A DNA stretch of 40,667 nt from Chloroflexota bacterium (GTDB taxonomy: Bacteria > Chloroflexota > Anaerolineae > Caldilineales > Caldilineaceae): contig JAPLGZ010000242.1 in assembly GCA_026389895.1 (NCBI GenBank), positions 1 through 40,667 on the forward strand, given 5' to 3'. Below are positions 1-40,667 of the stretch, piece after piece; positions within the stretch are counted from its first letter, which is position 1, and every line of letters starts with the position of its first letter. Below the pieces are notes generated by a model. That model searched no databases and was not told the DNA's origin. It worked only from the letters and a program-made list of their open reading frames with translations. Position numbers and translations under genes: made by a program.

Positions 1-3000
1 TGGTTCGGTTCTGTTGCTTCGTCCAACGCCGCAGGTCCAGCCGGCTCCAAGAAATCTGGGAGGCCATTGTTATTCGAGTCTTGCGGGGCGAGCGGGTTTG
101 GGCCAGCCTCTTCCTGATCGGGAATTTTGTCCCCATCGGAATCCAGATCCAGGAAGTTGGGAATGTTGTCATGATCGACATCCCCGGCTCTTTCCAGATT
201 GTCGGGAATGGTGTCACCGTCCTGATCATCTGTCGCAGCAGAAATAATCACGTTGGCCGCCGCGGCGGTGCTTGTCGTAATGGTATCGGCCTTGCGCTGG
301 CTCGCTGTCCTTGTCGTGGGCTGTTGGGCCATGGTCGCCGTCCAGGTGGCGACGTTGCTTGTGCTAATGGTCAAGGTTGCTGTGACCGTGGTCGAGAAGC
401 TGGCGCCCGGCGCTAATTCATGGGGCGCTTGATCCAAGATGACGCCTAGTTTGTCGTCAACCAACGTGTGCGTTGCCAAGGTTTCCGAGCCAGTATTCTT
501 CACCGTATAGCAATAGACCACCGTTGTGCTGACGGGTGTGTGCAGTGAAGGATGGGTGGTGCAAAGCGGGAAAATCCCAGCGATGCCAACCGTTTTACTG
601 AGGGTCAAATGGGCATTAACCACATCAACCAACGCATCGGCGCCCGCTTGGAGATCATACCCGCCGATCGATGTGGCCGTTGTGTCCACATGATTGCTCA
701 ACGGTCCCGGATAATCACCCGCCTGTACGGTGTATGTACGTTGGCCGCTGGCCGTTTCACCAGGCAACAGGCTGGTTTGATCCAGGGTAATGGCGCCGAG
801 TTTGTCATCCTGCGCGGCCAAGTTGCTGATGGCGACCGTGCCAGTATTCAGAACCTGATAGGTGTAGGTGATGAGATCACCGGTATTGGCCGTCGGCACA
901 TTCGCGAGCTTGGTAATGGCCAGGGCGGCGACATCATCGTCGTGGATGGTTAAGGTTGCATTGGTTTGTGTCCCCAACGCCGCGCCTTCTGGATTGCTAA
1001 GCGACAGCAGCGCATTTTCGTCCATTTCATCGATTTGGTCGTTGATGAGCGGCACCGTAAAGGTAATACTACTGGCGCCCGCTGGAATGAACAGGATATT
1101 GCCGAGGCTGGTATCCTTCGCTGAAACGTTGCAGGCAAGGCGCGCTGCGCCGTTACATTGCGAGTAATCGCTGCCCTCGTTGGCCGTATCGTCCGCCACT
1201 TGATACTGTACTTGGATCGGTGCATAGGGGTTAGGTGGATTGACCCCGACGGTGATCACCGCGTCGCCGCCATTTTCTGTGGCTTGGTATGTGGTGTTAT
1301 CAAAGGATACCCGTGGCACCACGACGTTCAGATCGGCTTGCGCACTGTTGTTGGCTGGCGTGATGTCTGTTGTCGCCGTGATGGTCGCCACATTTGTGAT
1401 CGTTGTATCGGCGCTTAAGAACGGGTCGACAAGCCCTGTGACGGTGATCGTACCACTAGCGCCGGCCGCTATATTGCCCAGGGGCCAATGATAGTTGACG
1501 CTCCCTGTGGCCGTGATGCCAGGAGTGCTGGTAAAGGCGAGATCGGTGAGCAAAGTCGAGATTACATCGGTGATTTCGGTCCCACTCGCCACTTGCGGCC
1601 CCAGATTTGTGTATTGTAATTGATACTGGATCGGTTGGCCGGGCAAAGCCTGGGCGGGTGTAACCGTTTTGGTAATGGCCAAATCACTTATAACGATTGG
1701 GGCTGCCTGAAAATTAATGATTTCGCTTTTCTCGGCATCGGTTAGACAGCGCAAGGCATTGGGCGGCAAAGTCACCAATTCGGCCGCTTTGGCGGCGGCT
1801 TCGGCCTTGCTGGCTTGACCCGTGACAAAGTTGACGATAATCGCCGTTTCGTTCGGGGCCAGGACAAATTGATAGCCCCAATAGGGATTGTCATCACCGT
1901 CGACAAAGTTCATCAGGGAGAGTGGCGCGCGAACGTCGGGCCCTTGGAATACGTGGCCTAGCCGCACATCAGACGAGGTGCTGCCAGAATAATTTTGGAA
2001 GGAGGCAGCCCAGGTATCGGTCAGGTCAACGCTTGTGTTGCCATCCGAGCTATTGGTAACGCGCGTATTGGCATCCGACCCCAGATTGTTGCCGGTTTTC
2101 ATGATGACCGTGATCGGCGAACCAGTTGTATTGGTGAATGTATTCGTCCAGCGTGCAAAGGAATCATTTTCTGGCACAAACACCTTGCGTGACATTTCAA
2201 CGCCGTCGCTCAGTTGCGGATTGAAGAGATATTGCCGCGCAATGCTGTCGACTGTGCAGCTTAGATCGGGGCTGGCTGGGCCATTTTTGCTATAGATAAC
2301 GTCGGCCGCCTCGCCAGTAGAACAAGCCGCATTGACGCTGGTGCCCACATTGATACAGATCGTGTTATACCCATCAAAACCATCATTCAGGGTGGATGCC
2401 GTCGTGCCGCCGCTTAAGGTGGTTGCCGGCACCGCATGCGTAAAGCTGGCTTCACTCATGGCGGCGCTCGCTGAGGAGGAGGTGGCAAAGGTAATGTCAT
2501 CGTTAATGAAGTATTTTAAGCCATTGCCGGCAATTAAGGCATGCGCGCCGGTCGATGATACGACGCCCGGGCTGTGCTGACCGTCGCCATTGACATTGGC
2601 CTGATTCACAATTTGTCCATCATGCGAATGTTTTTCTGGTTTGCTCTCCTGGCTCGCCTTGGCGGCGCGCGCCGCAGTGCGTGCCGCATTGTCCCCTTGC
2701 ACTTGGGCCTGGCTAATCTTGACACTGTCGGCAAATGGGTCATCCGTGGCACCGACCGTGGGTGTAGGCGCGGCCACTGCGCTGACGTTTTTAGCGATAA
2801 TGGCAGAGGCCGCCGTCGTCTGTGGCCGGATCAGCGGGGCTGCCGAGATCATGGATGTGGTCAGGGTGGGCGCCAGCAGACCAAGTGACAACACCAGCGC
2901 TCCTTGAATGGCTTTTTGGGAGAGCGTGCTGCTTTTTTGATCTTTTCGGCGTTTGGTGGCCAAATGTCGCGTCTCCTGGTGTTGCTGCTGTGCTGCCTGT

Positions 3001-3608
3001 TGGCGGAGCCATCCTGGCAGATACGTTTCGAGCACTGGTACACCTTCTGGCACAAGCAGCAAGCGGCTATTCGCCCTCAATTGCCAATAGGCCAGACGAT
3101 TGGCGAATTTGCTGACATATTTCTCGCGCTCGTCGACCAAGAGCAGTGTTGGCGTCGTGACTTTGGGCAACGCTTGCCAGGCCAATTCTGGCTGAGCATT
3201 CCAGGTGATGATGCTTTGCACCTCGGCGGCCAATGATGCCTGCCAGGCAGCCGCGGCGCCGCGGCCACTGCCTACATAACTGATGGGCAGCTTGTTCCAC
3301 TCGGCTTGGGTTTGCAGCCATTCGGTGGCCTGAATGAGCTGATCCCGCGCCTGCTCGGCCCAGTGCCCTGGCGCTTGGCGCGCATTGAGCGGGCCGGTCA
3401 GATCAACAGTTAGGGTTGAGAGGCCAATTTGGTTGAAGTATTCGGTTGCTTTTGTAAATTTTTCAACCTGCTTGTTCGTGTAATGGCTGTCTTGGGTTAA
3501 GATGAGCCAACCAGTTGGCGTGCTGGCTGAACTGCGGTTGAGCCACATATCAACGGACGAGGTTTTTATGTGGGTCGGGCAACTTTGTTTTACCGTAGAA
3601 TCTTGCAT
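1..3608 (-). CDS. Giant surface protein: degenerate DLH-like hydrolase + hydrophobic segment + DUF11/Calx-beta/TSP3 repeats (C-terminus off the window)
   Basis: An open frame of 1202 codons starts at ATG 3608 (SD AAAGGAG about 6 nt upstream) and has no stop before the window edge, so the C-terminus is missing. Residues ~30-205 follow the dienelactone-hydrolase-like alpha/beta fold (strand LSTLTVDL, turn GSGRGAAAA near 113, strand TPTLLLVDE). The nucleophile elbow lacks its Ser, the acid-strand Asp is replaced and no His follows the last strand, so it should be inactive. A KRRK stretch and a hydrophobic segment (~230-252, ending ISAAP) look like an internal signal peptide or anchor. Then come a ~370-residue region of unclear family, a DUF11-type repeat from ~638 (SDLAITKTVTP), a Calx-beta domain (~764-885), two more DUF11-type repeats, and Ca-binding thrombospondin-3-like Asp repeats (DQDGDTIPDN, DLDSDGDKIPD) from ~1124. 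Inferred role: cell-surface adhesive or structural protein. Confidence 0.88.
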   Translation of the reverse strand, partial: MQDSTVKQSCPTHIKTSSVDMWLNRSSASTPTGWLILTQDSHYTNKQVEKFTKATEYFNQIGLSTLTVDLTGPLNARQAPGHWAEQARDQLIQATEWLQTQAEWNKLPISYVGSGRGAAAAWQASLAAEVQSIITWNAQPELAWQALPKVTTPTLLLVDEREKYVSKFANRLAYWQLRANSRLLLVPEGVPVLETYLPGWLRQQAAQQQHQETRHLATKRRKDQKSSTLSQKAIQGALVLSLGLLAPTLTTSMISAAPLIRPQTTAASAIIAKNVSAVAAPTPTVGATDDPFADSVKISQAQVQGDNAARTAARAAKASQESKPEKHSHDGQIVNQANVNGDGQHSPGVVSSTGAHALIAGNGLKYFINDDITFATSSSASAAMSEASFTHAVPATTLSGGTTASTLNDGFDGYNTICINVGTSVNAACSTGEAADVIYSKNGPASPDLSCTVDSIARQYLFNPQLSDGVEMSRKVFVPENDSFARWTNTFTNTTGSPITVIMKTGNNLGSDANTRVTNSSDGNTSVDLTDTWAASFQNYSGSTSSDVRLGHVFQGPDVRAPLSLMNFVDGDDNPYWGYQFVLAPNETAIIVNFVTGQASKAEAAAKAAELVTLPPNALRCLTDAEKSEIINFQAAPIVISDLAITKTVTPAQALPGQPIQYQLQYTNLGPQVASGTEITDVISTLLTDLAFTSTPGITATGSVNYHWPLGNIAAGASGTITVTGLVDPFLSADTTITNVATITATTDITPANNSAQADLNVVVPRVSFDNTTYQATENGGDAVITVGVNPPNPYAPIQVQYQVADDTANEGSDYSQCNGAARLACNVSAKDTSLGNILFIPAGASSITFTVPLINDQIDEMDENALLSLSNPEGAALGTQTNATLTIHDDDVAALAITKLANVPTANTGDLITYTYQVLNTGTVAISNLAAQDDKLGAITLDQTSLLPGETASGQRTYTVQAGDYPGPLSNHVDTTATSIGGYDLQAGADALVDVVNAHLTLSKTVGIAGIFPLCTTHPSLHTPVSTTVVYCYTVKNTGSETLATHTLVDDKLGVILDQAPHELAPGASFSTTVTATLTISTSNVATWTATMAQQPTTRTASQRKADTITTSTAAAANVIISAATDDQDGDTIPDNLERAGDVDHDNIPNFLDLDSDGDKIPDQEEAGPNPLAPQDSNNNGLPDFLEPAGPAALDEATEPN

Positions 3609-3733
3609 AATGGCTCCTTTCAAAATCTACTGATCAGAAATAAATTGTGTCGCGCGCTAAGATTTTTTCGGAGTCAGATGGGCCGCTGTTTACCAAAAAA
3701 TCTAGAATCGCGTTGTGTTATCTTACCAATGGG

Positions 3734-4840
3734 TTATAACGCGCCTGGTGGACCAATGGTGATCAAGTCTTGGATCGCCTCGTTGGAAAAATCGATCATG
3801 TTTGGTCTGCGCAGGCCAGGCAAGATGGCAATATCAAAGATTTCGCGCATGTTTTTTCCGATAAACGTCAGCCAGTGGACGAGCTGGCCGCTGCGCAAAT
3901 CAATGATGAGAATGCCGCATTCTGCCTCCTTCCCTTCCTGCTTCAACCGCTCCGCCAGTGCCAAGCCACCATAACGGTCGCCCTCGCGGAGCTTTGAGAC
4001 CCCCAGAACAGCATAGTCACCCACAAACTCGAGACCCCGCAGAAAGCCTGGACAGAACATCAGCGACTCAAAATGGCCACGTGCCAGATCCACGGCGCCA
4101 AATTCACCCGTGCCAGAATTCATCAGCCACAAGCGCTCCCGATACCAGCGGGGGGAATGGGGCATAGAAAGCCCACAGACCACCACTTCATTGGTCGCCA
4201 CATCGGTGATGACGCCGCCGTTGTGCCGATGATCACGCCAACCGGCCAGGGTGTCACTTTGGCTAAGGCTTGTCACATAGGCTGGTGCGCCATCTTTCAT
4301 GGCCAGCCCGTTCAAATGACAACAATCGCCGGGCGCCAACTTCGTGTCGCGTAGTTGCGGTGGTCGCCACAGTGGGCGAAAGTTGTAATGTTCGCTAATT
4401 GTGGCCAGGCAGTTGAAAAACGTGTTGACAAAAATCAGATTGCCTTTGCCATCCACAGTCAGATCATGCAGATTTAAACCGCCTGTGGTATAAGCGGATT
4501 TGGGAATATAGAGCGCGTCATCATCATGCTGGCTGCGTTGGCTGGGATGGATGGCATTTTCTAATTGCCAGATCTGGTAACGTGTGGACAAATACAAACG
4601 TTGGTCGCCAACGCTGGTGATACTTTTACAGCGATCAAAGCTATAGTCGTTGATTGCTAGGCTGCCGTTGGGGTCGAGACCAAGCAAAAATAGATGAGTT
4701 GCCGTGTTGGTTAAGGCCAGGCTAACCTGTTGCTCAGCCAACCAAGCCGCAAAGCCTGGCGACGCCGTCACGTCATAACGGCGCACATTGAGCAATTGAA
4801 ATTCGGCTGTAGTCGTCGGTTTGTCGGTTATGAGGGTCAT
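3734..4840 (-). CDS. TIGR03032/DUF4915-like protein, copy 2
   Basis: This 368-aa soluble protein has no signal peptide or membrane segment. It matches what I recall of the TIGR03032 (DUF4915) family, whose function is unknown: an N-terminal WLAEQxxSLAxT motif, SxRYQIWxLEN, a DxxVxGxGNLIFVNTxFxCLAT block, CHLNGLAMKxGxPAYVTS, and GLSMPHSPRWYRxRLWxxNSGTGEFG. The regularly spaced strand-turn blocks suggest a beta-propeller, but that is inference. Its ATG overlaps the stop of the upstream paralogue as ATGA (4837-4840), so the two are translationally coupled. It is clearly homologous to the upstream copy along its whole length, so this is an old tandem duplication. The giant surface protein starts 125 bp downstream on the same strand and may be co-transcribed. 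Confidence 0.85.
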   Translation of the reverse strand: MTLITDKPTTTAEFQLLNVRRYDVTASPGFAAWLAEQQVSLALTNTATHLFLLGLDPNGSLAINDYSFDRCKSITSVGDQRLYLSTRYQIWQLENAIHPSQRSQHDDDALYIPKSAYTTGGLNLHDLTVDGKGNLIFVNTFFNCLATISEHYNFRPLWRPPQLRDTKLAPGDCCHLNGLAMKDGAPAYVTSLSQSDTLAGWRDHRHNGGVITDVATNEVVVCGLSMPHSPRWYRERLWLMNSGTGEFGAVDLARGHFESLMFCPGFLRGLEFVGDYAVLGVSKLREGDRYGGLALAERLKQEGKEAECGILIIDLRSGQLVHWLTFIGKNMREIFDIAILPGLRRPNMIDFSNEAIQDLITIGPPGAL

Positions 4841-5901
4841 TGTGAATTATAGATCACGGTTTTTTCAATTTCGTCGGTCACGATACCAATCGCCATGGGC
4901 TGGCGCACCCCTGGTAGGGCGATCACATCATAGATTTCGCGCATTTCACCTTCGATAAATAACCAATGGGCGATTTGTCCGGTCCGCAGGTCAATGACGA
5001 AGATGCCAAGGCGGGGTTTTGCATTGCGTTGCTGGAGTTCCTCATCCAGACCTAACCCCGAGTAAATATCCCCTTCGCGCGGTTTGGACGCCCCGACCAC
5101 GGCATAATCACCCACAAAACAGAGCCCACGTAAAAAGGCGGGACCAAACGTCAACGGCTCGAACTGACCCCGAACAAGGTCTACCCAGCCAAATTGTCCG
5201 GTGCCAGAATTCGTGACCCATAAACGATCGCGATACCAGCGCGGTGAATGTGGCATGGATAGCCCACCGGTCACTACTTCATTTGTGGCCACATCGATGA
5301 TCACGCCGCCGCCTTTGCGTCTATCGCGCCAGCTATCAAAGATTGCGGTTTGGCTGACGCTAGTGACATAGGCTGGTCGCCCGTTTTTCATGGCGAGCCC
5401 ATTCAGATGGCAGCGATCACCCGGTGCTGGATCCGGTAAATCGGCTAGATGCGGTGGCCGCCACAAGGGGATATAACTATATTGGTCACTGACCGTCGCT
5501 AGACAACCAAAGCGTGTATTCACAAAAATCACCCGCCCTTGACGCTCGACGGCCATATCGTGGGTGCCAAGGGTGCCGGTGGTATAGACTTTGCGTGGAA
5601 TGTACTGGCGATCATAGCCGTCGGCGGTCTGCTGATTGGTGGGTAGGGCATTCTCCAGGCGCCAAATCTGATAGCGGGAGCTGACATAGATCGTATCGAC
5701 CCCATCCGCTGCCAAGCCCAAACAGCGCGGAAAAGTGCGCTCAAAGACAGATAATTGTCCATCTGATTTCAAGCCCACCAGCATCAATTTTAGTGGCGGA
5801 TGTGTGAAGGCGAGGCTGATTTTCTGTTCTGCTAGCCAAGTTGTGAAGTGACGCGATACTGAAATTTCAAATAAAGCGTTATCGGACTGTGGGTTACTCA
5901 T
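4837..5901 (-). CDS. TIGR03032/DUF4915-like protein, copy 1
   Basis: This 354-aa protein is the first gene of the tandem pair and shares the same blocks as the downstream copy: TTWLAEQKISLAFT, SSRYQIWRLENAL, VIFVNTRFGCLATVSDQY, DRCHLNGLAMKNGRPAYVTS and MPHSPRWYRDRLWVTNSGTG. No enzyme motif with assigned residues is known to me for this family; members are found with sulfotransferase or TPR genes in other bacteria. ATG 5901 is preceded by only a weak SD, so a start a few codons away cannot be excluded. A minus-strand promoter candidate lies about 130 bp upstream (-10 at 6037-6042). Cytoplasmic location is inferred from the lack of a signal sequence. Confidence 0.85.
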   Translation of the reverse strand: MSNPQSDNALFEISVSRHFTTWLAEQKISLAFTHPPLKLMLVGLKSDGQLSVFERTFPRCLGLAADGVDTIYVSSRYQIWRLENALPTNQQTADGYDRQYIPRKVYTTGTLGTHDMAVERQGRVIFVNTRFGCLATVSDQYSYIPLWRPPHLADLPDPAPGDRCHLNGLAMKNGRPAYVTSVSQTAIFDSWRDRRKGGGVIIDVATNEVVTGGLSMPHSPRWYRDRLWVTNSGTGQFGWVDLVRGQFEPLTFGPAFLRGLCFVGDYAVVGASKPREGDIYSGLGLDEELQQRNAKPRLGIFVIDLRTGQIAHWLFIEGEMREIYDVIALPGVRQPMAIGIVTDEIEKTVIYNSQ

Positions 5902-5970
5902 GCGGGCTAAGACTCTAGAAATGATGAATACGCGATTGAAAAACTTAGCATAAAGTAAGGTCGTGAAATA

Positions 5971-6023
5971 AATTAAAGCCCCTATTGCTCTCTGGAAATC
6001 CGGTTAAAAATGGGGATTTAATT
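5971..6023. repeat. 12-bp inverted repeat in the leader of the TIGR03032 operon
   Basis: AATTAAAGCCCC (5971-5982) and GGGGATTTAATT (6012-6023) are complementary except for one position and are separated by 29 nt. The pair lies between the candidate minus-strand start site (~6030) and ATG 5901. It could therefore form a leader hairpin or bind a dimeric regulator. No U-tract follows on either strand. Confidence 0.4.
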
Positions 6024-6036
6024 CTTGCTTGGCATA

Positions 6037-6066
6037 ATTATAGGATAGGTATGGAGGCTTTGTCTG
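6037..6066 (-). promoter_or_regulatory. Candidate sigma70 promoter for the TIGR03032 pair
   Basis: On the minus strand a perfect TATAAT (complement of 6037-6042) sits 18 nt downstream of CAGACA (complement of 6061-6066). Transcription would begin near 6030, leaving a leader of about 130 nt before ATG 5901. The -35 is only a partial match. Confidence 0.4.
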
Positions 6067-6491
6067 TACGTAATTTCAAGTAGATTTTGGGCGAATCATC
6101 TATTATCGAGCCCTCTATGCCTGCGATGAAGATAATTGCGCCGTGGTGTGGATAAGGGGTGTTAACGAGTCGATATCTGACCAGTTCCCGAAAGATTTTT
6201 TCTGAAATTTGGGCTGACCAGAGGCAATTTTTAGCGGTTGCAGAGTCGAACCATGATCGGGCATAATTTGCCCGCGAAATGAGCGTCTCTTGCCTTTCCG
6301 AGCTTGCAACCAGGCCCACTTGCCGCCACCAGCGCCAATATGGGGAAGTCGATAGAACTAGATAGATGAATTAGGATGATTTCTGATTATTAGTATAATT
6401 AAAAAGTAAAATCAGACCGTAAGATCATAACTAGCGGAGTATGTCTGGTTTTTGGTGGCGAAATTGTCCAGGAGAAAAAGGAAAGTGAACC

Positions 6492-6683
6492 ATGAATAAG
6501 GAACAAATGATCAAGCTCCTGGTGCTCTTGCAGCTATACTATGAATCTCACCCCGATGTGCAGAGTCAGGCAACAGAAGTTCACATGGCTGTATTTCAAT
6601 CTGTCGTACAAGAATTTAATGAAAAGCCAGTCGATGTCTATCTAGCGACGATGAAAGAAAAACAAGCCTTACGCCGCGAATAA
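6492..6683 (+). CDS. Small hypothetical protein, 63 aa
   Basis: The ATG follows a purine-rich SD (AGGAGAAAAAGGAAAG, ending about 7 nt upstream), which is the main argument for a real gene. The product is acidic and probably all-helical (MNKEQMIKLLVLLQLYYESH, then a Val/Gln/Glu-rich second helix and a KEKQALRRE tail). It has no signal peptide or known motif. I do not recognise the family. It is the first of three small SD-led genes on this strand in a region with lower G+C than the flanks. The next gene begins about 170 bp downstream. Confidence 0.6.
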   Translation: MNKEQMIKLLVLLQLYYESHPDVQSQATEVHMAVFQSVVQEFNEKPVDVYLATMKEKQALRRE

Positions 6684-6852
6684 AATTGGACGTTATTGGT
6701 CGATTTTTTTAAGGTTTGGCACCATTCTGGTAGCTAAAATTTCCCGTAAGTGTGTTAAACTATTCGTTAAGTCTTAGCTACAGTTCTGGATCGACAGTGA
6801 CGCCTTGAACTTTATTGGTTATCAGCCAGTTGAAGTGGCTAGGAGTGAAATA

Positions 6853-7050
6853 ATGGAGAAGATTAGTCTGGAGATCAACAAGAAATATGAGGATGGTGAC
6901 GGCAATACGTTTGTGATTACCAGCATTTGTGTCGAAATATTAGCCAATCATCATATCGACACCGTTATTGCCGCGACGGCGAATGGCGAGTTCTACTGGT
7001 TTCGGCTGCCACTTGATGAGGACAAAATCAAGACTTGGCGCAAGGTATAA
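6853..7050 (+). CDS. Small hypothetical protein, 65 aa
   Basis: ATG 6853 is chosen over an in-frame upstream start at 6805 because AGGAG lies 7 nt before it. The product (MEKISLEINKKYEDGDGN, TFVITSICVEI, then TVIAATANGEFYWFRLPLDE) looks like a compact beta-rich domain, reminiscent of the small beta-barrel proteins encoded in phage and plasmid accessory modules. No family is assigned. It lies between two other small SD-led genes. Confidence 0.55.
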   Translation: MEKISLEINKKYEDGDGNTFVITSICVEILANHHIDTVIAATANGEFYWFRLPLDEDKIKTWRKV

Positions 7051-7177
7051 ACGCTTTTAGGCGTCCATCGTTGATCCTTGCTCTCGTTTTGATCGGCTTG
7101 ACAGCGTATGAGCGCTACGCATGGCAACCTGCTGTAGTGGCTGTGGACCAGACGTTATCGATCGAATAAGGAGAATC

Positions 7178-7567
7178 ATGAAAGAATATCAAGAGGAACT
7201 GAAGACGATCATTAAGTCTGCGAGACGTGAGCTTGACGAAATCGAGGCGTGTGAAGTCAAGCAACAGACGCAACCGCTAGTCGGAAAATGTTTTAAGCAC
7301 CAAAATGCTTATGCGTTTTCCCCGGCTGACGCCCATTATTGGCCATTATATCTGATGATTAGCGGTGGCAATCGTCATTTATATGGGATTCGATTCGAGA
7401 AAGATCTCTGCGGAAGAGTGGCGATCACGCCCAATTGTGAAATGCCCTCCGCCTGGTCTGACGATTATAAACAGATTACACGCACTGAATTTATTACTGA
7501 ATGGCGAAAGCTGCTTGGGACTAAGCGGGTTGAAAACGGCGATGGCAGTGGTACGGATTCATGCTGA
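7178..7567 (+). CDS. Small hypothetical protein, phage-like, 129 aa
   Basis: ATG 7178 is preceded by AAGGAG at 5 nt, far better than the in-frame ATG at 7121. Residues 1-30 form a charged helix (YQEELKTIIKSARRELDEI). The rest reads as a small beta domain: VGKCFKHQNAY, a YWPLYLMISGG strand, GRVAITPNCEMP, and a closing ITRTEFITEWRKLL helix. That layout (conserved C-F-K-x-N-x-Y start and a TxxEFxxxWxxLL end) resembles small proteins common in phages. This is recalled similarity, not a search result. A perfect-stem terminator follows 52 bp downstream. Confidence 0.6.
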   Translation: MKEYQEELKTIIKSARRELDEIEACEVKQQTQPLVGKCFKHQNAYAFSPADAHYWPLYLMISGGNRHLYGIRFEKDLCGRVAITPNCEMPSAWSDDYKQITRTEFITEWRKLLGTKRVENGDGSGTDSC

Positions 7568-7618
7568 AACCGTGACCGATTCTGCCAATTGCAGCGTATG
7601 AAGTTTATCAATCATCAT

Positions 7619-7646
7619 GCCACGGTTTATTACCGTGGCGTTTTTT
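7619..7646 (+). terminator. Rho-independent terminator after the small-ORF set
   Basis: An 8-bp perfect stem (GCCACGGT / ACCGTGGC, 7619-7626 with 7632-7639) closes a TTATT loop and is followed by G and six T residues (7641-7646). The orientation fits the end of the 6492-7567 plus-strand genes. Confidence 0.85.
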
Positions 7647-7739
7647 GTGGCCTTCCTGCTTTCTATTTTTGAATTTCCCGCCTGTTTCTTCTGTGAAGGT
7701 TGCCTCGCCGCTTAACAATCGTTTCTCATCAATCCCCAG

Positions 7740-7962
7740 GCGGTGCTAACTACGCCCCAGATGGTACAGCATTGAGATTGTCTATGGGCATGACAAAGGA
7801 ACTGCGCCCAACGGCTGGAAGGCCCATACCCCGTCGCCCAATTCAGGGCGATTGATCTACATTGGGACTGGTAGCCAACTTTGGTTGGCGTCCGTTTGGG
7901 CGCATCGCAAGCCGCAGGTGACATTGATCCCGGCGATACCGACTGGTTGGTGATGCCTTAAT
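7740..7962 (+). pseudogene. Possible decayed coding remnant, unidentified
   Basis: Between the terminator and the MutS-like gene, the plus strand reads protein-like in shifting frames. One frame gives IEIVYGHDKGTAPNGWKAH and GRLIYIGTGSQLWLASVW; another gives GDIDPGDTDWLVMP at the end. No frame has both a start and a plausible full domain. It may be the 3' remnant of a gene interrupted by deletion; I cannot name the family. Confidence 0.25.
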
Positions 7963-9855
7963 TTAACTTTGAATTTCCTCAATGGGCACCGGCAATCCGG
8001 CATTGCGCATCACTTTAAGCGCATTCGTGGTGGGGCAAGGCCCGGGATGCAGCCGGTAATCAAAGGTCATGGTGCCATCCACCAGGTCGTCACGGAAATG
8101 ATAGTTGGTAATCGCCAGCATTTCGTCGGCCAGTTTCACCAACTCTAAATCGTGTGTCGAAATTAAACCTGTGCCATGTTTGTTGACCAAAGCACGGATA
8201 TACGCTCGGCTTCCGCTCAGTCGTTCGCGGTTATTTGTGCCGCGGAAAATCTCGTCAATACAGAAAAAGAGCGGCAGGGCATCAATTTCTTCCAAGGCAT
8301 CGAGTAAAGCTTTTAACCGTTGAACTTCGGCATAAAAATAAGAGACGCCCTTGGTCACTGAATCGTTAATTTTAATGCAGGTAAAGAGCCGGAAGAGTTC
8401 GCTGTCAAGCGATCTGGCATCCACCACACCACCAGCATAAGCCAACGCTAAATTCATGCCAAGCGCTCGCAGAAAGGTGCTTTTGCCCGCCATATTCGAA
8501 CCGGTGATAATGGCCACTTCGCCCAAGCGCTTGATCGCAAAGTCATTGCACACTTTTTGTGCGTCAGGGAGTAGTGGATGACCTAAGCCTTGCACCCTGA
8601 AAATGGCATTGCCAGAAAGCGCATCTTGCGCCCGCAGCAGAGGGAACGTATAGGTTGGATTTAAATAGGCTAGATTGGCCAGTGAACTCAGGGCTTCCAC
8701 CTCGAACCAGGCATCTAGCCAGGCGGGTACATGTTTGGCTGCCCTGGTTTTATAGTTGTGCAAGAGGTAGGCAAACGTGAAATTCCAAGGAATGACCAGA
8801 TTAAGGAGCAAAGCCAAGATGGGATTGCCCTGCAGACCGATGGCTGTCACGAGCCAGCGGATTCGGCGCAAATAGGTGGACGGCCGCTGGCCTTGTTCCC
8901 AAATGGGCGCACATCGGGCGCGCAACTCTGGCGTCTGGCGATACGAAAAGATTTCGAGCTGGTGCAAGATGGCGACAAGTTGCTCGACTGCTTCCTGCAC
9001 GGCTGTGGCGGTCTGGAAGACCTCGCTTGTTTCACGCACCTTCAACAGTTGCAAGCCCATATAAGGAATAAAGGTAAAGAGCCATAGTGGTCCGATCCAT
9101 CCGAGTTGATTCATCCCCCACAGCCCAATGTTCAAAATTGCCAGAACAATAAAGAGCAGTAACCAGCGACCGAGTGAGCTTTGGTTCTGTTCTGCCTGAA
9201 ACCAGGCTACCAAGGGTTGGGTATCCCAACGGCCAACCTGACGTGTGGAAAACTGCGCATTCAGGGTTAGCTTGTCGCGAAAAAGCGCTAGTGGGATCAT
9301 CTCGCGGACAATCCCCTGGCGTTGAAGTAGGGCGCTGAGCGGCGGCGTTGGGGCTGTTAACCATTGATAGAGGCGTTGGCTGCCGGCCACGGATACCGCG
9401 CGATCCAACAATTGATGGAGCGAATAACTACCGGCCAGATCCAAATCAACGGCAAACGGGTGGTTTGGATCTGGTGTGATTGGCAAGGCTGGCGGAATTT
9501 GCGCCCACTCGAGCTGGGCGCGCGCAAGTTGGGTCTGTTTGATCTGTTGCCAGATCGTAAAGCGTGTGATCATGCGCTCTAGTTGGCGGTGGCGATAGAC
9601 AACCAGACCAAAAAGCACGATGGACAGGACCAGTATACCCCAAAATAACCATAGATTGCTGAGAAAGAGCACCCCGCCGCTCAAGGCTATCCCGCCCACA
9701 AACGTTATGACGCGTAGCCAGGAATAGCGATTGCTGATGCCGTGCAGGCGCACCAATTGTTGCTGCAGCCGTTGGATCTGGCGCTGCAACGCCTTGAGCC
9801 GCCGAGCTTTCAAGTGCATTGGATCGAAGTCAGGCGTAGCGATCGGCATGGGCAT
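7963..9855 (-). CDS. Membrane-anchored MutS-like ATPase (MutS domain V only)
   Basis: A 630-aa protein whose C-terminal third is the MutS ATPase: Walker A TGSNMAGKST (~450-460), a Q-loop/D-loop region DSVTKGVSYFYAEVQRLK, Walker B FFCIDEIFRGTNNRE, and the switch His in ISTHDLELVKLAD. The mismatch-recognition and connector domains of MutS are absent. Instead the N-terminal half has a coiled coil (~20-40), a hydrophobic pair (~48-92), a second pair (~230-275) and another hydrophobic stretch (~345-365). This fits the membrane 'MutS-like' group of bacteria rather than MutS1 or MutS2, and its substrate is unknown. The start lies 3 bp after the rho stop codon, making it the last gene of the M20-rho-mutS-like operon. 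A role in canonical mismatch repair is unlikely without the missing domains. Confidence 0.88.
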   Translation of the reverse strand: MPMPIATPDFDPMHLKARRLKALQRQIQRLQQQLVRLHGISNRYSWLRVITFVGGIALSGGVLFLSNLWLFWGILVLSIVLFGLVVYRHRQLERMITRFTIWQQIKQTQLARAQLEWAQIPPALPITPDPNHPFAVDLDLAGSYSLHQLLDRAVSVAGSQRLYQWLTAPTPPLSALLQRQGIVREMIPLALFRDKLTLNAQFSTRQVGRWDTQPLVAWFQAEQNQSSLGRWLLLFIVLAILNIGLWGMNQLGWIGPLWLFTFIPYMGLQLLKVRETSEVFQTATAVQEAVEQLVAILHQLEIFSYRQTPELRARCAPIWEQGQRPSTYLRRIRWLVTAIGLQGNPILALLLNLVIPWNFTFAYLLHNYKTRAAKHVPAWLDAWFEVEALSSLANLAYLNPTYTFPLLRAQDALSGNAIFRVQGLGHPLLPDAQKVCNDFAIKRLGEVAIITGSNMAGKSTFLRALGMNLALAYAGGVVDARSLDSELFRLFTCIKINDSVTKGVSYFYAEVQRLKALLDALEEIDALPLFFCIDEIFRGTNNRERLSGSRAYIRALVNKHGTGLISTHDLELVKLADEMLAITNYHFRDDLVDGTMTFDYRLHPGPCPTTNALKVMRNAGLPVPIEEIQS

Positions 9856-9858
9856 GCG

Positions 9859-11088
9859 CTATTCACCCAGCCGAATACGGCGCAGCAACTCGTCGTTGTC
9901 CTTGGTCTGGCCAATCAACTTGAGGAGTCCATTCATGGCCTGTTTGGGTTTACCACTGGCCAACCAACGACGTAGTTTGGCCAAGCGTTTAATCTCATCG
10001 GGTGTGTAGAGTAAATCTTCATTGCGCGTACTGCTCGATAGCAAATTCATGGCTGGAAAGATGCGCGCTTCGGCCAGTTCTCGGTCTAGCACCAACTCAC
10101 TGTTGCCGGTGCCTTTGAACTCTTGGAAGATTAGATCGTCCATCCGTGAATTGGTCTCGATCAGCGCCGTGGCAATAATCGTAATCGAGCCACCCTTTTC
10201 GATGTTACGCGCCAGGCCAAAGAAGCGCCGCGGGATTTCCAATGCCCCCGCATCGACACCGCCAGACATCGTGCGGCGCGAGCCCGTGCCCTGCAAATTG
10301 TAGGCGCGCGCCATGCGGGTCAAACTATCCACCAAGACAACAATATTCCGCCCACATTCTAACTCGGCGCGGATATGGGCCATGGTTAACTCGACCAGGG
10401 CCACATGTTCTTGGAGCCCCTGATCGTTAGAACTGGCAAAGACCTCGGCTTGCACTGTGCGCCGGAAGTGGGTTACTTCTTCGGGCCGTTCGTCAATCAA
10501 TAAGATAATAATGCGTGTTGCCGGATCGCCCACATGGATTGCGCGGGCGATCTGCTCGAGCAGAATGGTCTTGCCGGTCTTGGGCGGGGCAACCACGAGG
10601 CCGCGGGTGCCCTTGCCAATCGGCGCGATTAGATCCATCACCCGTAGGCTTGTTTCATTGGTGGCCGACAGATTAAAGCGTTCGTGCGGGCTGATGGCCA
10701 CCAGACTGGCAAAGGGTGTCCGCTGTTTGTACGCTTCTGGCGACAAGCCACAGATCGTTTCTACCGTGGCAAGCTCGGCACCCTGTTTACCGTGCGTTGT
10801 TGTCCCTGTAATCGTGGCCCCAGCGACGATCTTATATTGTTGGATTAATTTGGCCGGCACGGCGACATCGGCGGGCGTTGGTTGCAACGAGACCGTGGGA
10901 TCCCGCAGCACCCCGCCGCCTTTGCCTGCTAGTTGCAAAATGCCAGTAACCTGATTTTCAGGCGTGGCGGGTTGTGCGTCAGTAGCTTTCGGCCGCGCCG
11001 TAGCCTTTGCCGACCGTTTGCTGGGTGGCTTGGTTACCGACGTTGTGCGCCGGCGCGTGGTGGGCTTGCGAGGTGCGTCGTTGGTCAT
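9859..11088 (-). CDS. rho: Transcription termination factor Rho
   Basis: ATG 11088 is chosen because it overlaps the upstream peptidase stop as ATGA (11085-11088); an in-frame ATG at 11127 would extend it by 13 residues. The 409-aa product lacks the Rho_N helical bundle and instead starts with a basic Thr/Lys/Arg tail (PTTRRRTTSVTKPPSKR). The OB fold follows (GILQLAGKGGGVLRDP), then the RecA-like motor: Walker A APPKTGKT, Walker B IILLIDERPEEVT, Q-loop region GSRRTMSGGVDAGALEIP, and R-loop SRMDDLIFQEFKGTGN. The hexameric helicase releases RNA from polymerase. Oddly, the aromatic residues of the usual GFGFLR motif in the primary RNA site are Gly and Val here. The position between an M20 peptidase and a MutS-like ATPase is unusual. 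Confidence 0.95.
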   Translation of the reverse strand: MTNDAPRKPTTRRRTTSVTKPPSKRSAKATARPKATDAQPATPENQVTGILQLAGKGGGVLRDPTVSLQPTPADVAVPAKLIQQYKIVAGATITGTTTHGKQGAELATVETICGLSPEAYKQRTPFASLVAISPHERFNLSATNETSLRVMDLIAPIGKGTRGLVVAPPKTGKTILLEQIARAIHVGDPATRIIILLIDERPEEVTHFRRTVQAEVFASSNDQGLQEHVALVELTMAHIRAELECGRNIVVLVDSLTRMARAYNLQGTGSRRTMSGGVDAGALEIPRRFFGLARNIEKGGSITIIATALIETNSRMDDLIFQEFKGTGNSELVLDRELAEARIFPAMNLLSSSTRNEDLLYTPDEIKRLAKLRRWLASGKPKQAMNGLLKLIGQTKDNDELLRRIRLGE

Positions 11089-12476
11089 GAGGCCTTCGTT
11101 TGCGCCAATCGATGAAGTAACATGCAATATGCCTTTTGTCCTTTTTCAAAGCTGCTCAGGCGGAAAAATTCGTTGGGTGAATGCTGGCGTTCATCCGGCA
11201 GGGCAAACCCAAAATTAACCGTGTAGACGCCCAATACAGTGTGAAAGAGCGCACAGAAAGGGATGCTGCCGCCAGACCGTGCATAATAGGGCTCCATGCC
11301 ATAGAGTTCTAGATGTACATCCCGCGCCGCTTGGTTGCCGGGATGGTCGGCTGGCATGAGGTAAGGCGTCGAAGCGCTGGCACCGATATCTAGCGTAATC
11401 TGTACACCGGGCGGCGTATGTTGGGCGATATGCGCCTGCAACTTTTCGATGATCTTATTCGGCTCTTGATCCGCCACCAGTCGACAGGTGATCTTGGCGT
11501 GGGCTTGGCTGGGGATCACCGTCTTCGTGCCCGCGCCTTGGAAGCCACCCCAAATGCCGTTAAGCTCCAGCGTCGGGCGCGCCCAGGTTCTTTCGCGCGT
11601 GCTATAACCTGGTTCGCCAAAGAGATCGCTCAAACCCAACTGGGCCTTATAGTCATTTTCGTTGTAGGGAATCGTGGCAATTTGGGCGCGCTCTTCCGGG
11701 GTGAGGGCTCGTACATCGTCATAGAAGCCTTCCACCAAAATTTTGCCGTCAGGGGCGCGCATGGAATCAAGCAACCTGACCAGGGCGTGGATTGGGTTCT
11801 GGATGGCGCCACCTGCCATGCCTGAGTGCACATCGCGGTTTGGGCCCGTCACATTGATCTGCATCGCGCATAACCCGCGCAGCCCCACCGCCAATTCTGG
11901 CTCCGTTTCACTCCATTGACCACCGTCGGCACTAATAACCATATCACAGGCAAATTTGGCCTGATTGGCCTTGACAAACGGGGGCAGGGTAGGGCTGCCG
12001 ATCTCTTCCTGACCTTCTAAGAAGAATTTTATGTTGACCGGCAACTGGCCCTCACTTTTCAGCAACGCTTCGACCGCCAAAATTGGGACCAGCATGTTGC
12101 CTTTGTCATCGTTAGAGCCACGCGCGTAGACTTTCCCCTCTTTGAGCACCGGCTCAAAAGGTGGACTGTGCCACAGATCAACCGGATCAACTGGCTGCAC
12201 GTCAAAGTGACCATAGATCAAGATCGTGGGTTTGCCAGGCGCATGTAGCCAATCACCATACACAACCGGATGGCCAGGAAACTGATCGCCGGTCTCCATC
12301 ATCTCAATATTTTCGATGCCAGCGCGCTTCAGGCGTTGCATCACCCATTCGCCAGCTTTGCGCACATCTCCCACATTTTCGGGTAGACTGGAGATGCTGG
12401 GGATCCGTAAAAAATCGAACATCTCATCTAAAAAGAGTGGTTGATTTGTGTCGAGATATTGTTGCCAAGTACTCAT
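11085..12476 (-). CDS. M20 family metallopeptidase (dipeptidase)
   Basis: This 463-aa cytoplasmic di-zinc hydrolase of the M20/ArgE-DapE type has GHFDVQP (first metal His and Asp), ARGSNDDKG (bridging Asp), EGQEEIGS (catalytic Glu and metal Glu), SADGGQ (metal Asp) and a final ERQHSPNE (metal His). A lid or dimerisation domain lies between ~215 and 340 (NVTGPNRDVHSGMAGG). Length and motif order match the M20 dipeptidases that hydrolyse Xaa-Xaa dipeptides. SD GAGGAG lies about 6 nt before ATG 12476. Its stop overlaps the rho start, so rho expression is coupled to this gene. The true peptide substrate cannot be read from sequence. Confidence 0.93.
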   Translation of the reverse strand: MSTWQQYLDTNQPLFLDEMFDFLRIPSISSLPENVGDVRKAGEWVMQRLKRAGIENIEMMETGDQFPGHPVVYGDWLHAPGKPTILIYGHFDVQPVDPVDLWHSPPFEPVLKEGKVYARGSNDDKGNMLVPILAVEALLKSEGQLPVNIKFFLEGQEEIGSPTLPPFVKANQAKFACDMVISADGGQWSETEPELAVGLRGLCAMQINVTGPNRDVHSGMAGGAIQNPIHALVRLLDSMRAPDGKILVEGFYDDVRALTPEERAQIATIPYNENDYKAQLGLSDLFGEPGYSTRERTWARPTLELNGIWGGFQGAGTKTVIPSQAHAKITCRLVADQEPNKIIEKLQAHIAQHTPPGVQITLDIGASASTPYLMPADHPGNQAARDVHLELYGMEPYYARSGGSIPFCALFHTVLGVYTVNFGFALPDERQHSPNEFFRLSSFEKGQKAYCMLLHRLAQTKAS

Positions 12477-12493
12477 GCTCTCTCCTCAGTTGA

Positions 12494-12676
12494 TCTAAAT
12501 TTGTAACGCATGGTAAGTAGGGAAGATCGTTACAGAGAGGAAACGCTCACCCATTGAAAAGCCAAAACGTTTGCAGATGTTATTTCTCTGTCTGCTCTGT
12601 GCCTTCTTTGCGCGTCGTGCAACTGCTTATTTGCTCTCTACATAACATGCATCTGAAAATCACTTTAATTTTTGTC
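12494..12676. other. Leader/promoter region of the M20-rho-MutS-like operon
   Basis: This 183-bp A+T-rich spacer lies between the methyltransferase stop and the M20 peptidase, both on the minus strand. It should carry the operon promoter, but I see no convincing -35/-10 pair and no U-tracted hairpin for the upstream gene. Confidence 0.3.
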
Positions 12677-13471
12677 CTATAATTTTGTTGCGCGGGTGGC
12701 CATAAACGTGGCCATGAACTCGGCCAGTGCGGTGCCAGGCCAGTTATCTTCGTAGAACCCGGTGATCACAAAACCAGCCGCAATTTGTCCCCCAATCTGG
12801 TCTTCCAGCGTATGGCCAAATTCGAGCGGCTGTTCGTCATCGATATAAAGTTGGCGTTCGGCGGCGCTTAAACTCGTCAAGTCCGAGTAGGGCAACTTGT
12901 GTCGCACCTGAAGAATGCCTTCGTCGGCCAATGACTGATCAAAGATAAAGCTTGCTGGGTTGTAAAAGCCACTCATCAAACTTCCGCCCGACCGCAATAC
13001 TCGAAACGCTTCGCGCCAGACTGGCTGTACATCCGGCACAAATAGATTGGAACAAGGGTGGATGATCAGATCAAAGCTGGCGTCGGCAAAGGCCGTCAGG
13101 TTGGCCATATCACCTTGAACAAGCTTGATGGCCAGCGTCTCGCGTATCGCTACCAGGCGATCTTGCGCCAACTGCTGTGGTGAGTTATCGAAAACGGTTA
13201 CGTTGGCACCGGCCGCCGCTAAGATCGGCCCTTGCTGCCCGCCGCCTGAAGCTAGACAGAGCAAATCGAGCCCCGCCAACTTCGGAAACCAGCGCCGCGG
13301 TACTGCTTTGGTCGGGGTCAGCACGATTTGCCACTTGCCTCGGCGCGCTGCTGCAATCACTTCTGGTGTAACGGGTAAAGTCCATTCACTTTGGCGTTCA
13401 ACCGCTTTGTCCCAGGCGCGGCTATTATAGGCGCCAATCTCGCTTGTGGTGGCCAATGACCTGGCGTTCAT
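12677..13471 (-). CDS. Class I SAM-dependent methyltransferase
   Basis: A 264-aa Rossmann-fold methyltransferase. Motif I is [13 protein letters not shown], followed by the acidic end of strand 2 ([11 protein letters not shown]), motif II region VQGDMANL, motif [18 protein letters not shown], and [19 protein letters not shown]. The substrate is not evident. The ATG at 13471 overlaps the HAD stop as TAATG, so it is translationally coupled to the phosphatase; a GTG at 13480 in the same frame is an alternative start. Related UbiE/Tam-like methyltransferases of this length act on small molecules, but none is specifically indicated here. Confidence 0.88.
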
Positions 13472-14145
13472 TAGAGCCACTCAGCCATTAATAGCGTACA
13501 TACATCGTGGAGGGAAGGGAACACGCGGTAGGCGCGCACCGCTACTGCCGCCGACGGTTGTTTGATATCGGGCACCATAATTGTGTGCATACCCGCGGTT
13601 GATGCCGCAATGACACCCGCTTCTGAATCTTCTAGTGCAATACAAGCCTGGGGCTCGATCCCCAATTTGTGGGCCGCCGCCAAGAAAATATCGGGCGCCG
13701 GTTTGCCATTCGGCACCTGATCGCCCGCCACAATATTTTGAAAACGATGATCAATGCCGCCGGCGCGCAAACTGAAAAGCGCCTTTGTATAGCCCGTTGA
13801 TGTAGCCACCGCGCGTGGAATCTTGTATTCGTCTAGTAGGTCAAGGAGTTCTGCCAAGCCAGGTTTGCAGAGAATCCCGTGCGTGGTGATATGATTTTCC
13901 CAGTGAAGCGAGCTAGTGGATTTAAACTGATCTAATGGAAAATCAGCCCCTTGATCGTCAAGGAGCAACTGGTAACAATCGTGGGCTGGCCGGCCAGTCG
14001 TCGAATGCAATAGCTCATCGCTCAGGTGGTAGCCAAGGGCCTGACCAGCACTGCGCCAAGCAATTTGATAGATTCGTTCGGTATCCAACATAAGTCCGTC
14101 CATATCAAAAATGACGGCGCCCAACTTGGTTGGCCTCGTATTCAT
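13471..14145 (-). CDS. HAD superfamily phosphatase (beta-phosphoglucomutase-like)
   Basis: A 224-aa hydrolase with all four HAD motifs: [14 protein letters not shown] (nucleophile Asp and acid/base Asp), II VATST, III NGKPAPD (Lys), and [10 protein letters not shown] (metal Asp). The helical C1 cap between motifs I and II (~20-85) places it in the subfamily of small phosphosugar/pseudouridine phosphatases (YniC/GS1-like). It dephosphorylates a small cytoplasmic phosphometabolite, but the substrate is not predictable. SD GAGGAA is 7-8 nt before ATG 14145. The 3' end overlaps the methyltransferase start, giving a two-gene operon. Confidence 0.92.
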
Positions 14146-14641
14146 TCACATTCCTCATTAAAATATATGCGTAAACTGCCAATCACCGGTGTGCACGCTT
14201 TTGGGGTTTGCTATCATCTGCTTTTGCATCCATTTGATAAAGTCCTGGGCGCAAAGGCTACTGATGATAATCCGATTGATATTTAGAAATTATACCCTAT
14301 CTACGTAATTTGCTCTATACCGCACCGATAAAATTATACATAGATTTGGTTTTTTGCCACGGTTTTCAGTGAATGGTAGAAATAATGGAAATCTCGCAGG
14401 AAAGCGTGTGCTATCGGGTGCTTTGGAAATGGTCTGCAAAGCGTAATGCCCGTGATTAGAATTCCCGCTACACTGACAGACCCACGCAGGTAGGTTTTGC
14501 TAGAAACATGAGTGGCGCTTGTTGCGAATTTATTGTCAAAACAACCCAAAGTAAGCTGTTGACTGTAACACAGGTTGGCCGATTTAAGTAAATAGAAAAC
14601 CAAAGTGCCATTTTTATTTTTATTTTTCTTCATAAATGGAT
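14146..14641. other. Intergenic region between the divergent HAD and cold-shock units
   Basis: About 500 bp without a convincing gene. It must hold the minus-strand promoter for the HAD-methyltransferase pair, but no clear hexamers were found. The right end is rich in T-runs (14611-14630), directly upstream of the cold-shock promoter, where they could act as an UP element. A 115-aa minus-strand frame (14334-14681) has no recognisable domain and runs through that promoter, so it is not called. Confidence 0.4.
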
Positions 14642-14670
14642 TTGACATACTTACAATCATATGATAGAAT
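14642..14670 (+). promoter_or_regulatory. Strong sigma70 promoter upstream of the cold-shock gene
   Basis: TTGACA (14642-14647), 17-nt spacer, TAGAAT (14665-14670): a perfect -35 and a 5/6 -10 at ideal spacing. An A/T tract sits just upstream. The predicted start is near 14677, which leaves a leader of about 187 nt before the ATG at 14864. Confidence 0.75.
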
Positions 14671-14676
14671 CCTGCG

Positions 14677-14748
14677 TACAAGATGTTGTAAGTTCTGTCA
14701 CGAGTAATGCAAATTCAGCGACCAGACTCACAAGTCCGGTCGTTTTTT
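14677..14748 (+). ncRNA. Predicted short leader transcript or small RNA (~72 nt)
   Basis: Between the predicted start site and the U-tract at 14748 the transcript would begin with a small hairpin (TACAA/TTGTA, 14677-14690) and end in the terminator hairpin at 14719-14742. No SD-led ORF lies inside it. It would be either a stand-alone small RNA or the aborted product of an attenuated cold-shock mRNA. This is inferred from promoter and terminator geometry only. Confidence 0.4.
14719..14748 (+). terminator. Terminator-like hairpin inside the cold-shock leader
   Basis: CGACCAGACT (14719-14728) pairs with AGTCCGGTCG (14733-14742) with one A-C mismatch around a CACA loop, followed at once by six T residues (14743-14748). 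It lies downstream of the strong promoter and about 115 nt before the cold-shock ATG, the arrangement expected of an attenuator. Confidence 0.75.
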
Positions 14749-14863
14749 GTTCTTACTTGCGGTTGTTACTTTGTAACAGAACAAAAATTTTTGTTGGGAA
14801 CGACCACGTTTTGTACTTATATTTCGTCGCATGTATTACACAGGGAAAAGGAGTTTTCCAACC

Positions 14864-15079
14864 ATGAGTAACAGCCAAACACGTGGAACAGTCAAGTGGT
14901 TCAATGATCAGAAGGGCTTTGGGTTTATTACACCTGAAACCGGTGACAAGGATGTCTTTGTTCACCAGTCCGCCATCATCGCTACTGGCTTTCGCAGCTT
15001 GAGCGAAGGTGACCGCGTCGAGTTCAGCATTGAACAAGGACCCAAGGGTCCCGCCGCTGCCAACGTCAAGAAGATCTAA
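14864..15079 (+). CDS. csp: Cold-shock protein (CspA family)
   Basis: A 71-aa single cold-shock domain with [20 protein letters not shown] (strand 1 and RNP1, KGFGFI) and DVFVHQSAI (RNP2), then [21 protein letters not shown]. Members bind single-stranded RNA and DNA in the cytoplasm and act as RNA chaperones. ATG 14864 is taken because AAAAGGAG ends about 9 nt upstream; an in-frame ATG at 14831 lacks an SD. The long leader, with a strong promoter and internal terminator hairpin, suggests post-initiation control, as is common for csp genes, though the hairpin type here differs from the cspA thermoswitch of enteric bacteria. Confidence 0.96.
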
Positions 15080-15243
15080 CAACATCCCCACGATCTAACG
15101 TAAAGCGCTTATTCCGCTATCCGCGGACTATAATTTATCTGGCCCAGCTCCTTTGGGATTTTGCTGAGCCAGGCCTTTAGCTCGGGTAACTCAAAGTTCC
15201 AAGGGTGTAAGGTCGCTTATTGCGATCTGCTGGCTACAGGATA

Positions 15244-15282
15244 AAACGGGGGACATGCTGCTTTGGCTCGTGTCCCCCGTTT
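15244..15282. terminator. Bidirectional hairpin between the convergent csp and hydrolase genes
   Basis: AAACGGGGGACA (15244-15255) and TGTCCCCCGTTT (15271-15282) form a perfect 12-bp stem around a 15-nt loop. It sits between the plus-strand cold-shock gene and the minus-strand serine hydrolase. The A/T ends of the stem offer short U-runs in both directions, but there is no long U-tract. Confidence 0.65.
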
Positions 15283-15309
15283 GCTGATCTACATTACTAG
15301 TCTGCAACA

Positions 15310-16506
15310 CTAATCTACCAGTGCCTGATAGGTCAGCACCCGAAAATCCCGTACAAGCGGATAGGTGTCAGAAGGCATAAATTGCGCCATCAAAATGGCG
15401 ATCAGCTCTTCCTTCGGATCGATCCAAAAGGTTGTATTGGCCGCGCCACCCCAGGCATAAACCCCTTCTGAGCCCAAGATCTGATTCTGCGCCGGATCTA
15501 ACAAAATGCTATACCCTAGTCCAAAACCTTCTCCAGGTAGCAGTTTGTCACCAATGCCGATTGGCAATAACGTGATGGGCAAATGATTGGCTACCATTAA
15601 TTCAACCGTTTTGCGCCCCAGTAGACGCACCCCATCCAATTCACCTTTGTTAAGCATCATCTGACAAAAGCGCATATAATCTGTGGCTGTGGAGACCAAC
15701 CCACCCCCGCCAGATAAGTTATTCGGTTTGTGGAGAAATGCACTGGTTGTCGCCACATCTAGCGGCGTAAGTCCGCTTTCTGTCGTGGTATAAACAGTTG
15801 TAAACCGCTTAACTTCTGTCGAGGGCACAGAAAAATGTGTATCATTCATGCCTAATGGCTGGAAGATCTTTTCTGCAAAAAATTGATCGAGTGGCATACC
15901 CGCAATGATTTCGATTATGTGACCGAGTACATCCGTCGCTACACTGTAGCGCCAGCGCGTTCCCGGTTGATGCGCGAGTGGAATCGTGGCCAGGACTTGC
16001 ACCAATTCTGCCAAACTGCGCTTGCCACTTAATAGTTGCGCCTCGCGATAGAGCGCATCCACCGGTGTATCGTTAAACCAGCCATAACTCAACCCCGCCG
16101 TATGCGTCATGAGATCCCGAATCGTCATGGGGGAAGCTTGGGGCGCCAACTCCATGCCCGCAAAATTTTGTTGCACCCAGACTTTCGTCTCTTGAAAGGC
16201 AGGAATAAATTTTGCCACGGGGTCAGATAGCTGAAAGCGCCCCTCCTCATAAAGCAGCATCGCCGCCACCGTCGTGATCGGCTTGGTCATCGAGTAGATG
16301 CGAAAGAGACTGTCGACTTGCATCGGCTGATTCGTTTCGCGGTCTTGCAGGCCAATGGCTTCAAAATGGACCAATTGCCCGCGCCGTGCGATCAGGGTGA
16401 CAATCCCGGCAAACTTATTTTCGTCGATATACCGTTGCATCACGGGGCGAATACGCGCTAGGCGAGTCGCAGAGAGACCAACTTTTTCAGGCTTGATCAG
16501 TTTCAT
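15310..16506 (-). CDS. Serine hydrolase, beta-lactamase (class C/EstB-like) family
   Basis: A 398-aa protein with the SxxK nucleophile motif SMTK at ~72-75 (FRIYSMTKPITTVAAMLL), the second motif Tyr in RYSVATDVLG, and a third motif of the WGG type in YAWGGAANTTFWIDP. The YSN Asn of true beta-lactamases is Val here, and the KTG motif is replaced by WGG. Both features are typical of the EstB-like esterase branch, so ester hydrolysis is likelier than antibiotic resistance. No signal peptide is visible. SD AGGA lies 8-9 nt before ATG 16506. The SH3/TolB gene ends 69 bp upstream on the same strand, so the two could share a transcript. Confidence 0.9.
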   Translation of the reverse strand: MKLIKPEKVGLSATRLARIRPVMQRYIDENKFAGIVTLIARRGQLVHFEAIGLQDRETNQPMQVDSLFRIYSMTKPITTVAAMLLYEEGRFQLSDPVAKFIPAFQETKVWVQQNFAGMELAPQASPMTIRDLMTHTAGLSYGWFNDTPVDALYREAQLLSGKRSLAELVQVLATIPLAHQPGTRWRYSVATDVLGHIIEIIAGMPLDQFFAEKIFQPLGMNDTHFSVPSTEVKRFTTVYTTTESGLTPLDVATTSAFLHKPNNLSGGGGLVSTATDYMRFCQMMLNKGELDGVRLLGRKTVELMVANHLPITLLPIGIGDKLLPGEGFGLGYSILLDPAQNQILGSEGVYAWGGAANTTFWIDPKEELIAILMAQFMPSDTYPLVRDFRVLTYQALVD

Positions 16507-16575
16507 TAGGTATTCCTGGCTGGCACTAGACCATCTTCTACCTTACAGGGGAAGGCAGGAGGGGCGGTAATGCGC

Positions 16576-19020
16576 TTATTTTCCCCAACTAACCATCTGC
16601 TCGGCGACGAAGTTATAGGTGAGTGGCAGATCAATGGCCAGTGGATGTTGATTGCTGCCATCCGCATTCATCACCCAGATCCGCCAAGCACCGGCGTCAT
16701 TATTGGCGTCGCGATTGCTGAGGTAAACAATCTGTTGGCCATCGGGGCTCCAGGATGGTGACACATTGCTGGGTAAATGATCCACCAATGTTGTTACGGG
16801 GCGGGTTAAGGCAGCCAAACCTGAACCATCCGGATTGACGCCGAAAATTTCCCAATGGCTGCCCTGTTTCATTTGAAAGACAATTCGCCCACCACCAGGT
16901 TGCCAGTCAGGGTCCATCATATTGTTGTCGGCCGTTACCAGCGAATTTTGTGCACCAGGCTTGTCATCGGTTTTCTGGATGCCAGCCGGCGATGAATAAG
17001 TAATGCCGCCAGCGCTCCAATCGGGCGCACGGGCGCTGTCGAGGGCGGCAATATCTCGAAAGTTACTGCCATCGGTGCTGACGCTCGCAATCATAAAATT
17101 AGAGCGTCGATCTTTATCAAAATCTTTCAAGATTTTGGAACGGATCGCTTCCAATGCCTCCTTTTGGGCAGGCGGCGCATCTTTGGGGATCGGTAGAATC
17201 TGTTGTGACGACATACAGTAAGGACCTAGGTTATAGCAGCCATACGTGCCTTCCGAACGGCTAAAGACAATCGACTTGCCATCTGGGCTCCACTTCGGCG
17301 AACGCAACTGGTCACGCTCACCAAAAACCCGGTGTTCGTTGCTGCCATCCAGATTGATCACATAGACACCCATATCATTGCCATCGCGTGTGAAGGCGAC
17401 TTGTGTGCCATCGGGGCTGATCTCTGGATCAAAGCCGCCTGTCAGGGCGCGTAACGACCCGCTGGCCAGATCGTAGACATAGATGGTGCCGCCCCAGGTG
17501 CTTTCAATGACCAGATGGCCGTTCAAACCCGTCGGGCCCGTGCTTTGGACAACGGGGTTGTTGGCCGCGCTGGTGTTACTCACCGTTTGGACAGCGGCAG
17601 TTTGCACGCTAGGCGCCGCCGGTTGCGCCCCAACTTCAGCGGGTGTTGCCGTAGGGGCTGGAACGGCGGTGGGTGCTGGTGGGCTACCCACGCGGTCAGA
17701 AACTGGGAGATCGGCGATGGCTTTGTCGACTTCCACTAGCTCGGCTGAAACCCACCCAAAACCCGCGGCGACATCCGATACTTCAATTTGCACCCAGGCC
17801 GACGATTCGTCACGGGCTAGGGCGACAAAGGTCTCATTGGGTTGCGCTTTGGCAATAATCCGATAATCGGTGCCAGGCCCCGAACGGACATTGATCCGAG
17901 ATTCGGCAACGACGCGCGCAATCGGCCCACCATCGGCCGCTGGTGTGGCGCGCACGCTGGCCGGCGCAGCAACTGATGCTACCGTCGATGTTGGTGCATT
18001 CTCTGGCGCAACTGTCGTAGTGGTTGTCGTTGTATCGGTGGTGGCGGTCGTCCCGGTGACGGGCACCTGCGCGGCAACCTCTGCGGCCCCTTGCGCATTG
18101 ACAATGGGCAAATTATCGATGCCAAAAGCGACCACTTGGCTGGTGGCAACCCAGCCGGTTGCGTTGTCACTCGTGCTTACATAAAGCCAGTTTCCATCGG
18201 CTGATTGGCCCTTCGTGGTCAAGGTAGTGCCAGTTGTCAACGGGCGCGTGGATGTGCCATTGGGCGCGTTTAATAAATCTGCATTATCGCTGCCAACCAC
18301 CGCAATGGGATTAGAATTGATGTTCGTTGCGCTCGCCGCCGTGGGCGTTGCAGTTGGCAACGCTGTGGCCGTTGGTAGCGGCGTAGCGGTAGGTGGTGGC
18401 GTGGTCGGTGACGGTGTGGCCGTTGGCAAAGGTGTGGCGGTCGGCAGCGGCGTGGCCGTGGGTGGCGCTTCAGTCGCCGTGGCTACGGCGACTTTGGTTG
18501 CGGCGGCGGGCGCCGTAACCGTCATCGTCGGGCTAGTCGTCGTTGCAACGGTTGTTGCTTTGGGGGTGCCAGTGGTGGCTGGGGTTTCTGGCGCATCAGC
18601 GATCAATGGCAGACTGTCCATGCCAAAGATCACCAGCTGGTCGGTCATAATCCAACCTGTGGCGCCTTTATCCATCTTTATAATCACCCATTGGCTATCC
18701 CCGGTGCGACCATAGGCGGTGAGCGTTGTCCCTGGTTGCAAGGTTTCCATCACCTTGCCACCTGGCGTTGCGTAGAGGGTTGCCTTTTGCGCGCCGACCA
18801 CGGCTAACTTGCCCTGGGCGCCGGGCTCAATTTGCTCGATAACGCGCGGCGCAATGGCCAGTGCTTGCCGTTGATTTTGGGGGAGCCAAAACAAAAGGGC
18901 CGCCAGCAGTAGCGCCAACTGGCCCATTCTGACTTGGCGGGATTTGCTGAATTGTGAACGCACTTTGGATTTTTTTACAAAATTCAAACTTGCTTCACCA
19001 TTTTTTTCTAGCTGCCGCAT
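16576..19020 (-). CDS. Exported protein with three SH3-like domains and a TolB/PD40 beta-propeller
   Basis: ATG 19020 is preferred over ATG 19056 because GAGAGGAA lies 5-6 nt before it. The 814-aa product has a basic N-terminus and one hydrophobic segment (~33-50, QLALLLAALLFWLP), giving export or anchoring. Three bacterial SH3-like modules follow. The first two are near repeats (both end in ATGW, then FGxDxLPxx) and flank a Pro/Thr linker of PTATPLP units. The third is a canonical SH3_3 (INVRSGPGTDYRII). After a second PT linker comes a beta-propeller with five PD40 signatures (EISPDGTQVAF, WSPDGKSIVFSR, PDWSAGGITYSS, WQPGGGRIVFQ, WSPDGQQIVYLS). Inferred role: cell-envelope recognition or sensing. 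PT linkers of this kind are typical of Chloroflexota exported proteins. Confidence 0.9.
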   Translation of the reverse strand: MRQLEKNGEASLNFVKKSKVRSQFSKSRQVRMGQLALLLAALLFWLPQNQRQALAIAPRVIEQIEPGAQGKLAVVGAQKATLYATPGGKVMETLQPGTTLTAYGRTGDSQWVIIKMDKGATGWIMTDQLVIFGMDSLPLIADAPETPATTGTPKATTVATTTSPTMTVTAPAAATKVAVATATEAPPTATPLPTATPLPTATPSPTTPPPTATPLPTATALPTATPTAASATNINSNPIAVVGSDNADLLNAPNGTSTRPLTTGTTLTTKGQSADGNWLYVSTSDNATGWVATSQVVAFGIDNLPIVNAQGAAEVAAQVPVTGTTATTDTTTTTTTVAPENAPTSTVASVAAPASVRATPAADGGPIARVVAESRINVRSGPGTDYRIIAKAQPNETFVALARDESSAWVQIEVSDVAAGFGWVSAELVEVDKAIADLPVSDRVGSPPAPTAVPAPTATPAEVGAQPAAPSVQTAAVQTVSNTSAANNPVVQSTGPTGLNGHLVIESTWGGTIYVYDLASGSLRALTGGFDPEISPDGTQVAFTRDGNDMGVYVINLDGSNEHRVFGERDQLRSPKWSPDGKSIVFSRSEGTYGCYNLGPYCMSSQQILPIPKDAPPAQKEALEAIRSKILKDFDKDRRSNFMIASVSTDGSNFRDIAALDSARAPDWSAGGITYSSPAGIQKTDDKPGAQNSLVTADNNMMDPDWQPGGGRIVFQMKQGSHWEIFGVNPDGSGLAALTRPVTTLVDHLPSNVSPSWSPDGQQIVYLSNRDANNDAGAWRIWVMNADGSNQHPLAIDLPLTYNFVAEQMVSWGK

Positions 19021-19263
19021 GCTATTTCCTCTCGATCCAAAGCTGTGAATGCTCAATATTAAAGCTTAGTATGAAATGCTCTGTCTAATGATGGCTTACT
19101 TCTGGTCTGGTTTGTTGATATTCTATTGGAATTCTTAAGTGGCGTTCTTTCTATCTGTACGAAACCCTTGAATTTTCGTTGCGCCCCAAAAGCAGCAAGC
19201 ACGTCAAAGCTTCATTTCCTTTGACTGCCTTACAACAATTATGTTTTGATGATACCTTCCGTT
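19021..19263. other. Divergent intergenic region, SH3/TolB gene and tetR
   Basis: This spacer is shared by the minus-strand SH3/TolB gene and the plus-strand efflux locus. Besides the SD of the minus gene, a short inverted repeat GTCAAAG (19203-19209) / CTTTGAC (19219-19225) is visible. No convincing minus-strand promoter pair was found. Confidence 0.3.
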
Positions 19264-19293
19264 TTGACAAAATGCACGTGTCGATTGTACAAT
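19264..19293 (+). promoter_or_regulatory. Sigma70 promoter of the tetR efflux operon
   Basis: TTGACA (19264-19269), 18-nt spacer, TACAAT (19288-19293). The predicted start (~19300) lies inside the 22-bp palindrome immediately downstream, so a bound repressor would block initiation. Confidence 0.7.
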
Positions 19294-19297
19294 TTTT

Positions 19298-19319
19298 TTC
19301 GACCGAACGTTCGGTCGAA
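19298..19319. promoter_or_regulatory. TetR-type operator, perfect 22-bp palindrome
   Basis: TTCGACCGAAC (19298-19308) is followed directly by its exact reverse complement (19309-19319). The core ACCGAACGTTCGGT has the form common to many TetR-family operators. It covers the predicted start site of the adjacent promoter and lies 65 bp before the tetR start codon, so autorepression by the downstream TetR is the simplest reading. Confidence 0.85.
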
Positions 19320-19384
19320 CGGTTGCAGTCAATTATGCATGATAGGTAGGTCTTTTGTCAAAGAGGACATATAGGATTTGTGGA

Positions 19385-20053
19385 ATGCTTGAAGGATTAA
19401 TCAGCCCGTCGAAGACCAGCATTTTGGATGCTGCGGAAAAATTATTAGGGAAATATGGGTATGCTGGCCTCTCTATGCGCGAGCTAGCGGAAGAGTGTGG
19501 ACTCGCCAAGGCGACAATTTATCATTATTTTCATGATAAGCAAGCCATTGTCTTAAGTGTATTAGAGCGTGATATGAGTAGAATACGTGCATCTACCGTC
19601 GCGGCCGCTGCCCAAGAAGAAAATTGTATAGAGAAATTACGCGCCGTTATTCAAACTCATTACGTAATGACTCGTGAACGTCACGCAATGATCATTAATG
19701 TGATCCGCGAAATTAATGGTTTAGAACCACACCTACAAGAACTAAAGCGTAAGCATATGGCGGCTTATTATAGCCCAGTTGTCAAAATTATTGAAGATGG
19801 CATTGCGCAGGGTCTATTTCGGCCAGTCAATGTCGAAATGACCGTTTTCAGCTTATTCGGTATGATTCATAGCTTTGTGGCGCACTGTATGTTAACCGAT
19901 GAGGCGGAGTCTGGTGATGATTTTGTCGACCACACGTTATCGCTCTTGCTTTATGGGATTAATCAGGATGGCGCTAGCACGGAGACCCTCAATTCCGAAG
20001 ATGTTGTATTCAGTCAATCTCACCCTCATGAATCCGTTAAACATGCAGCGTAA
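19385..20053 (+). CDS. TetR/AcrR family transcriptional repressor
   Basis: A 222-aa regulator with the N-terminal TetR HTH: SILDAAEKLLGKYGYAGLSM, then RELAEECGLAKATIYHYFHD (recognition helix and the YHYF signature), followed by an all-helical ligand-binding and dimerisation domain. It should act as a dimer on the perfect palindrome at 19298-19319 and respond to a compound exported by the downstream pump. ATG 19385 (AGGA 8 nt upstream) is preferred; an in-frame TTG at 19355 would add ten residues. HlyD and RND genes follow on the same strand with gaps of 138 and 101 bp, forming one efflux locus. Its ligand is unknown. Confidence 0.93.
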   Translation: MLEGLISPSKTSILDAAEKLLGKYGYAGLSMRELAEECGLAKATIYHYFHDKQAIVLSVLERDMSRIRASTVAAAAQEENCIEKLRAVIQTHYVMTRERHAMIINVIREINGLEPHLQELKRKHMAAYYSPVVKIIEDGIAQGLFRPVNVEMTVFSLFGMIHSFVAHCMLTDEAESGDDFVDHTLSLLLYGINQDGASTETLNSEDVVFSQSHPHESVKHAA

Positions 20054-20191
20054 GGCATTGATATAACGAAAAACGACCAATCGCTGGGGTCTTCTGTCCC
20101 TCTATTCTATGGCTTGGTCTATCTAATTTATTATTTTAGTCGTTCTTAGTAGTTCCAATTAATTCCTTTTATGTAAAGGCGGAGAATCTGC

Positions 20192-21553
20192 ATGCGTGGC
20201 TCGAAATTTTCAGATCTTCTTAGAACAATTCAACAAGGCATCGGCGTCTGTTGCACGCTCGTTGTGGTGATCAGCCTGTTGGCTAGCTGTTCATTCACAC
20301 GAACCCAGGCAACCCCAGAGCCGTTCAATGCACCGAATTACCAGCCTGGTGTGACGGCTCAAAACGGTGTTACCACAACGCAATCGAATACAAATACACA
20401 ATCAAATGCTGCAACGCAAGCCAATACAACCACTGTCTCAGCGGGCGCAGTGGCCCCTACTGCGACGGTTCAAGCAACCACAGGCGTGACTGCAACTGAA
20501 GTTGCGGCTGAGCAACCAGCGCCTGCCGCCGCCGCAGATGCGCCGGCTGGGGCGAACCTCACGGGCTATTCAGCTGAGATTGCGGCCGATCAAGTGGTGC
20601 CAGTCGTGGCCCAGGTGAATGGGCAAGTATTAGAGCTCAAAGTTGATGTGGGCTCGAAGGTGAAGGCGGGAGATGTGCTGGTGCGCATCGATACTGCCGC
20701 ACTAGAAGCCCAGCGTGCTCAAGCCTTGGCTGGCCTGGAGGCCGCGAAAGCCCAACTAGATTTGTTAAAAACTTCGGCAACCTCATCCGACCTGGCCGCT
20801 GCACAGGCGTCTTTGGGCGCGGCGGGTGCGGCTTACACGCGCGCGGTGAATGGCCCGACCGATGAAGAGAAACGGTTGGCTTTGGCCCAATTAAAGTCGT
20901 CACAGGCTGCGGTGACTGTCGCTCAAGCCGGTTATAACATTGTCAAAGGCAACCCCGCGATTGGGGCCTTGCCGCAAAGTTTGCAGCTGCAACAAGCCAC
21001 TTTAGCTTATGAGGCTGCCCAGGCCAGTTATGACAAAGTGCTAAAAGGTGCGACCGCTGATGTGATCGCAGGTGCGGCGGCACAAGTGGCAAACGCACGT
21101 GCGGCGTTACAACGTTTGCAAGATGGTGCAAAGCCAGCCCAAATTCAGGCAGCTGAGGCGCAAGTCCACAATGCCGAAAATAGCCTTTATTTGGCCCAAT
21201 TGCAGTTGAACAAAGCCACGATCACAGCCCCGATTGATGGCACTGTGTCACGCGTCACGACCGCCATTGGTTCGCAGGCTGCTTTGGGCACGCCGATGGT
21301 TACCATTTTATCGCATACAGTGCGCATCAATGTCGCCGTTGAAGAATCGCTGCTCAGTCAATTAAAAGTAGGTCAAAAGGCTGTCATTCATGCGACTGCC
21401 TATCCCGATCGCACTTTTGATGGCACCATTGCCATTATTGCACCCGAAGTGGACCCCGGTACGCGGACCGTTCAGGTGACAATTCGTCCTACGGGAGATG
21501 CTAGTGTCTTGTCTCCCGGCATGTCTGCTACCGTCGAGTTAATGGTACAGTGA
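20192..21553 (+). CDS. RND efflux adaptor (HlyD/AcrA family lipoprotein)
   Basis: A 453-aa membrane-fusion protein. The N-terminus is a lipoprotein signal with lipobox LLASC (Cys33). It is followed by a Thr/Asn/Gln-rich low-complexity linker (~45-110) that holds the adaptor away from the membrane. Then come the first lipoyl half (VPVVAQVNGQVLELKVDVGS, KAGDVLVRID), a long Ala/Gln/Leu coiled-coil hairpin (~175-335), the second lipoyl half (ATITAPIDGTVSRV), and the beta-barrel (VDPGTRTVQVTIRP, LSPGMSATVEL). It couples the inner pump to the outside. SD GGAG lies upstream of the ATG. No TolC-like partner is encoded nearby. Confidence 0.93.
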   Translation: MRGSKFSDLLRTIQQGIGVCCTLVVVISLLASCSFTRTQATPEPFNAPNYQPGVTAQNGVTTTQSNTNTQSNAATQANTTTVSAGAVAPTATVQATTGVTATEVAAEQPAPAAAADAPAGANLTGYSAEIAADQVVPVVAQVNGQVLELKVDVGSKVKAGDVLVRIDTAALEAQRAQALAGLEAAKAQLDLLKTSATSSDLAAAQASLGAAGAAYTRAVNGPTDEEKRLALAQLKSSQAAVTVAQAGYNIVKGNPAIGALPQSLQLQQATLAYEAAQASYDKVLKGATADVIAGAAAQVANARAALQRLQDGAKPAQIQAAEAQVHNAENSLYLAQLQLNKATITAPIDGTVSRVTTAIGSQAALGTPMVTILSHTVRINVAVEESLLSQLKVGQKAVIHATAYPDRTFDGTIAIIAPEVDPGTRTVQVTIRPTGDASVLSPGMSATVELMVQ

Positions 21554-21605
21554 GTCGTAATTAGTCATGGGTAATTTGTGATGGCGGCGCATCTGCGCGG
21601 TTGGA

Positions 21606-21633
21606 CAATGACTAATGACTGATTACTAATGAC
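21606..21633. repeat. Heptanucleotide repeat array between adaptor and pump genes
   Basis: Four 7-bp units run in register: CAATGAC, TAATGAC, TGATTAC, TAATGAC. An inverted partial copy (TAATTAGTCAT, near 21558-21568) lies upstream in the same 101-bp spacer, so the spacer mRNA can fold back on itself. The SD of the RND gene follows immediately (AAGGAG). Confidence 0.7.
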
Positions 21634-21654
21634 AACACGTAAGGAGTCAGTATA

Positions 21655-24600
21655 ATGAAACTATGGGATGTTGCCATCCGTCAACCGGTCTTTATGACGA
21701 TGATTCTGTTGGCGGCGGTTGTGATGGGCGTTTTTTCCTATTTTCGGATGCCAGTCGATATTTTTCCGAATATCGAGTTCCCGATCGTCGTCGTGACTAC
21801 GGTCTGGCCGGGCGCTGGGCCAACCGAAGTGCAAGACCAGTTAACCAAGCTGTTGGAAGATGAACTCAGCACGGTGCCTGGCCTTGACACGATGACTTCG
21901 ACCTCTTCCGAAGGCGTGAGCACGCTCGTCATGTCATTCAAACTCACGGTCTCGTCGGATCAGGTCAACGAACAGGTGCGTGAGAAGGTCAATCTGTTGC
22001 GCAATCGCTTGCCAACGGCCATTCAAGACCCGATCATCCGCCGCTTCAACCCGACCGATCAGCCGATCTTGCTCTTTGGCGTCTCGGATCGCACCGGCAA
22101 ATTGAAACCAGTCGAATTGCGCAAAATTGTTGAAGATGAGATTCAAGCACCGATTGAGCGCGTCTCTGGCGTCGCCGCCGCCGATGTGAGTGGTGGTCAG
22201 GTACGTGAGATCGACATTGACCTGGATATGCAGGCCATGCAAGCGCGCCGTATTACCCCGCAACAGGTAACGGCTGCAATCCAAGCGCAAAATCAGAATA
22301 TCCCAGGCGGCTCGGTGACCCAGGCTGATCGCGAATTGCAGGTGCGCACCCCTGGCTATTTCCAGACGCTAGACGATGTGCGCAATGTGATTGTCAGCCA
22401 ACGCGGCACAACACCAGTCCGCATCCGCGATGTTGCCCAAGTCGTCGATAGCTTTAAGACCCGCGATACGATCACGCGTCTCAATGGCCAAGAATCAGTT
22501 GTTGTCAATGTGCGTAAACAGAGCGGCACTAATACCGCTGCCGTCGTTGACGGGGTAAAGGCCGCCTTGGTGCCCGTGCTGAAGGGTAATCCGAATCTTG
22601 ACCTCGTGATTTCGGCTGACCAATCGATTCAGGTCAAACAAAACACTGAGGGCGCCATTGAGGATTTGCTCTGGGGCGCAGCGTTGGCTAGTTTGGTTGT
22701 ATTGTTCTTCTTCCGAGATCTGCGCAATACATTGGTCACGATGGCTGGTCTGCCTGTGATCATGATTTCATCACTCTTTTTCATGAATTTGTTGGGTATC
22801 GGCCTGAATCAGCTTTCGTTGCTCGGTTTGGCGCTGGTCGTCGGGCTCGTGATCGATGATGCGATCGTGGTGCGTGAAAATATTTTGCGGTGGGTGCAAA
22901 AGGGCTATAGCCCTCGAGAAGCGTCGAGCTTGGGCACGAACGAAGTCGTCTTGGCCGTACTCGCCACGAGCGCCGCGATTTTGGCCGTCTTTGTGCCGGT
23001 GGCGTACGCCGAAGGGATTATCGGGCGCTTCTTCCGCGATTTTGGCTTGACCGTAGCGATCACGATTGTGATCTCGACCTTCGAGTCATTAACCCTGGCG
23101 CCAATGTTGAGCGCCTACTTCTTCCGTGCCGATGAGACCCATAAGGGCGAAATTAATGAAAGCCACGAGCATGAAGAAGAATCGCATGGTTGGTTTACAC
23201 GCGTCTATGCTTCGATCCTGAATTGGACCTTGCGCCATCGTTGGTTGACATTGTTGTTTGCCTTTATCATTGTGGCGGCGAGCATCTATAGTGTGCGTTT
23301 CATCAATACTGCTTTCGTGCCAAAGACCGAACAGCATCTGTTCAATTTGAATGTTGCCTTTCCTGGTGGCACGCCGTTGGAGGTGACCGAACGCGAAGCG
23401 ATCAAGATTGAGAAAATCTTGCGCAGCCACCCCGAAGTGGTCGCCGTCTTTACATCGGTGGGCCAAACTGGTGCGCCTGAAAAGGCTTCTTACACGGTCA
23501 AGTTGAAAGATGACTCAGTTTCACAAGAAGTGATCGACGCGGTACGCAAGCCGTTGGCCAATGTACCGGGACTTTCCTTTGTGACCGGTGGTGGGCCAGG
23601 CGGTTCGGCTACCGATCTTACGCTGAATGTATTGGGAAATGGTGTGAGTTATGACGACCTTGGTAAAGAGGCTGAGCGGGTGAGCCAGGAATTAGCCAAA
23701 ATTCCGGGTATTGTGGAAATCCAATCCAGCTACAAGCCGGGTCGCCCAGAAATGCGCTTGGATGTAAATTCCCAACGCGCCACCCAACTCGGGTTGAGCA
23801 CAGCACAAATCGGCGCGACGGTGCGCACTTTGGTCAATGGCGATGTGGCCTCTACTTATCGCGGTGAAGGCAACGAAGCCGATATGCGCGTCCAGTTGCA
23901 AGAGAGCAATCGGGCCAGCCAAGATGATATTTTGAATATCAAATTGCTGTCGCCGACTGGCCAACTGGTGCCGGTGCGTAATGTGGCCAATGTTAGTTTT
24001 GCAACAGGCCCCAATCAGATTTCGCGCAAGGATCGCCAATCGATCATCACCATCAATGCTAACGTGGCTGGCCGTGGTACGCCAGAGACAACCGCTGATG
24101 TCACTAAGTGGCTGGCCTCTTTGAAGCCGCCAGCAGGCATGGAAGTGGGCTTGGGTGGCAACGCACAAACCCAAGCTGATTCGTTCAAGAATTTAGGGTT
24201 GGCCCTGGGGTTGTCGGTGATCTTCATCTACATGGTGTTGGCTAGCCAATTTGGTAGCTTTATTCAACCTTTGTTGATCATGATCGCAATGCCGCTGGCC
24301 ATTATCGGCGCCTTGCTCGCGCTCTTGATCACCCGCCGCCCGATGGACTTGACGGCCTTTATCGGCTTTATCATGTTAATGGGGTTGGTGGTTAAAAACT
24401 CAATTTTGTTGGTCGACTTTGCCAACAGGGCGCGCCATGAGGGCGCCAACGCCACGGAGGCCATGCGGCGGGCTGGTCCCGTACGCTTGCGGCCAATTTT
24501 GATGACGTCGTTCGCCATGATTTTGGCGATGATTCCGGTGGCCTTGGGCTTCAGCGCTGGTGGTGAATTCCGCGCCGCCATGGCTGTCGCCATTATGGGC

Positions 24601-25260
24601 GGTCTGATCACAAGCACCTTCCTGACCCTCGTGATCGTACCGGTCGCCTATAGCTTGGTGGTCGGTCTGCAAGAGCGGATGGGTGCTCGCAGCGCCCGTC
24701 GTAAGGCCGCCAAGGAAGCGAGCAAGGCCGAAAAGCGTCGCTTGAGTCAACCAGCACAGGTAGTCGAAGTTCAGCCGGTGTTGCAAGCAAGCAATGGGCA
24801 AACTGGCCATCCTGCGCCGCTAATCGTTAATGGCGAAATGAAGCCGGTGTTTGATGGTGAAACAGGTGATTCTGTGCGACCAGGCTCAAATGGTGTGACG
24901 CACCCGCTGGTTGAGCCTGTGGCCATGCCAGTGGAAGTGTCGGCGCCTGTGCCAGTAATGGCCGCGCCGGTGTTGGCAACTCAACCTGCCTATGCAGTGG
25001 TACAAGCCGACGGGTCGCAAATGCCTCAACCGACGAATGGCCACAGTCTAGAAGCTATTGCGGCGCCTGTGGTGAATGGTGATAGCAAGTTGGTGCAGAA
25101 TGGTGAAGCACACCAGGCGGTGCAACCTGTCGTGGTCGCCGAAAATCATCAAAATGGTCAACCTACACCTGCCGAGGAACCGCGCCGCGAAGTTAGGCCA
25201 GCCAGCGAGTTCACGCCGCATATTCCGCCGCAGTACAAGTTGATTCCGACGGACAAGTAA
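21655..25260 (+). CDS. RND multidrug efflux pump (AcrB/HAE1 family) with long C-terminal tail
   Basis: A 1201-aa inner-membrane pump. It starts with the canonical RND start (LWDVAIRQPVFMTMILL) and has the first periplasmic loop with the PTEVQDQLTKLLEDEL block. TM4 carries the proton-relay pair DD (residues 401-402, GLVIDDAIVVREN), and the relay Lys is at 914 (GLVVKNSILLVDFAN), so proton-driven transport should be intact. The substrate class is unpredictable. After the last TM (~1003) there is a ~195-residue hydrophilic tail rich in Pro, Val and repeated NG motifs, ending in PPQYKLIPTDK. Such a tail is not part of the normal ~1040-residue fold. SD AAGGAG precedes ATG 21655. The gene is the last of the TetR-controlled locus. 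Confidence 0.96.
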   Translation: MKLWDVAIRQPVFMTMILLAAVVMGVFSYFRMPVDIFPNIEFPIVVVTTVWPGAGPTEVQDQLTKLLEDELSTVPGLDTMTSTSSEGVSTLVMSFKLTVSSDQVNEQVREKVNLLRNRLPTAIQDPIIRRFNPTDQPILLFGVSDRTGKLKPVELRKIVEDEIQAPIERVSGVAAADVSGGQVREIDIDLDMQAMQARRITPQQVTAAIQAQNQNIPGGSVTQADRELQVRTPGYFQTLDDVRNVIVSQRGTTPVRIRDVAQVVDSFKTRDTITRLNGQESVVVNVRKQSGTNTAAVVDGVKAALVPVLKGNPNLDLVISADQSIQVKQNTEGAIEDLLWGAALASLVVLFFFRDLRNTLVTMAGLPVIMISSLFFMNLLGIGLNQLSLLGLALVVGLVIDDAIVVRENILRWVQKGYSPREASSLGTNEVVLAVLATSAAILAVFVPVAYAEGIIGRFFRDFGLTVAITIVISTFESLTLAPMLSAYFFRADETHKGEINESHEHEEESHGWFTRVYASILNWTLRHRWLTLLFAFIIVAASIYSVRFINTAFVPKTEQHLFNLNVAFPGGTPLEVTEREAIKIEKILRSHPEVVAVFTSVGQTGAPEKASYTVKLKDDSVSQEVIDAVRKPLANVPGLSFVTGGGPGGSATDLTLNVLGNGVSYDDLGKEAERVSQELAKIPGIVEIQSSYKPGRPEMRLDVNSQRATQLGLSTAQIGATVRTLVNGDVASTYRGEGNEADMRVQLQESNRASQDDILNIKLLSPTGQLVPVRNVANVSFATGPNQISRKDRQSIITINANVAGRGTPETTADVTKWLASLKPPAGMEVGLGGNAQTQADSFKNLGLALGLSVIFIYMVLASQFGSFIQPLLIMIAMPLAIIGALLALLITRRPMDLTAFIGFIMLMGLVVKNSILLVDFANRARHEGANATEAMRRAGPVRLRPILMTSFAMILAMIPVALGFSAGGEFRAAMAVAIMGGLITSTFLTLVIVPVAYSLVVGLQERMGARSARRKAAKEASKAEKRRLSQPAQVVEVQPVLQASNGQTGHPAPLIVNGEMKPVFDGETGDSVRPGSNGVTHPLVEPVAMPVEVSAPVPVMAAPVLATQPAYAVVQADGSQMPQPTNGHSLEAIAAPVVNGDSKLVQNGEAHQAVQPVVVAENHQNGQPTPAEEPRREVRPASEFTPHIPPQYKLIPTDK

Positions 25261-25314
25261 AGCCAATCGCCCGTTGAATGGCCATGAAGCCCGCGGGTAT
25301 TGAAATGAAAATCT

Positions 25315-25372
25315 GCCACAAAATCAGCGCAAGCCCACTAAATATTCAGTGGGCTTGCGCTGATTTTGTGGC
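25315..25372. repeat. 25-bp perfect inverted repeat after the RND gene
   Basis: The arms 25315-25339 (starting GCCACAAAATCAGCG) and 25348-25372 are exact reverse complements with an 8-nt loop AAATATTC. No U-tract follows. The position 55 bp after the efflux operon suits a transcription terminator or 3' stabiliser, but the stem is unusually long and could also be a dispersed repeat. Confidence 0.8.
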
Positions 25373-25417
25373 AATGGCCGATTTTAAGCGATGGCTGGTG
25401 TTGATAAATTGGCTACA

Positions 25418-25447
25418 TTGGCAGATCGTCAACGATAATGATATTAT
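25418..25447 (+). promoter_or_regulatory. Candidate promoter for the glycosyltransferase cluster
   Basis: TTGGCA (25418-25423), 18-nt spacer, TATTAT (25442-25447). It would start transcription near 25454 and give a leader of about 150 nt. The match is moderate. Confidence 0.4.
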
Positions 25448-25602
25448 TTGAAAATAGACGCCATACTGATCAGATTTACCGACAAGGTTCTCGCGTTAGC
25501 TAGGTCACATCCAATCGAAAGCAAATTTTCATGTTTATCCATCTTTCTCGATCTGTCGCCAGGGTTGTGGCTGGCTAATTCGTTGTGCATACCTCGTCTA
25601 GC

Positions 25603-27642
25603 ATGAACACGTCCACGCGTGTTCTTTCCACGCTCTTCAATCGCCTGACACTGCTGCTCTTTACCCTAGTGGCCTTTGCCCTGCGCGTATGGGCGTTGGA
25701 TGCCAAAGGCTTATCCTATGACGAAGCCGCTACGGCCTTGATGGCGCGCGCAACACCGCTTGAAATTATTCAATTTCATTGGCATGCCTCGTTTGAACAT
25801 CCGCCGTTCTGGCAGTTGCTCATGCATTTCTGGTCGAATATGGCCGGCCAGCGTGAGTTTGCCTTGCGGTTACTGCCGGCTCTGGCAGGGACTCTGTTAG
25901 TGCCATTGATTTGGCAGCTTGTTAAACGATTGGAGATTGGTTTCACCCCTCAATCTCCAATCTCTAATCTCCAACTGTTACCCTCGCTCACCACTTTGCT
26001 GGTCCTCACCTCTCCTGTGCTGCTGCTCTACAGCCAAGAAGCCCGCATGTATACCATTGTGGTGGCGCTGGCGTTGACTTCATTAGTGGCAGGCCAGCAA
26101 TGGCTGATCAAACCAACCCGTCGCGGATTGCTTGTTTTTTTATTGATCAACTGGGCAATGCTTGGTTTCCATTATTATTCAGTTCTTTTGCTAACTGGCG
26201 AGTTTTTGGCCTTTGGGCTAATCACCTTGCGCCAGCCAATCGTTGCCAAGCGTTTAGGGTTGTTTCTACTCGGCATGGGGCTGACGGTGTTACCCTTGCT
26301 GCTCTGGATGGCTTTTGCCCCTGGCTTTCGGATTACCGCCCAAATTGTGCTGCAAGGCGTTGGTGGCGGACAACCTAGTTTATGGCCATTCCTAGACGGG
26401 CTGTGGCGAGATTTTAGCTTTGGCGCGATTCGCTGGCAACCAGCCCAGGCGACGCTTGGCTATTTGCTCTTGCCTCTTGCCCTGATTGGCCTGGCTTACA
26501 GTTTGTTTCTGGCGGGACGCCGCGCCCCCAACGCGCCTTCTGCCTTCCCGACCCCGCGCCCGGCACTTGCCAACCCCTGGGTGTGGCTGCCGCTCTTCGT
26601 CGTGTTGACGCCCATACTGTTTAGCGCTTTGTTGTTTCGCACCCTGGCCACCCGTTATATCTTATTTGTAATGCCTTTGCTTTATCTCTTGATCGCCGTT
26701 GGCATCACCTGGTTATGGCAGCGCCAGCGTTGGCTGGGGATCGCTGCACTTGGCCTGGTTGGGTTTGTCGCAGTCGTTGGTATTCGCTATTATTTTAACC
26801 CCTATCAGAAAAGTGAATACCGGCAGATGGCCGCTTTTTTGACCCGTCATATTGTGACAGACGAGGCGGTGTTGTTAGAAGCGCCGCGCCAGCATCTCCT
26901 CGCCAAATATTATTTGCCAACCACGTTGCCGATCTATACTGCGCCTACCGTGGTCTTGCCGGCTTACTGGCCGATTAGTGCCCCACCCGTGGTGCCAGAA
27001 CAGATGGATGGGCAACTGCAAAGCGCACTCCGCAAACATTCGGGCCTATGGTTGGTGCTAACCGCGGAAGATGAGGTCGATCCAGGTGAGTTTGTGTCCA
27101 AATATTTGACTGCCATCGCCTATAAAGAAGATTGCCAGGCTTGGTTGGATGTCCAACTTTGCTATTTTGCCAGCACTCATTTTGGCCATCTCAATGTAAC
27201 TACAAAAATGGCCGCGCTTTGGTCAAACGAGTTGGCGCTTGAATCTGCCCATGTTATGGTAACCAGAGCCGGGATCAGCGGCCTCCAAACCCTCCTTGCG
27301 CAACTAGATTGGCGCGCCGCCGTGAAACCAACCGTTGATTATCGCGTGACCTTGCGCTTAGTGGATGCTGACAACCATGTCGTCAGCCAACGTGATGACT
27401 ATCCCATTGGCCCGTTGTTGCCGCCAAGCACCTGGAATGCTGGCGATGAAAAGCCTGGTTTCATGGCGCTGCCCATCCCTGCTACATTGACCGCGGGCGT
27501 CTATCGGTTGACGGTAGATTTGTATGATCCGGCGACCACCACTTTGCTGACTTATACACAAGGCGCAACGGCTTCCAGTGCCCCATTGGTGCTGGCATTG
27601 GTGGAGATCGGTGATACAATCGTGGTGCGTAAGCCAGAATAG
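25603..27642 (+). CDS. GT-C membrane glycosyltransferase (GT39/ArnT-like)
   Basis: A 679-aa polytopic protein (ATG 25603; an in-frame GTG at 25585 is possible, and neither has a strong SD). The first extracytoplasmic loop holds the acidic GT-C motif GLSYDEAATALMARA. About a dozen hydrophobic helices follow to ~405, including LLLYSQEARMYT and TRYILFVMPLLYLLIA. These enzymes move sugars from polyprenyl-phosphate donors to lipid or protein acceptors outside the membrane. The C-terminal ~260 residues are soluble and end in a beta-sandwich-like segment (TAGVYRLTVDLYDPAT) shared in style with the neighbouring GT. Residues ~109-125 are encoded by a heptamer repeat insertion. Acceptor and donor are unknown. 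Confidence 0.88.
   Translation: MNTSTRVLSTLFNRLTLLLFTLVAFALRVWALDAKGLSYDEAATALMARATPLEIIQFHWHASFEHPPFWQLLMHFWSNMAGQREFALRLLPALAGTLLVPLIWQLVKRLEIGFTPQSPISNLQLLPSLTTLLVLTSPVLLLYSQEARMYTIVVALALTSLVAGQQWLIKPTRRGLLVFLLINWAMLGFHYYSVLLLTGEFLAFGLITLRQPIVAKRLGLFLLGMGLTVLPLLLWMAFAPGFRITAQIVLQGVGGGQPSLWPFLDGLWRDFSFGAIRWQPAQATLGYLLLPLALIGLAYSLFLAGRRAPNAPSAFPTPRPALANPWVWLPLFVVLTPILFSALLFRTLATRYILFVMPLLYLLIAVGITWLWQRQRWLGIAALGLVGFVAVVGIRYYFNPYQKSEYRQMAAFLTRHIVTDEAVLLEAPRQHLLAKYYLPTTLPIYTAPTVVLPAYWPISAPPVVPEQMDGQLQSALRKHSGLWLVLTAEDEVDPGEFVSKYLTAIAYKEDCQAWLDVQLCYFASTHFGHLNVTTKMAALWSNELALESAHVMVTRAGISGLQTLLAQLDWRAAVKPTVDYRVTLRLVDADNHVVSQRDDYPIGPLLPPSTWNAGDEKPGFMALPIPATLTAGVYRLTVDLYDPATTTLLTYTQGATASSAPLVLALVEIGDTIVVRKPE
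25929..25975. repeat. Heptanucleotide repeat with inverted arm, translated inside the GT gene
   Basis: Three heptamers CAATCTC, CAATCTC, TAATCTC and a partial CAAC (25951-25975) follow an inverted copy ATTGGAGATTGG (25929-25940), giving an 11-bp stem with an 11-nt loop. The array is read in frame and encodes roughly LEIGFTPQSPISNLQL between two membrane segments. Confidence 0.75.
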
Positions 27643-27664
27643 TCGGAGCTATCAGTACGAATCT

Positions 27665-27767
27665 TTGGCAGAGAGGTCGTTCAGGATTTTTAAACTTATT
27701 TTTTTGATCGGTCTGATCCTAGAAGAATTGATTCGGCTACCTCATCAGCGGCGACACAGGCGCGCTG
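27665..27767 (+). pseudogene. Out-of-frame N-terminal part of the ICMT-type methyltransferase
   Basis: In the frame one step away from the 27768 ORF the sequence reads RIFKLIFLIGLILEELIRLP followed by HQRRHRRA. That is the usual first transmembrane helix and basic loop at the start of this methyltransferase family. The frame then breaks near 27756-27765. No ATG is available in this frame; a TTG at 27665 is the nearest possible start. Confidence 0.55.
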
Positions 27768-28238
27768 TTGGATCTGTTGGCGTTTGCGGGATTGGAGATT
27801 ATGCCGGTCGTCTATGTGTTGGTCTCTTATGAATTCCCCGCCTGGCTCAGCTTTGCCAATCTTCAATGGTCACGCTGGGTTCAGTGGCTAGGTGTGCTGA
27901 TCTTGATGGCTGGCTTAGCCTTGTTATGGCGCGCTCATCAGGATTTAGGCTCACAGTGGTCGGCGACCTTGGCCATTCAGCTTGAACATACGCTCGTTCG
28001 TCGGGGCGTCTACCGTTATGTCCGCCATCCGATTTACGCCGCGCTCTGGCTAACGGCGTTTGCGCAATTCTGCTTGTTGCCCAATTGGCTAGCTGGCGGC
28101 GCCGGTATCGTCTGTTTTTTGCCCCTTTATCTGGTACGCGTTCCCCAGGAGGAACAGAGCCTGCTTGCCCATTTTGGTGAGGTTTACCGGACCTACATGC
28201 AACAGACTGGCCGTGTGCTGCCACGTTTGGGCCGATAG
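27768..28238 (+). CDS. Isoprenylcysteine carboxyl methyltransferase (ICMT/PEMT) family, N-terminally frameshifted
   Basis: The intact part is a 156-aa membrane methyltransferase: several hydrophobic helices (GLEIMPVVYVLVSYEFP, WVQWLGVLILMAGLALLW), then the family core HTLVRRGVYRYVRHPIYAALW, with the RHP motif that binds S-adenosylmethionine, and the C-terminal EEQSLLAHFGEVYRTYMQQT. Bacterial members methylate unknown small lipidic or thiol substrates in the membrane. The only start in this frame is TTG 27768. The expected first helix is encoded just upstream in another frame, so the gene is probably frameshifted, either in nature or by sequencing error. It lies between two GT-C genes and might have belonged to the same lipid-modification set. 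Confidence 0.75.
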   Translation: MDLLAFAGLEIMPVVYVLVSYEFPAWLSFANLQWSRWVQWLGVLILMAGLALLWRAHQDLGSQWSATLAIQLEHTLVRRGVYRYVRHPIYAALWLTAFAQFCLLPNWLAGGAGIVCFLPLYLVRVPQEEQSLLAHFGEVYRTYMQQTGRVLPRLGR

Positions 28239-28293
28239 TGTTCTCTAAAAATGTCGTGCAACCCATGAAAAGTCAAAGATTGTTGATACCCTA

Positions 28294-31179
28294 ATGACCT
28301 GGACCCGTCGTGACTGGCTGCTTTTAGTCGCCGTGACCCTGCTTGCTGCCACTTTGCGTTTTTATAAGCTTGGCATTGTGCCACCCGGCTTTCAATTTGA
28401 CGAGGCGTTCAATGCCATTGATGCTGGGCATATTATCGATGGCAATCGTCCGCTATTCCTGCCAGCCAATGCCGGGCGCGAGGCGCTCTATAGCTATTTT
28501 CAGGCTGGTTTGGCCGCGCTCTTTGGGTTGAATGTCTATAGCTTGCGCCTTGCGTCGGCATTGGCTGGCATTGCCGCGATCCCAGCCACCTATCTACTGT
28601 TACGCCGTTTACTCCAACGCCATAGCCAGAAGATTGCCGCCTTCACCAGCCTAACCCTGGCCATTAGTTTATGGCATATTCACTTCAGCCACTATGGCAT
28701 TCGGGTGATTACAATGCCGCCGTTGCTCTGTGCGATCTTCGGCCTGTATTGGGTAGGCATGCGGGGGAGACAAAGAGACAAGAAGAGGGGGAGACAAGGA
28801 GAGGGGGAGACAAGGAGAGGGGGTGGAGAGCCTATCACTTATCACTCATCACCGATCACTCATCACTTCTGGGCGCTACTTGGCTGCGGCCTATTAACCG
28901 GCATCAGTGTTTGGACCCACCCAACGGGCCGTTTTGTCCCCTTTGTGCTGATCTGTTATGCGCTCTGGCTCTGGGGGCGCTATCCAGAACGGCGGCGTTG
29001 GTCACTGGATAATCCGTTGTTTGGTCTGTTGTTGACGGGCGCACCTGCCTTTCTGGTCTTTCTACCTTTGGGGCTTGAGTTCTATCACCACCCAGAATGG
29101 TTTATGGGGCATGCCTCCGAAGTATCAGTCTTTGCTGGCCGCGTGAGCGGTGACTCACCTGTATGGATGCTTTTGCAGAATGTGCTGCGTGTCCTAGGGA
29201 TGTTTAGTGTACAAGGCGACCGCGAGTGGGCGCATAATCTGGCCGGTAGACCCGTTTTCGACCCGCTGATGTCAATGCCGTTTATGATCGGCCTGTTCAT
29301 TTGGGGCCGCCGTTTGTGGCGGCGAGCGTCTGACCCAGATGGGGATGCACTGCTGCTCTTGCTGCTCTGGACCTTGGTGATGCTAGCGCCGTCAATTTTC
29401 AGTGAAGCGGCCCCGAATTATTCGCGCACATTGCCGGCCTTGCCCGCGGTCTTTTTGGCCGCTGGTTTGGGGTTGACCTGGCTGGCTAATCTCACGCTGC
29501 GTCGCTCGGTTGCCACCAAGTACGCAGGTTTGGGCGTGGTCGGCCTCATCCTCATGATCAGTGCTGGTTTAGCCAGCTATGATTATTTTGTGCGCTTTCC
29601 GCAACGGCCAGAGGTCTACTATTTGTATGATGCTGACAAGCTCGACGCCCTGACCTACTTGAATGGTTTAGCCGAGAAGAATGAAGTTTATCTAGATCAA
29701 TTGTGGGCTGATCATCCGCCGGTGCGGTTTATGCGCAGCAGCAAGTTGGTTAAATCTTTGGATATGTCGGACACGCTGGTCTTGCCGCCAGTGGGCCGAG
29801 GGGGCGTCTATGCCTTTCCCGCCGAGAAAGCGAAGAATGCCATTCCGCTGGCTAAGCTTTGGCCGGGTGTACAAGCAGAAAATATCAATGATCACTTTGG
29901 TCATCTGCTGCTTGGTATGGTCAAAGTCGATGCGGCACAACTGGCGACTTGGCCGGCTACACAGCATCCAACCAGCCAAATCGAAGCCAAGTTTGATGAT
30001 GCTCCGACTTTGTTAGGCATGCAGACTATGCGTGGCAGCAGCACGATCACCCTCTTCTGGCGTGCCGAAGCCCAGACCAGACGCAGCCTCACCACGTTTA
30101 TCCACTTGCTTGACGCCGAAGGGCGGCGCGTGGGGCAGAGTGATAAATTGCCGGGTAATGACAGTTATTTGACGACCGTTTGGTCTGTGGGTGAACGGAT
30201 CATCGACCGCCACTACCCCGCCATTTCCGATCCCTGTGCGGGTGGCGAAGAGGTGCGTGTCCAGGTTGGCTGGTATGAACAAGCCGCTAATGGCGCGCGC
30301 CGGCCACGGGTGGATGCTTCGGGCGATACGGCGCTGGCTGGTCATATGACACTGCCGATTGATTCTTACGCGGCTGGTCAGATTACATTACCGAACGCTC
30401 TGAATTTGCCGGTGCGTGACAATTTGACCCTGTTAGCCTATGCCATTGAAGGAACTGGTTGGCAGGCTGGCGCACCGTTGATCGTTGATCTCTTTTGGCG
30501 CGGCAACCAGGCGTTGGCGGAACAGAAAATTGGTCTTCAAATGGCCAATCAACAAGCGGCCATGCCACTTTGGACGGGTGCGATCGCGCCGGGCGCAACG
30601 TGGCGTGACGGTGAAACAATCTGTCGCCGCTTGCGCCTGCGCCTTCCCGCCGATCTGGTCCCCGGCGCCTATCAACTGGAACTTACGACCCCCGAGCAGA
30701 AATTTGCCTTGCATAACCTCACCATCGGCCCATCTACGCGGAATTTTACGGTCCCAACGCTGGCGCAGACTGCCGATATTACCTTTGGCGAAGCGATCAA
30801 ATGGCTCGGCTATCAGAAAATACAGTCAACGAATAGCCCTAAAACCCTGACTGTGCCCCTGATCTGGCAAGCATTGAGCACGCCGCAGAACAGTTATACT
30901 GTGTTCGTGCATTTGCTCAATGAGCAAGGCAAAATCCTTGCCCAATCGGATGCCCTTCCCCAGAACGGTTACACTACTGAGCAATGGGTGGCGGGCGAGA
31001 TTGTCACGGATACGCATACCATAGCGTTGCCCGTTGATATTCCTGCCGGTCGTTATCGTCTCGAAGTGGGCTTGTATGATGCGATCAGTGGCCAACGTTT
31101 GCCTGCCACTGACCGTGCCGGCAACGCTTTGCCCGCTGGCGTGGTGCTGGGTGAGGTAGATTTGCCTTTGGAACAGTAG
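28294..31179 (+). CDS. GT-C membrane glycosyltransferase with three C-terminal beta-sandwich repeats
   Basis: A 961-aa polytopic protein with the GT-C loop acid motif FQFDEAFNAIDAGHI (~35-49) after TM1 and about ten further helices up to ~445. It is likely a polyprenyl-phosphate sugar transferase like its upstream neighbour. The C-terminal half is soluble, with three related beta modules. The first (~580-685) and third (~826-940) share the pattern FxHLLxxxGxxxxQSDxLP, then TxxWxxGExIxD; the third ends PAGRYRLEVGLYD. Residues ~156-192 (RQRDKKRGRQGEGETRRGGG, then PITYHSS) come from a translated repeat insertion in a loop between helices. SD is weak before ATG 28294. Confidence 0.88.
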   Translation: MTWTRRDWLLLVAVTLLAATLRFYKLGIVPPGFQFDEAFNAIDAGHIIDGNRPLFLPANAGREALYSYFQAGLAALFGLNVYSLRLASALAGIAAIPATYLLLRRLLQRHSQKIAAFTSLTLAISLWHIHFSHYGIRVITMPPLLCAIFGLYWVGMRGRQRDKKRGRQGEGETRRGGGEPITYHSSPITHHFWALLGCGLLTGISVWTHPTGRFVPFVLICYALWLWGRYPERRRWSLDNPLFGLLLTGAPAFLVFLPLGLEFYHHPEWFMGHASEVSVFAGRVSGDSPVWMLLQNVLRVLGMFSVQGDREWAHNLAGRPVFDPLMSMPFMIGLFIWGRRLWRRASDPDGDALLLLLLWTLVMLAPSIFSEAAPNYSRTLPALPAVFLAAGLGLTWLANLTLRRSVATKYAGLGVVGLILMISAGLASYDYFVRFPQRPEVYYLYDADKLDALTYLNGLAEKNEVYLDQLWADHPPVRFMRSSKLVKSLDMSDTLVLPPVGRGGVYAFPAEKAKNAIPLAKLWPGVQAENINDHFGHLLLGMVKVDAAQLATWPATQHPTSQIEAKFDDAPTLLGMQTMRGSSTITLFWRAEAQTRRSLTTFIHLLDAEGRRVGQSDKLPGNDSYLTTVWSVGERIIDRHYPAISDPCAGGEEVRVQVGWYEQAANGARRPRVDASGDTALAGHMTLPIDSYAAGQITLPNALNLPVRDNLTLLAYAIEGTGWQAGAPLIVDLFWRGNQALAEQKIGLQMANQQAAMPLWTGAIAPGATWRDGETICRRLRLRLPADLVPGAYQLELTTPEQKFALHNLTIGPSTRNFTVPTLAQTADITFGEAIKWLGYQKIQSTNSPKTLTVPLIWQALSTPQNSYTVFVHLLNEQGKILAQSDALPQNGYTTEQWVAGEIVTDTHTIALPVDIPAGRYRLEVGLYDAISGQRLPATDRAGNALPAGVVLGEVDLPLEQ
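28763..28868. repeat. Composite in-gene repeat: purine-rich 16-mers followed by five heptamers
   Basis: Two exact copies of GGGGGAGACAAGGAGA (28787-28802, 28803-28818) follow a degenerate 24-nt unit (28763-28786). A short spacer leads to five heptamers ATCACTT, ATCACTC, ATCACCG, ATCACTC, ATCACTT (28834-28868). The whole block is read in frame in the glycosyltransferase. Confidence 0.85.
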
Positions 31180-31293
31180 GTGGCGACAAGAGCGTTATAC
31201 TTTACAGAATACTAAATTTCATCGCTCGCTCCATTATGCTATTTTATGGTAAACTGGCCTGAATCAATCTTGCCAGAAATCCCCAGGGTGGCC

Positions 31294-33165
31294 ATGAACT
31301 ATCTTGATTTTGACCTTTCTATCGAAGCAATCGAATCCACACCTGGCCATTATCGGGCGCGCGTATTAGACTCACCAGCCGGTGAAGCCATCGTGGAATT
31401 TGTGGTGCCTTTTTCCGCGTTCGAGCTAGAAAATTACATCCTGAAAATGGGGCGGCCGCGCCAGGGCGTGCGTGGGCTAAATTCGACGGAAGGCCGCGCC
31501 GCGCAAGAATTTGGCCGCAAACTTTACGATACCATCTTCCAAGGCGCCGTGCGCGATTGCCTGCGCAGCAGCTTGAACATTGCCAACCAACAAGCCGATC
31601 AGGGGTTGCGTTTGCGTCTGCGCCTGAGCGATGCTCCAGCCTTGGCCGATTGGCCTTGGGAATTCCTTTATGATACCGCGTTTCGCCGTTTTTTTGCCCA
31701 CTCTGCCACCACGCCTATTGTGCGGTATCTTGACTTGCCGCAACGCATTCCACCGTTGGCCGTGCAGCCACCCTTAAAGATTTTGGTGATGATCGCCAGC
31801 CCGCGCGATTATGGACAACTAGACGTTGAAGGCGAGTGGCGCAAGGTGCAAGAGGCGCTGGCCGATCTGGTGCAACGCGGTTTGGTCACCTTGACGCAGC
31901 TAGAAAAGGCTACACTCACCAGTTTGCAACGCCAGTTGCGCCGCGAACAGTATCATATCTTTCACTTTATCGGTCACGGTGGCTTTGACCAGCAGACCCA
32001 AGAAGGCGTCTTGCTGTTGGAAAATGAAAATGGTCTAGTTCGCCTGGTGGCTGGCAGTTATATTGGCGCCCTGTTGCATGACCATCGTTCATTGCGGCTG
32101 GCGGTGCTCAATGCCTGTGAAGGGGCGCGTACCGCCCAAAGCGATCCGTTTGCTGGCGTCGCTCAAACGTTGGTGCAACAGGGCATCCCCGCCGTGATCG
32201 CCATGCAATTTGAGATCACCGACCAGGCCGCCATCACCTTTGCCCATGAATTTTATAGCGCCCTGGCTGACCGTTATCCGGTAGATGGCGCCCTGGCCGA
32301 AGCGCGCAAGGCGATCTATGCCGAGGGCAATGATGTGGAATGGGGCACGCCGGTGCTCTATTTGCGGGCGCAGGATGGGCAATTATTTGAGATTGTACAG
32401 CCCCAGGCAATGGTGACCCCGGCCAAACAGCCTGTCGCACCCCCACCCTTGCTCGTGCAAGAGGGAAAGCCCCCCGTTGAAAAAAATGCCAGTGACAACA
32501 TTGCCGCCAATCCCAACGAAGACGCCAATTATGTCGCCGTCGGAAAGCGAATGATCAAAATCGGGACGTTGCAGATCCCGACACCCTTCGCGGTTATTTT
32601 GGCTTTGGGCATTCTGATCGGCGCCTTGAGTGTTGGGTGGCCGGCCTTCCGTGATCTCTTTGTCAATACCCCGACCCCAGCCATCGCAACACCGACGATT
32701 ACGCCCACCAACACGGCCACCGCTGTGACCGCCACCGCCACCCCGAACCTCACGGCGACCGAACAAACAATTTTGGCGCTGGAGACAGCCAATGCGGCGA
32801 CAAAAACTGCCCTGGCCCCCACCGCAACGCTAACGCCGACCGCCACGTCAATCCTATCCCCGCTGGCGACCATAACATCGACCGCCACGGCGGCTGTGCG
32901 TAACACAGCAACGAGTACCACTTCAGTAACTGCAACGCCTACGCCGACTAGCACCGTGACAGAGACACTTGTCATAACTCTGACGGCAACTGACACGCCA
33001 TTGCGAACATCTACGCCCACGAAGACGGCCACACCTGCTGAACCGGCTGTGGGCGCAACGAAGATGATTGAAGGTATTACGTTTGTCTACGTGCCGGTAG
33101 GAGAATTCACGATGGAACAACATAGAGGCAAGGGGTCCGGGAAAGGGCCAACCTCACTTACGTAA
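31294..33165 (+). CDS. CHAT-domain caspase-like protease with TM, PT-rich linker and truncated FGE-like C-terminus
   Basis: ATG 31294 is chosen (AGGGTGG just upstream) over ATG 31246. The 623-aa product starts with a ~150-residue beta-rich domain. The CHAT peptidase follows, with catalytic His228 (HFIGHGGF) and Cys275 (LNACEGART), so the dyad is intact. A single transmembrane helix (~430-450, TPFAVILALGILIGALSVG) precedes a Thr/Pro/Ala linker of about 140 residues. The last recognisable piece, MIEGITFVYVPVGEFTM, is the opening strand of a formylglycine-generating-enzyme (SUMF1/FGE-like) domain, but the frame then reads EQHRGKGSGKGPTSLT and stops. The FGE domain is therefore lost. CHAT proteases cleave partner proteins, often after sensing; the partner here is unknown. 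Confidence 0.9.
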   Translation: MNYLDFDLSIEAIESTPGHYRARVLDSPAGEAIVEFVVPFSAFELENYILKMGRPRQGVRGLNSTEGRAAQEFGRKLYDTIFQGAVRDCLRSSLNIANQQADQGLRLRLRLSDAPALADWPWEFLYDTAFRRFFAHSATTPIVRYLDLPQRIPPLAVQPPLKILVMIASPRDYGQLDVEGEWRKVQEALADLVQRGLVTLTQLEKATLTSLQRQLRREQYHIFHFIGHGGFDQQTQEGVLLLENENGLVRLVAGSYIGALLHDHRSLRLAVLNACEGARTAQSDPFAGVAQTLVQQGIPAVIAMQFEITDQAAITFAHEFYSALADRYPVDGALAEARKAIYAEGNDVEWGTPVLYLRAQDGQLFEIVQPQAMVTPAKQPVAPPPLLVQEGKPPVEKNASDNIAANPNEDANYVAVGKRMIKIGTLQIPTPFAVILALGILIGALSVGWPAFRDLFVNTPTPAIATPTITPTNTATAVTATATPNLTATEQTILALETANAATKTALAPTATLTPTATSILSPLATITSTATAAVRNTATSTTSVTATPTPTSTVTETLVITLTATDTPLRTSTPTKTATPAEPAVGATKMIEGITFVYVPVGEFTMEQHRGKGSGKGPTSLT

Positions 33166-33316
33166 TGCCAAGTTCGTGTGGCTTTGTTCCGTGACCAATC
33201 CTCACAACAGATTTAGACAGGAACGGATAAAACGCCGTGCGATCACTGGCAAAACGTGTCCGGCTCGTAAGCTCGCAAGCGCGCTGACAATTTTTCCTCC
33301 TTGCGTCAGGTGTTGC

Positions 33317-33357
33317 GGGGCGTGCCTGGCACGTTGTTGCTTGGTACCCCTTTTTTT
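33317..33357 (+). terminator. Terminator after the CHAT gene
   Basis: GGGG (33317-33320), a 2-nt bulge and TGCC pair with GGTACCCC (33343-33350). Seven T residues follow (33351-33357). It lies between the CHAT stop and the M42 gene, separating their transcription. Confidence 0.55.
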
Positions 33358-33398
33358 GCGTCCGCAGTTCTCAATCTTTAATTGAAAGGAATGTTCTT

Positions 33399-34442
33399 AT
33401 GTCGACCGACCACCCAGCCCTGACTCTCTTCACCGAACTGCTCGCCGCGCCTTCACCCTCTAGTCGTGAACAAGCCATCGCCGCGATGATCCGTACCAAA
33501 CTTGAGACTTGGGGCTATACGCCTCAAACCGACGCTGCTGGCAACGTGTTTGTGCGATTAACTGGCAAACTGGATGGCCCACTCTGTTGTTATGCCTCGC
33601 ATATGGACGAAATCGGCATGGTGGTCACGCGGGTGGACGCGGAAGGTTCGTTGCGTGTGGATCGCTCGGGCGGTCTTTACCCTTGGAAACATGGCGAGGG
33701 CCCAGTCGAGATTCTGGGCGATCATGGCACCATAACCGGCGTGCTTTCGATGGGCTCGACACATACCACGGCCACTACTCAGGCGATCGAATGGGCGAAT
33801 GTGCGGGTATTGACTGGCTTAACGCCGGCGCAATTGGCCGAAGTTGGCGTGCGACCTGGCTCCCAGGCGGTGCCGGCGCGCGCCGTTTGTGGGCCAATCC
33901 TCTTTGGTGATCCGGCTGATCCGTTGGTCGGGGCGTGGACGTTTGATGACCGGATGGGTGTAGTTGCTTTGTTGCGCCTGTTAGAAACATTGCAGCGCGA
34001 GCGTTTGCAGCCGAATTTGCCGACGCTGATCGCCTTTACCGTGGGCGAAGAAGTTGGCGGTTTGGGTGCGAAAGTCCTGGCGCACCGCGAGCAACCAGAA
34101 GTTTTCATCGCCGTGGACGGTTGCCCAATGCCGCCAGGCACGCCATTGGTGCTCGACAGCCGACCCGGTATTTGGAGTTTTGATTCGAGCGCACCTTATG
34201 ATCAAGCCTTGCTGCGCGATTTATGCCAAGCGGCGCTTGCCGTGGGGACCGCATTGCAGCCCGTTGCCTATGCACGGGCGGCCAGCGATGCCAGTTTGGT
34301 CTATGCGGCCGGTCTCACCCAGCGCATCGCCTGTTTTGGTCACGTGCGTGAGAATAGTCACGGTTATGAAGTGGCGCGGCTGGCTGTTTTTGACAACGTG
34401 CTCAAGACATTGGTGCAGTTTGTCACGACCTGGGAAGGTTAG
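33399..34442 (+). CDS. M42 family metallo-aminopeptidase
   Basis: A 347-aa di-metal aminopeptidase of the TET/glutamyl-aminopeptidase (M42, FrvX/CelM) family: SHMDEIGMVV (first metal His), WTFDDRMGVVALL (bridging Asp), TVGEEVGGLGA (catalytic Glu and metal Glu), FIAVDGCP (metal Asp), and a terminal RENSHGYE (metal His). A PDZ-like dimerisation subdomain lies between ~80 and 165. These enzymes form tetrahedral dodecamers that trim peptides in the cytoplasm. SD AAAGGAA lies 7-8 nt before ATG 33399. Length is typical. Confidence 0.94.
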   Translation: MSTDHPALTLFTELLAAPSPSSREQAIAAMIRTKLETWGYTPQTDAAGNVFVRLTGKLDGPLCCYASHMDEIGMVVTRVDAEGSLRVDRSGGLYPWKHGEGPVEILGDHGTITGVLSMGSTHTTATTQAIEWANVRVLTGLTPAQLAEVGVRPGSQAVPARAVCGPILFGDPADPLVGAWTFDDRMGVVALLRLLETLQRERLQPNLPTLIAFTVGEEVGGLGAKVLAHREQPEVFIAVDGCPMPPGTPLVLDSRPGIWSFDSSAPYDQALLRDLCQAALAVGTALQPVAYARAASDASLVYAAGLTQRIACFGHVRENSHGYEVARLAVFDNVLKTLVQFVTTWEG

Positions 34443-34538
34443 ATGTACAATCGCGTGGAATCGTGAGTTTTGGCCTGCGCAGGTGCCATGTAAACCTTGC
34501 TTTTTAGTAAGATTAGCGCTTGGAACGAACTTTAGCAC

Positions 34539-34567
34539 TTGACAGAAATGACGCGATGCGTTATCTT
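34539..34567 (+). promoter_or_regulatory. Candidate promoter overlapping an inverted repeat
   Basis: TTGACA (34539-34544), 17-nt spacer, TATCTT (34562-34567). The start site (~34574) falls in the loop of the adjacent 21-bp inverted repeat. The gene at 34688 would be the target. Confidence 0.5.
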
Positions 34568-34595
34568 ATCGCTGTAACGCACTGCGTCATTTCTG
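34543..34595. repeat. 21-bp imperfect inverted repeat over the promoter
   Basis: Arm 34543-34563 (CAGAAATGACGC, then GATGCGTTA) pairs with 34575-34595 over 19 of 21 positions around an 11-nt loop. Two adjacent mismatches break the middle. It overlaps the candidate -35 to -10 region, so it could be an operator or a dispersed hairpin repeat. Confidence 0.65.
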
Positions 34596-34687
34596 CGAAA
34601 GTAGGCCCAAAGCGGCGTTACGCATCCTACATTATTTGCCCCTTTCTCGGTCATAATTGAAAAATTCTCATGGAGGCCAACGTAAAG

Positions 34688-35287
34688 ATGGATAACAATT
34701 TGCAAACTAAGCCAAAAGGGCTAGACGCGCGCAAGGAACAGGCACGCACCATCGCTCGTAATGCATTTTGGGTCTACACGGGATTATTAGGGTTGACCTA
34801 TGACAAGGTTAAATCTATCCTCAAAGACCGTAAGACATTGATGGCAGAAGCCGCACAACGCGGGGAGACCATTGCGCAAGAAGTGGGTGGACGGGTGGGA
34901 ACGCTGCGGCAGCAGGCCAATACTACGGTGACGGAGTTGCGCGAACGTGGTCTGCAATCGGCCGCCAAGCTGAATAAAAAGGCGAAGGTTGCCCAGGCCG
35001 AAGTAGCAACAGCCATTGCCAATATGGAGGATGAGGGTGGCCCGCCAGTAGCGGCCCCTGCCCCAGCCGTGGCAGCCCCAGCCACGAGTGAACTGCCACC
35101 AGCAGAACCATTGCCTGAGAATCTGCCAATCGTGGCTCACGAAGAATCGACCGCACCGACCATTGTGATCGCAAGTGCGTCCGCCGACCTGAGCGAATTG
35201 CTGGCCGCAGAAACAACGGCAGACGTTCAGGAAACAACGCCTCCAGAAGAATCAACCGGGCCGACCATTTTGATCGCAAAGTCCTGA
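34688..35287 (+). CDS. Phasin-like coiled-coil protein with repeated C-terminal motif
   Basis: ATG 34688 is taken because GGAGG lies 11 nt upstream; an in-frame ATG at 34670 lacks an SD. The 199-aa product has a short amphipathic segment (ARNAFWVYTGLLGLTYDKVK) and a long helical region (~40-115) rich in Lys, Glu, Ala and Gln. This resembles phasins and polyhydroxyalkanoate-granule proteins, but the match is by general pattern only. The C-terminal ~80 residues are Pro/Ala-rich and contain two copies of a motif, EESTAPTIVIAS and EESTGPTILIAKS, at ~150 and at the C-terminus. It might bind a lipid or polymer surface through the helix. A U-tracted terminator follows. Confidence 0.7.
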   Translation: MDNNLQTKPKGLDARKEQARTIARNAFWVYTGLLGLTYDKVKSILKDRKTLMAEAAQRGETIAQEVGGRVGTLRQQANTTVTELRERGLQSAAKLNKKAKVAQAEVATAIANMEDEGGPPVAAPAPAVAAPATSELPPAEPLPENLPIVAHEESTAPTIVIASASADLSELLAAETTADVQETTPPEESTGPTILIAKS

Positions 35288-35346
35288 CCGTTCAGGAGCG
35301 TCGATTTTTAGATCTATTTTGCTATAGGATGGCAAAAAGTTGTCAG

Positions 35347-35380
35347 AAGGTGTCGCGGCAAGTGCGACACCTTTCTTTTT
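35347..35380 (+). terminator. Rho-independent terminator after the phasin-like gene
   Basis: AAGGTGTCGC (35347-35356) and GCGACACCTT (35364-35373) form a perfect 10-bp stem with loop GGCAAGT, followed by TCTTTTT. Confidence 0.9.
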
Positions 35381-35406
35381 GGAAAAATCACCCTGGCCCA
35401 CGCCAC

Positions 35407-35435
35407 TTGAGTGATTAGAACTTTTGTTTTATACT
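35407..35435 (+). promoter_or_regulatory. Promoter placing the recX start site on its ATG
   Basis: TTGAGT (35407-35412), 17-nt spacer, TATACT (35430-35435). The expected initiation point 6-7 nt after the -10 coincides with the ATG at 35442, so the mRNA would have no leader. Confidence 0.55.
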
Positions 35436-35441
35436 AGTAGA

Positions 35442-36125
35442 ATGTCAAATATAATTACATTGCTTAAAATTCAAGAAAAGGATAAGACGCGCGTCAACGT
35501 TTTTTTGGATGAGGAGTTTGCCTTTGCCATCACGTTGAATGCGGCCATGAATTTGCGCAAAGGCCAACAGCTCAGCGAAGCTGAGATCGAACAGCTGAAA
35601 GCGGCGGATGAACGGCAGCGTGCCTATACCAAGGCTTTATACTTTTTAGGCTTTCGCTCGCGTAGCCAGGCCGAAATCGAACAATATCTGCGTGAAAAAG
35701 AATATACGGCGCCGGTTATCCAAGAAGTGGTGCAAAGGTTGTTGGCCGAAAAATATTTGGATGATGAAGCCTTTGCTCGTTCTTGGGTGGACAGTCGCGA
35801 ACAGCTGCGGCCCCGTAGTTCGCGGGCTTTGCGCTATGAGTTGCGGCAAAAAGGGGTAGATGCTACGGTCATTGATGAATTAGTGGAAACGGTTGATGAT
35901 GAGGCGGCGGCCTGGGCGGCTGTCGAATCCAAATTGGCCCGCTGGCAAACCCTTGAGCAACAAGAATTCTTTAAGAAGCTTAGTGGATTTCTGGGACGCC
36001 GGGGTTTTACTTACGAAGTGACGCGGCGCGTCTACAAACGTGCTTGGGCCGAGCTAGGCGAAGCCAAAAATACCGAGGCTGAAAATACTGAAGCCGAAAA
36101 TAAGGAATTAGATGAAGTTGATTGA
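35442..36125 (+). CDS. recX: RecX family regulatory protein
   Basis: ATG 35442 gives 227 aa; an in-frame TTG at 35424 overlaps the promoter and is disfavoured. After an N-terminal segment with ITLLKIQEKDKTRVNVFLDE comes the RecX three-helix repeat core: ALYFLGFRSRSQAEIEQYLREK, LLAEKYLDDEAFARSWVDSR and RALRYELRQKGVD, then a further repeat (FLGRRGFTYEVTRRVYKR). RecX binds within the RecA filament groove and limits recombination and the SOS response. No recA lies in this window. The acidic C-terminus carries a short repeat (NTEAENTEAEN). There is no SD, and the predicted transcript starts at the ATG itself. Confidence 0.92.
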   Translation: MSNIITLLKIQEKDKTRVNVFLDEEFAFAITLNAAMNLRKGQQLSEAEIEQLKAADERQRAYTKALYFLGFRSRSQAEIEQYLREKEYTAPVIQEVVQRLLAEKYLDDEAFARSWVDSREQLRPRSSRALRYELRQKGVDATVIDELVETVDDEAAAWAAVESKLARWQTLEQQEFFKKLSGFLGRRGFTYEVTRRVYKRAWAELGEAKNTEAENTEAENKELDEVD

Positions 36126-36142
36126 CACTCTTTGATGAATAA

Positions 36143-36184
36143 CAGGCGCTTGGCGATGCGATTACCGCGATGGCCAAGTGCCTG
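36143..36184. terminator. Hairpin after recX
   Basis: CAGGCGCTTGGC (36143-36154) and GCCAAGTGCCTG (36173-36184) pair over 12 positions with one G-T wobble. A small GCG/CGC stem lies in the loop. No U-run follows, so termination is only inferred from position. Confidence 0.45.
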
Positions 36185-36241
36185 ATTGTCTCCATCAATC
36201 TGGATCGTCAAGCAAATTCTCTTTTTCTATGAAAGCAACCT

Positions 36242-37837
36242 ATGAGTATCACAACGAAAAACAAAGCGGCCAAAACGAAACGTCCTAGAATTAAGGTGCA
36301 TAGTTGGCGTTATGAAGATATCCCTGGTGTGATCGCTTGTCATCGGGCCGCCTACCCTGAATATGAAGAGGAAGCCTATTACACTTCCCGTTTTTATGAG
36401 ATGCAATTTGCGGCCTTTCCTGAGGGGCAGATCCTGGCCGAAATTGATGGACAAGTGGTCGGGTATGCCACTTCGTTGATTGTTCAACTAGACGATAATG
36501 CCCACTCGTATACGTACGAAGAGATAACCGGCGGCGGCACCTTTGCCACGCACGATCCAAGTGGTGATACGCTCTACGGGGCCGACATTGGCGTTGATCC
36601 GGCCTACCGCGGCCTGGGCATTGCCGGTTTGCTCTACGAACAGCGCAAACGGCTCATGCGGCGCTACAATTTGCGGCGCATGGTGGCTTATGGACGAATT
36701 CCTGGTTACAACGCCGTGGCCGGCAAAATGACCGCCGAGCAATATGTCGAAAGGGTGCTGAAGGGCGAGATCAAAGATCCCTCACTGGCGGCTCATCTCA
36801 AGGCTGGTTATCAAGTGGGGCGTGTTTTGCTCGACTTTCTGTGGGACGATTCCAGCCTGAACTATTCTACCTGGCTGGAGATGCCCAACCCTAACTATCA
36901 ACCCGAAAAACGGCAAATTGCGGCGGCGCCGTTGCAACGACCCGTGCGCAAGATCCGCATCTGCGCGGCTCAATATCTGATGCGCCCGATTCGCTCGTGG
37001 GAAGAATTTGAACAGACGGTGATGTTTTTTGTCGACACCGCCGACACTTATCATTGTCACTTTTTGGTTTTTCCTGAATTGTTCACGGCGCAATTGTTTA
37101 GCTTGATGCCATCCGACCTGGATTCGCGCAACGCAATTACCCAGTTGGCGAATATGACCGACCATTATATCGACATGTTTACCCGCGCGGCGGTCGAACG
37201 TGGGCTCTATATTATTGGTGGTTCTCAACCGGTGATCCGCAACGGCAAGGTGTACAATGTGGCGCATCTTTTTACGCCGAGCGGCAGTGTTTATACACAG
37301 GATGCGCTACATATTCCGCCGAATGAACGTAAGGATTTTGGGATTGAGCCGGGGGAAGAGATCAAAGTCTTTGATACCCCATTAGCGAGAATTGCCATTC
37401 AGGTCTCTTATGATATCGAGTTCCCAGAAGTCTCGCGCTTGCAGACGCTATCTGGGGCCGAGATTATTTTTGTGCCCTTCAGCACCGATGAAAAGAAAGC
37501 CTATGATCGGGTGCGCTACACAGCGCAAGCTCGCGCCGTCGAAAATTTTGTCTATACCGTGATCACCGGCAACGTGGGCAATCTACCGACTGTCAAGAAT
37601 TATCTGATTAATTATGGCCAAGCGGCGGTCTTTACGCCCAGCGACTTTGCCTTTCCACCGAGCGCCACCGCTGGTGAAGCTGAACCAAACGTTGAAACCG
37701 TCATCATCACTGATCTGGATTTGACCAGCCTAGCGCAACAACGAGATCTGGCTAGTGTCCGTCATCTCTATGATCGGCGCGTCGATCTCTATGATGTGCG
37801 CGCGAAGAAAGCCGTCAAAATTGAACGCACAGAGTAA
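36242..37837 (+). CDS. GNAT acetyltransferase fused to a catalytically degenerate nitrilase-fold domain
   Basis: A 531-aa two-domain protein. Residues ~15-190 form a GNAT domain with the acetyl-CoA loop in ADIGVDPAYRGLGIAGLLYE. From ~235 a carbon-nitrogen hydrolase domain follows, an arrangement known from bacterial GNAT-nitrilase fusions such as the YhcX type. Of the Glu-Lys-Cys triad only the Glu is clear (E279, LVFPELFTAQLF). The site where the catalytic Lys is expected reads QDALHIPPNE (A355), and the nucleophile site reads IQVSYDIEFPE with Ser389 in place of Cys. The hydrolase half is therefore probably inactive while the acetyltransferase half looks intact. It may act as an acyl-amide binding or scaffold domain. 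ATG 36242 has only a weak SD. Confidence 0.9.
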   Translation: MSITTKNKAAKTKRPRIKVHSWRYEDIPGVIACHRAAYPEYEEEAYYTSRFYEMQFAAFPEGQILAEIDGQVVGYATSLIVQLDDNAHSYTYEEITGGGTFATHDPSGDTLYGADIGVDPAYRGLGIAGLLYEQRKRLMRRYNLRRMVAYGRIPGYNAVAGKMTAEQYVERVLKGEIKDPSLAAHLKAGYQVGRVLLDFLWDDSSLNYSTWLEMPNPNYQPEKRQIAAAPLQRPVRKIRICAAQYLMRPIRSWEEFEQTVMFFVDTADTYHCHFLVFPELFTAQLFSLMPSDLDSRNAITQLANMTDHYIDMFTRAAVERGLYIIGGSQPVIRNGKVYNVAHLFTPSGSVYTQDALHIPPNERKDFGIEPGEEIKVFDTPLARIAIQVSYDIEFPEVSRLQTLSGAEIIFVPFSTDEKKAYDRVRYTAQARAVENFVYTVITGNVGNLPTVKNYLINYGQAAVFTPSDFAFPPSATAGEAEPNVETVIITDLDLTSLAQQRDLASVRHLYDRRVDLYDVRAKKAVKIERTE

Positions 37838-37939
37838 AAGCTTTCACGCAGAGGCGCAAAGCTTCCTGCGCGCCTGTTTGAAAAGCCTTCGCGGTGATTG
37901 ATAGTCATTAACCAAATGAATCGGTAATGGCTTATCCCA

Positions 37940-37988
37940 CCTGCTTTAGCAGGCTTTTCCATAGCAGGCGGCGGTTTTAACCGCTGCT
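37940..37988. repeat. Pair of small hairpins before the Nudix gene
   Basis: CCTGC-TTTA-GCAGG (37940-37953) is followed by CTTTTCC. A second stem, GCGGTT/AACCGC (37971-37984), has flanking AGCAG/CTGCT. They may end the GNAT-nitrilase transcript or be a REP-like element. The surrounding 200-bp gap has nothing else that I can identify. Confidence 0.4.
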
Positions 37989-38036
37989 TCACGACCTTAA
38001 AAACCCATCTTGTCAGCCTGCTCAAGTGAGAAAAGC

Positions 38037-38546
38037 ATGCAACAGACTTATCAGAAAAATAGCCATTGTTCCTATTGTGGTCAGCCATTTGTGGCCGAGC
38101 AAGCGTGGCCGCGGCGCTGTGCTAATTGTAATAATGTAACTTTTGTCAATCCGTTGCCGGTGGCCGTCTTATTATTGCCAGTGGATGATGGCGTGTTGGT
38201 CGTGCGGCGTGGAATTCAGCCGCGGCTGGGGCAATTGGCCTTGCCCGGCGGTTATATCGAACTGGGCGAGGCTTGGCAAGCGGCGGCGGCTCGCGAATTG
38301 TATGAAGAAGCGGGAATTACAGTGGATCCACAAACCATTCATGAATTTCGCGTCCGTAGCGCTCCAGATGGCACAGTGCTGATCTTTGGATTGGCGCCAA
38401 AGCGCCACGCAGCAGATCTCCCGCCCTTTGTCCCCACTAGCGAAGCCAGCGAACGTGTTATCCTGGCCGAACCAGCAGAACTCGCTTTTTCGCTCCATAC
38501 GGAAGTGGTGCAGGCGTTTTTTGCGCAAAAGGGAACGCCAGTTTAA
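38037..38546 (+). CDS. Nudix hydrolase with N-terminal zinc ribbon
   Basis: A 169-aa protein. Four Cys in two pairs (HCSYCGQPF and RRCANCNN) form a zinc ribbon typical of the ADP-ribose/NADH pyrophosphatase-like group. The Nudix box is complete: GGYIELGEAWQAAAARELYEEAGI matches G-x5-E-x7-REUxEExGU. It hydrolyses a nucleoside diphosphate linked to another group; which one is unknown. ATG 38037 (GAGAAAAG upstream) is chosen over an in-frame start at 38010. It ends before a strong convergent hairpin. Confidence 0.93.
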   Translation: MQQTYQKNSHCSYCGQPFVAEQAWPRRCANCNNVTFVNPLPVAVLLLPVDDGVLVVRRGIQPRLGQLALPGGYIELGEAWQAAAARELYEEAGITVDPQTIHEFRVRSAPDGTVLIFGLAPKRHAADLPPFVPTSEASERVILAEPAELAFSLHTEVVQAFFAQKGTPV

Positions 38547-38564
38547 CCGATCCTTCCGCAAAGC

Positions 38565-38617
38565 ATGGCCCGCAGGAAGACAAAGGAAAGCCCTTCCTTC
38601 GTTTTCCTGCGGGCCAT
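38565..38617. terminator. Convergent terminator hairpin, Nudix and SH3 lipoprotein
   Basis: ATGGCCCGCAGGAA (38565-38578) and TTCCTGCGGGCCAT (38604-38617) form a perfect 14-bp stem. An inner AAGGAA/TTCCTT stem lies in the loop. It lies between two convergent genes and probably serves both. Confidence 0.75.
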
Positions 38618-38670
38618 TCTGCCATGCCTGAGCCGTTACTATAAAAGAAATCTTCAGGAGAGAAACGCGA

Positions 38671-39837
38671 TTATTTCACCTTCTGAAATGTAATCTCATA
38701 CGAATAGTGCACGGCGTGAATTGGTAATGTGCAATTGATCTCTGGGGTTGGGCAGACAGCATACTCATAATCGGTGCCGCCGAGTTGTCCCACAATGTCG
38801 GGTATATGGGGAAAGGCCAGGCCCATCTGATTGGAAACCTGACTGGTCGTCGGGCCGGATGAGTCTGAGGCTACCGTTAATTTGAATGGATCGTAGTACA
38901 TCGTGATTTCGGCTTTGCCTGGCCCTTTGCCACCCGTCACAATTTCGCTGTGATCGCCCACCAAATTTTTCACAACTGCGCCGTCAATGCCATTGCCGTT
39001 GGCATCTACCACTGTGACAAAGATCAGATGTTGCGCACGGCTATCCCGAATCCCACCATTATTCTCATTCAGCCCCAATACGTGAAAGTGGACAATTTTA
39101 TAAGTCGCGTCGTCATTAAAGATGCCAGCCGTCGAATCACCTGGTTCGGCGGGCGCGGGGGCATTGGTTGGTTGCGCCGCAGGGGTAGGTGCGGCCGCGA
39201 TGGGCTCGGTCGTCGCTACCGTGACCGGGGTTTCGGTAGGTTGCACTGCCGTTGGGATGTCGGCGGCTACGGCTACTTGATCGGCGTTGGCCACACTGGC
39301 CAATGCCCCGAAGATCCACCCTTGTTGCTCGTTGATGCAGCAGATCTGCCACCAATCACCAACTGGATTTTTGGCCACGATCTGGAATGTTTGATCCTTA
39401 CTGGCTGTGCCAATGAGCGCAAAACTGGTGGCTGGTCCGCTGCGGATATTGACCGCCTCATCATTGACGGTGAGCAATGGGCCTGTTGCGGTCACAGCAG
39501 TAGGCGTCGAGGTTGTCGTTTGTGAGACGGGCACGGTGGGTGTGAGCACTGCTGACGCTACGGTGGTGGTTGATAGGTCGGTCGAAAGCGCAACGAGGGT
39601 TTGCGTCTGGGCGAGTGTGGGTGCTACTGTTGGCGTTGATGCCTCTTGCCGCATGGGCGTTGGTGTAAATGTGGGCACCGTGTGGACTGTGACAGGAATT
39701 TCTGTGGGTTCAGCCGCATCTGAGCCGAATAAAAGGCCACAACCACTGAGCAGGGCGCTCGCGCTAACGAGCAAAAGAAGTTTGCTCAGCCACACGAGCG
39801 GATGATAAGCGTTGTCTCTATCTGTAGAACGTTTCAT
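38671..39837 (-). CDS. SH3-domain lipoprotein with PT-rich linkers
   Basis: A 388-aa lipoprotein: signal peptide ending in lipobox LLSGC (Cys33), a Pro/Thr linker, one bacterial SH3 domain (~118-180, VNIRSGPATSFALIG and WWQICCINEQQGWIFG), a second PT/PA linker (~190-235), and a C-terminal domain (~240-388) with HFHVLGLNENNGGIRD and DANGNGIDGAVVKNLVG that resembles an Ig-like or transthyretin-like fold. It is anchored to the membrane and probably contacts the cell wall or a surface polymer. The C-terminal domain is not assigned to a family. No good SD is seen before ATG 39837. Confidence 0.87.
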   Translation of the reverse strand: MKRSTDRDNAYHPLVWLSKLLLLVSASALLSGCGLLFGSDAAEPTEIPVTVHTVPTFTPTPMRQEASTPTVAPTLAQTQTLVALSTDLSTTTVASAVLTPTVPVSQTTTSTPTAVTATGPLLTVNDEAVNIRSGPATSFALIGTASKDQTFQIVAKNPVGDWWQICCINEQQGWIFGALASVANADQVAVAADIPTAVQPTETPVTVATTEPIAAAPTPAAQPTNAPAPAEPGDSTAGIFNDDATYKIVHFHVLGLNENNGGIRDSRAQHLIFVTVVDANGNGIDGAVVKNLVGDHSEIVTGGKGPGKAEITMYYDPFKLTVASDSSGPTTSQVSNQMGLAFPHIPDIVGQLGGTDYEYAVCPTPEINCTLPIHAVHYSYEITFQKVK

Positions 39838-40238
39838 GAGCGTAAGTAGATAATTTGCCTTTGAGAATCAATGTTGCAAGTTGGCTGATTGTAACAGCTT
39901 TCTCGGGAATTGACACGTTTGGCATCAATACGTTGGGCGCGTTGCAGGTTTTCCTCAGAGAATATAATGCTCCCTAGTGGCCCGATTTTAGCGCGTCAAT
40001 GGAATTTCCGCACAAAAATCAGTAGGATTCTGGGATGCACCCGTTGTTAAGCTATCACTAGCAAATTAGGGCCTATTTATGATAGAATCCAAGCTGTAAA
40101 ATTGTCTTCATCGAGACTGTATAAGAATTTCTTTGACCTTAGTTGATTGTCAGGCAATCATTGGCGATCAAGCAGAATTTTACAAGATATTTCTTGACGT
40201 AGGCCTTTCGTGGCATAACTTTATTATGGTGAAATGCA
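39838..40238. other. Divergent A+T-rich intergenic region
   Basis: About 400 bp between the minus-strand SH3 lipoprotein and the plus-strand peptidase. Plus-strand candidates are TTGACG (40194-40199) with TAACTT 16 nt later, a weak pair 12-18 bp before the GTG start. No ORF, hairpin terminator or recognisable RNA was identified. Confidence 0.35.
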
Positions 40239-40667
40239 GTGATAGAAAAGTTTAGAAATGGACCAGTGATCGATCCACCTCTGCGTAAACCAGTCATCCA
40301 TTTACAGCAGAGCAACCCAGGCTACTGTCTGCCAGCCTGCGCGCAAATGGGCTTAAGTCAATTGGGTATTGAGGTCTCTCAAGCTGAAATTGCCCGCCTT
40401 TTGGGGACCGATGCTGGCGTGGGAACGCCCTTTTCGCGGATCGCACGCTTGGCGCAGTGGGGTGTAGATGTGCAGATCACCCGTTGGCAGGGTGGAGAAT
40501 CCCTGGCGATGGCTTGGGCTGCCGATATGGCTGTCATTGCTGCCGTGACAACAACCGCCGGGTTGCCAGGATGGAGCAATTTGAGCCGCCAGCATGCTGT
40601 ATTGGTCGTCCATATGGATCCCGAGCAAATTGTTTATCATAACCCTGCGCTACCCTATGGACCAGTC
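40239..40667 (+). CDS. C39-like cysteine peptidase, N-terminal part (runs off the window)
   Basis: An open frame begins at GTG 40239 and continues past the window end (143 codons visible). It shows the papain-like C39 pattern: catalytic Cys in QQSNPGYCLPACAQMGLSQL, then a helical segment ending in the GTDAGVGTPFSRIARL loop, and the His in SRQHAVLVVHMDPEQIVYHN. These peptidases cut double-Gly leaders or act on cell-surface proteins; no transporter domain is visible yet. There is no signal peptide at the start, so it is probably cytoplasmic or has the rest of its domains downstream. An upstream in-frame stop supports the GTG start. Confidence 0.75.
   Translation, partial: MIEKFRNGPVIDPPLRKPVIHLQQSNPGYCLPACAQMGLSQLGIEVSQAEIARLLGTDAGVGTPFSRIARLAQWGVDVQITRWQGGESLAMAWAADMAVIAAVTTTAGLPGWSNLSRQHAVLVVHMDPEQIVYHNPALPYGPV

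Follow-up and report, generated by a model that had tools for sequence, protein, structure and literature searches.

A GNAT-nitrilase fusion clade in Caldilineaceae predicted to have lost nitrilase catalysis while conserving the nitrilase domain

Pseudoenzymes are common in general, and fusions of a GNAT domain to a nitrilase domain are a known protein type. Branch 12 of the Pace and Brenner scheme is the RimI-fused nitrilase branch, and Bacillus YhcX is a GNAT-nitrilase fusion comparable in architecture to the protein described here. YhcX has been annotated as a putative nitrilase, and in B. amyloliquefaciens SQR9 its deletion reduces the production of indole-acetic acid by 24% (PMC4558970). 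Lnt of E. coli has the nitrilase fold and is inactivated when any triad residue or E343 is changed to Ala (PMC5500890); its C387S variant is reported to form an acyl-enzyme intermediate with undetectable activity (PMC3850990). BCG_2279c, a mycobacterial Lnt homologue and natural Cys-to-Ser case, is unable to replace active Lnt (PMC3850990). It is likewise a nitrilase-superfamily protein with its catalytic Cys replaced by Ser, but it is a membrane Lnt without a GNAT domain and has lost only the Cys of the triad, whereas the fusion described here has also lost the Lys. Our search of one literature collection for GNAT-nitrilase fusions and nitrilase pseudoenzymes found nothing relevant.

The window (the whole 40,667-nucleotide stretch analysed, contig JAPLGZ010000242.1 of assembly GCA_026389895.1, from a Chloroflexota bacterium of the family Caldilineaceae) encodes one such fusion (Table 1). 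The window protein has an N-terminal GNAT domain (Pfam Acetyltransf_1 at residues 37–149) followed by a CN_hydrolase domain (residues 248–501), an architecture that matches the layout of the RimI-fused branch. Membership of the second half in the nitrilase superfamily is borne out by both homology and fold: Foldseek matches an AlphaFold model, built with 29 homologues, to mouse Nit2 (2w1v; E 1.1e-18, TM 0.82 by target length) and to other amidases. The model is good inside each domain (mean pLDDT 83.8) but, with a pTM of 0.57, little informative on the packing of the halves.

Table 1. Location of the features discussed; coordinates refer to the window unless another locus is named.
Feature	Location	Strand	Remarks
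Whole fusion gene	36242..37837	+	531 aa plus stop; open reading frame
GNAT-fold domain, aa 1–224	36242..36913	+	Pfam PF00583 8.1e-10; profile matches to PKS GNAT-like domains
CoA-binding loop R123-G-L-G126-I-A (R/Q-x-x-G-x-A)	36608..36625	+	sequence
His185, aligned with CurA catalytic His389	36794..36796	+	profile alignment
Nitrilase (CN-hydrolase) domain, about aa 238–525	36953..37816	+	Pfam PF00795 4.4e-22; AlphaFold model vs 2w1v
Glu279, catalytic Glu kept	37076..37078	+	codon GAA
Ala355 at catalytic Lys site	37304..37306	+	codon GCG; alignment to solved nitrilases
Pro359, in place of Thr of K-L-H-[IV]-T motif across whole clade	37316..37318	+	alignment
Glu362, second active-site Glu kept, Lnt E343 position	37325..37327	+	invariant in all aligned homologues
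Ser389 at catalytic Cys site; Gly in two relatives	37406..37408	+	codon TCT; alignment
Clade members			window, G398 (L047), G329 (L006), G364 (L048), G246 (L008), G400 (L049)
Fusion with Glu-Lys-Ser, L010	G318:C276:2090-3628		other family of same class
Free-standing GNAT, L095	G256, 5895-6623		same bacterial family
Operon-like run, L087	G000:C284, 5755-9306		window's genome
C45 + two-GNAT clusters, other genomes of family	L091 1358-8260; L092 774-8528; L093 3989-8248		nitrilase nearby in L091, L092
CN-hydrolase homologue L102	G000:C634:3810-4544		window's genome
CN-hydrolase homologue L109	G000:C834:1797-2363		window's genome

The Glu-Lys-Cys triad of an active nitrilase is incomplete in this protein: Glu279 is kept, but Ala355 and Ser389 replace the Lys and the Cys. 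In an alignment with mouse Nit2 (2w1v) and PH0642 (1j31), A355 falls on the catalytic Lys within 'KIHL' and S389 on the Cys of 'CYD'; of the 35 fusion homologues, 28 carry K and C at these two sites. The original prediction had named these three residues and the codons GCG and TCT, and direct reading and alignment bear it out. No new conserved Lys or Cys was found near the active site in the clade alignment; the nitrilase domain has only two Cys left, Cys241 and Cys272, and other clade members do not consistently conserve the second. A takeover of the active site by another Lys or Cys was accordingly rejected, and the residue assignment stands. The equivalence of Glu362 with Lnt E343 was set by motif position, with E343 taken from PMC5500890.

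We searched 1,231 genomes, some of which were drawn repeatedly, together with a species-genome collection, and obtained 35 distinct fusions whose catalytic columns could be read. Both replacements are common to six Caldilineaceae genomes, each of a different genus, with Lys to Ala in all six and, as the second replacement, Cys to Ser in four and Cys to Gly in two. The suggestion that a clade of such fusions might share the replacements thus finds its answer in six of six members. Outside this group, 28 of 29 fusions have Glu-Lys-Cys and one has Glu-Lys-Ser. The six form one clade in two whole-protein trees (support 100/99 and 97/99), which was not recovered in a tree of the GNAT half, where fewer columns are available. 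Within the class that includes the clade, intact-triad fusions occur in further families (L009, L011, L012, L088–L090), and outside it in Desulfobacterota, Krumholzibacteriota and Gemmatimonadota (L050–L054, L062, L063); they share domain order and length with the clade and are 55%–69% identical over most of the protein, but keep Glu-Lys-Cys where the Caldilineaceae clade has Glu-Ala-Ser/Gly. The distribution of the fusion is patchy: it is present in 6 of 46 Caldilineaceae genomes and in 3 of 25 and 5 of 56 genomes of two sister orders, and in a draw of 301 genomes of the phylum the window held the only fusion found. No relatives were found in viral contigs.

The single Glu-Lys-Ser fusion (L010) keeps the Lys and has an altered K-L-H-I-S-M motif. 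Its grouping with the clade is not rejected (AU p = 0.345), and it may be an intermediate in which the Cys was lost first and the Lys second; it may equally represent an independent loss.

Because the replacements recur in six independently assembled genomes, with 73%–92% identity in the nitrilase half, they are not attributable to chance or sequencing error. The named family records carrying the fusion are metagenome assemblies, which would favour assembly errors or a decaying gene, but six separate assemblies are concordant, with open reading frames and strong selection. We rejected error on the concordance of the assemblies, and regard error and decay together as exceedingly improbable.

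In 14 sister fusions, 135 columns never vary, and the clade as a whole departs from only five of these (A181S, K355A, T359P, C389S/G and P508H), three of which belong to catalytic motifs. A random choice of five of the 135 columns would include both the Lys and the Cys with p about 0.001, and Thr359 as well with p about 2.5e-5. Biopython YN00 gave mostly no values, as synonymous sites are saturated, so codon models were instead fitted to pairs of sequences by likelihood. Saturation persists in several pairs; where omega could be estimated for the nitrilase half it is 0.02–0.06, with omega = 1 rejected in every pair (likelihood-ratio statistics 199–328). Invariant columns number 181 of 288 in the nitrilase half of the clade, vs 170 of 287 in six fusions of the Desulfobacterota group that have the triad, and Glu279, Glu362, Asn339, His357 and Tyr390 are all invariant in the clade. 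Since the replacements hit the active site while purifying selection and conservation persist, catalysis appears to have been dropped and the domain kept. An ancestor of the six genera very probably lost amidase activity and retained the fold, as the replacements are clade-wide and at the active site of a domain under strong purifying selection.

Judged from these residues, amidase or nitrilase turnover has in all likelihood been lost, because the Cys site holds Gly in two of six members, the Lys is found in none of six, Lnt is inactivated by Ala at its triad residues or E343, and the Cys-to-Ser cases in Lnt fail. A nucleophile is evidently not needed, given that site 389 alternates between Ser and Gly. 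The nitrilase half could still be a hydrolase or transferase of altered chemistry, employing Ser389 with Glu279, or a water activated by Glu279 and Glu362: Ser, a possible nucleophile, is present in four of six members, both Glu are kept, and Lnt C387S is reported to form an acyl-enzyme intermediate (PMC3850990). The Gly in two members and the missing Lys in all six speak against such chemistry, as do the lack of detectable activity of C387S and the failure of BCG_2279c to replace active Lnt (PMC3850990), and we consider it very unlikely. The change from a working enzyme domain to a conserved non-catalytic one is thus very probably what the alignments record. The original prediction had read the hydrolase half as probably a pseudoenzyme that perhaps presents a substrate to the acetyltransferase; the pseudoenzyme part is well supported by the clade-wide replacements, the Gly at the nucleophile site in two members and the purifying selection, but the 'acetyltransferase' label is uncertain.

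The GNAT half has the features expected of its superfamily, namely the domain itself and an acyl-CoA loop of the form R/Q-x-x-G-x-G/A. R or Q occupies position 123 of this loop throughout; at position 126, the near family has G and the distal group R. By profile, the nearest solved relatives are CurA (1.3e-9), 7uci/7ucl (3.6e-8) and GphF, so that this half lies closer to PKS GNAT-like decarboxylase domains than to ordinary acetyltransferases. These loading-module domains (CurA 2ree, 7uci/7ucl, GphF 6mfc) share with the fusion an H-x-x-x-G motif and the position of the catalytic His. In CurA, a Thr355/His389 pair decarboxylates malonyl-CoA, His389 lies at the general-acid Tyr position of canonical GNATs, and T355V drastically reduces decarboxylation (PMC3701320). 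CurA numbering was placed by the 34-residue spacing of the Thr/His pair in the chain (T140, H174), not from the PDB file. The fusion has the His of this pair (His185, kept in the clade and near sisters and replaced by Gln in distant fusions) but not a Thr or Ser at the Thr355 position, which is Gly151, invariant in all homologues; its partner is moreover a nitrilase fold, not a PKS. Decarboxylation by the CurA mechanism, raised by the CurA and GphF matches and lowered by the Gly in place of the Thr, is not supported.

In the profile alignment, His185 also occupies the place of the Tyr general acid of canonical GNATs. The missing Tyr does not rule out acyl transfer, because other GNATs use other residues, and transfer with the His as acid is possible. 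The earlier 'acetyltransferase' is uncertain, given the His in place of the Tyr and the closest profiles, CurA and GphF; this half is better called a GNAT-fold acyl-CoA enzyme of uncertain exact chemistry. A free-standing GNAT (L095) from the same bacterial family, 52% identical to the GNAT half of the fusion and lacking a nitrilase domain, falls just outside the near fusions in the GNAT-only tree.

What would a nitrilase domain without amidase or nitrilase chemistry do for its partner? We favour, as more probable than not, the reading that it now acts as a dimerising, ligand-binding, non-catalytic partner of the GNAT half. It would dimerise, as nitrilases do, and the old pocket would bind a small ligand that tunes or positions the GNAT reaction, with the GNAT half, its CoA loop intact, carrying whatever catalysis remains. 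All three elements of this reading, a bound ligand, a dimer and contact of one half with the other, are inferred. Nucleophile loss is compatible with binding, because Cys mutants of nitrilases with ligand exist in the PDB: 5h8l is a C158S N-carbamoylputrescine amidohydrolase whose ligand is apparently putrescine, and 6ypa is a C146A amidase with glutaramide bound. By this analogy, the domain could plausibly bind a ligand without turning it over. Removal of the Lys leaves Glu279 and Glu362 without a counter-charge, so that the ligand might reasonably be guessed to be a cation or an amine. The nitrilase half possibly presents a substrate to the GNAT half, and, more speculatively, the ligand might be the acyl acceptor itself.

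The main rival to ligand binding is that the nitrilase half is a pure scaffold, kept only for the folding and dimerisation of the fusion, with a pocket that binds nothing. The retained fold and the strong purifying selection over the length of this half would fit such a role. The pocket residues are kept among six fairly similar proteins, a weak discriminator between binding and mere structure, and their conservation is not clearly above background. An idle pocket might be expected to relax, however, and the five pocket residues listed above are invariant; we regard a pure scaffold as possible but rather unlikely. The GNAT half may not need a partner, because GNAT relatives without a nitrilase domain exist. 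An extension of the ligand-binding reading, in which the pseudo-nitrilase is family-wide an amine or cation sensor, or an acceptor-docking site, for the GNAT-fold enzyme, seems to us doubtful. If true, removal of a Lys from between two Glu would have made of a hydrolytic pocket a charged site that controls or feeds its partner.

The sequences predict a real loss of nitrilase catalysis, shared across the clade and maintained by selection, in a fusion type already known. It amounts to a clean natural experiment: the fusion is otherwise conserved, the replacements are nearly confined to the active site, and full-triad sister fusions exist for side-by-side comparison with the clade. Such a comparison would address how the nitrilase half serves its GNAT partner, a question that extends to the triad-bearing fusions.

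Operon context was rejected as a functional clue: neighbours vary across the clade and are not conserved, with the exception of an M42-type peptidase, RecX and one large upstream ORF common to the window and G398. Elsewhere in the window's genome, an operon-like run (L087) holds genes for a free nitrilase with intact Glu-Lys-Cys, a C45 acyltransferase/hydrolase, a GNAT and a bacterial globin. In two further genomes of the family (G117 and G394), two GNATs related to that of the fusion lie within about 8 kb of sequence that also includes a C45 protein and a nitrilase; a third (G336) has both GNATs and the C45 protein. Such clustering of unfused relatives of both halves hints at a single pathway that uses GNAT as well as nitrilase chemistry.

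The same genome encodes two other CN-hydrolase homologues (L102 and L109) that keep the Glu and the Lys but carry Gly in place of the Cys (LMVGSDLAFPEV and VVLGSDVLYPEV, respectively), so that Cys-less nitrilase folds are not unique to the fusion in this genome. The loss described here is only moderately surprising, given these two homologues, the published Cys-to-Ser nitrilase homologue and the commonness of pseudoenzymes.
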